A stretch of DNA of 36,738 bases, taken from the NCBI GenBank assembly GCA_016932045.1, contig JAFGDO010000005.1:1-36738 (forward strand), in the 5' to 3' direction. Of this stretch, positions 1-36,738 are shown piece after piece. Source of the stretch: Candidatus Dojkabacteria bacterium. GTDB lineage: Bacteria; Patescibacteriota; Dojkabacteria; JAHIVN01. The translations under genes were made by a program, and so were the position numbers. Under the pieces are notes generated by a model that was not told the DNA's origin, searched no databases, and saw nothing but the letters and a program-made list of their open reading frames with translations. Positions within the stretch are counted from its first letter, which is position 1. The number at the start of each line of letters is the position of its first letter.

Positions 1-197
1 ATACTTATAATTTTTTTTTGTAAACACAGGATTTGCATCATAAGGTATTTCTAGAATGGATAAACAATTTACACACTTGCGTTATTACCTGTATTTTAAT
101 TGAGAATTGTTATTTCGAGAACTTTAAGATTTAGTATTCCATATTTTTTAAATAAAGTATATATTTTTATTAATATTAATTTTTTATTATTTAAAAG

Positions 198-335
198 ATG
201 CCTCGTAAAGCTGCCAAAAGGAAGCCAGCAAAAAGAAGGAAGACAACTAGGAAAGCTGCTTCTAGAAAACCAAAGTCTCGGAAAACTACAAGAAGAACAA
301 AAGCAAGAAAAACTACAAGAAGAAAAAGAAAGTAG
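198..335 (+). CDS. Small Lys/Arg-rich histone H1-like DNA-binding protein
   Basis: This 45-residue protein contains 26 Lys or Arg residues, almost no acidic or hydrophobic ones, and three copies of the word RKTTR. The composition matches the C-terminal tails of histone H1 and the short histone-like proteins of bacteria such as chlamydial Hc1, so the likely role is binding and compacting nucleic acid. A -10-like TATTAT (185-190) ends 7 bases before the ATG, so the mRNA would be nearly leaderless. A strong hairpin at 370-402 follows the stop, making it a single-gene transcript. A longer open frame (100-354) overlaps it in another frame but has no recognisable protein character. Function is inferred from composition only. 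Confidence 0.75.
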   Translation: MPRKAAKRKPAKRRKTTRKAASRKPKSRKTTRRTKARKTTRRKRK

Positions 336-369
336 TAGATTTCTTTTAGTTTGAAATATGATTTAAAAA

Positions 370-402
370 CTCAAAACAAGGGGCTTAAGCCCCTTGTTTG
401 AG
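370..402 (+). terminator. Intrinsic-terminator-like hairpin after the histone-like gene
   Basis: A GC-rich palindrome, AAGGGGCTTAAGCCCCTT, is extended outward by CTCAAAAC/GTTTGAG with one bulged A, giving a stem of about 14 pairs. It lies 35 bases after the stop codon. The downstream side is only moderately T-rich, so it may work in both directions or need help. Confidence 0.65.
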
Positions 403-466
403 TGAACTTGTTTCCTGACCTTGTAATTCTTTTAATAATTCCCTTTAGTGTTATTATAAGCTGATT

Positions 467-904
467 ATGTCAAACCCCATTCATATAGTTACAGTCATAG
501 TTGTATTAAAACACAGAAACAAATACCTTCTGGTTCAACGGGATCACAATGAGGACATATTTCCAGGTAAGTGGCAAAATCTTGGTGGAAAAGTAGAGGT
601 AGGGGAGAGAATTGAGGAAGCTTTACGAAGAGAAGTAAAAGAAGAAATTGGAATATCAATTGATAAGATGCTACAACCTATCTTCATACAAAGTTATTCT
701 TGGGACAACGATGGTGATACTGTGAAACGCCTTGGTGTTATATTCATGTTTAAGCTAAAAAAAAGACCAAGAAGAATTAAACTATCAAAAGAATTAGCTC
801 AATTCGGTTGGTTTACATTTTTACAAGCAAGAAAGCTTGAGACAATAGGTATGGATTCTATAACAGGTACCTTAAGCCAATTGAAAATTGCAGAAAAAAC
901 ATGA
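467..904 (+). CDS. Nudix hydrolase, first of a coupled pair
   Basis: 145 residues. Nudix enzymes cleave nucleoside diphosphates linked to another moiety, such as damaged dNTPs, NDP-sugars or cap-like ends, and act in the cytoplasm. The full Nudix box G-x5-E-x7-REVKEEIGI is present at about residues 40-62, with the Mg-binding REVKEE intact. The FPGKWQNLGGKVEVGE context resembles MutT/8-oxo-dGTPase-like members, but substrate cannot be read from sequence. An extended -10 (TG-T-TATTAT, 449-457) ends 10 bases before the ATG, predicting a leader of only a few bases. The stop overlaps the start of the next Nudix gene (ATGA), so the two are translationally coupled. Confidence 0.88.
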   Translation: MSNPIHIVTVIVVLKHRNKYLLVQRDHNEDIFPGKWQNLGGKVEVGERIEEALRREVKEEIGISIDKMLQPIFIQSYSWDNDGDTVKRLGVIFMFKLKKRPRRIKLSKELAQFGWFTFLQARKLETIGMDSITGTLSQLKIAEKT

Positions 905-1374
905 AAAATATCTGGTACACAAGCAAAGAGATTCAGAAGAAACATCAAGAGATTCCAATCAGACAAATCTACCTTTGGATCATAACAAAGGACAAGAAGA
1001 TCATAATCGTTAGTAAAGATCGTAAAAATTGGCAGTTTCCCGGAGGTAAACCAAAGCCTGGCGAAAGTATTCAAGAAACGCTAGAAAGGGAATTAAAAGA
1101 GGAAACAGGAATTAGTCTAAGGGAATATGGCTCAAAATCGACGTTCTTCGGCTACTATTTAGCTTCAAAACTGAGTGAGAAATTCTTACAAATACGTTAT
1201 ATTTTAGAAACAGAAAGGAATTCTTCAGAATTTACTTTATCTCCACAGGAGAATCCTACCGATCCAGACCCCGTCATAGTGGCTAAATTCGTTCCTGTTA
1301 ACAATTTGCCTTCTTTTATCCCTTGGACTAAAGGATTAAAGGAATACTCGGCAGCTTTACGAACTGTCAATTAG
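901..1374 (+). CDS. Nudix hydrolase, second of a coupled pair
   Basis: 157 residues with a complete Nudix box, GGKPKPGE followed by RELKEETGI, at about residues 49-71. It starts inside the stop codon of the preceding Nudix gene (ATGA overlap at 901-904), so both should be made from one mRNA in similar amounts. The two are clearly different paralogues: beyond the Nudix core the N-terminus (IWYTSKEIQKKH) and C-terminal half do not match. The pair could act on two substrates of one sanitation pathway, or as a heteromer; neither is shown by the sequence. The family call is firm, the substrate unknown. Confidence 0.88.
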   Translation: MKNIWYTSKEIQKKHQEIPIRQIYLWIITKDKKIIIVSKDRKNWQFPGGKPKPGESIQETLERELKEETGISLREYGSKSTFFGYYLASKLSEKFLQIRYILETERNSSEFTLSPQENPTDPDPVIVAKFVPVNNLPSFIPWTKGLKEYSAALRTVN

Positions 1375-1450
1375 ACTTAGCCCCTATTATACCAGCACTT
1401 TCTTCAATTTGCATCTTTCTTCAATTGCAATAAATATACTTACTATAGGG

Positions 1451-1479
1451 TTGTAGGTAATATATAAACTTGATATAAT
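1451..1479 (+). promoter_or_regulatory. Promoter with extended -10, leaderless start
   Basis: TTGTAG (1451-1456), a 17-base spacer and TATAAT (1474-1479) with TGA just upstream form an extended -10 promoter. The ATG at 1485 is 6 bases after the -10, so transcription should begin at or within the start codon and no ribosome-binding site can exist on the mRNA. Confidence 0.7.
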
Positions 1480-1484
1480 CCTTT

Positions 1485-2633
1485 ATGGAAACTCAAGTCA
1501 CAAAAACAACCCAAGGGGAAGTAAAAACCTATCCTGACCTCGCACCAGGAACCTTCTATGGTCTTGTACACCCAAAGGGCGAAGAGTATGCTGAAGTAGC
1601 ATATAGGATGGCAGGTGTACGTGAGATAGAAAGTCCAAGACCCCTTTGGCGCGGCTTAGAAGGCGATATGACTTATGAGCAAGCATTTCAAGAAATTGCT
1701 ACAGCACTTGAACCCTTTTTAGCTGAAACTCAGTTTGATGCTATCAAGTTTATAAATCAAACACTCGATGTTGCACGAGATATATATGCTCTCCGTTTTT
1801 CAAACGGTGATATGGAAATGTTGTACCATGGATTAGACCATATAACTTGGACCCTCATACATGCTCTAAGAAATTATGTCGGCTCAGTAAGGATGTACAA
1901 TCATAACTTTTCAATAGACGCTTTAAAAACGATCATAGCAGTAGCGTCCTTCCATGAGGTTAGAGAGTGGTGGAGTATAGGTACAAATACTGCTACTTCA
2001 AACAGAATGACCACAGCAATGTTAGAATTCCTTGAGAAAAATGCTATCAACTTGCAAAGATTTGAAAGAGTTCTTGCTGTTTGTGATTTTACTCGAAGGC
2101 TTGCAGATGCAGTTGAATTTCACCTCATAGATCACCGTACTGCTCTATACATAGAAAACGCAAGGGCTGGAGCAAACCATGCTGAATTACTGGCAATAGA
2201 ATTTTTAGCCGACATTATAAGATTTGCTGATTTTATGCAGTGTTTGGATCAAGGTTATCTTACTGAAGTAGAAGTCTACTTTCATCATCCAGAATATGGC
2301 TTGACAAGTATTAAAACACTCGCAGGTTCAGTACTTTTAGGACTTGAAACTTTTATGTACAGACCAAACGTACTAAAAAGATTCGGTTGGGGAGATGAGC
2401 ATGGCCTGGACTGGATCAATATAGGTCCAGATGGTAGTTTTTGTATTTACTGTTTCCAACACAATGTTTTCAGAGCCCATCATCTAAGAAGGATGGGTGC
2501 TTGGTATGGAAAAACTTCCGACAATTTATTTCTAACAAATTTAAGTGAGTTTATAGGGAGAGTTCAGGCATCTTCATTTAGAAAAACAATGAAAACCGAA
2601 GAGGCAAAGAGAAACAGCTTCAATAAAGCTTGA
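1485..2633 (+). CDS. Uncharacterised protein with a divergent HD-domain-like core
   Basis: 382 residues. The central part has the spacing of an HD metal-dependent phosphohydrolase: YHGLDH (residues 114-119), then ASFHEVRE (154-161) in place of the usual xxHDxxE, then a helix-rich stretch ending in FLADIIRFADF near residue 245. The canonical HD pair would be H157-E158, so metal binding may be altered or the similarity may be fold-level only. No signal peptide or membrane segment, so probably cytoplasmic. The mRNA appears leaderless. If the HD reading is right, substrates would be phosphate esters or nucleotides; this is inference. The N-terminal 100 and C-terminal 100 residues match nothing I know. 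Confidence 0.45.
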   Translation: METQVTKTTQGEVKTYPDLAPGTFYGLVHPKGEEYAEVAYRMAGVREIESPRPLWRGLEGDMTYEQAFQEIATALEPFLAETQFDAIKFINQTLDVARDIYALRFSNGDMEMLYHGLDHITWTLIHALRNYVGSVRMYNHNFSIDALKTIIAVASFHEVREWWSIGTNTATSNRMTTAMLEFLEKNAINLQRFERVLAVCDFTRRLADAVEFHLIDHRTALYIENARAGANHAELLAIEFLADIIRFADFMQCLDQGYLTEVEVYFHHPEYGLTSIKTLAGSVLLGLETFMYRPNVLKRFGWGDEHGLDWINIGPDGSFCIYCFQHNVFRAHHLRRMGAWYGKTSDNLFLTNLSEFIGRVQASSFRKTMKTEEAKRNSFNKA

Positions 2634-2680
2634 TAATTGCAAGTCATTTGAGTTATTACTTTTTCTAGGTTACTTCGTTA

Positions 2681-2686
2681 TATAAT
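2681..2686 (+). promoter_or_regulatory. -10 box for the 2714-4566 gene pair
   Basis: TATAAT lies 27 bases before the ATG at 2714, giving a leader of about 20 bases without an evident Shine-Dalgarno sequence. Confidence 0.5.
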
Positions 2687-2713
2687 AAAAATAAAAATTA
2701 TAGGCCAATAGAA

Positions 2714-3850
2714 ATGACTAGAAATCAAAAGACACAAAACAAAAGAATAGATTGCAAAACAACTATAAGTTCATTCTTACTTACTTTCTTCATATTGCTT
2801 CTCGTAAGTGGAGGAGTATTTGCATACGCTAATTATAAAGATACGGTAGCACAAAAACTTATAGAAGGAATTCTCGTACAGGTTTCCGCAAAAGAGACCG
2901 AAAAAGAGTCTTCTTGTTTTGAATATAATCAAGTAACAGATGGTAATCTTGGACTAACCTATCAATTACCCTCACAAGCTATTAAAATTAATGAATTTCC
3001 TACACATTTGAAAATATATAATATTAAGGACACTCGTCCAAAGTCCTTATTTAAATTCGACTGCAATGAGAATAATTTTTTCATACTCATTTACAACATA
3101 AATGCAAGTGGTTTAGAAATGGGTTATTTGGATCTTCAGGAAGATAATTTAATAAAGGATGAAGCAGGTAACCTATTCAATGATAACACAAAGAATTACT
3201 TTTGGAAGGAAAATCCTGGAGAAGAGTATAAATATTCAATTATTACCAAAAATGTGTATATTAGTGACTCTTCTATAGTAAGGTTTTCAATAATAAGCTC
3301 ATCAGTAAAAGATATAGATTATAATGATGTATTGGAAGTAATCACAACGGATGTTCAATCAACAAAAAAAACCACTTCATCTCAACAATTTTACACAAAT
3401 CCAACTTACGGATACACCTTTAACTATACCCAGAGAACTTTGGTTGAACAACCACTAGCTACTTACTGCAAGGAGTATAAATGTTTAAAAAATGAAACAC
3501 CCGGAGATGTCTTAAACATCAATTCACTATCTGTTACATCTTATACATCGAATATTGTAACAGACTATGATTATGATGAAGGTTTACACAAAGACCAATA
3601 TAAAGAACCTCAGATAACTTTCATAGGTGGAATTCCCTACTACTATATCATTACAACTGATGGCTACGTGAAGATGCTTACACACGATTTTAAATACAAG
3701 GGTGATACATTGTGGGTAAAAACAGAAAGAAGAGTAACAAACTCTCAAGGAACTTACTATGTTTCTTTTACTGAAGGAATATGGAATAATCAAATTTCAG
3801 AAGAAAAAATCGAAGAATTTGATAACCTATTTAAGTCCTTTAGATTCTGA
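2714..3850 (+). CDS. Membrane-anchored extracellular protein, two similar-looking halves
   Basis: 378 residues. A Lys/Arg-rich N-terminus is followed by one hydrophobic segment (about residues 20-39) ending in an A-Y-A-type site, so this is a signal anchor or signal peptide and the rest is outside the membrane. The outer part seems to hold two beta-rich domains of about 150 residues joined by a Thr/Ser/Gln linker near residue 220. The second opens with NPTYGYTFNY and closes with a phenylalanine-rich helix, FDNLFKSFRF, a layout I associate with PsbP-like small surface domains. The stop overlaps the next start (TGATG), so it is coupled to the following gene. Function unknown. Confidence 0.6.
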   Translation: MTRNQKTQNKRIDCKTTISSFLLTFFILLLVSGGVFAYANYKDTVAQKLIEGILVQVSAKETEKESSCFEYNQVTDGNLGLTYQLPSQAIKINEFPTHLKIYNIKDTRPKSLFKFDCNENNFFILIYNINASGLEMGYLDLQEDNLIKDEAGNLFNDNTKNYFWKENPGEEYKYSIITKNVYISDSSIVRFSIISSSVKDIDYNDVLEVITTDVQSTKKTTSSQQFYTNPTYGYTFNYTQRTLVEQPLATYCKEYKCLKNETPGDVLNINSLSVTSYTSNIVTDYDYDEGLHKDQYKEPQITFIGGIPYYYIITTDGYVKMLTHDFKYKGDTLWVKTERRVTNSQGTYYVSFTEGIWNNQISEEKIEEFDNLFKSFRF

Positions 3851-4566
3851 TGAAAAAATTTCTTTATAAAATAAAATTATTAGGAGTATATTTAAAAATA
3901 CTGACTCTAATTAGTGTTTTTATCACGTGTTTTTATAACCTAGCTAACTATACAAACGTAGCTTATGCACAAGGAGGTGAAACACTAGTAGAAGATGATA
4001 AGGATATGGTTTACAAAAAGCTTTACGTTGAACTTCCTTTATATCCCGAAGATTACTATTATGGTAAACATTTAAATGCAACAGCCGCAGTAAACGAATT
4101 AAATAGTATTCCTCCACTAAGACCAGGTGACAGGGTACAAGTTATCAATGATGGTTACATCACTTTAAATTCTGCAAAAGGATATATAAAGCCTCCAGGA
4201 GATTTTTATTATGCTTCTGGCATTTGTTGGAGTGTATCTGCATTCGGGGCTGTCATGGATGAGGCTAATAGGAAATTTGAGAGAGAATATGGAATGCAAC
4301 TTTTTATCTTCAATTACGCAGATAGAATTGCTCACAATGACTATTATAGAACTTACGTGGCAAGCAACTTCGGGTATGGCTATACCGTTGTTAAAATGCC
4401 TGACTGGGTTACAGATTATAAATTTACTGTTAATCCGGAACTTATGAACCATCAATATTTTAAGAATTTGAAAGTAAAAATTGTTATGGTTTCCACAACA
4501 GATAACAGTCGTGGATATGCGGGTCAATCAATTGATGGGTATATACTGACAAACCTGGACTTCTAA
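3850..4566 (+). CDS. Secreted protein, possibly VanW-related
   Basis: 238 residues. A basic N-terminus, a hydrophobic segment (about 11-36) and the site AYA-QG near residue 40 form a good signal peptide, so it is probably exported. The mature part contains SGICWSVSAFGAVMDEAN (about 122-139). This resembles the G-x-C-x-x-S motif region of VanW-type domains, which occur in many surface proteins of candidate-phyla bacteria, and the later NADRIAHND / VNPELMN region is compatible. The assignment is by recalled motif shape only. It is translationally coupled to the upstream anchored protein, suggesting that the two work together at the cell surface. Confidence 0.5.
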   Translation: MKKFLYKIKLLGVYLKILTLISVFITCFYNLANYTNVAYAQGGETLVEDDKDMVYKKLYVELPLYPEDYYYGKHLNATAAVNELNSIPPLRPGDRVQVINDGYITLNSAKGYIKPPGDFYYASGICWSVSAFGAVMDEANRKFEREYGMQLFIFNYADRIAHNDYYRTYVASNFGYGYTVVKMPDWVTDYKFTVNPELMNHQYFKNLKVKIVMVSTTDNSRGYAGQSIDGYILTNLDF

Positions 4567-4886
4567 ATAGCAGTAACATCATACAAACTCATTCATCCAA
4601 CCATCCAGCCATATAACAACCTAACGATAAATCAATCTACAATCCTTCTCATCCTGCCTGCGGCGAGCTTCCCTCGGCCTGCCTGTCCTGGACGTCAGGC
4701 CAGAGAGGACTTCGGCACGAAGGCAGGCGAGTCGAGCCTGCTTGCAATAAGTTTACCGAATTGTCGAAGGGCAATCTTCAATCTAGCAATATAACGGCAT
4801 AACATCCAGTTCTCATCGCTTGATTTACAAAACCAAATATGCGTATAATGATGAGGCGTTCGATATAATGTTGATATATCTACTTT
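4567..4886. repeat. Intergenic region with word repeats and a GC-rich hairpin island
   Basis: No gene is seen. The first part (about 4590-4640) is made of words such as CCATCCAGCCATATAACAAC and TCAATCTACAAT that recur in other gaps of this window. Positions 4651-4745 form a sharply GC-rich island with inverted copies of GCCTGCC/GGCAGGC, GTCCT/AGGAC and CTTCGGCACGAAG. The last 100 bases return to AT-rich DNA and carry three TATAAT-like boxes before the gene at 4887. Confidence 0.6.
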
Positions 4887-5846
4887 ATGACTAAAACGCC
4901 AGAACCTCAAAAGACTACCAGAAAAGCCACTGATGAAGCAACTATCATGGCTGTATCTTTCTTTATATCGATTTGTATTTGCATAGCATTCCAGATATAC
5001 GTACAAAACTTCCAGAAGGAGATAGATAAATATCAGGAACAAATCAAGCAGGAAAATAGCACTGAGCATAAGGTCGAGTCACCAGTATTGGGAGAAGAAG
5101 AGAAGAACATACCCCAAAAAGAAGAATCAAATAAAATAACCTCAATTGCAAGTTACATGGATTGCAGTCCAGAATATAATCCAGAATTTGGAGCATTTGT
5201 GGATGTAAATGTCATAAAAGGAAGTACATTTATAGCCCAATCCTTCGATGGACAAAGTCAGAAAGTTGGCTGGTGTTTATATATGATTGATAATGAGACG
5301 ACAAGAGTAATTGGGGGTGGACCTAGTTGGAAACCCATCGGATTTATTTCACTTATACAAGATGAACACCTCCTTTTTGGGCAAAGTTGCGGAACGGAAT
5401 GCTATTATATAACTGCATTAAACATAAATAATCCTGAAGATGAGCTAGGATTAGGCTCAACTCCATATTTCGAATTCTCAAGCGATGAAAAGTGGCTCGT
5501 TTTTTACAAAAGACAGTTATACAGACAGTTAAAAGACTCCCACGATAAAAACGTCACAGATGATGAATTCACAAACTATTTTATGGCCACTGCTGTAAAT
5601 TTAAATACTTTTGAAAAGAACGATTTCGCTCCCAATCCGTATTTTCAAGACGGCTCAATTCTAGATATCGATTCATACAACAACTACTGGATCGACGTTC
5701 ATAGCATGGAACATGATACAGGTTTTGATTTCATAGACGAGGTCAAACAGATCGTAAGGATTCCTTTTAAGAATCAACTAACTGGAGAAAGAGAAATACG
5801 CATGTTTGATATGAAAAACGATTTTACAGAAATCCCTCAGTACTAA
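4887..5846 (+). CDS. Single-pass membrane protein with extracellular domain, unknown function
   Basis: 319 residues. One transmembrane helix at about residues 20-40 (MAVSFFISICICIAF) is followed by a short charged, probably coiled-coil stalk (FQKEIDKYQEQIKQ) and a Glu/Lys linker, then an external domain of about 230 residues. That domain has repeated aromatic and Gly-rich strand-like stretches (GWCLYMIDNETTRVIGGG, FSSDEKWLVFY) suggestive of a beta-propeller-like sensor, which is only an impression. Paired cysteines (GQSCGTECYY) could form a disulfide. A TATAAT at 4864-4869 or an extended TGATATATC (4872-4880) is the likely -10; the latter would give a leaderless mRNA. Not recognised. Confidence 0.6.
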   Translation: MTKTPEPQKTTRKATDEATIMAVSFFISICICIAFQIYVQNFQKEIDKYQEQIKQENSTEHKVESPVLGEEEKNIPQKEESNKITSIASYMDCSPEYNPEFGAFVDVNVIKGSTFIAQSFDGQSQKVGWCLYMIDNETTRVIGGGPSWKPIGFISLIQDEHLLFGQSCGTECYYITALNINNPEDELGLGSTPYFEFSSDEKWLVFYKRQLYRQLKDSHDKNVTDDEFTNYFMATAVNLNTFEKNDFAPNPYFQDGSILDIDSYNNYWIDVHSMEHDTGFDFIDEVKQIVRIPFKNQLTGEREIRMFDMKNDFTEIPQY

Positions 5847-5951
5847 AAAATCCTAAAGTCTCTAAGTTACTATTCTCACCAAATCCGTTAAAACTATAAT
5901 ATTTGGTTTAGCACTCTGCACAACTATCGGATTACTCTGCGATCAATTTTG

Positions 5952-5960
5952 TGGTATAAT
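5952..5960 (+). promoter_or_regulatory. Extended -10 promoter that fixes the start at 5985
   Basis: TGG-TATAAT (5952-5960). Because it lies inside a possible TTG-initiated extension of the next gene, that extension cannot be translated from this promoter, and the ATG at 5985 is the better start. Confidence 0.6.
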
Positions 5961-5984
5961 TTAATACTTTTTAATGTTGTGCAT

Positions 5985-6818
5985 ATGACAATTCCAGTCG
6001 AATGGATCGATGCAATAGAAAAAGTGGATTACTCGGAATTATTCCTTATTATAGGACTATATCTATTTATCCTTTGGCTTACTATTTGTGGTTGGGTTTT
6101 TGCTGATTCAATTAAACGTTGCCACCCCGTCGTTTCATTATTTTTTTCCTTATTTGTTATTCTTTTCGGACCTCCAGGACTTATTTTTTACATACTGACA
6201 AGGCCTGAGATGACAAAAGAGGAAAAAAGACTGATCAACACTTCAAGTGATGAAAATGTAAACCTATTTCCGATGTACTTTAAACAGGATAAAGCTTTTG
6301 AAGTAACCATAAAATACGACCCGGAGAATAAGGTACAAACACAAATGACTTATGCTTCACCCAGTGATCAAACCTTATACAATAACATTGCTAACACACA
6401 AACGACTCAAGAACTCGCTAACAAGAGCAACAAACAAAGAACAAGCCCTTCTGTTGCAAGAGATCCACAAGACAATCAAAGATCTTATCTTGTAACTGAC
6501 GAGCATAACGGAAAATATTTTACAATCAAGAAAGACGATACAATCTCAGTAAAACTTGCAGATACCAACCTGAAATATGACGAACCTAAGTATGACGCAA
6601 ATATTCTAAGGTTGAATAGAAAGGAAAGCCAAGTAAAAGAAAATCTACTAAAAAATTCAATCTCAGAGAATGACTGGCAAACTGTTCAAAAAAATGGCCA
6701 AAATGATTTCAGTTGGAGTTTTACGGCTGTAAACCGAGGAACAAGCGATATACTCATAAAATCATCTACGCAAAGTAAAAAGAAGTCTGCATTTCATATA
6801 TCACTAAGAGTCGAGTAG
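5985..6818 (+). CDS. Two-helix membrane protein with soluble tail, unknown function
   Basis: 277 residues from the ATG at 5985. Two transmembrane helices (about residues 18-42 and 49-72) are separated by a very short basic loop (DSIKRCHP), a hairpin topology with FGPPGLIFYILTRP closing the second helix. A hydrophilic region of about 200 residues rich in Asn, Gln, Lys and Thr follows and seems partly disordered; its last 80 residues are more strand-like and may fold. The helical hairpin resembles small membrane proteins common in candidate-phyla genomes, but I assign no function. A TTG 36 bases upstream is rejected as start because the -10 box overlaps it. Confidence 0.6.
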   Translation: MTIPVEWIDAIEKVDYSELFLIIGLYLFILWLTICGWVFADSIKRCHPVVSLFFSLFVILFGPPGLIFYILTRPEMTKEEKRLINTSSDENVNLFPMYFKQDKAFEVTIKYDPENKVQTQMTYASPSDQTLYNNIANTQTTQELANKSNKQRTSPSVARDPQDNQRSYLVTDEHNGKYFTIKKDDTISVKLADTNLKYDEPKYDANILRLNRKESQVKENLLKNSISENDWQTVQKNGQNDFSWSFTAVNRGTSDILIKSSTQSKKKSAFHISLRVE

Positions 6819-6871
6819 GTTTCTAGTTTTGTGACTTCCTAAAGGAATTCTACGTTAAAGTTATTAATAAA

Positions 6872-6900
6872 TTGACTTATGTATATATCAACTATATAAT
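6872..6900 (+). promoter_or_regulatory. Near-consensus sigma-70-type promoter
   Basis: TTGACT (6872-6877), a 17-base spacer and TATAAT (6895-6900). Transcription should begin at about 6907, giving a leader of about 18 bases before the ATG at 6925. No Shine-Dalgarno sequence lies in it. Confidence 0.8.
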
Positions 6901-6924
6901 CCATTCTTGCATTTTTTGATAACT

Positions 6925-8322
6925 ATGGATAAAGAAGCTACTCCAAACACAATCGAAAATCATGACAATGGACACAACACTCATACAATTCCAAAAAGTG
7001 GAATAGTAATTGGATCTACCTTAGTTCTAGTCGTCTTATTAGCTTGTAAATCAACCGAAGTCGGGCCTTCTACTCCTAGTAGTGGTATATCTTCCTCACC
7101 AACACCTGTGCCAACCTTACCTGCTCCAACAGCAACATACACTATTGAACTCACGCAACAACCCGAAGGAAACCGAATGCTTGAAATAGAGAAGGATGGA
7201 AGAATAGTTATACCCGAAGCAGTTCTAAACTTCTTTAGAGATTTGTCACTTGAAGATCTTGAGGACATAAGAAACGATCCTGAGAATAACATTCCTGAGG
7301 AATTAAGGGGAGTCGAGTTCGGAAGAGAGATAGGACTAGTACTTGCTGGGGCAAGATTTATAGAACTTCATTATAGTTTAACAGAGTCAAGACTTGCAAA
7401 CTTTTCATTCTATGCAAATAATGAAGGTGCTCGACAAAGATACATAGCCCTAATTCAAGACTCCCCAATGCATGCAAGTGAAGAAGATGTAAGTGACGAG
7501 AATCTACCTGCCACCTTAGCATTAACAGTATTTACAAGTACAGGAACAGAAGCTATAGTCTTTCTTGAAAATGGGATCCGTCATCAAGAAGAAGCAAGCT
7601 TCAGACGACCAAACGATTCGTTAATGCTTACAGGTGCAGACGAAAGAATTGAGATGGAGTGCATTGTTCAGACCATATCCAATCCAATCCTTTTAAGTCG
7701 AGAGCAAGACTATTACATAAGTCAAACCCATGGGTTGATGAGCAAAGTAGTAAATAGTCGAGGTGAATACCTTGGTTCTTTATATGTGTGGACTCATAAT
7801 GCAGCAGTAGCATGGATTGTAAGAGTAGGAAATCCACCTTTAACAAGCGAACTATTTGGTAAGTATACTCTAGACTATGTGGTTTTATCTAGAGCATTTG
7901 GTTATTTTATGGATAAAGTAGGAATAACCCGTGAGGAGGTACTAAACATACTCCAGACTGGTAATATCGTTGATCTTCAAGATTTAATATTCACAAAAAT
8001 GGGCATAGATCCTGCCTCAGTTCCGTCAGATGATTTTGTTCATAGATGGCAGGCATTTAAAACAATAGAAGAATCATGGAATATATTTCTAGCAGGTACC
8101 GGGTATCTTGATAGTGAAGGTAACTTACTCATAGATCAGTCGATGCAGGTAGTATTTTCCCTTCTTGACTATTCCTATAGCGAATTAAGAGCATTAAAAG
8201 AGAAACAAGATATGCAAAAACCAAGCTCAAGAAGATATCAACAACAAGTAGTAAGAGAAAAAGCTTTTGCTGCAAGGGGTTCAAGAAGAACCGAAGCTAG
8301 AGCGAGACTTGCAAGAATCTAG
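6925..8322 (+). CDS. Putative lipoprotein or anchored protein, unknown function
   Basis: 465 residues from the ATG at 6925. A hydrophilic N-terminus is followed by a hydrophobic run (about 26-40) ending in LLAC at residues 38-41, a good lipobox, so Cys41 may be lipidated; it could instead be a plain anchor. Next comes a Ser/Thr/Pro-rich linker (about 45-75), typical of a cell-wall-spanning stretch, then a mostly helical domain of about 350 residues without familiar motifs. The last 35 residues are Arg-rich (REKAFAARGSRRTEARAR). A consensus promoter sits directly upstream and a bidirectional terminator hairpin follows. Not recognised. Confidence 0.6.
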   Translation: MDKEATPNTIENHDNGHNTHTIPKSGIVIGSTLVLVVLLACKSTEVGPSTPSSGISSSPTPVPTLPAPTATYTIELTQQPEGNRMLEIEKDGRIVIPEAVLNFFRDLSLEDLEDIRNDPENNIPEELRGVEFGREIGLVLAGARFIELHYSLTESRLANFSFYANNEGARQRYIALIQDSPMHASEEDVSDENLPATLALTVFTSTGTEAIVFLENGIRHQEEASFRRPNDSLMLTGADERIEMECIVQTISNPILLSREQDYYISQTHGLMSKVVNSRGEYLGSLYVWTHNAAVAWIVRVGNPPLTSELFGKYTLDYVVLSRAFGYFMDKVGITREEVLNILQTGNIVDLQDLIFTKMGIDPASVPSDDFVHRWQAFKTIEESWNIFLAGTGYLDSEGNLLIDQSMQVVFSLLDYSYSELRALKEKQDMQKPSSRRYQQQVVREKAFAARGSRRTEARARLARI

Positions 8323-8324
8323 CA

Positions 8325-8355
8325 AGAAAAATCCCTAAGAGTAGGGTAATTTTCT
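8325..8355. terminator. Bidirectional terminator between convergent genes
   Basis: A CCCTA/TAGGG stem with a 4-base loop is flanked by an A-run on the left and a T-run on the right (AAAAAT ... AATTTT, with a two-base bulge). It lies between the plus-strand gene ending at 8322 and the minus-strand gene ending at 8393 and can serve both. Confidence 0.6.
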
Positions 8356-8392
8356 TCATAAAAGCCGTCAATTATCTAAAAAAGTGATCTAA

Positions 8393-8869
8393 TCAGCGCA
8401 TCCTCCAATCCATAAGATCTCCAAATATTCTTCTTATCGCTAATTCCGGAAACTGCCTACAAAAACTATCTAAATCTTGTTCAAATAGTCTCCTTACGAC
8501 TTCCATCTCGGGAGATAGACGAAACCCCCTAGCATCTACACCTCTCTGTCTTTTTTTACATTTACTCGACAATTTTACAAGCCCCGCCATCGCTTCTTTT
8601 GCTTTCTCCACTCTAAAGCTTGGAACATATGTACTTTTAACCATTTCGCTTACACACTCCTGGCCTGCTTCAAGTTGTTCATCAACTTCTCCATACGGTA
8701 TTGCTTCTACACCATAAGCAATAGCTACTAAGAAAGGCTGTAGTATTAGAGCTCTACTTTCTTCGTAAACATCTGTTTCATCTGGATAGGAAAAAACTAT
8801 CCCATCCGTATTTCTTCTGAAAAAGGATCTAAATCCGGTAGTTATCACCTGAATATCCCCCTTACTCAT
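8393..8869 (-). CDS. Hypothetical cytoplasmic protein
   Basis: 158 residues, not recognised. It is predicted to be mixed alpha/beta, without a signal peptide or membrane segment. The C-terminal half is rich in Arg and Lys (KCKKRQRG, FRLSPEMEVVRRLFEQDLD) and ends in DLMDWRMR. It lies 30 bases downstream of the frameshifted gene 8900-9393 on the same strand, so the two may form an operon. It belongs to the set of proteins here with even amino-acid composition and no visible family motif (see also 16522, 24333, 33270 and 34890). The open frame is real by length and composition; function is unknown. Confidence 0.55.
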   Translation of the reverse strand: MSKGDIQVITTGFRSFFRRNTDGIVFSYPDETDVYEESRALILQPFLVAIAYGVEAIPYGEVDEQLEAGQECVSEMVKSTYVPSFRVEKAKEAMAGLVKLSSKCKKRQRGVDARGFRLSPEMEVVRRLFEQDLDSFCRQFPELAIRRIFGDLMDWRMR

Positions 8870-8899
8870 CCTACCCTGTATCCCTATTGAACTAGCTAA

Positions 8900-9393
8900 T
8901 TATCTAAGCTGTACAAGAACTTCTTCAGCAGTTCTTAGTGGAGTCAGTAACATACTACCATCCATCTTTGCAGACAAAATTCTCATGTGTTGCCTACTTA
9001 AACCATGTGCTATTTCCTCAGCTAACAGGAAAGGAAAATAAGGACCATCAAGATGGTCCCTAAAATAGCTTCGCCTAAAAATGATTAATGGAGCCTGCCA
9101 GTAATACGTTCTGGCAGATAAAAGGAATTCTTATGACTTACAGCACCTTGAGCTATTTCTTCTACTAACTCTTGTTGAAAAACAGGATTTTTCGAAGGAT
9201 TTGATGCATCTACAATCGTTTGATTGAATTCTCTATCTGTAAGAAGCCTGATATCCTGCAGCACAAGGGCTAACCGATCAATCATGGGCCTAGATAATCC
9301 TTGAAAACGCGTAAGATTTTGCATTCTTTCAATTGTTGTTTCAAATACTACCTCAACTCTAGAAGCAGCACTTTCTTGAATACTCTCTACCAT
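8900..9393 (-). pseudogene. Hypothetical gene interrupted by a frameshift
   Basis: The first part, from the ATG at 9393, reads 102 residues and stops at 9085 with ...YLPERITGRLH. A second frame, open from 9130 to the stop at 8900, is strongly protein-like (TYYWQAPLIIFRR, YFPFLLAEEIAHGLSRQHM, LRTAEEVLVQLR) but has no start codon until its last third. Joining the two near 9100-9130 gives one protein of about 160 residues with a smooth transition. So either the gene carries a one-base indel, natural or from assembly, or the frame changes during translation. The frames overlap around a TTCCTTTTATC stretch. The product is not recognised; the N-terminal part looks helical. Confidence 0.6.
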
Positions 9394-9502
9394 TACTATT
9401 TATATCAACAATCCCATAGCATTATATCAAATTGAAATGACATTGATAAAATTAGTCCTTAGAATTTGTAGTTTTATCTTCACAGGTATTATTCTAGCCA
9501 CT

Positions 9503-10348
9503 TTAATTTCTTGTCTTAAATAACTTCACTTGCTGTTTATGTTTCTTCTTATGTATTTCAAAGTAACTTTTAAATACATCCATCTTAACCTGTGTGGGAT
9601 GCGTTTCAATAAATCTGAATAACCCAAGCCACTTTATGTAATCTACTTCAGTTGGTATGTTGCTTAAGCTAAATTTCAGTTCCCTAGTCAACTTATTTAA
9701 CTGCTTATAGGTAAATATATTCTGCAATATTTTTTTTAACGATTTATTCCAACCGTTGTAGCAATATGTAATAAAATCTCTGTACAAAGCATAATTTTTC
9801 TTATCAATATCCGGAGGTGATCTCTTCTTGAATAAGACTAGGACTATATCAACCGAGGGTACCGGATAAAAGTCATTACTTTTAAATTCATAAAGAATTT
9901 TTACTAAAAAAAGAGGTGACAAAAAAAGTGAAACTTGTGAATTTTCTTGGAAACGCTTTGCAGCTTCCTCTTGCAAAAAAAGATATGCTTCTTCAGGTGA
10001 ATTCTTACTAAACAAAAGTCTTCTTATTATATCAGCAGTGAAATTGAATGGAATATTAGAAAAGCATTTATATGAAAAAAAGGGTAGGTGATAGTTAAAG
10101 AAATCTTCATTCACCAACTCTAAATTAGGAAATTTACTTAATCTTTTCCTTGCTATTTTAAATAACTGCTGATCCTTTTCTAGAGAAATTACCTTTTTCG
10201 CGACTTCACACAAACGTTCAGTTATTGTCCCTGTTCCCGTACCAATTTCAAGGATGATATCATTCTTGCCAATGTTTGCTTTCTCTACCAAAAAGCTAAT
10301 AAGCTTCTCGCTTCGAATGAAATTTTGAGAATGTTGCAGCTTCCGCAT
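9503..10348 (-). CDS. erm: Erm-type 23S rRNA adenine-N6 methyltransferase
   Basis: 281 residues. Enzymes of this family methylate A2058 of 23S rRNA and so protect ribosomes from macrolides, lincosamides and streptogramin B. Visible motifs are SQNFIRS (7-13), the SAM-binding loop LEIGTGTGT (33-41), acidic E57 after the second strand, NED (80-82), and the catalytic motif NIPF with FTADIIRRLL (98-111). The Ile of NIPF, the EEAAKRF segment and the FYPVPSVDIVLVLF segment fit Erm better than the housekeeping enzyme KsgA, whose motif is usually NLPY. The small C-terminal helical domain is present. A leader peptide and two hairpins lie upstream (10350-10501), with the second hairpin ending one base before the ATG. 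Actual drug resistance is unproven. Confidence 0.82.
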   Translation of the reverse strand: MRKLQHSQNFIRSEKLISFLVEKANIGKNDIILEIGTGTGTITERLCEVAKKVISLEKDQQLFKIARKRLSKFPNLELVNEDFFNYHLPFFSYKCFSNIPFNFTADIIRRLLFSKNSPEEAYLFLQEEAAKRFQENSQVSLFLSPLFLVKILYEFKSNDFYPVPSVDIVLVLFKKRSPPDIDKKNYALYRDFITYCYNGWNKSLKKILQNIFTYKQLNKLTRELKFSLSNIPTEVDYIKWLGLFRFIETHPTQVKMDVFKSYFEIHKKKHKQQVKLFKTRN

Positions 10349-10349
10349 G

Positions 10350-10402
10350 ATACCATTCGTAACAATTTAGATAGATGAAAAGACCATCTAAACGAATGGT
10401 AT
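10350..10402 (-). promoter_or_regulatory. Start-sequestering hairpin of the erm leader
   Basis: On the minus strand ATACCATTCGT (10402-10392) pairs perfectly with ACGAATGGTAT (10360-10350); an inner TTTAGAT/ATCTAAA pairing extends it. The hairpin ends one base before the erm ATG, so it would hide the initiation region. No T-run follows, which favours translational rather than transcriptional attenuation. Confidence 0.7.
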
Positions 10403-10450
10403 GTATGAATGCTTAAATATGAAGTGGTAGATTCTATATAGGCGCCAACT

Positions 10451-10486
10451 GTACCAAACGTCTAGAGGTTACAAGTTGTTCGGTAC
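10451..10486 (-). promoter_or_regulatory. First hairpin of the erm leader, overlapping the leader peptide
   Basis: GTACCGAAC (10486-10478) pairs with GTTTGGTAC (10459-10451), nine pairs including one G-U. The left arm is codons 6-8 of the leader peptide, so a stalled ribosome would open it. The freed right arm has TGGTA, which can pair with TACCA in the left arm of the start-sequestering hairpin. Confidence 0.6.
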
Positions 10487-10501
10487 AAAACAAATACCCA
10501 T
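10469..10501 (-). CDS. Erm leader peptide, 10 residues
   Basis: The reading frame is MGICFVPNNL followed by TAA. It begins with MGI and carries the hydrophobic run ICFV. In known Erm leader peptides a comparable run (IFVI in ErmCL, IAVV in ErmAL1) is where the macrolide-bound ribosome stalls. The distance to the erm ATG (about 120 bases) and the placement of a hairpin over codons 6-8 fit the family layout. It is shorter than the known leaders, and stalling after only about six residues would be unusually early. A TATAAT at 10540-10535 lies 33 bases upstream. The coding call rests on context rather than length. Confidence 0.55.
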   Translation of the reverse strand: MGICFVPNNL

Positions 10502-10534
10502 AGAACTTTGTGTGGTTAATGTAAATGTGAAGTA

Positions 10535-10540
10535 ATTATA
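10535..10540 (-). promoter_or_regulatory. -10 box for the erm leader transcript
   Basis: TATAAT on the minus strand, overlapping the stop codon of the upstream gene (10536-11063). The -35 side (TGGATT at 17-base spacing) is weak. It gives a leader mRNA beginning about 27 bases before the leader peptide. Confidence 0.5.
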
Positions 10541-11063
10541 CCCAAAAAAGCATCCATAATCCAGATACAGCCATCAGTATACTAAGTATAAAGTCAATTA
10601 ATTTTGTCTTATCTCCGTATCTTTTTGAAATAGCTAGTTTTACAATAAAATAAGCACTCGAAATCAAATTATTAAGTGAGAAAAGTACAAAGATAGCTCT
10701 AACCATATCCCTCTCAAGCTTTGCTATGAAATGAATAAATAAAGACATAAGTATACCTAAAGTGAAACCAAATACGACATAAAATGCAGGATGGTCATAA
10801 TCAATTGGTTCATGGGACTCACTTATGATAACTTCTTTGCGACAATTTTTCTTCAGCTTAGAATAAAGATGTTCCAGATTTTCAAGGCCATTAAGAATTA
10901 AAGTCTCTCTATTTGTTTTAATTATCCTTATTTCACGTATAGTTTCTCTTGAATTAATTGTCACATTCAATATAGAAATATCACTATAAAGTATCTTTTC
11001 TTTTTTGGCTCCATATTGTCTTTCAATATATTGATCAAAGATGGATACTCTAAGAAGTTCCAA
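10536..11063 (-). CDS. Membrane protein with an N-terminal PH-like region
   Basis: 175 residues. The first 75 or so are alternating strands (VSIFDQYIERQYGAKKEKILYSDIS..., EIRIIKTNRETLILNG) that look like the bacterial PH-type domain found in many small membrane proteins. Hydrophobic segments follow at about residues 92-112, 119-140 and 152-174, so roughly three transmembrane helices. It starts 4 bases after the stop of the 65-residue membrane protein upstream, so the two form an operon from the promoter at 11291-11319. Its end overlaps the -10 box of the erm leader, so read-through could also feed erm. Function unknown. Confidence 0.6.
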   Translation of the reverse strand: MELLRVSIFDQYIERQYGAKKEKILYSDISILNVTINSRETIREIRIIKTNRETLILNGLENLEHLYSKLKKNCRKEVIISESHEPIDYDHPAFYVVFGFTLGILMSLFIHFIAKLERDMVRAIFVLFSLNNLISSAYFIVKLAISKRYGDKTKLIDFILSILMAVSGLWMLFWV

Positions 11064-11067
11064 AGAA

Positions 11068-11265
11068 TCAAAAGATCTTAACGTAATTAAGATACAGCAG
11101 ACTCAGAAACAGAATATAAAGTAATATAAAAATCATCAAAATCAAAAAACTTCCGGCAGGGATGAGAATCGATGTCAGGATCAATCCAGAAGTTGAACTA
11201 ACAGATAATCGTAAAAAGGCATGCTTTCTCCTCTTTATTTCTTTGTGTGATATTGAATACTTCAT
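11068..11265 (-). CDS. Small membrane protein
   Basis: 65 residues: a basic N-terminus (KEIKRRKHAFLR) followed by hydrophobic sequence from about residue 18 to 62, enough for two transmembrane helices separated near IPAGS. It has a good promoter (TTGTGC, 17 bases, TAGAAT) and sits 4 bases ahead of the next membrane protein gene, which supports its being real and forming a two-gene operon. No family recognised. A partner or stability role for the downstream membrane protein is possible but unproven. Confidence 0.5.
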   Translation of the reverse strand: MKYSISHKEIKRRKHAFLRLSVSSTSGLILTSILIPAGSFLILMIFILLYILFLSLLYLNYVKIF

Positions 11266-11290
11266 AAGACTTTGATATTAAGGCTTATTC

Positions 11291-11319
11291 ATTCTAGCCA
11301 GGCTTGGAACTGAGCACAA
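11291..11319 (-). promoter_or_regulatory. Promoter of the 11265-10536 operon
   Basis: On the minus strand TTGTGC (11319-11314), a 17-base spacer and TAGAAT (11296-11291); the leader would be about 19 bases. It is divergent from the promoter at 11339-11367, with only 19 bases between the two -35 boxes. Confidence 0.6.
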
Positions 11320-11338
11320 GAGCGAACCAATATATCCT

Positions 11339-11367
11339 TTGACAATTGCAATTCGAGATTTTATACT
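11339..11367 (+). promoter_or_regulatory. Consensus promoter, fixes the start at 11396
   Basis: TTGACA (11339-11344), a 17-base spacer and TATACT (11362-11367). The TTG of the -35 box is also the first possible start codon of the longest frame, so the true start must be the ATG at 11396. Confidence 0.8.
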
Positions 11368-11395
11368 GGAATATATAACATTTGATAGACTTCAA

Positions 11396-12118
11396 ATGCC
11401 TAAAGATCAAAAAGATACCCGTATCAGAATATTTAATTATCGAATTTCTAGATTAGTTCTTATTGGAACTGCACTGATAGCTGTGTTGTTAATGTCTTGG
11501 ACTTTATATAAACTCCTCTGGAAAAAATCAGAGGAAGCAAAGATAGTAAAAATCGAAGACGAGAATGAGGAAGAGAAACCAAAAGATACTACATCTCTCG
11601 AGCCAGCTGAGGATGAAGAGTTCTTTGAGTTTCTTGATTATGATAGTGAGAAAATAATGAAACTGATTGTTCCCGAAGGTACAACTTTTAAAGAGGGTAC
11701 ATCTAATGACACAAAGTGGTTTATAGGGGACTATGGTAAATCTGAAATAAGAGGTCATGTAAATACAACTCCGCTAGATATAAATGGGGATTGCAACAAA
11801 TACACAGAAAAATTTCTTTCCCACCTTGGCGACTCCGGAGATGGGTATGTGAAATATACTCATAAGAATGGTGCAGTTGCCTGTGTGTGGGAGGGGTACG
11901 ACACTGATATGGGAGTTTATGTTGAAGAATTTTATATAGTGAATTATGAGGTTGAGTACAATCTTGTAGTTACAAATCCTGTTAACGAAGATACTGAGAA
12001 ATCAGCCAAAAAGATCAAGATAAGAGCAAGGGGAGTGTTAGATGTTGGCGATCTAGAACTCAGGATTTTCGACGGATTTGAAAGTGGTGATATGGCAGCA
12101 TGGACAATGTTTATATAA
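11396..12118 (+). CDS. Single-pass anchored extracellular protein, unknown function
   Basis: 240 residues from the ATG at 11396. A basic N-terminus (KDTRIRIFNYRISR) precedes one transmembrane helix (about 20-40), then a strongly acidic linker (about 50-80, rich in Glu and Asp), then a beta-rich external domain with two Cys (GDCNKY, GAVACVW) that may form a disulfide. The extreme C-terminus, FDGFESGDMAAW, resembles the opening of the jelly-roll domains often found in candidate-phyla surface proteins (a D-F-E-S-G-D-x-x-x-W pattern), but here it ends the protein. That could mean a truncated domain or chance. It has a consensus promoter of its own. Confidence 0.6.
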   Translation: MPKDQKDTRIRIFNYRISRLVLIGTALIAVLLMSWTLYKLLWKKSEEAKIVKIEDENEEEKPKDTTSLEPAEDEEFFEFLDYDSEKIMKLIVPEGTTFKEGTSNDTKWFIGDYGKSEIRGHVNTTPLDINGDCNKYTEKFLSHLGDSGDGYVKYTHKNGAVACVWEGYDTDMGVYVEEFYIVNYEVEYNLVVTNPVNEDTEKSAKKIKIRARGVLDVGDLELRIFDGFESGDMAAWTMFI

Positions 12119-12209
12119 TTTCCGCTTTATACCTTAACTGTAGTGCCAAGTTCTAGACGAAGTCGTAACTATGCTAGAAAACAGAAGTTTTACATCCCTT
12201 ATATATTAA

Positions 12210-12938
12210 TTAGGATAATTTATTTTGCAAAAAATCCTTGGCACATTCGAATTCTCTAACATCTCTCATCACTTGCTTTTTTATATTTAAATATATTACT
12301 TTCCAGTGCTCAAATAAATCTTTATTTGAAATGATTAGGAAAACATTTTTAGTCTTTAGATGTTCCTTTGAGTTATCGTTGGAAACCTTTATTTTACTAT
12401 TAAAAAAGAAATTATGTGCAGCTGTATTACGATTCTGCCAAAATATTTCTCCAATACTTTTTTTATAAGATGTATATCTCCTGGTTAGCTTTACCCAGAA
12501 CTTGTTGAAAGTTTTTTCGCTAGGATTATCTCTTACTGATAAACAATCACTATTTAAAATATTTCCAAATTCCTTCATCTTCATATTTATCTTTTTTTTC
12601 TTAAGGCAGCTCTCTAGTTTTTCTTTTTGTGATTCTTTATATTCTTCAGATTGGAAATAACCATTACTACTAATAAATCCCAAGAGCTCCATTCCTATTA
12701 ATAATAAAATAAAAATTGAATAATTTAAACCACCGCTATCATTTTTATTTGTATGGCTCCTAGCAAGCATAGTCTCAATATCTTTAATATACCACTTGTC
12801 TAAATAGCTAAAAAAATTCTCCCACCAATTTAAATTATCATCATGATTATTATATTTATCTAGTTGCATCTGAGAAGCTCCAGTGCAACCTTGCATCATT
12901 TTCTCATAACCAGCAGTTCTAACTTCGAGCCTATTCAT
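12210..12938 (-). CDS. Hypothetical protein, possible HEPN-type domain
   Basis: 242 residues from the ATG at 12938; a TTG nine bases earlier is less likely. Mostly helical, with a hydrophobic helix at about 72-92 (GLNYSIFILLLIGMELLGF). Near residue 170 it has RNTAAH, an R-x4-H motif inside a helix-rich context. That is the active-site signature of HEPN RNases and their relatives, common in toxins and abortive-infection systems. The rest is Lys-rich and not recognised. No antitoxin-like partner is adjacent: the neighbours are an anchored protein and a GIY-YIG protein. The -10 TATAAT is at 12975-12970. HEPN is a suggestion from a short motif. Confidence 0.45.
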   Translation of the reverse strand: MNRLEVRTAGYEKMMQGCTGASQMQLDKYNNHDDNLNWWENFFSYLDKWYIKDIETMLARSHTNKNDSGGLNYSIFILLLIGMELLGFISSNGYFQSEEYKESQKEKLESCLKKKKINMKMKEFGNILNSDCLSVRDNPSEKTFNKFWVKLTRRYTSYKKSIGEIFWQNRNTAAHNFFFNSKIKVSNDNSKEHLKTKNVFLIISNKDLFEHWKVIYLNIKKQVMRDVREFECAKDFLQNKLS

Positions 12939-13017
12939 CGGTATCAAAAAAAGATATTAATTATTTTACATTATACTTGAGATAAAAGAGATTTTACAGA
13001 AATATATAAAGAATAAG

Positions 13018-13275
13018 TTATTTTAACAACCTCTTTTTCATAAAAGCATTTCCCGAACCGACTTTTAGATACTTCTCGAATTTTAAAGCTAACTTTCTAT
13101 CTGAGAATGCAATATAAGTTTCTACCTTCCAGGGTCTAAACTTACTTGTGTGTTTAGATAAACCTTCGTTGTGTTCTTTTAGTCGCTTGTCTAGATCAGA
13201 TGTAAAACCAACATAGATTTGCTCTGGTAAAGCCTCACTTCTTAAGATGTAGACATAGTACATAAAATAGTACAT
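13018..13275 (-). CDS. GIY-YIG domain protein, YhbQ/UPF0213 type
   Basis: 85 residues (81 if it starts at the second Met, 13263). It is a stand-alone GIY-YIG nuclease-superfamily domain: YYVYILRS for the GIY strand, IYVGFTSDLDKRLKEHN for the YIG strand and catalytic Arg, and a Glu in LKFEKYLKVGSG. The length is normal for the single-domain UPF0213 group, whose members are linked to DNA repair or structure-specific cleavage. It ends next to the hairpin-rich DNA beside tRNA-Phe, which may be chance. The family call is firm, the biological role not known. Confidence 0.85.
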   Translation of the reverse strand: MYYFMYYVYILRSEALPEQIYVGFTSDLDKRLKEHNEGLSKHTSKFRPWKVETYIAFSDRKLALKFEKYLKVGSGNAFMKKRLLK

Positions 13276-13306
13276 AAAATTTTAGTGATATGGGGTTTCT
13301 AGTAGG

Positions 13307-13443
13307 GTTTGGTGTTCTACTACGCTCTTCGAAGAATCTCAGAGCTTCGTAGAACACTCATACTTCGAACAAATTTTCTCTCGCTTAGTAACTGGCTTGC
13401 CATACGAAGCAAATTTAAGCAGAGCGAAAATTTGCGAAGTATG
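13307..13443. repeat. Two long imperfect hairpins abutting the 3' end of tRNA-Phe
   Basis: Hairpin one pairs GTGTTCTAC (13312-13320) with GTAGAACAC (13349-13357), extended by GCTCT/AGAGC. Hairpin two pairs CATACTTCG (13359-13367) and AAATTTTC (13371-13378) with GAAAATTT (13426-13433) and CGAAGTATG (13435-13443); its right arm overlaps the encoded CCA of tRNA-Phe. No protein is coded here that I can support. Confidence 0.7.
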
Positions 13444-13517
13444 GTGCCGAGGGCCAGGATCGAACTGGCGACACCGCGATTTTCAGTCGCGTGCTCTACC
13501 AACTGAGCTACCTCGGC
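13442..13517 (-). tRNA. tRNA-Phe(GAA) with encoded CCA
   Basis: A complete cloverleaf on the minus strand: acceptor GCCGAGG/CCTCGGC, D-stem GCTC/GAGC, anticodon stem CGCGA/TCGCG with loop CTGAAAA, T-stem GCCAG/CTGGC around TTCGATC, discriminator A and CCA, 76 bases in total. The anticodon GAA reads Phe. Its first 18 bases are repeated at 13642-13659. Confidence 0.97.
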
Positions 13518-13518
13518 A

Positions 13519-13659
13519 TTGATAACGTCACTTTTGAAAAGAACCCCTTAAAAGCTCTACTCCCGATTCGGCAAGCTCATCGGGACTAATTCGCTCTAGT
13601 TTTCGACTGCATTCCATTTGTCTCAAACTGATCTCATTGAGCAACTGAGCTACCTCGGC
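13519..13659 (-). repeat. Partial duplication of the tRNA-Phe 5' end with a hairpin-rich insert
   Basis: The 18 bases GCCGAGGTAGCTCAGTTG, acceptor 5' strand to D-loop, occur at 13659-13642 and again as the start of the intact tRNA 142 bases downstream. The DNA between has a TCCCGAT/ATCGGGA hairpin and a CTCAA/TTGAG hairpin. A TATAAT (13673-13668, minus strand) lies just before the remnant, as if the original tRNA promoter now precedes the remnant. Confidence 0.7.
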
Positions 13660-13670
13660 TATAATCAATT

Positions 13671-13741
13671 ATACGATTATTCAGTTAAAAATTATACAAT
13701 TTAGTACTAAATCGCATAATTGAATCATCGAATAATCGTAT
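13671..13741. repeat. Nested AT-rich palindrome
   Basis: Three inverted repeats nest in 71 bases: ATACGATTATTC/GAATAATCGTAT (12 bp, perfect), AATTAT/ATAATT, and the central perfect palindrome ATTTAGTACTAAAT. It lies between tRNA-Phe and the methyltransferase gene. It may be a hairpin element or a weak bidirectional terminator. The rest of this gap, to 13822, shows only the intergenic words seen elsewhere (GGCAATGCAACAATGTAGCAATGG). Confidence 0.7.
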
Positions 13742-13822
13742 CATTACAAATATAACATTGAGATTATACCTTGCTTCAATCCTTCCTGGCAACAAACGGC
13801 AATGCAACAATGTAGCAATGGT

Positions 13823-14569
13823 TTACACCTTCTCCAGCACCAAAAAGTGCGACAACCCCAGCCTATTTAGATATGTTTTTTCGAGAATTCTAAAGAACTT
13901 TTGGATCAACCATCCAAAAATCGGAATCTTACTCGCCAGTTTATCAAAACCCGGAAAAACTCCCTGATAGTGAACCTTCCTGTAGCTGACTCCTTTAATA
14001 AGATTGAAGATATCTTTTCTATAATAGTTTCTTACATGAGGTGTCATCTGTTCGTAAATGGCTTTAGGGAAATAAGTGACAAGTGGAATGTTTCCAAATC
14101 TATACTTATCAGCCCAGAAAACTCCATGTGTTTCAAATGGCCATAATTTGTTTGGTGCAAAAATTACAACCTTGCCACCTGGTTTTAATACACGGAATGC
14201 CTCTGAAATCGTTTTCTCATCATCTTCGACATGTTCTATTACTTCATGAAGCCATACTATGTCAAATGTATCTCTTCGAAAGGGCAAATTTTCTGCTGGA
14301 GCTACCTGAACATTTTTAAATCTTTCATGTGCTATCTTTATCTTTTCTTCGTCTACATCAACGCCGTAAACCTCTGCATCAAGCCCTTTAAATTGTCTAA
14401 GAAACATTCCAACTCCGCAGCCAATATCAAGCACTTTTTTGCCTTTAAAATCTACTCTTTTCTTTACAAGATTCAAGCGATGATCAAGACCACTTGTCCA
14501 TTCAAGAGAAGGACTTCCATATTTCACACCCCGATAACTTTTTGCGCTTTTCTGCCAATTCTCAGCCAT
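13823..14569 (-). CDS. SAM-dependent methyltransferase, class I
   Basis: 248 residues from the ATG at 14569; the longer frame begins with a TTG that falls in promoter-like DNA. The Rossmann-type SAM site is clear: VLDIGCGVGMFLRQF, then acidic VYGVDVDEEK, then APAENLPFRRDTFDIVWLHEVIEHVED and FRVLKPGG, the standard order of a Methyltransf_11/UbiE-type fold. The last 80 residues hold aromatic and basic helices (IPIFGWLIQKFFRILEKTYL) that may sit on the membrane. That fits methylation of a lipid, quinone or glycan precursor, but the substrate cannot be read. No operon partner. Confidence 0.85.
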   Translation of the reverse strand: MAENWQKSAKSYRGVKYGSPSLEWTSGLDHRLNLVKKRVDFKGKKVLDIGCGVGMFLRQFKGLDAEVYGVDVDEEKIKIAHERFKNVQVAPAENLPFRRDTFDIVWLHEVIEHVEDDEKTISEAFRVLKPGGKVVIFAPNKLWPFETHGVFWADKYRFGNIPLVTYFPKAIYEQMTPHVRNYYRKDIFNLIKGVSYRKVHYQGVFPGFDKLASKIPIFGWLIQKFFRILEKTYLNRLGLSHFLVLEKV

Positions 14570-14599
14570 GATGAATATACTATAAATAAACACGATCAA

Positions 14600-14790
14600 T
14601 TTTATACTAAGTATTACAAGGAAACAAATAGACTAGAAATTAGATAGCTAGATGGCTTGATAGTTAGATGGTCAATAATTTGTTTAACCATCCTACTATC
14701 CGGCTATCCAAAACATAAAAATGTGAAAAGACGACAATATAAAAATTCGGCGATAAAGTAATTGAATAAAAATGGAAACGTATCACTGAG
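14600..14790. repeat. Intergenic imperfect inverted repeat
   Basis: AGATGGCTTGATAGTTAGATGG and its diverged inverted copy CCATCCTACTATCCGGCTATCC (about 14649-14710) face each other around a short AT-rich spacer. The words match those at about 4590-4620 and 15940-15960. Confidence 0.5.
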
Positions 14791-15897
14791 TTAAAACTGA
14801 CTCAACCAAATCCCGATTATCACAAATAAAGGCGATAGAATCCAAAATCTCATCACGACTTTGTACTCCGGCCACCCAAGCATCTCAAGATGGTGGTGAA
14901 AGGGCGCCATCTTCAGGAGTCTTCTACCCAAAAGTCTTCTGGCGATCCCTTGGACAACTGTACTAATAATTTCTATTACAAAGAAAAAACCAAAAACCGG
15001 GAGTAGTAAAGACCTATTTAGAGCAAAAGAAATAGCTGCAAGTAAGGTTCCAAGTGCAAGTGATCCAACGTCGCCCATTTGGAATCTTGCAGGAGGAATA
15101 TTGAAATACAGATAGATCAGCAACCCTCCAAGAACTGTCGCACAAAGAAGAGCAATGGGAGTATCTCCCTCTATATAAGCAACAACAAGAAATCCAAAAA
15201 AAGCTGCAACTAAAAGTCCCGCTGCAAGTCCATCCATCCCATCAGTTATGTTTACCGCATTTGACATACCAACAACAACAAGTATGATGAATGGAATTAT
15301 AAAAATTCCAAGTTCAATACCTCCCAACCACGGGATCCAAATTTCTGTTGGATTAATCCAGCCGGTCCCTTTGTAGATCCACCAGGCCACAAGCGCACCA
15401 GCAAGCGCCTGAACTATTATCTTTTCATGTGCCTGAATTCCTTTACCAGGATTGGATCCAAGAAGATAAAATAACCACTTAAAAGCTGCCCAGGGAAGAG
15501 TCACTACGTAAAAAATTCTCATGATAAAACTTTTATGCACTAATGCGAGCCTAAATGTTCTTCCAATGCTCCGAACAGGTCTTTCCCTCCCATAAATATT
15601 TAAAACGTCATCAAAGGCTCCAAGAAGCGCAGAGATAGCAAAGACAAGCAACGGCATCTTTGTTGTTCCATTTAGATTAAAAAACAGATTTGTGAGTAAA
15701 ACAGCAATTACTACCATTAACCCCCCCATTATAGGAGTTCCAAGTTTTAAACGTCGAGATTCAATAATAGATGCAAAGTCTTTATCTATTAGCCTTACCA
15801 GCTTAAACTTATACAAAAAATTGATAACAGGAAAGGATATAAGTAAGCTTATTGCAGCACTTAAAAATATGTATACTACAATATCATTTATATCCAT
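14791..15897 (-). CDS. mraY: Phospho-N-acetylmuramoyl-pentapeptide-transferase (MraY)
   Basis: 368 residues, normal length. MraY transfers phospho-MurNAc-pentapeptide from UDP to undecaprenyl phosphate, making lipid I on the inner face of the membrane. Visible are many transmembrane helices, LGAFDDVLNIYG (the Mg-site region), NAVNITDGMDGLA (the diagnostic NxxNxxDGxDGL motif), PARFQMGDVGSLALG, and the loop MAPFHHHLEMLGW. So the organism makes peptidoglycan precursors. It stands alone here rather than in a cell-wall/division (dcw) cluster. There is a roughly 30-residue amphipathic insertion (MRIFYVVTLPWAAFKWLFYLLG) between early helices, within the family's range. Confidence 0.95.
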   Translation of the reverse strand: MDINDIVVYIFLSAAISLLISFPVINFLYKFKLVRLIDKDFASIIESRRLKLGTPIMGGLMVVIAVLLTNLFFNLNGTTKMPLLVFAISALLGAFDDVLNIYGRERPVRSIGRTFRLALVHKSFIMRIFYVVTLPWAAFKWLFYLLGSNPGKGIQAHEKIIVQALAGALVAWWIYKGTGWINPTEIWIPWLGGIELGIFIIPFIILVVVGMSNAVNITDGMDGLAAGLLVAAFFGFLVVAYIEGDTPIALLCATVLGGLLIYLYFNIPPARFQMGDVGSLALGTLLAAISFALNRSLLLPVFGFFFVIEIISTVVQGIARRLLGRRLLKMAPFHHHLEMLGWPEYKVVMRFWILSPLFVIIGIWLSQF

Positions 15898-16093
15898 TAG
15901 CTTTAATTAAGAAGTAATTCTTCTCTCCATAAAACTTTCAGCTATCCAGCCATCCGACCATTTAATCTTTAAGCAATTTTTCGATATGGTTCCAACATGA
16001 GATTGGAACCAGAAATGGTTTATTATTCACTGTTTGACTGATTATCTATTTCTCTGTGCACCCTCCTTTCTATAATACACTTTTAACGGCTAA

Positions 16094-16122
16094 TTGTGAA
16101 TATCATCACAGTCTGATATACT
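16094..16122 (+). promoter_or_regulatory. Promoter with extended -10
   Basis: TTGTGA (16094-16099), a 17-base spacer, and TGA-TATACT (-10 at 16117-16122). It drives the small zinc-ribbon gene at 16148 with a leader of about 20 bases. Confidence 0.65.
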
Positions 16123-16147
16123 TTGTAAAATTAAAAGAATTTCCAAC

Positions 16148-16351
16148 ATGCTAAAAAAACTCATCTCTCCTCTACAAAAGATACTTTTGCAAAAAGGATT
16201 GTGCCCTGGATGCACGAATTCTTTGAAAAAAGCAAAATATCGCATTCCGATTAATCAGGAAACAGAGAAAGTCACCTGCAACTGCGGAAGGATTTATATT
16301 TATAATCAAGAATTGGGCACCTATCGCAGAGCTCTTGAAAGTGAGGCTTAG
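16148..16351 (+). CDS. Small zinc-ribbon-like protein
   Basis: 67 residues with C-P-G-C (Cys19, Cys22) and C-N-C-G (Cys44, Cys46), a four-Cys arrangement expected to bind one zinc ion. The knuckle spacing and strands around it (YRIPI, RIYIYN) fit a zinc ribbon. The N-terminal 18 residues are a basic amphipathic helix. Unknown function; ribbons of this size often bind nucleic acid or a partner protein. It has a clear promoter, and the neighbouring genes are on other transcripts. Confidence 0.6.
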   Translation: MLKKLISPLQKILLQKGLCPGCTNSLKKAKYRIPINQETEKVTCNCGRIYIYNQELGTYRRALESEA

Positions 16352-16412
16352 TCTTTCCTTCTTCTAACTCCTCGTTGATCTTCCAATATCTTCCACGTAT
16401 GCAGGGAATTAT

Positions 16413-16514
16413 ATGTACGAAAGATTAAAAGGATTAGCACTCGAGAAAAAAATCCGCAATAACCTTAATCAATTACTTAAGTGGGGAATAAAAACCATAA
16501 GAATAATGCCTTGA
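16413..16514 (+). CDS. Possible 33-residue cationic peptide
   Basis: An open frame from ATG (16413) to TGA encodes a Lys/Arg-rich amphipathic helix-like peptide (MYERLKGLALEKKI..., LLKWGIKTIRIMP). It fills most of the gap between the zinc-ribbon gene and the convergent gene ending at 16522. There is no clear promoter or ribosome-binding site. It could be a real small membrane-active peptide or chance. Confidence 0.22.
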   Translation: MYERLKGLALEKKIRNNLNQLLKWGIKTIRIMP

Positions 16515-16521
16515 TATTACA

Positions 16522-17031
16522 CTACCAAATCATGCCTTTTGCTAGGTCCCATGCAATTCCTTCACCCCCAGCCCAGCCTCTTTTCCAATACTCTCCATTT
16601 TCGCTATAGAGCATCATAGATATGGTATCTACTGCCTTTTTACCTATACTACCCATTCTTACCAACCTCCTTGCAAGTAATTCTAAAGATCCTTCAATAA
16701 CCATACTCAATACGGCAGCATCTGGAGAACTATTTCCACGCTCCCTTGCCATTGTTGTAAATGCACTTAATGGATCTTTTCCCAAACTCATAAGTTGTAC
16801 AGTGCGTGTAGCTGAGCCAGAATTTTTTCTTTCTAAAACTTTAGGTGCACCTGTATACGCAATAACTCCCATTCGCATCAATCCCTGTCCTACTCTTGTA
16901 CTCAAAGCAGCTTTCATAGCACTGCAGGCTGCACGCGTAATGAGTTCCTGAGGTCGTTCATTATCATTTACGGAAGAACTATCACTGGTATCTGAAACGG
17001 GAACAAACATGAGAGCAGATTCCATTCTCAT
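16522..17031 (-). CDS. Hypothetical protein
   Basis: 169 residues, not recognised. The N-terminus is rich in Ser, Asp and Asn and probably disordered (SDTSDSSSVNDNERPQ). The middle is helical with small residues (AACSAMKAALSTRVGQGLMRMG, MVIEGSLELLARRLVRMG), and the C-terminus is Trp/Gly-rich (YWKRGWAGGEGIAWD). No signal peptide. A TATACT at 17050-17045 lies 13 bases before the ATG, giving a short leader. The opposite strand has an open frame of 109 codons here, but the minus-strand reading has the more natural composition and the promoter. It belongs to the set of family-less proteins in this window. Confidence 0.5.
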   Translation of the reverse strand: MRMESALMFVPVSDTSDSSSVNDNERPQELITRAACSAMKAALSTRVGQGLMRMGVIAYTGAPKVLERKNSGSATRTVQLMSLGKDPLSAFTTMARERGNSSPDAAVLSMVIEGSLELLARRLVRMGSIGKKAVDTISMMLYSENGEYWKRGWAGGEGIAWDLAKGMIW

Positions 17032-17110
17032 ATTACTAAAATGTAGTATATAGCCAATATGTAAAACGTCGCTCGTTTTTTAAAATTACAGTAAAGAAAA
17101 ATAATTTATA

Positions 17111-17119
17111 TGCTATAAT
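17111..17119 (+). promoter_or_regulatory. Extended -10 of uvrC, leaderless start
   Basis: TGC-TATAAT with only six bases between the -10 and the uvrC ATG. There is no room for a Shine-Dalgarno sequence on the predicted mRNA. Confidence 0.65.
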
Positions 17120-17125
17120 TTTTCT

Positions 17126-18724
17126 ATGAACTTCCCTAAACAACTTTTAAACAAAATTAAACATGCTCCAACAAGCCCTGGGTGCTATATTTATAAAGAT
17201 TCACAAAAAAGTATTCTCTACATCGGGAAAGCAGTTAACATTCGTAATCGAGTAAGCTCGTATTTCTCAGATTTTGAGAGACTAGATCCTAGAATTGCTG
17301 TTCTAGTCGGACAGATAAGGGATGTAGAATTTGTAACAACCGATACCGAACTAGAAGCCTTAATCCTTGAGACAAATCTCATAAAGAAGTACAAGCCCAA
17401 ATACAACAGGATGATGAAAGATGATAAAAATTACGTCTGGTTAATGATAACGAGAAGAGAAGATTTCCCCAGGATAGAATTCGTCAGAAAACACGAGATA
17501 AAAACTGCAGACTATTTCGGACCATATGTAAACGTTCAAGCAATAAAAAGAGCATTAAAACAGTTAAGAAAAATTTTTCCCTTCCGCAGTTGCAAAAGAA
17601 AGATATATTTTTATAAAAACGTGAAAGGAGAGAAAAAGTTCTTTTCCTCAGATAAAAGACCATGTCTTTATCTTTCTTTAAATTTGTGTGATGCACCTTG
17701 TACAGGGAATGTATCTAAAAAGAACTACAGAAGGAACATAAATAACATTAAGAATTTCTTCCGAAGCAAGAAGTTTAAAGTAATTAAGGACTTAAATACC
17801 CAAATGAGTAAGCTCGTAAAAAAGCAATTATATGAGAAGGCTGCAAAGGTTCGGGATCAACTGGAAGACCTTGCCTGGATTGCACAAAGAATAAAGATTG
17901 AAAAAGATATGGATGAGAACCTATGGAAAGAAAAGCGCGAAGAGGCTCGAATCTCATCACTGCAAAAACTAATTGAGAGACTTAAATTTAAAAGTTTAAA
18001 ATACAAGGAGAATTTCAGAATTGAGTGCTATGATATTTCAAACATATCCGGGAAATCTGCAACCGGTTCAATGGTTGTTTTCATTGACGGCAAGCCGGAT
18101 AAATCAAGTTATAGAAAATTCAAAATTAAAACTAAACAAGAACCAGATGATTTCCTAATGCTAAGGGAAGTATTTTTGAGAAGATTTAAGACGATAGAGA
18201 TTAGATTAAAGAAGAAAAAAAAATTAAAGATCAAAGCCAGTGTGCCAAAAAAGAATACAAAAACTGACAATAGTTTTTCTACAATGCCAGATCTCATAAT
18301 AGTTGATGGCGGGAAAGGGCAGCTATCTTCAACCATAAAGGTTCTAGATAAATTGAAGCTAGATATTCCAATAATCGGCCTTGCAAAGAAGGAAGAGGAG
18401 ATTATAAGGGAAAATATAACTCAACAAACATTTGAACAAAAGTTTAGTACTATTAGCTTACGCAGAGGATCAAACGAATTGTTTTTAATTCAAAGAATCA
18501 GGGATGAGGCTCACAGATTTGCAATCAAATACCACAAAATATTAAGAAGCAAGAAACAGATAAAATCAGTTCTTGATGAAATTCCGGGTGTTGGCGAAAT
18601 CATCAAGAAAAGACTGTTAAAAGCATTTGGCTCATCAGAGAACATAAAGCATGCTAGTTTTGATGAACTGCATGCTATAATAAAAAATAAAAGAACAGTC
18701 GAGAATCTGAAAAAATTACTCTAA
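17126..18724 (+). CDS. uvrC: Excinuclease ABC subunit C (UvrC)
   Basis: 532 residues. UvrC makes the two incisions in nucleotide-excision repair with UvrA and UvrB. Domains in order: GIY-YIG nuclease (SPGCYIYKDSQKSILYIGKA, about 17-36, with NIRNRVSSYF and a Glu in TELEALILE), a cysteine-bearing region (RSCKRK ... RPCLYL ... DAPCTG), a UVR-like UvrB-binding helix (YEKAAKVRDQLEDL), the RNase H-like nuclease (RIECYDISNISG, IIVDGGKGQL, RDEAHRFA), and a C-terminal helix-hairpin-helix (LDEIPGVGEIIKKRLL). It is shorter than E. coli UvrC, mainly in linkers. An extended -10 (TGC-TATAAT, 17111-17119) ends 7 bases before the ATG, so the mRNA looks leaderless. Confidence 0.96.
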   Translation: MNFPKQLLNKIKHAPTSPGCYIYKDSQKSILYIGKAVNIRNRVSSYFSDFERLDPRIAVLVGQIRDVEFVTTDTELEALILETNLIKKYKPKYNRMMKDDKNYVWLMITRREDFPRIEFVRKHEIKTADYFGPYVNVQAIKRALKQLRKIFPFRSCKRKIYFYKNVKGEKKFFSSDKRPCLYLSLNLCDAPCTGNVSKKNYRRNINNIKNFFRSKKFKVIKDLNTQMSKLVKKQLYEKAAKVRDQLEDLAWIAQRIKIEKDMDENLWKEKREEARISSLQKLIERLKFKSLKYKENFRIECYDISNISGKSATGSMVVFIDGKPDKSSYRKFKIKTKQEPDDFLMLREVFLRRFKTIEIRLKKKKKLKIKASVPKKNTKTDNSFSTMPDLIIVDGGKGQLSSTIKVLDKLKLDIPIIGLAKKEEEIIRENITQQTFEQKFSTISLRRGSNELFLIQRIRDEAHRFAIKYHKILRSKKQIKSVLDEIPGVGEIIKKRLLKAFGSSENIKHASFDELHAIIKNKRTVENLKKLL

Positions 18725-18881
18725 GCTTCTCTTTAAAAGTATACTTCACAACTACCTCTATAAAGAATTCTCAACACAACTTTTTTAAACTAGTCGCCGA
18801 GATATCACAAATATATCAAACTTGAATTTGTATTGTGCCTGTGATACTCTGCATTCTGTTTAATTTAATTGAATACCTTGC

Positions 18882-19205
18882 GTGATAGAAAATGTTGACC
18901 TCTTGGCTGATAATTCAGTTGGTCAAGAAGGAATTTTACTTCTCAAAGATTCAGATAAAACTCTCGTTGTCGGACAGGTAGCAAAAAAACCTCTTCAGAA
19001 TGAAAACAAGCAAAAAAGTTGGGAACTTACCGGTGCATACTTCAGACTTCCCCATAGCACCAAAATAAAGATAATTTCAACAGATACTCCTGGGACACGA
19101 AACAGTAAAGTTTATAACGGAGTCTGCATAGAACACAAAGATTCTTTATGGTTTATTGAAGAAGATCTAATTGGACAAATCAGAGGCTTAAGGCTGGAGA
19201 ATTAA
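18882..19205 (+). CDS. Hypothetical protein
   Basis: 107 residues starting at GTG, not recognised. It is rich in strands (EGILLLKDSDKTLVVGQVA, TKIKIISTDTPG, KDSLWFIEEDLIGQIRGLRL), suggesting a small beta-barrel or SH3-like fold. No signal peptide or membrane helix. No strong promoter is visible; the DNA before the GTG is AT-rich with only a weak GAATAC. It lies alone, about 160 bases after uvrC and convergent with the Fic-like gene. The coding call rests on composition and uninterrupted length. Confidence 0.5.
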   Translation: MIENVDLLADNSVGQEGILLLKDSDKTLVVGQVAKKPLQNENKQKSWELTGAYFRLPHSTKIKIISTDTPGTRNSKVYNGVCIEHKDSLWFIEEDLIGQIRGLRLEN

Positions 19206-19273
19206 TTATCAATCCATCAATTATCCAAATGATAACTAATATCGTAGTTATGCAACTTTCTATTACTTAAACC

Positions 19274-20317
19274 TCATCTACTCGCAAGCATATAACTCGT
19301 CCCCCTTCCTTGCCCTTCAACCTGAAGTAATCCTTTCCTGACAAGTTCATTTAGATCTCTGTACGCAGTCATTGTAGAAACACTCATCATTTCAACATAT
19401 TCTTCACGTTTTACTTGAGGAATATTTTGAAGATAGCGTAATATTTTAAGCTGTCTTCTATTTAAATTTAAAAATGGCTGCTTATTCTTTTCCTTGTCGT
19501 CTTCGATAACTCTATCTATTCTTTCTCTTAAAGCAACCGATTCATCAGCAAAGTTACGTATAAATCTTTCAATCCATAGAGTTATATCATCATTTCCTCC
19601 CGAGGCCTGTCTCCAAGCTTCAATATACTCATCTCCATAGACATCAAAGTTTTTGATGATAGGGAGATATCCGTTAATAAACATTCCTGACTTAAAAAAC
19701 AAGTACTTCGCAGCAGCAAGTATTGTAAGTTGATTCCCAGTAACAAAAGGAGCAATTTTCACAAGCCGATATATAACTGCCGGAATTCTTATAAGTGAAT
19801 GAATCTTATTGCTATTTGACTCAAACCACTCAAGAATTTGCAAAGCTTGAGACTGAACTTCAACTGATGCTATTTCTTCACTACGAGATGATAACCAATT
19901 GTCATCTTTCTTTTCTATCTCTTCCCCGCTCGTTCGGTATTTCGCATCCCATTCTTCAGCAACACCTTTTATAAGTATTTTATTTAGGTGAATTAATATA
20001 TTCCCTTGGACAGGATAGTATGAAGTCTGCGTCGCCAATATATATTCCATCGCATTTCTAAAGTTAGTTAGATAATTCCCCCGGTAATCTCCTAAACTCA
20101 AAGTCTTTCCAGAAGCGATTTTACGAGCAATCTTCAATGTAATCCCAACCCCAAAAAGATTTCCTAGATGAAATATATCATTTGCATTTGTAGACAAACG
20201 TATTCTTGAGACTACTTCATCATCCAGATGTAAATCCAGAATACCTTTTCTTTCAACTTCAAATCTTACAATATTGTTTAGCATATTGTGGGTCAGTTTA
20301 AAGCTTGGTTCATACAT
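19274..20317 (-). CDS. Fic-fold protein with decayed active site, fused to a winged helix
   Basis: 347 residues from the ATG at 20317. The N-terminal two thirds follow the Fic plan, including the LIHLNKIL ... AKYR segment, but where active enzymes have HPFxDGNGRxxR this protein has APFVTGNQLTIL (about 189-200). The catalytic His is Ala, and the acidic residue and Arg are gone, so AMP transfer is not expected. The last 65 residues are a DeoR/Fic-type winged helix (LNRRQLKILRYLQN ... STMTAYRDLNELVRKGLL), so a DNA-binding regulator is more likely. A TATAAA at 20329-20324 ends 7 bases before this ATG. The frame stays open another 58 codons upstream, but that part runs into the RNA-like element at 20457-20521 and is rejected. 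Confidence 0.65.
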   Translation of the reverse strand: MYEPSFKLTHNMLNNIVRFEVERKGILDLHLDDEVVSRIRLSTNANDIFHLGNLFGVGITLKIARKIASGKTLSLGDYRGNYLTNFRNAMEYILATQTSYYPVQGNILIHLNKILIKGVAEEWDAKYRTSGEEIEKKDDNWLSSRSEEIASVEVQSQALQILEWFESNSNKIHSLIRIPAVIYRLVKIAPFVTGNQLTILAAAKYLFFKSGMFINGYLPIIKNFDVYGDEYIEAWRQASGGNDDITLWIERFIRNFADESVALRERIDRVIEDDKEKNKQPFLNLNRRQLKILRYLQNIPQVKREEYVEMMSVSTMTAYRDLNELVRKGLLQVEGQGRGTSYMLASR

Positions 20318-20456
20318 TTTATATTTATAAGAATTTAATGCGGACAGGTTTTTTAATTCGATTAAAATCGTAGAGACGATTAAACGATTCAAGCAACTTA
20401 ATCGACTAGAACGTTTTAAATGCGTTAATCTTTTGGATTGTTCGTTCGTTTCAAAA

Positions 20457-20521
20457 GCCGACTGTGAGATTCGAACCCTGAACAAACTCACTTCGTTCGT
20501 ATTCAGGGCACGCTCACGACC
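20457..20521 (-). ncRNA. tRNA 3'-end-like element A with a hairpin in the T arm
   Basis: Read on the minus strand: GGTC, GTGAG (20517-20513), CGTG, a CCCTGAA...TTCAGGG hairpin (20508-20476), the T-loop-like TTCGAAT (20475-20469), CTCAC (20468-20464) closing GTGAG, then AGTCGGC. Element B at 33164-33237 has the same order with a different but still complementary stem. Upstream, TTGAGA (20555-20550), 17 bases and TATAAG (20532-20527) would start a transcript at about the GGTC. No matching tRNA 5' half is seen. It may be a small RNA, a decayed tRNA or an integration scar. Confidence 0.45.
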
Positions 20522-20560
20522 GATAACTTATACAAGAGCACTCAAAGTTTCTCAATTATA

Positions 20561-20632
20561 AGCCGTCCATCGGACTCGAACCGATAACCTACGGTTTACG
20601 ACACCGTTGCTCTACCATTGAGCTAGGACGGC
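20561..20632 (-). tRNA. tRNA-Thr(CGT)
   Basis: Cloverleaf on the minus strand: acceptor GCCGTCC/GGACGGC, D-stem GCTC/GAGC, anticodon stem ACGGT/ACCGT with loop GTCGTAA (anticodon CGT), T-stem ATCGG/CCGAT around TTCGAGT. CCA is not encoded. It lies 110 bases downstream of tRNA-Gly on the same strand, so the two may be co-transcribed. Confidence 0.93.
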
Positions 20633-20742
20633 TCCAGCGCCAAATCATCCGGCCAACTTTCTAACAATATAACAATATCACAACAAAGCAAATTCTATCT
20701 TTACCATTTCCCCTTCCCCTTTTACCTTATACCTTTTTAATA

Positions 20743-20813
20743 AGCGGGATACGAGAATCGGACTCGCGCTTCGTCCTTGGGAAGGACGTGTACTACCACT
20801 ATACTAATCCCGC
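20743..20813 (-). tRNA. tRNA-Gly(CCC)
   Basis: Cloverleaf on the minus strand: acceptor GCGGGAT/ATCCCGC, D-stem GTAT/GTAC, anticodon stem CGTCC/GGACG with loop TTCCCAA (anticodon CCC), four-base variable loop, T-stem GCGAG/CTCGT around TCCGATT. CCA is not encoded. The 110 bases before tRNA-Thr are polypyrimidine-rich on the plus strand and hold no gene. Confidence 0.93.
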
Positions 20814-20940
20814 ACATCCTATTTATGAGTTACGGGAATGATACAAAGATCTCCGCCAAATATCAATAATATCATAAAACATTCATTATATAGACCCATG
20901 ATACCATAAAAAATCTTCAATGGATATTCGTGAAAACATA

Positions 20941-20969
20941 TTGCCGTATTCTAGAAAAGTCCCTATAAT
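20941..20969 (+). promoter_or_regulatory. Promoter of the Lon-like ATPase gene
   Basis: TTGCCG (20941-20946), a 17-base spacer and TATAAT (20964-20969). The leader is about 16 bases (AT-rich, no Shine-Dalgarno) before the ATG at 20992. Confidence 0.65.
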
Positions 20970-20991
20970 GTTATAGTTAAACATTAATAAA

Positions 20992-22296
20992 ATGGCTGAC
21001 GAAACAAAACAGATTGCAGAAATAGAATACCTTAGTAAAAAGATAGAGGCTTCACAGGTACCTCCAGAGCTTGCAGAAACTATAGACATAATGGTCCAAA
21101 GGATAAGAAGAATGGCCAGACAAGGTCAGGAATCAGGAGAATATGAACCTATTGCTAAATTTATCGACTGGTGCTTGAGAATGCCATGGGGTAAAGTTAC
21201 CCAAGACAATCTTGACCTTGAAAATGCAAAAAAGATTATGGACTCACATCATTATGGAGGAGAGCATGTAAAACAGACAATCTTAGAATACTTAGCAATT
21301 TTAAAGAAAAAAAGTGTTCAAGTTGGAGCACAATACCAGGCACCTGTTTTATGCTTTATTGGTCCGCAAGGTACCGGCAAAACTACAATGGCTAAGGCAA
21401 TTGCAGAATCTCTAGGCAGGCCTTTTTACCGTATCTCACTTGGAGCTTTAAGTGCCTCATCTGAACTTAGAGGAAAACCAAAGGGAAATCCAGATGCAGA
21501 ACCTGGACAGATCGTAAAGGCACTAGTAAACTGCAAAGCCCTTTCTCCAGTCATACTTCTTGATGAGATAGACAAGGTTAGTGGAAGTGAATCTGCATTG
21601 CAGGATTTTATGGCAATTCTACTTGAAGTACTAGATCCCCAACAAAACACATCGTTTAGAGATCTCTATATCGACTACCCTGTAGATCTGTCAAGAGTAT
21701 TTTTTATATGCACTGCAAATACGCTAAAAACATTAACAAGGGCTCTTCTCGACCGTCTTGAGATAGTCGAATTCAGAGATTATAGTCCTGAGGAAAAAGT
21801 TGTCATAGCAGGTAGGTATCTTTGGCCAAAAGTCCTTGAATATGCAGGACTTACCCCTCAAGAGATACAAATTGCAGATGAAGCCTGGCCAATCATTATT
21901 GAAAAACTTGGAAAAGACCCGGGAGTTAGAAGACTTGAGAGAAATTTACAGAAATTAGCAAGAAAGGCTACAAAACTGATTGTGACAGGACAAGCACAAA
22001 GTGTCATAATTAACTCCCAAAATGTTGAAAGTTATCTACAAGAAGAAGTAGCTCTATCAGAACTTCAGGAAAAAGAGTATAGGGGTGTTGAAAACGAACA
22101 GGAAATGAGAAAACAAGTAAAGGATCAAGCTTTTCAAGCCACAAACAATATTCAACAACAACAGGAACCTGCACCATCTCTAAAAGCTCAAAAGCAAGAA
22201 GCTCCTCCTCGGGTTGAACAAGCTCAGCAATCCACGCAAACAATCGGTGGTGTACAAGAGGCTCAGCAACCCCAAGTTACTACTCCGCAGCAATAA
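20992..22296 (+). CDS. Lon-type AAA+ ATPase lacking the protease domain
   Basis: 434 residues. It begins with the helical segment before the Lon ATPase (LRMPWGKVTQDN, then DSHHYGGEHVKQTILEYLAIL), then Walker A GPQGTGKTT (124-132), Walker B VILLDEIDK (187-195), sensor 1 FICTANT, Arg finger LLDRLEIVEF and sensor 2 GVRRLERNL. Full Lon proteins continue with a Ser-Lys protease of about 200 residues; here, after about residue 350, there is only a low-complexity Gln/Pro/Ala tail. The N-terminal LON substrate domain is also missing. DNA after the stop does not encode a protease in any frame, so this is not a frameshift. It may be an unfoldase or remodeller. It has its own promoter. Confidence 0.85.
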   Translation: MADETKQIAEIEYLSKKIEASQVPPELAETIDIMVQRIRRMARQGQESGEYEPIAKFIDWCLRMPWGKVTQDNLDLENAKKIMDSHHYGGEHVKQTILEYLAILKKKSVQVGAQYQAPVLCFIGPQGTGKTTMAKAIAESLGRPFYRISLGALSASSELRGKPKGNPDAEPGQIVKALVNCKALSPVILLDEIDKVSGSESALQDFMAILLEVLDPQQNTSFRDLYIDYPVDLSRVFFICTANTLKTLTRALLDRLEIVEFRDYSPEEKVVIAGRYLWPKVLEYAGLTPQEIQIADEAWPIIIEKLGKDPGVRRLERNLQKLARKATKLIVTGQAQSVIINSQNVESYLQEEVALSELQEKEYRGVENEQEMRKQVKDQAFQATNNIQQQQEPAPSLKAQKQEAPPRVEQAQQSTQTIGGVQEAQQPQVTTPQQ

Positions 22297-22363
22297 TTTC
22301 CCTCAGAATATTAGTTATGCAATATGAGATATAAGCTATGAGCTATTAGTTATAAACTATTTA

Positions 22364-22392
22364 TTGACTACAAACCCTTTCTATGCTATCCT
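22364..22392 (+). promoter_or_regulatory. Promoter of the ABC exporter operon
   Basis: TTGACT (22364-22369), a 17-base spacer and TATCCT (22387-22392). The -10 overlaps an earlier in-frame ATG at 22383, so translation should start at the ATG at 22413. Confidence 0.65.
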
Positions 22393-22412
22393 TCGACGTT
22401 ATTTGGAATAAG

Positions 22413-23177
22413 ATGAACAAACAAAAACCAATCATAACAGTTAAAAATCTATCAAAAAAATATAATGGCCTTCAAGCTGTAAATAGTGTAACATTCGAAG
22501 TCTTTGAGAACGAAATCTTCGGAATTTTGGGGCCGAATGGTGCCGGTAAAACTACTACTATAGAAATGATAGAGGGGATAAGAGAGATTGACATCGGTGA
22601 TATCGAAATTGATGGGATAGATGTAGATAAAAATCCCGACAAGGCAAAAGAGCTGCTAGGAATACAGCTTCAGGACAGCGAGTATTTTGACCACCTGAAT
22701 CTATGTGAAATTCTTGATCTGTTCGGTCAATTCTACAGCAGGAAAGTAGATCCAAAAGATATCCTTGATAAAGTAGAGTTATCATCGAAGGGAAAATCCT
22801 TGGTAAAGCAATTATCCGGTGGTCAAAAACAAAGGCTATCAATAGCATTATCGCTTGTAAATGATCCAAAGATTTTATTCCTAGACGAACCTACTACAGG
22901 ACTTGATCCACAAGCAAGAAGGCACATGTGGGACCTCATCGAAAGACTCAGAAAAGAGCATAGAACAATTATACTTACGACACATTATATGGAAGAGGCC
23001 GAAATCCTCTGTGACAGAGTGGCAGTCATGGATGAAGGAAAAATTCTTACAATAGATACGCCCGATAATTTAATAAATGAACTATTAAAGAAAGGATTTA
23101 AGAAAGAGATTAAGATAAAGGAGGCAAACCTGGAAGACGTATTTCTAGATTTAACTGGGAAGAAACTTAGAGATTAA
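22413..23177 (+). CDS. ABC transporter ATP-binding protein (ABC-2 exporter)
   Basis: 254 residues from the ATG at 22413. This is the ATPase of an ABC-2 type exporter, expected at the inner membrane face. All motifs are present: Walker A GPNGAGKTT, Q-loop IQLQDSEYF, signature LSGGQKQRLSIAL, Walker B ILFLDEPTTGLD, H-loop LTTHYMEEAE. The C-terminal LEDVFLDLTGKKLR is the usual tail of the drug/lipid exporter (DrrA/CcmA-like) group. The permease gene starts 2 bases after the stop. Substrate unknown; candidates are antimicrobials, lipids or glycans. Confidence 0.93.
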   Translation: MNKQKPIITVKNLSKKYNGLQAVNSVTFEVFENEIFGILGPNGAGKTTTIEMIEGIREIDIGDIEIDGIDVDKNPDKAKELLGIQLQDSEYFDHLNLCEILDLFGQFYSRKVDPKDILDKVELSSKGKSLVKQLSGGQKQRLSIALSLVNDPKILFLDEPTTGLDPQARRHMWDLIERLRKEHRTIILTTHYMEEAEILCDRVAVMDEGKILTIDTPDNLINELLKKGFKKEIKIKEANLEDVFLDLTGKKLRD

Positions 23178-23179
23178 AA

Positions 23180-24265
23180 ATGAAAACATTACTGAAACTT
23201 ACAACTGCAAATATAAAAATGTACTTCAGAGACAAGAGTGCATTATTCTTTACACTTTTCTTTCCTTTTATAGTCATTGCTATATTTGGGGTCCTTGATT
23301 TTGCAAAATTCTCCACCTCTAAAATCGGCATAGTCTATGATGAGAGCACCAAACAGTATGCCGATGGTGTGAAAGAGGCGCTTTCAAATATTGGAGACCA
23401 ATATAAGATAGAGGAGGGAAGTCTTGAAGATGAAAAGCAAGCACTAACCGACGACGACAGGCTTCTTGTATTAGAATTCACACCCAACGGAGAGGACAGA
23501 AAAGTAAATGTTAAAGCATATTTAAATAAAGGAAATGAACAGGCAGCACAAGCGACATTTCTGGTCGTTCAAAAGATTCTTGCTGATTTTGAGCTAAGCA
23601 TCCTTCAAGTACAACCGATGTTTAATATAGATTCTGAAGTAATAAATGTTTTTGAACTTAGAAATATTGACTACATGGTTCCTGGCGTTGTAGCCATGTC
23701 TCTCATGCAGGGTGGTCTATTCGGCGTTATCGGCACAATCGTTGATTATAGAGAAAAAGGGATACTTAAGAGACTCTTTGCTACTCCATTATCAAAGAGT
23801 AACTTTCTTATTTCTCAAATTCTTTCAAGACTTGTTGTATCAATAATTCAAGTTCTAATTTTACTTGTTACTTCATATGTGATCTTTAAGATTAAAATTG
23901 TAGGAAGTCTAGTACTAGTTGCCTTTCTTGCAATTCTCGGAAGCTTGACATTTTTGTCCCTAGGTTTTGCTATTTCAGGAATTGCAAAAACATCAGAATC
24001 CGCACGAGCAATTATAATGCCCGTACAAATGATTCTTATGTTTACAAGCGGAGTCTACTTTTCAAGAGAAGTCTTGCCAACTTGGCTATATGACATTACT
24101 GCCTACACACCACTTACCTATCTTTCCGATGGTTTGCGAGACGTTATGACGAGAGGCTATGGGTTGCTTGACGATACCGTAAAAACAGCTACCATAGGCA
24201 TTTCTGTCTGGCTCATCATCTTTATTATTTTGGCAATCAGAAGCTTTAAGTGGGAGAAAAAGTAG
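23180..24265 (+). CDS. ABC-2 type permease
   Basis: 361 residues, the membrane partner of the ATPase upstream (2-base gap). One transmembrane helix near residues 22-42 is followed by a large external loop (about 45-165) and five more helices from about residue 168 to the end, the ABC-2/YhgE-DrrB layout. It contains the VPGVVAMSLMQGGLFGVIGTIVDYREKGILKRLFATP segment in the standard place: the EKG ... KRL ... TPL coupling motif next to a helix. Functions as a half or full dimer with the ATPase to export an unknown substrate. Confidence 0.9.
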   Translation: MKTLLKLTTANIKMYFRDKSALFFTLFFPFIVIAIFGVLDFAKFSTSKIGIVYDESTKQYADGVKEALSNIGDQYKIEEGSLEDEKQALTDDDRLLVLEFTPNGEDRKVNVKAYLNKGNEQAAQATFLVVQKILADFELSILQVQPMFNIDSEVINVFELRNIDYMVPGVVAMSLMQGGLFGVIGTIVDYREKGILKRLFATPLSKSNFLISQILSRLVVSIIQVLILLVTSYVIFKIKIVGSLVLVAFLAILGSLTFLSLGFAISGIAKTSESARAIIMPVQMILMFTSGVYFSREVLPTWLYDITAYTPLTYLSDGLRDVMTRGYGLLDDTVKTATIGISVWLIIFIILAIRSFKWEKK

Positions 24266-24332
24266 CAATTATCAATCTTCAAACCTCAATCTACAATTAG
24301 TAATTAACGACATGACGCCCTATTACCATTTG

Positions 24333-24956
24333 TTATTTTCTTTTTCCACCAAAATAAAAGGCATATACTAAATCAGGTAAACCTTCTCCTGTAACTGCTG
24401 TAATCTCTCGTACATCTTCAGCTTTGATAACCATCCTCTTATCATCTTCTAGTTGAACTAATTGTAATTCAAATGCTGAGTAAAATTTAGTATCTCCTTC
24501 AATAACATTCCCAACCAATACCTTTTTACCAGCTACCAATTGTTCTACTATTCCTTTGGGCAATAGCAATATACGTATTGCATTTCTAGCTACTACATAA
24601 GGATTTCCTATAATTTCAACCGGAATCCCATTAGAGTTTGGTAATGCTATATCTATCTTATAATCAGCACGCATCCGATCAACCGTTGCTTTTGATATTC
24701 GAGTTACCATCGCCTCGGTCGGTTCTACTACTGTGTTCAAAGATGTTGTAGCTGGATCATTAGGTAGTAATTCAAGACCAATAATTTTCTGTGCTATACT
24801 ATCCTCTCCACCTTTAAGTGGTGATCTTTGCCAATCCTGATGGCTTTCAAGATTTGTACCAGATATTGCCTCATCATTGACACCTGGTAATATTCTTCTA
24901 ACTCTACTCCTTTGTCCAGATGTTATTTCTTGATAAACCGGACTAATAGTTTCCAT
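24333..24956 (-). CDS. Hypothetical protein
   Basis: 207 residues, not recognised. The first 65 residues are polar and probably disordered (TSGQRSRVRRILPG, SHQDWQRSPLKGGED). The rest alternates strands and helices (YKIDIALPNSNGIPVEIIGN, RILLLPKGIVEQLVAGKKVLVGN) and ends in a short basic tail, GGKRK. No membrane segment. The box TATATA (24968-24963) ends 7 bases before the ATG, consistent with a leaderless mRNA. Convergent with the ABC permease and followed on the same strand by nothing. One of the family-less proteins of this window. Confidence 0.5.
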   Translation of the reverse strand: METISPVYQEITSGQRSRVRRILPGVNDEAISGTNLESHQDWQRSPLKGGEDSIAQKIIGLELLPNDPATTSLNTVVEPTEAMVTRISKATVDRMRADYKIDIALPNSNGIPVEIIGNPYVVARNAIRILLLPKGIVEQLVAGKKVLVGNVIEGDTKFYSAFELQLVQLEDDKRMVIKAEDVREITAVTGEGLPDLVYAFYFGGKRK

Positions 24957-24997
24957 ATTATTTATATAAAAAGTAATATTTATAACTGCCTACTTCA

Positions 24998-25486
24998 TCA
25001 GCGTTCGCTAATAAAATCAGATATGTGTGGTTTTGATAACTTCTTATAATCCTCATACTTCATAGCAATAGAAACACTTCTATCCCCTGCATTAAAAATT
25101 ATTTCATCATTTTTTGAAAGACTTTCATCTACATAGACATCAAGATTAAATATATTGCCAAAGGGGGGGACTCCGCCTGGTAGAACTCCCTCGGTTATCT
25201 CTAGAACTTCATCTTCAGAAGCAAAGGAAAATTTACTGCATTTCAAAAGTTTCCTTACTTTCTTTGAGTCTATACGTCTGTTTCCCGGAAGTACAAGCAT
25301 GAAGTACTTTTTCTCCCCACTCTTTAATTTAGCTGAAATGAGAATCGCTTTTGCACCTTGTGATAGAGAGTAATCTGGTCTCTCACGCTGCGCTTCTTCA
25401 GAAGTACGAACTGGCCTATGTCGAAACTCTTTATAAGAAATCCTATTTTTCTCCAGTCTGTCTTTTATCACCTCGAGTGTATTCAT
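24998..25486 (-). CDS. YbaK/ProX-type aminoacyl-tRNA deacylase
   Basis: 162 residues, a single YbaK/EbsC domain. Family members hydrolyse mischarged aminoacyl-tRNAs, for example Cys- or Ala-tRNA-Pro. Visible: GAKAILISAK, KYFMLVLPGNRRIDSKKVRKLL with the family Lys, EVLEITEGVLPGGVPPFG (the GGVPPFG signature) and FNAGDRSVSIAMKYEDY. Length is normal. A TGA-TATAAA extended -10 (25500-25493) ends 7 bases before the ATG, so it is probably leaderless. The exact tRNA substrate is not evident. It is downstream of and divergent in role from the P-type ATPase. Confidence 0.87.
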   Translation of the reverse strand: MNTLEVIKDRLEKNRISYKEFRHRPVRTSEEAQRERPDYSLSQGAKAILISAKLKSGEKKYFMLVLPGNRRIDSKKVRKLLKCSKFSFASEDEVLEITEGVLPGGVPPFGNIFNLDVYVDESLSKNDEIIFNAGDRSVSIAMKYEDYKKLSKPHISDFISER

Positions 25487-25528
25487 TGTATCTTTATATC
25501 ATTGAATATTTGTATAATTGCACAATTC

Positions 25529-28216
25529 TTAATCCTTAACTTTTAATTCTTTATTCTTCATCTCCTTATGTTTCTTCCTTGCCCTCCTAAGTATCAATAT
25601 TTCCTTTGTAATTTCTAGCGCTAGTAAATCAAGTAAACCCACACCAATTAACACTATCCAGTAATTAAAGCTTAACGGCACAGTCTGCAAAAGAGTTTGT
25701 AGTGGGGGTAGATAAATTGCAGAAACAAGTAATATGGCACCAATTATAAAGGATATATTTAGAAGTTTATTATTTAAGATTCTTATCTTCCACAATGGCT
25801 CTCGCAGGCTCTTGCAAGCGTATACAAAGAATAGTGAGTCAATTGTCAGTGCTGCAAAGATCATAGTTCTAATAAATTCAATATCAAAACCATTTACATA
25901 GTAATATACAAATAGACCAATAAGAGCAATGTCATCTATCCATCCAATAATCAAAGTAAATAACTTAAGTTCCAGGTCTAAAATAGGCTTTTGAAATATC
26001 TTTGGAGGAAGCTTGAGAATGTTTCTCTCGATTGGTTCTACTGACAATGCAATATCAGGTAAGCCATCCTCAACTAAATTGATCCATAATATTTGAGATG
26101 CAATAATAGGTAGAGGCCAGCCTAAAAATATTGCAAACGCTACAATAATAACTTCAGCAAGGCTATCCGAAAGCAAGTAAATTGCGACCTTTTTAATATT
26201 ATCAAGAATTCCTCTTCCTTCCCTTATGGTATCGAGAATAGTTCTAAGATTATCATCCATCAAAACAAGATCCGCACTCTCCTTAGCCACATCTGTTCCA
26301 GAGCCTAAAGCTATGCCAATATCAGCAAGATGCAATGCTGGTGCATCATTGATCCCATCGCCAGTCATAGCAACAACTTTTCCTTTCCTTTGCAAGGACT
26401 TTATAATTCTAACTTTATCATTTGGAGCTACACGCACAAATAAAGATATATCACTAATAACCTCATCTAATTGTTTGTCACTTAGTTTATTCAACTTTTC
26501 GCCTTTCAATATATTGCATCTTTCACAAGGCATCCCCACCTGCTTTGCAATATTCAGCGCTGTTTTGACCTGATCTCCTGTCACAATAACAAGTCTTAGA
26601 CCTGCTTCTTCCGTTTCTTGTACAGCTTCTTTTGAACTTTCACGAAGCGGGTCGTCAATGACAACAAGACCCAAAAATGTTAACTCAAGAAATTCATTCT
26701 TTATACTTCTTTGTTTTTCTGAAACATCTTTGTAAGCAACAGCTATAATTCTAAAACCTTTTGTGCTCAAGTAATCATTCTCAGCAAAAAGAGTTGTTCT
26801 TTCCCGTTTTGCCATACGCCTTGTATTTACTGTCTTATAGGTACTTACAAAAGAGGAATTATCTATAATTTTCTCAGGTGAGCCGCAAATATACATCCTG
26901 TTCTTCTTACCATTTTTAACTAGAGCTGCACTTAATTTGGCTCGAGGATCAAAAGGGAAGTCATCAAGAATAGAATTCTTCTTATCAATTGACTTCTTAG
27001 AAAGGTTAAACTTGTGACCAAATTTCAGTAGAGCTACATCTGTTGCATTGCCACGGTATATTTTCTTTTTACCCTTCTCAGTGAAAGCTTGATTACAAAG
27101 TGTTGCAGATTTTAATATCTCTATTGTTGTTGGTGACGAGTATACATCTAGATCATTTATACTTAACCTCTTCTTATCTAAAAACGAGATTTGTGTTACA
27201 TTCATCTTTCCTTCTGTAAGTGTCCCAGTTTTGTCAATGCAAAGAACTTCTGTCCTTCCCAAAGTTTCAGTTGCAAGCAAATTTCGTATAAGCCCTTTTT
27301 TCTTTAGAACCTTTTGCATACCGATTGCAAATATAATAGTAACTGCAACAGGCAGTCCTTCTGGAAGAGCCGATACAGCAAGAGCTACAGATTCGGAAAA
27401 CATTTTTGCCCATTCATGGGTACGTATAACACCAACAAAAAAAATTATTGATAGAATAGTTATAAGTGCTACGCCGATAAATCTTGCTAGATTCTCCAAT
27501 TCCTTCTGAATTAGTGTTTTTTCCTCCTTTTGCTCTCTGATAGTTTCTGAGATTTGGCCAAGCTCAGTTGTATCCCCAGTTGATGTAACAATTGCTTGAC
27601 AATATCCAGATAAAATACTTGTTCCCATATAGAGCATATTATCCCGCTCTGCTAGTACTCTTTCTTTACCCAATACGCTTGAAATCTTCTTTCTGGGAAA
27701 AGATTCGCCCGTAAGAAGAGATTCATCTACTTCCAGATTCTTTTGCTTTATGATGCGGCTGTCTGCAGGTATTTTGTCACCGCTTTTCAGTAAAATCACA
27801 TCACCAGGAACAAGTGAGGTAGAATCAAGCAAGCGTTGTTTTCCTGATCTTAAAACAATAGTGCTATATACAGTTTTTCCAAGCAGTTTACCTAGCGTAT
27901 TTGAAGCTTTGTATTCCTGAAAAAAACCAACAAGGACATCAATTGTTATAGCGATCCAGATAACCAGAGAGTCAAGTCTCTCTCCAAGGATGCTTGAAAG
28001 AACACCAGCAATAACAAGAATGTACACAAGGGGTGATCTAAATTGCTTAAGAAAAATACTTACAGGAGTTAATTTTCTCTCTCTTCCAATTTGGTTTAGC
28101 CCAAATGTCTTCAATCTCTGCTGTGCTTCCTCTTCATCAAGTCCCTTTTCAGAAGAAAATAACTCTTGAAAAGTTTCCCTCACAGATTTTAGGTAAGCAT
28201 TGTCAATTTTTTCCAT
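25529..28216 (-). CDS. P-type cation-transporting ATPase, P2 (Ca2+-type)
   Basis: 895 residues, normal for bacterial P2 ATPases, which pump Ca2+ or related cations out of the cell using ATP. Visible: the N-terminal cation ATPase region, the actuator TGES (169-172), PEGLP (285-289) in helix M4, the phosphorylated Asp in DKTGTLT (D328), the ATP-site FPFDPRAKLSA and KGSPEK-like CGSPEK, and the hinge MTGDGINDAPAL. About ten transmembrane helices, the last six in the C-terminal 220 residues (QILWINLVEDGLPDIALSVEP in M6). PEGLP and the M6 N-x-x-x-D pattern suggest a SERCA/PMR1-like Ca2+ pump, but ion choice is inference. Stands alone. Confidence 0.95.
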   Translation of the reverse strand: MEKIDNAYLKSVRETFQELFSSEKGLDEEEAQQRLKTFGLNQIGRERKLTPVSIFLKQFRSPLVYILVIAGVLSSILGERLDSLVIWIAITIDVLVGFFQEYKASNTLGKLLGKTVYSTIVLRSGKQRLLDSTSLVPGDVILLKSGDKIPADSRIIKQKNLEVDESLLTGESFPRKKISSVLGKERVLAERDNMLYMGTSILSGYCQAIVTSTGDTTELGQISETIREQKEEKTLIQKELENLARFIGVALITILSIIFFVGVIRTHEWAKMFSESVALAVSALPEGLPVAVTIIFAIGMQKVLKKKGLIRNLLATETLGRTEVLCIDKTGTLTEGKMNVTQISFLDKKRLSINDLDVYSSPTTIEILKSATLCNQAFTEKGKKKIYRGNATDVALLKFGHKFNLSKKSIDKKNSILDDFPFDPRAKLSAALVKNGKKNRMYICGSPEKIIDNSSFVSTYKTVNTRRMAKRERTTLFAENDYLSTKGFRIIAVAYKDVSEKQRSIKNEFLELTFLGLVVIDDPLRESSKEAVQETEEAGLRLVIVTGDQVKTALNIAKQVGMPCERCNILKGEKLNKLSDKQLDEVISDISLFVRVAPNDKVRIIKSLQRKGKVVAMTGDGINDAPALHLADIGIALGSGTDVAKESADLVLMDDNLRTILDTIREGRGILDNIKKVAIYLLSDSLAEVIIVAFAIFLGWPLPIIASQILWINLVEDGLPDIALSVEPIERNILKLPPKIFQKPILDLELKLFTLIIGWIDDIALIGLFVYYYVNGFDIEFIRTMIFAALTIDSLFFVYACKSLREPLWKIRILNNKLLNISFIIGAILLVSAIYLPPLQTLLQTVPLSFNYWIVLIGVGLLDLLALEITKEILILRRARKKHKEMKNKELKVKD

Positions 28217-28300
28217 TTATGATAATTCAGTAGATAAGATTTGTTAACATTGTAATATAACGCTTACAAGGTTCCAAGTATATTACTGCATTTCCTATAT

Positions 28301-28323
28301 GGACGAAGATTTAACCTTCGTCC
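28301..28323. repeat. Intergenic hairpin GGACGAAG/CTTCGTCC
   Basis: A perfect 8-bp stem with a 7-base loop in the gap between the P-type ATPase and nitroreductase genes. No T-run follows. Further on, about 28390-28402, is CCTGCTTGCGCAGG, a small copy of the GC-rich hairpin motif at 4651-4745. Confidence 0.5.
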
Positions 28324-28418
28324 AGTATGGAATCCTTTGACTCATCCTAAATCACAATTAATACTAATAACAGCTGGTTCAATCTTCCCTGCTTGCGCAG
28401 GCAAACACGATTAAACCT

Positions 28419-28447
28419 TTGACCAAACTTTCCTCTCAATCTATACT
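28419..28447 (+). promoter_or_regulatory. Promoter of the nitroreductase gene
   Basis: TTGACC (28419-28424), a 17-base spacer and TATACT (28442-28447); leader of about 20 bases to the ATG at 28475. Confidence 0.65.
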
Positions 28448-28474
28448 TGTATAGTAAATTATTATCGATGGAGA

Positions 28475-28993
28475 ATGGACCAATTAGAAAACATCAAATC
28501 TCGCCGTAGTGTTAGGGATTTTAAAAAAGGAGAAATTCCTGAAGAAATAATAGAGAAATTAAAGCAAGCACTCATCTGGGCACCATCAGCAGGAAACCTG
28601 CAATCACGGAAATTCTACTTTGTATACAACGATAAGATAAAAAAAGAACTTGCTAATGCAGCCTTAGGGCAAATGTTTGTTAAGGAAGCACCACTTGTCA
28701 TCGCAGCTTGTGCAGATCCTGAGAAAAGTGCATCAAAATATGGAGAAAGAGGAAGGAATCTATACTGTATCTGTGATACAGCCATAAGCATACAAAACTT
28801 AATGCTGCAGGCGGCATCAGAAGGACTTGGAACTTGCTGGGTTGGCGCTTTTGATGAAAAAAGAGTAGCAAAAATTCTGAATTTACAGAAAGATTTAAGA
28901 CCAATTGCAATCGTACCTATAGGCTATCCTTCTGTAATTCCAGAAAAACCAGAACGTTTTACTGTTAACGAGATTATAGGAGAGATTAATTAA
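28475..28993 (+). CDS. Nitroreductase-family flavoprotein
   Basis: 172 residues. These FMN enzymes reduce nitro-compounds, quinones or flavin-like substrates with NAD(P)H, as cytoplasmic dimers. Visible: the N-terminal FMN phosphate motif SRRSVRDFKKGE, WAPSAGNLQSRKFYFV for flavin contact, and the C-terminal LGTCWVGAFDEKRVAKIL and PIAIVPIGYPSVIPEKPER, the usual GLGT/PxGYP signatures. Length is at the short end of the family. It is followed after 15 bases by a small zinc-finger-like gene that has its own -10 box. Substrate unknown. Confidence 0.92.
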   Translation: MDQLENIKSRRSVRDFKKGEIPEEIIEKLKQALIWAPSAGNLQSRKFYFVYNDKIKKELANAALGQMFVKEAPLVIAACADPEKSASKYGERGRNLYCICDTAISIQNLMLQAASEGLGTCWVGAFDEKRVAKILNLQKDLRPIAIVPIGYPSVIPEKPERFTVNEIIGEIN

Positions 28994-29008
28994 TATTAGA
29001 ATATATAT

Positions 29009-29209
29009 ATGGAAACTCTTGAAGCAAAAAAAAGCTGGGTCAGCGTTCCAATCAGCTGTACTGGGTGCCGTTTTCGAACCACAATTGACGTGGGATATAT
29101 TCCACAAACCGAAACATTGGAAGCTGCAACAGCAAGAGAACTACAAGCTATCCAAGAAGAACATTCACAAGTTTGTACTGGAAGTGGAACACTGCAAGTC
29201 TCACGCTAA
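29009..29209 (+). CDS. Small CCHC zinc-finger-like protein
   Basis: 66 residues. Cys17 and Cys20 (SCTGCRF) and His52 and Cys56 (EHSQVC) form a C-x2-C ... H-x3-C set able to bind zinc, separated by a helix (TLEAATARELQAIQEEH). A TAGAAT (28997-29002) ends 6 bases before the ATG, so the mRNA looks leaderless. A slightly longer frame starting at 29019 lies over it but lacks any motif. It follows the nitroreductase gene closely but is probably separately transcribed. Function unknown. Confidence 0.6.
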   Translation: METLEAKKSWVSVPISCTGCRFRTTIDVGYIPQTETLEAATARELQAIQEEHSQVCTGSGTLQVSR

Positions 29210-29216
29210 AAAGCTA

Positions 29217-29275
29217 AGAAGCTAGTAGTTATGAGTTATGAGATATGAGATATGAGATATAAGTTATTTAATTGA
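29217..29275. repeat. Short-period tandem words
   Basis: Degenerate copies of a 7-8 base unit (TATGAGA, TATGAGT, TATAAGT) run in tandem. The 14-mer ATATGAGATATAAG also occurs at 22322-22335 after the Lon-like gene. Confidence 0.6.
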
Positions 29276-29295
29276 AGATTGATTATAAAAGATTG

Positions 29296-29463
29296 TTATT
29301 TCTCTTCTTCGATAATTTCAACCCTTAGTGATCCATCTTCATTCTTTCCGACAACTTCAAGTTCTATCCCGCAAAAAGGACATTCAACAACATCGCCTTC
29401 ACTGTACTCCTTTTCAAGTTCAATGTTATTTTTGCATTCAGGACAATTTAACTTTTTACTCAT
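29296..29463 (-). CDS. LysW-like zinc-ribbon protein
   Basis: 55 residues from the ATG at 29463, or 57 from 29469. The pattern NCPECKNNIELEKEYSEGD then VVECPFCGIELEVVG gives two C-x2-C knuckles with the E-G-D-V-V-E-C-P context of LysW/ArgW, the amino-group carrier proteins of lysine and arginine synthesis. True carriers end in EDWGE, whose last Glu receives the amino acid. This one ends IIEEEK, so that role is doubtful and a general zinc ribbon is safer. It is divergent from the PLP/ATP-grasp operon at 29710, of interest because LysW partners are ATP-grasp enzymes. Confidence 0.7.
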   Translation of the reverse strand: MSKKLNCPECKNNIELEKEYSEGDVVECPFCGIELEVVGKNEDGSLRVEIIEEEK

Positions 29464-29626
29464 TTTCATTTATGTAACAATTAATCTATAATGTCGTTCA
29501 TAAGCGTGTGATAAATTTCAATATGTTCTAGTTCTGAAAGATAACATATTTGGTTTTTCTAATCAAATCTCAAGTTAAGAATTTTAGTACTTTAAACAAA
29601 TTAGCAAAGTTAAACCCTATAAATAC

Positions 29627-29649
29627 AAAAAGAGCAAGAAGCTCTTTTT
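29627..29649. terminator. Perfect terminator hairpin upstream of the PLP/ATP-grasp operon
   Basis: AAAAAGAGC, loop AAGAA, GCTCTTTTT: a 9-bp stem with A- and T-runs, able to end transcription on either strand. It lies between two divergent genes (29463 and 29710), where a terminator is unexpected. It could end a short RNA from the TATAAT at 29487-29492, or block read-through. Confidence 0.75.
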
Positions 29650-29709
29650 GATTTAGCCTATCCGAAAGAGGATATACATATTAAAACGTAAATTTCAAAA
29701 AATATCACA

Positions 29710-30699
29710 ATGGGAATTTGGCAATATAGTAAATATCTTAAACCAAAAGTAAAAGATCTTTTTAGACTGACGCTAAAAGAAGGAAATACACCATGCAAAG
29801 AATGTGCAAAATTAGCACGAGTTTTAAATATCGAAAAAATCTACCTAAAAAGAGAGGACTTGAATCCGACAGGATCATTTAAAGATAGAAGTCTAGCCTT
29901 TCAATTATCAGTACATTTTCAAGAAGGCAGGGAGGAATTTGTAATCTCATCTACAGGAAATGCTGCGATTTCAGCAATTAGTTATGCCAAATTATTTAAA
30001 TGCAAACTTCATGTTTTCGTATCAAAGAATATACCTGCAGATAAACTCCTCAGACTTCTCGATATCAGCAACATATCCGACTTTGACCACAGTGCACTGC
30101 AAAAAGAGGAGACTTATGAATTACAGAAAGATAATTTAAAACTGTATTTTTCTGCAAGACCAAAATCAGATTCAGTAAAGTTCTCAAATGCTTATAACAT
30201 CATACATCTGAGAGGATCAAACGATGATCTTGCAACCATTGGCTATAAAACTATCTCCTATGAACTTGTTCAAGAGATTAAAGCTACAGATGCAATAATT
30301 ATTGCCTGTAGCAGTGGGACAAGCACAGTAGGTATTTACCAAGGATTTGTTGACCTTGGAATGACTCCTCCACCAATTCATATCGTGCAAACTACAAAAG
30401 TAAATACTATGGCATCAAACTTTGACAGAGATTTTAAAAAATCTGATACGAGTCTTGCTTCTGCAATTTCGGATAGAGTAGCACTTCGTAAAGACCAGAT
30501 AATAGGAATAGTCTCAAGAACTGGTGGATCGGGTTGGGTTATTGATGACGAAGAAATAATGACGTGCCAGATGCTTCTTGCCCAAAACTGTGAGATAACA
30601 ACATCATTTGATTCATCACTTACTCTTGCAGGTCTTATAAAGGCATTAAAAAATGATTGGCAAATCTTAAGGCCAGTGTTAATATTAAGCGGGCAATAA
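29710..30699 (+). CDS. Threonine-synthase-like PLP enzyme (fold type II)
   Basis: 329 residues. Fold-type II PLP enzymes of this group do beta/gamma-replacement or elimination; threonine synthase converts O-phosphohomoserine to Thr. Visible: IYLKREDLNPTGSFKDRS, with the PLP Lys as K58; SSTGNAAISAISYA, where Asn contacts the PLP ring; and a phosphate loop written ACSSGTSTVG rather than the usual Gly-rich one. The C-terminus is short, ending in LILSGQ where the ring-nitrogen Ser/Thr is expected. No other Thr-pathway gene is nearby; it is followed after 16 bases by an ATP-grasp gene, so it may instead supply an unusual amino acid to that ligase (inference). Confidence 0.85.
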   Translation: MGIWQYSKYLKPKVKDLFRLTLKEGNTPCKECAKLARVLNIEKIYLKREDLNPTGSFKDRSLAFQLSVHFQEGREEFVISSTGNAAISAISYAKLFKCKLHVFVSKNIPADKLLRLLDISNISDFDHSALQKEETYELQKDNLKLYFSARPKSDSVKFSNAYNIIHLRGSNDDLATIGYKTISYELVQEIKATDAIIIACSSGTSTVGIYQGFVDLGMTPPPIHIVQTTKVNTMASNFDRDFKKSDTSLASAISDRVALRKDQIIGIVSRTGGSGWVIDDEEIMTCQMLLAQNCEITTSFDSSLTLAGLIKALKNDWQILRPVLILSGQ

Positions 30700-30715
30700 C
30701 ATAATAGTTTCAACC

Positions 30716-32209
30716 ATGGACACACTAGACTCTTTACTAGAAAAGGTAAATCAAAAGACGAAGGACAAACCCATTTTTTTTGCGACTAATGACTCAGAAC
30801 GTGCTTTAGGGTTAGAAAAGGTTTTAGATAATTATCATGTTTTATGTATTGATGACAATGATGTAATCGACTATTTGAAAAAGGAAAATGTAAAGATATT
30901 TTGCCTTGAAAAGGAATTAAATACATTAAACTCTATCTTCAGAAATTCTAACCGACTTCTTAACCACGAACGTACACAAGAATATATAAAGAAGAACACA
31001 AAAGGACAAGGAGCATATCTCATGTTTTTCAAAATTGCGCCGAATCTTGAACGGACAAGTGAAAAGTTAAACTTCGATCTTCTAAATACATCTTCAAAAC
31101 TAAACAGGAAGTTTGAGCTCAAGATTTCTCAGTATAAATCAATAAAAAGCTTAGATATTCGCATTCCTAAGACAAGGATATACAAATTAACAGACACAAA
31201 TTATGAAGATTTAGTAAAAGTATTTGGCAAAAACATCATAATGCAGTTTAATAGGGGGCATACGGGTGGCGGAACAATTAGGATAGATTCTAAAATACAA
31301 CTTGAGGAACTGAAAGAAATATTTCCTGAAAGAACAGTTAGAATAGCTAGCTACATAAAGGGAATCCCTTATACACTCAATGCCTGCATCACTAAACATG
31401 GTATCTGTTGGGGAGGTTTAAGTTTCCAGATAACTGGAGTAGAGGAGTGTACAGCCAAAAAAGATGCAACCGTAGGTAATGACTGGCTGCTTCCAAAAAA
31501 CCTTTTATCTGAAAGAACCAAGAAAGAGATAGATAAATTCACAAAGAACATAGGAGAGGAGATGCAGAAAAACGGATTCCGCGGCATGTTTGGACTTGAT
31601 ATTGTAGTTGATGATGAAAAGGAGGAAGCCTATGTGATAGAGATAAATGCCAGGCAGCCTGCTTCTATCCCGATGCATACGAAACTCCAGTTAAAAGAAA
31701 GACAAATTCCACTGAATTTGCTTGCAATTGCTGAGTTCTTAGATATTGATTATAGAATTGATGTTGAATCATACAATTTACAAGCTTCTGCTCCGATTGA
31801 AGCTGCTCAGCTCTTTATAAGGAACCAGTTTGATCACGATGCCTCAGTTATTGGTGCAATAAAAGTCGGAGCATACAGGATGGTTGGTGATAATCTTGCA
31901 TATGACTGGAGTAGCGGGAAGCCGAAATTGAAATCAAACGTTATAATGATTGATGAAGAAAAGGATAAACCTCTAATTTTTGAGAAAGAGGCTTACTCAA
32001 TTGATGAGACTAAAAAGGCAGGAATTCTGATTCTTTGTGTCAAGGAGCATAAAGTAGTAAGTCCAAACGGTGAAGTGGCAAGAATTCAAGTTCAACAGAC
32101 GCTTTTTGATAACAGAGATAAACTCAAAGCATGGGCTTCTGAAGTCGTAAAAGGTATATGTAAATACGTAATATTACAGGAGAAAACAAATGATAGAAAA
32201 GATACCTGA
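30716..32209 (+). CDS. ATP-grasp carboxylate-amine ligase-like protein
   Basis: 497 residues. ATP-grasp enzymes activate a carboxylate with ATP and join it to an amine or thiol. The central lobes show IIMQFNRGHTGGGTIRI (flexible ATP-binding loop), RIASYIKGIPYTLNAC, and GLDIVVDD with YVIEINARQPAS (the E-x-N Mg/ATP site). The N-terminal 140 residues look like a pre-ATP-grasp alpha/beta domain (PIFFATNDSERALG, HVLCIDDN). The C-terminal 130 are an extra domain of unknown role. It sits between a PLP enzyme and an NlpC/P60-like hydrolase whose start overlaps its end by 20 bases, so the three are one operon. Substrates unknown; peptide or amino-acid ligation is likely. Confidence 0.8.
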   Translation: MDTLDSLLEKVNQKTKDKPIFFATNDSERALGLEKVLDNYHVLCIDDNDVIDYLKKENVKIFCLEKELNTLNSIFRNSNRLLNHERTQEYIKKNTKGQGAYLMFFKIAPNLERTSEKLNFDLLNTSSKLNRKFELKISQYKSIKSLDIRIPKTRIYKLTDTNYEDLVKVFGKNIIMQFNRGHTGGGTIRIDSKIQLEELKEIFPERTVRIASYIKGIPYTLNACITKHGICWGGLSFQITGVEECTAKKDATVGNDWLLPKNLLSERTKKEIDKFTKNIGEEMQKNGFRGMFGLDIVVDDEKEEAYVIEINARQPASIPMHTKLQLKERQIPLNLLAIAEFLDIDYRIDVESYNLQASAPIEAAQLFIRNQFDHDASVIGAIKVGAYRMVGDNLAYDWSSGKPKLKSNVIMIDEEKDKPLIFEKEAYSIDETKKAGILILCVKEHKVVSPNGEVARIQVQQTLFDNRDKLKAWASEVVKGICKYVILQEKTNDRKDT

Positions 32210-32975
32210 AGCAGCACAAAACATGATAGACCGCTACTTTAACTTGCCTTTAAATGGCAAGAAGGTACGTTCCCCCTATTACATTAGTATCAAAAAATTC
32301 AGACAAAGAATGGGGCTTCGTGTACTCATAGGAAAGGGCTCTCCAGAAGAAATAGTTCAGGAAAGTTTGATATATGAAAAATTAAGAGGCGTTGATTTTA
32401 ATTTCATGACAGTAGAAGAGATAAGAGAATTCTTAGTTAAGAGGCGTATTGGTATTGACTGCTCAGGATTTGTAGTCCACGTTCTCAATGCATGGTTACG
32501 AGGTAAAAAGAAAAAAAATCTGTGCAACTATCTTAAATTTCCCAAAGAAAGTCTTTACAGAAAAATAGCACGTCTTTTGCGTCCCATTGAGAACATAAGC
32601 GCAGAACAGCTAACAAGTGATCTAAATACAACTCCAGTTAAGAACTTGAATAATATTCGTACCGGAGATTTAATTCGCTCGAAACTTCCAAAGAGATCTG
32701 AGAAGCTTCTTGATAGATTTCATGTAATGCTGATAATAGAAGTTGACAGAACTAATGGAAAAGTAAATTCTTTTAAATATGCACACTCAACAAGGGGATA
32801 TGATGATGCACATGGTACAAGAACAGGTGAAGTTATTGTAAAAAACGCTTCCAAGCCACTTTGCGGGCAGGAATGGAGTGATGAGTATAAGGGCAGAAAC
32901 TGGACAAAAGAAGAGCTTTGCGCTGATAAAGAGTATGGCCAAGTCAGAAGACTAAAGAATGTGCCTCTATACTAG
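32190..32975 (+). CDS. NlpC/P60-like cysteine hydrolase, no signal peptide
   Basis: 261 residues. The papain-like core shows IGIDCSGFVVHVLN with the catalytic Cys91, GDLIR (159-163), RFHVMLIIEVDR with His178, and a later YAHSTRG, the normal order for NlpC/P60 or related amidases that cut or transfer peptides with D-gamma-Glu bonds or similar. There is no export signal, so it acts inside the cell or on a cytoplasmic intermediate. A good Shine-Dalgarno (AGGAG, 32178-32182, 8 bases before ATG) lies within the end of the ATP-grasp gene. It could trim or recycle the ligase product. Confidence 0.75.
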   Translation: MIEKIPEAAQNMIDRYFNLPLNGKKVRSPYYISIKKFRQRMGLRVLIGKGSPEEIVQESLIYEKLRGVDFNFMTVEEIREFLVKRRIGIDCSGFVVHVLNAWLRGKKKKNLCNYLKFPKESLYRKIARLLRPIENISAEQLTSDLNTTPVKNLNNIRTGDLIRSKLPKRSEKLLDRFHVMLIIEVDRTNGKVNSFKYAHSTRGYDDAHGTRTGEVIVKNASKPLCGQEWSDEYKGRNWTKEELCADKEYGQVRRLKNVPLY

Positions 32976-33062
32976 GAATCTTCGTCGTTTCGTTATCTCA
33001 TTCCTAATTTTTAATTCTTAATTGATAAATTGTATAATTGGATAATTGTACAATTGAGGTTT

Positions 33063-33136
33063 GGTCAATTAGCTCAGTCGGCTAGAGCACTCCGTTCACA
33101 TCGGAGAGGTCGCTGGTTCAAATCCAGCATTGACCA
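33063..33136 (+). tRNA. tRNA-Val(CAC)
   Basis: Cloverleaf: acceptor GGTCAAT/ATTGACC, D-stem GCTC/GAGC, anticodon stem CTCCG/CGGAG with loop TTCACAT (anticodon CAC), T-stem GCTGG/CCAGC around TTCAAAT, discriminator A; CCA is not encoded. Six Ts follow directly. Its 3' acceptor strand contains TTGACC, which is also the best -35 box for element B downstream. Upstream DNA has repeated AATTGTATAATT-like words. Confidence 0.95.
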
Positions 33137-33163
33137 TTTTTTAAACGTAGGTAAAATTCATAA

Positions 33164-33237
33164 GGTCGCAGGCGTGCCATGTAAACTTAGACTAAAAGGG
33201 TAAGTTTTACATGGTTCGATTCCTGCTTCGCCCACCA
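33164..33237 (+). ncRNA. tRNA 3'-end-like element B with a hairpin in the T arm
   Basis: GGTC, GCAGG (33168-33172), CGTG, a long hairpin CCATGTAAA...TTTACATGG (33177-33214), T-loop TTCGATT (33215-33221), CCTGC (33222-33226) closing GCAGG, then TTCGCCC, A and CCA. The end is that of a mature tRNA, but the T arm is interrupted and there is no 5' half. TTGACC (33130-33135), 16 bases and TAAAAT (33152-33157) would start RNA at GGTC. Same order as element A. Confidence 0.5.
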
Positions 33238-33269
33238 GATATTGAGTTAATTAAATAAACCCAACAAAG

Positions 33270-34733
33270 TTACCTTTTTCTTCTTTTTGATCTTCCATTC
33301 TTCGCTAACCGTTTTTGATCCGTAGGATACAATTCGCGAATTGTTTTCGTTGCCAATGCCGTTGCTAATGATGCAATGTAAAAAGATTGATTGTTTGAAA
33401 AAAGCCGACTATCCCAAAGATCTGTATATCTTCTTAATGCAGTTTCAAGCTCTAAAGCCTTTGCTTTTATCATACCTATGTCAGGAATTTCTCCACTGGC
33501 ACTTTCATAACCAATTATTTCCCATGCAGCAACAGTAACAAGCTGCCGCATCAAATCCTCTGCAAGATGATACCTTTCCAGAAAGACTCTATACGAGCCA
33601 ATAATACTGAGAGTTTCGTTGGCAGGACCAAACAAGTAAGCCTCCAAATCCTTTCTGAGTCCCATGAATAAATCATAGCTCAATGCTGCTTGTCTAGCAG
33701 TCATATCCCCAGGATCTTTTAAGATTCTTAAATTATCGTGCCCTGTAATGTTTTGCATTGTAGATAAATCACGCACTACCATTCTATTTGTTCCATCAAC
33801 AGCAAGCCCTCGATTTCCATCATGATACTGATTATGAACAAGCCCTCTTCGGTGTAACTGTCCCAAGGCATGTGCTGAGTAAAAAGCAAACAGTCCAAAT
33901 AAAAATTCTGGACTTGGATAAAATTCAGGATAATTCCGGGCTACAAACATACTTATCTCTGCTATAGTATACGAATGCAAATTAACAGGAGTTCTATAAA
34001 CTGAAAAGCCTACTCGTTCTCGCCACGATACACCCGTATATTCTCCTAGAAGAACATATTCTGGAAAGCAGATTCCAGGTATTGGTCTTTCTACTCTCCT
34101 TCTTGTTGCTCTTGCTTTTTCAGTAAGACCTTTTAATGTATAGGCTCCTACCGGACTGCGACTTCTTGTTGTCTGCTTTTTACCATGGGGTAATACTCTA
34201 AGTGTCATACCCCATCCCTCATCATTGCCTCTTCCATTATTCATAAGATCATAAAAAAAGGAAACATCAGTCTGAGGGTCAAAATTTGGAGCTAAAAACA
34301 AAAGCCTTCTTGCATTATAATCTGCCCATCCAGCACCTATACCTCCGAAATGTAAGAGTGTACTTGGATTTTCTGCATCTAAAGCTAAAACTACGCGTGT
34401 AATATGAGAAACAGGCTGATGAGTTAATACAAACCTACTGTCACCAATTCCTGTTCTAAACCAACCCAGCATTTTTCCAATAACTTCTGGATCAGTAGTA
34501 TTATATCCAGTACAAAAAGATGCAACTTGAGGATGAAGTACTACATCTATGTCACGACCATCAAAATTAACCTCAAAGTTAGGCGACATATCTAAAGGAA
34601 ATGTTATTAAACCACCTTTTTCTCCAGTAAGTGTCAACATACTTTCCCCTAGATAGCCTGGATTGCTATCCAGTTTTACTGAATAGGGAACATCTGTTTT
34701 TAAAACCTCGCACCCAATTTCCTGTATAACCAT
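33270..34733 (-). CDS. Large hypothetical protein, weak kinase-like motif
   Basis: 487 residues, not recognised as a family. The N-terminal 190 residues are beta-rich (YSVKLDSNPGYLGESMLTLTG, FEVNFDGRDIDVVLHP). The middle has AHALGQLHRRGLVHNQYHDGN (about 288-308) followed by MVVRDLSTM. The order, a helix ending in LH, then VHNQxHxGN, then a strand and RDLS, recalls the catalytic and DFG loops of kinase-like folds (HxDxxN ... DFG), but the key Asp residues are not in the classical places. The C-terminus is a basic tail, KNGRSKRRKR. A TATAAT (34747-34742) ends 9 bases before the ATG. Divergent from the next gene, also basic-tailed. Confidence 0.5.
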   Translation of the reverse strand: MVIQEIGCEVLKTDVPYSVKLDSNPGYLGESMLTLTGEKGGLITFPLDMSPNFEVNFDGRDIDVVLHPQVASFCTGYNTTDPEVIGKMLGWFRTGIGDSRFVLTHQPVSHITRVVLALDAENPSTLLHFGGIGAGWADYNARRLLFLAPNFDPQTDVSFFYDLMNNGRGNDEGWGMTLRVLPHGKKQTTRSRSPVGAYTLKGLTEKARATRRRVERPIPGICFPEYVLLGEYTGVSWRERVGFSVYRTPVNLHSYTIAEISMFVARNYPEFYPSPEFLFGLFAFYSAHALGQLHRRGLVHNQYHDGNRGLAVDGTNRMVVRDLSTMQNITGHDNLRILKDPGDMTARQAALSYDLFMGLRKDLEAYLFGPANETLSIIGSYRVFLERYHLAEDLMRQLVTVAAWEIIGYESASGEIPDIGMIKAKALELETALRRYTDLWDSRLFSNNQSFYIASLATALATKTIRELYPTDQKRLAKNGRSKRRKR

Positions 34734-34850
34734 AGCAACGAATTATACTATAAGACAACGTTAGCTTTCCACTATATAAAATGTGTACTTTGTTTAAATA
34801 TACTATTTTAGTAGCAGGTTAGAACCCCCATGTTTACTACAGGCCAAATA

Positions 34851-34881
34851 TGATATAATCTCGCAAGTGAATTTTAAGGAG
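34851..34881 (+). promoter_or_regulatory. Extended -10 and Shine-Dalgarno for the gene at 34890
   Basis: TGA-TATAAT (34851-34859) starts the transcript, and AAGGAG (34876-34881), 9 bases before the ATG, is one of the few clear Shine-Dalgarno sites in the window. It shows that the organism uses both Shine-Dalgarno and leaderless initiation. Confidence 0.7.
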
Positions 34882-34889
34882 TACAAAAG

Positions 34890-36245
34890 ATGACAGAACA
34901 ACGTACTGAACTTCGAAATATGGTTGTTTCAAGCTTTGTTGATCAGGAACCATCAAGTCAAGATCAACTAGAGGCGCTTGTAGTAGGTCATGCTATTTGT
35001 GAGCAAGTAATATATGAGGCCGTAGAATGCTTAGAGAAAGGAATCTCAACCCCAGCGGCTCAAGCTGTTGTTGATACTGCTTTGGCAACATTAAACATGC
35101 ACCCTGCTATACCACTTGAGGCTCCAATGGTGATAAGTAGGATGCTAGAAGCAAATAGAATGAGATATGAACTTAAAGCAATAACAAGCAATAGATTCCC
35201 ACTTGTTCCAGGTTCTCTACTAATTTCAGGAGCAGGCTCAATATACAGTGAATCTTGGACAGCCACTCACTTCGAGATACCTGGATCAAAAGAAAGAATA
35301 ATAGAATATTTCAATATGATCTTAAGAGTTGGCTTTGTCGCATACTTTGATCTCGCTTGGAATTTAGCAATTCAACGAGGATTCCCCTTACCGCCATATC
35401 CTCCCGACAGATTATCGAGAGGAAATGTAATGATCGAAACTATACCTCAAAGAGTCCACTTAGCCGATCCTATTTGGCCTGAATATCTTGTGAATCCTAA
35501 TTTGGCGGTTTATTTTTTTCCCCCTTCTTTAATAGAATGTCTAGCAGGAATAACTAGGGGAAGTATACTTGAAGATGCCGAGTTAAGTTCAATGACTCTG
35601 GGAGGATTTATAACTGCTGACACTCATCAAAGCCTATGTGCATTTTATCCACCAAATACATTTGAAGAATTAGAAATTTTTAGACTAGATCCAAACAGCT
35701 TCATACCAAATTCTGAAGAATCAGGAGTAGAGCAGGCAAGAAGCGCTTTGCTAGAGCTAAGTAAGTTAATAAGCCTCGTACAGGAAAACGGCAGGGTTTT
35801 GTTTACTATTGGATCAGGTAATGATAAACATGGGATGTTTCAAAGATATACCTTAATGGGAATTTTAAAATACATCCTTGAATCAACTAGAACAGAACAT
35901 ATTTTCCGATCATCACCAAATCCTGAAAAAAAATACTTTTTGAGTGCTATCAGACCAGACAAACCCCTAAAAAGACCTTCCTGGGCACCCATTGGATCTT
36001 CTCAGTGGAGAGAAGCTGTAGGGAGAGGCTTCAGATCTAGGAATTCACTTCAAATGACTATGTTTGTAGTAACAACTGAATTTCATGAATTTGTTCGACA
36101 GTTAATTGCAGACGCTGAAGGTTTTTCTAAACTCTATGCTTCTAGAAAAGATGAGGCCGTGAGAATGTCCCATAGGCTAGTTGGGGTAAAATACCGACAG
36201 AAACCTAGTAATCCTAAAAAAGGTAGAAAGAAAAAAGGAAAATAA
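34890..36245 (+). CDS. Large hypothetical protein with basic tail
   Basis: 451 residues, not recognised. The first 100 are helical (EALVVGHAICEQVIYEAVECLEKG), the middle has mixed alpha/beta sequence with aromatic and Pro-rich loops (GFPLPPYPPDRL, YFFPPSLIECL), and a later part includes GRVLFTIGSGNDKHGMF. The C-terminus is a Lys/Arg tail (PSNPKKGRKKKGK), like the divergent neighbour's, which may bind nucleic acid or ribosomes. It has an extended -10 and a good Shine-Dalgarno. No signal or membrane segment. The two divergent, similarly sized, basic-tailed genes may be functionally paired (inference). Confidence 0.5.
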   Translation: MTEQRTELRNMVVSSFVDQEPSSQDQLEALVVGHAICEQVIYEAVECLEKGISTPAAQAVVDTALATLNMHPAIPLEAPMVISRMLEANRMRYELKAITSNRFPLVPGSLLISGAGSIYSESWTATHFEIPGSKERIIEYFNMILRVGFVAYFDLAWNLAIQRGFPLPPYPPDRLSRGNVMIETIPQRVHLADPIWPEYLVNPNLAVYFFPPSLIECLAGITRGSILEDAELSSMTLGGFITADTHQSLCAFYPPNTFEELEIFRLDPNSFIPNSEESGVEQARSALLELSKLISLVQENGRVLFTIGSGNDKHGMFQRYTLMGILKYILESTRTEHIFRSSPNPEKKYFLSAIRPDKPLKRPSWAPIGSSQWREAVGRGFRSRNSLQMTMFVVTTEFHEFVRQLIADAEGFSKLYASRKDEAVRMSHRLVGVKYRQKPSNPKKGRKKKGK

Positions 36246-36335
36246 AATATTTGAGCTTTTCTAATAAATTCTCCATTTGTATCATCTATCAAACAGTTCT
36301 ATAATTGATATAAGTTTCAAGATATCACTTTTTGC

Positions 36336-36542
36336 ATGGAACCTGAAGAACAATCAAATTGCCAAGATGTAGGTGAGGGCGATAGAAGTATCGCCTTCGC
36401 AACCATGGAACTTGCTGCACGTATCATTCTTGGCTTGGTTCAAGTACCAGGAAAAGTACTAAAAGCAGCATTCACATTTCGCAGTAAAGAAGGAGGTCAT
36501 ATGGCAGTTTTAGAATACGAAGATAGAGAAGAAGAACCATAG
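36336..36542 (+). CDS. Small hypothetical protein
   Basis: 68 residues, not recognised. An acidic N-terminus (MEPEEQSNCQDVGEGD) is followed by one amphipathic or weakly hydrophobic helix (IAFATMELAARIILGLVQVPG), then strands (LKAAFTFRSKEGGHMAVLEYED) and an acidic end. TATAAG (36309-36314) or TATAAT (36300-36305) is the likely -10, with leaders of about 15-25 bases. The helix could lie on the membrane. Weak support beyond an open frame with natural composition. Confidence 0.4.
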   Translation: MEPEEQSNCQDVGEGDRSIAFATMELAARIILGLVQVPGKVLKAAFTFRSKEGGHMAVLEYEDREEEP

Positions 36543-36738
36543 CACTTTAAATCGTAAATATTCAAAACTCAATCCTTAATGGTAATAGGTGAAAGGTAAA
36601 AAGTAGAAAGTAGATTGAGAACAAACAGTAATACCCCGCAACCATAAGAAAATATAGCAATACAGCAATATAACAGTATAGCAATCAGGCAATTAGCGTC
36701 ACGTCATTCTCCTCAAAACATCTTTGAATTTCTACTAA
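36543..36738. repeat. Intergenic end of window with word repeats
   Basis: No gene is seen. The DNA consists of words such as AATAGGTGAAAGGTAAAAAGTAGAAAGTAG and repeats of AGCAATA/CAGCAATATAACAGTATAGCAAT, related to those at about 4775-4800 and 13795-13820. Confidence 0.5.

Follow-up and report, generated by a model that had tools for sequence, protein, structure and literature searches.

The minus strand of a 36,738-nucleotide stretch of a Candidatus Dojkabacteria genome, referred to here as the window, carries a gene for an Erm-type methyltransferase preceded by a short leader which, going by its anatomy, is probably a translational attenuator that makes erm inducible in a Dojkabacteria-type lineage. 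Switches of this build turn on erm genes in staphylococci upon stalling of a ribosome by the drug. The layout of drug-inducible erm genes had been recognised at this locus in a first-pass annotation, and this reading is now supported by a conserved leader open reading frame (ORF), by the hairpins 1:2 and 3:4, by an exclusive alternative helix 2:3 and by the Erm identity of the downstream gene. The TATAAT box, the leader ORF and both hairpins are all found by direct reading at the positions given in that annotation. Its description of the organism as a reduced-genome bacterium needs a small correction, since the genome, at 1.46 Mb, is not especially reduced for its group. A literature search restricted to papers outside subscription found no description of inducible erm in this group.

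Architecture of the locus

The window genome (G000) was compared with two relatives from the same family, G001 (JAHIVN010000011.1) and G002 (JAQVGX010000084.1). The features of the locus, with the evidence for each in brackets, are the following:

10535-10540, minus strand: TATAAT, predicted promoter -10 box of the leader transcript (read directly)
10469-10501, minus strand: leader ORF of 10 codons, ATG to TAA, peptide MGICFVPNNL (homologous ORFs in G001 and G002)
10478-10485, minus strand: segment 1 (UACCGAAC, codons 6-8), 5' arm of hairpin 1:2 (paired in each of the three genomes)
10452-10466, minus strand: segment 2 (UCUAGACGUUUGGUA), 3' arm of hairpin 1:2 with the conserved loop, and 5' partner of helix 2:3 (nearly invariant)
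10387-10402, minus strand: segment 3 (AUACCAUUCGUUUAGA), 5' arm of hairpin 3:4 and also 3' partner of helix 2:3 (pairing analysis)
10350-10360, minus strand: segment 4 (ACGAAUGGUAU), 3' arm of hairpin 3:4 (11 bp without a mismatch in the window)
9503-10348, minus strand: erm, 846 bp, predicted Erm-type 23S rRNA adenine-N6 methyltransferase of 281 aa (NCBIfam profile, tree and motifs)

The leader ATG lies 39 nt downstream of the start of the TATAAT box, with identical spacing in G001, and a -35/-10 consensus scan at the leader promoter did not find a full sigma-70 match. Hairpin 1:2 is formed by UACCGAAC and GUUUGGUA, with core arms at 10485-10478 and 10459-10452, while hairpin 3:4 pairs AUACCAUUCGU with ACGAAUGGUAU in a perfect helix of 11 bp (10402-10392 with 10360-10350), whose end is separated from the erm ATG at 10348 by a single-base gap.

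Identity of the methyltransferase and its rRNA target

By profile score, phylogeny and motifs, the gene at 9503-10348 is an Erm-type 23S rRNA methyltransferase, as had been proposed. Its product scores 214.1 bits with the NCBIfam model Erm23S_rRNA_broad, above the cut-off of 212, and 144.1 bits with the KsgA model, below the cut-off of 171; the Erm proteins of the two family relatives, which are about 49% identical, reach 232.8 and 224.6 bits with the Erm model. The phylogeny against Erm and KsgA comprised 56 proteins and has an arbitrary root, with the long-branched ErmF falling on the KsgA side; a branch with values of 98/89 splits 36 Erm-side rows from the KsgA rows, the former including the window protein, ErmB, ErmC, ErmT, Erm(42) and some 27 proteins from the class and phylum of the window genome. 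Although the window protein belongs to the same RrnaAD fold family as KsgA/RsmA, a KsgA misannotation is ruled out by the below-cut-off score, by its position outside the KsgA clade and by the presence of a separate KsgA on contig 20 of the same genome, whose score of 211 lies above the KsgA cut-off and which does not reach the cut-off for Erm. The SAM and catalytic motifs, checked as QNF, ExGxGxG, NIP[YF] and FxPxPxV, are intact in the window protein (SQNF, EIGTGTG, NIPF and FYPVPSV), with NIPF where ErmB and ErmC carry NIPY. With regard to the KsgA proteins of the class, these present GSLPY/F in motif IV, with Ser for the usual catalytic Asn of NLPY (rows L001, L055, L056, L058-L066, L068-L070 and L072).

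The partial 23S rRNA of the window genome (G000:C32; LSU rRNA model match of 883 bits) reads GACAAAAAGACCCC, and position 2058, the residue that the window Erm would methylate, is therefore an adenine. Positions 2057-2611 are A-U in the window genome, and the 23S rRNAs of these genomes carry an A2057-U2611 pair where E. coli has G-C (rows L076, L037 and L081-L084). The 2057-2611 pair influences macrolide binding and, to judge from G2057A mutants, A2057-U2611 may weaken the binding of 14-membered macrolides.

Conservation of the leader in relatives

Both other family genomes contain a homologous leader, which can be recognised in the alignment as an ORF of 9-12 codons with hairpins 1:2 and 3:4, so that the ORF and hairpins described for the window are conserved in its two nearest relatives. 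Hairpin 3:4 has 9-10 consecutive pairs in the relatives, compared to 11 in the window, and a single C lies between this hairpin and the erm ATG in all three genomes. The spacers between the leader arms have diverged across the three genomes while the leader stays alignable, and the loop and arms of hairpin 1 are the most conserved DNA of the leader.

The leader peptides are MGICFVPNNL in the window, MSAVLLPNNSNL in G001 and MSVVSIPNN in G002, and the only residues common to the three are Met1 and Pro7-Asn8-Asn9. The hydrophobic stretch varies in sequence (ICFV, AVLL and VVSI). The likeness of ICFV to the IFVI/IAVV stall motifs, to which the first-pass annotation had drawn attention, is accordingly weak: the stretch is not conserved, and Pro7-Asn-Asn is invariant instead. 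Erythromycin arrest contexts include X-Pro or XP(X), among other motifs (PMC6238534), and the Pro of bacterial macrolide arrest motifs usually occupies the P or the A site (PMC8121947), which makes an arrest before or at Pro7 plausible; the invariant Pro7 fits the Ery-dependent XP(X) arrest class. Constraints on the peptide and on the RNA are inseparable here because the AAC codons also belong to segment 1.

Proposed mechanism and its signal

Under the proposed mechanism, the 10 codons of the leader would be translated freely in the uninduced state and hairpins 1:2 and 3:4 would fold, the latter hiding the stretch immediately before the erm start codon and thereby keeping Erm production low. 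With a macrolide-like compound bound in its exit tunnel, the ribosome would stall near leader codons 5-7, before or at Pro7. The stalled ribosome would then sit over segment 1 and leave segment 2 free to pair with segment 3 during transcription; segment 4 and the AUG would then remain open, allowing Erm to be made and A2058 of the 23S rRNA to be methylated. In each of the three genomes, segment 1 spans nt 17-24 of the leader, and the start of helix 2:3 falls at nt 32-36. Given a ribosome footprint that extends to about +17 (PMC6238534), and assuming a ribosome stalled with its P site at codon 5 or 6, the geometry would have segment 1 covered and helix 2:3 outside the ribosome. We infer a macrolide as the inducer, together with the stalling of the ribosome and the switch in vivo.

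A stalling attenuator could also respond to a non-macrolide signal, such as another compound that acts on the tunnel or the peptidyl transferase, a toxin from a host or neighbour, or slow Pro-Asn-Asn bond formation upon EF-P limitation. The invariance of Pro7-Asn-Asn together with the lack of an IFVI/IAVV motif, the EF-P dependence of XP(X) pauses (PMC6238534) and the A2057-U2611 pair of the rRNA would agree with a signal of this kind. Nevertheless, the conservation of the Asn codons may serve the RNA, as these codons also form segment 1, and what the leader controls is an erm gene, with a product known to protect against MLS-type drugs, which leaves a non-macrolide signal unlikely.

A drug-sensing attenuator would be informative beyond this locus. 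Surveys of CPR genomes list erm-like hits by homology (3,077 hits; PMC8651080), and the counts of resistance-like genes in candidate phyla have so far relied on homology only, which cannot separate resistance from housekeeping, whereas a conserved drug-sensing switch would testify independently that the gene serves against a compound that targets the ribosome. The leader thus suggests that these uncultured bacteria meet macrolide-type compounds.

The alternative helix 2:3

It is helix 2:3 that distinguishes an attenuator from a pair of hairpins. This helix comprises 13-16 bp across a UU/UU mismatch, with 8+5 bp in the window genome and 11+5 and 9+5 bp in the relatives. The 5-bp part, UGGUA/UACCA, is the TGGTA/TACCA pairing that had been noticed in the window and is confirmed here, with an extension of 8 bp in the window and of 9 and 11 bp in the relatives; this longer part is formed by the hairpin-1 loop (CUCUAGACG) and the inner part of segment 3 (CGUUUAGA(G)). 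The energies of helix 2:3 in the three genomes are -13.4, -19.7 and -16.4 kcal/mol, and each exceeds the core of 3:4.

The pairing statistics rest on three sequences in which most pairs are invariant, strict covariation and shuffle control (a) being without power, and within these limits all of the 41 scorable cells of helix 2:3 pair, as opposed to 33-45% after sliding the partner 1-3 columns. Four pairs of this helix change on one side, and pairing is kept every time. Hairpin 1:2 is paired in 24 of 24 cells across the three genomes, and hairpins 1:2 and 3:4 together have 96.5% of their cells paired, while the slid controls give 26-45%. The sole two-sided change is one A-U to G-C pair in 3:4.

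The conserved hairpins could instead be a protein-binding site, for example one through which Erm represses its own mRNA, or a riboswitch, with the leader ORF being incidental. This reading draws on the known autogenous repression of ErmC, on the strong conservation of the loop and arms of hairpin 1, and on the Rfam search, in which no known RNA family matched the leader at gathering thresholds. Against this, the hairpin-1 loop is conserved because it is complementary to segment 3, the start, length class and frame of the ORF and the position of Pro7 are kept in all three genomes, and a metabolite switch would have no need for a segment 1 placed within codons 6-8. A binding site or riboswitch is therefore quite improbable.

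Folding predictions and chance expectation

The attenuator reading was also examined by folding. The leader fold has an energy of -47 kcal/mol, with z = -3.6 relative to shuffles. Masking leader nt 1-21 to 1-30 turns the predicted minimum-energy fold from 3:4 to 2:3 in G001, while 3:4 stays the minimum-energy fold of the masked leader in G000 and G002, where the switch would therefore be kinetic and depend on folding during transcription. Masked-leader folding does not discriminate, because 3:4 likewise persists over most mask lengths in the known ErmC/T-type leader that served as control.

The leader anatomy is more than chance. Out of 4000 dinucleotide shuffles per genome, none reached the three observed helix lengths jointly in any of the three genomes, and a scan for the same anatomy over the 319 possible start codons of ORFs of at least 80 codons in the window retained one, which is the erm start. 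A loosened version of a similar anatomy filter recovers the known ErmBL leader (8, 10 and 10 bp). An ordinary constitutive erm or housekeeping methyltransferase, with a leader due to chance or phylogenetic inertia, would be in line with the approximately 24 other genomes of the class whose Erm-clade genes lack this leader, several of them with TATAAT directly before the ATG, but is very hard to reconcile with the shuffles, the scan and a leader that is alignable despite 49% protein identity and diverged inter-arm spacers.

Initiation without a Shine-Dalgarno sequence

A Shine-Dalgarno sequence is lacking before the leader ORF and, in all three genomes, before erm. Hairpin 3:4 abuts the erm start codon and does not sequester a Shine-Dalgarno sequence in the textbook manner. 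Thus, the textbook step that frees this sequence would become the freeing of the start-codon region, and the leader is classed as a variant, though one that would work like the ermC attenuator. An SD-like motif precedes 3 of the 23 ATG-start ORFs checked within the window, and in many window ORFs the ATG follows a -10 box at a distance of 10-15 nt (e.g., those starting at 1485, 17126 and 25486). The rarity of SD motifs and the closeness of the -10 boxes suggest widespread leaderless initiation, even though the 3' end of the 16S rRNA retains the anti-SD CCTCC. The locus also offers a test case for attenuation where initiation runs without Shine-Dalgarno sequences. Segment 4 also contains an out-of-frame AUG (window 10354-10356; gaAUGgyaucAUG), which in all three genomes precedes the erm AUG by 8 nt and could act as a decoy start.

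Relation to known erm systems and distribution

The leader resembles that of ermC and ermT (ErmCL) in its short ORF, in a segment 1 located within codons, in hairpins 1:2 and 3:4 with an alternative 2:3, and in the predicted occlusion of initiation by 3:4. It differs in that neither leader nor peptide is related in sequence, in its length of 10 codons rather than 19, and in the masking of the start-codon region at a locus devoid of Shine-Dalgarno sequences. A leader ORF with competing hairpins is likewise shared with ermB, whereas ErmBL has 27 codons and another stall site, and an SD-like AGGAG precedes ermB. Erm(42) and its plasmid relatives are the closest catalogued Erm proteins by identity (34-40%) and have the same NIPF motif, but an upstream leader of the window type is absent from them. 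A plasmid homology search returned classical erm genes only, with identities of at most 40%.

A covariance model of the leader matches the three family members with E values of 4e-29 to 4e-26. Among the 86 genomes of the class, this model finds nothing credible beyond the three (next E value 0.096) and no leader in the other 83, and it has no match in the known erm loci searched. The one match among 380 genomes of the phylum, in G192, was discarded as chance, as it lies opposite a 919-codon reading frame. The 16-mer CTCTARACGTTTGGTA is present in 18 viral contigs, and none of the 18 matches the covariance model. Erm-clade methyltransferases with NIPF occur in about 27 of the 86 class genomes examined and are mostly leaderless (rows L007-L032 and L057). 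A loose-filter screen of the other Erm-clade genes of the class for a different attenuator gave nothing convincing, the nearest ATG-initiated candidate being that of G064 (L025), with helices of 8, 9 and 8 bp.

Since the leader is missing from the rest of the class, Erm-clade genomes included, and known erm loci are unmatched, it looks like a local invention within one family. It has been argued that erm leaders arose repeatedly and independently (PMC11264731), and the present leader supports this view of several origins. Going further, and with rather less than even confidence, the leader can be read as the own drug-sensing erm attenuator of a candidate-phylum lineage, which would be free of Shine-Dalgarno sequences, act by start-codon masking, represent a new leader-peptide class (Pro7-Asn-Asn), operate on A2057-U2611 ribosomes and perhaps be tuned to a compound other than clinical macrolides.

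With regard to gene neighbourhood, a MarR-type regulator and an ABC-2 transporter pair, named by eye from their translations, are found about 2 kb downstream of erm in G001 (L034:3955-6684). In the tree, Erm(42) and its plasmid relatives (L048, L049 and L050) branch beside Erm-clade proteins of the class (L027, L029, L030 and L031) with values of 91/89, a placement that is not firm and comes from a sampling of few phyla; these class proteins may point to where Erm(42) came from.
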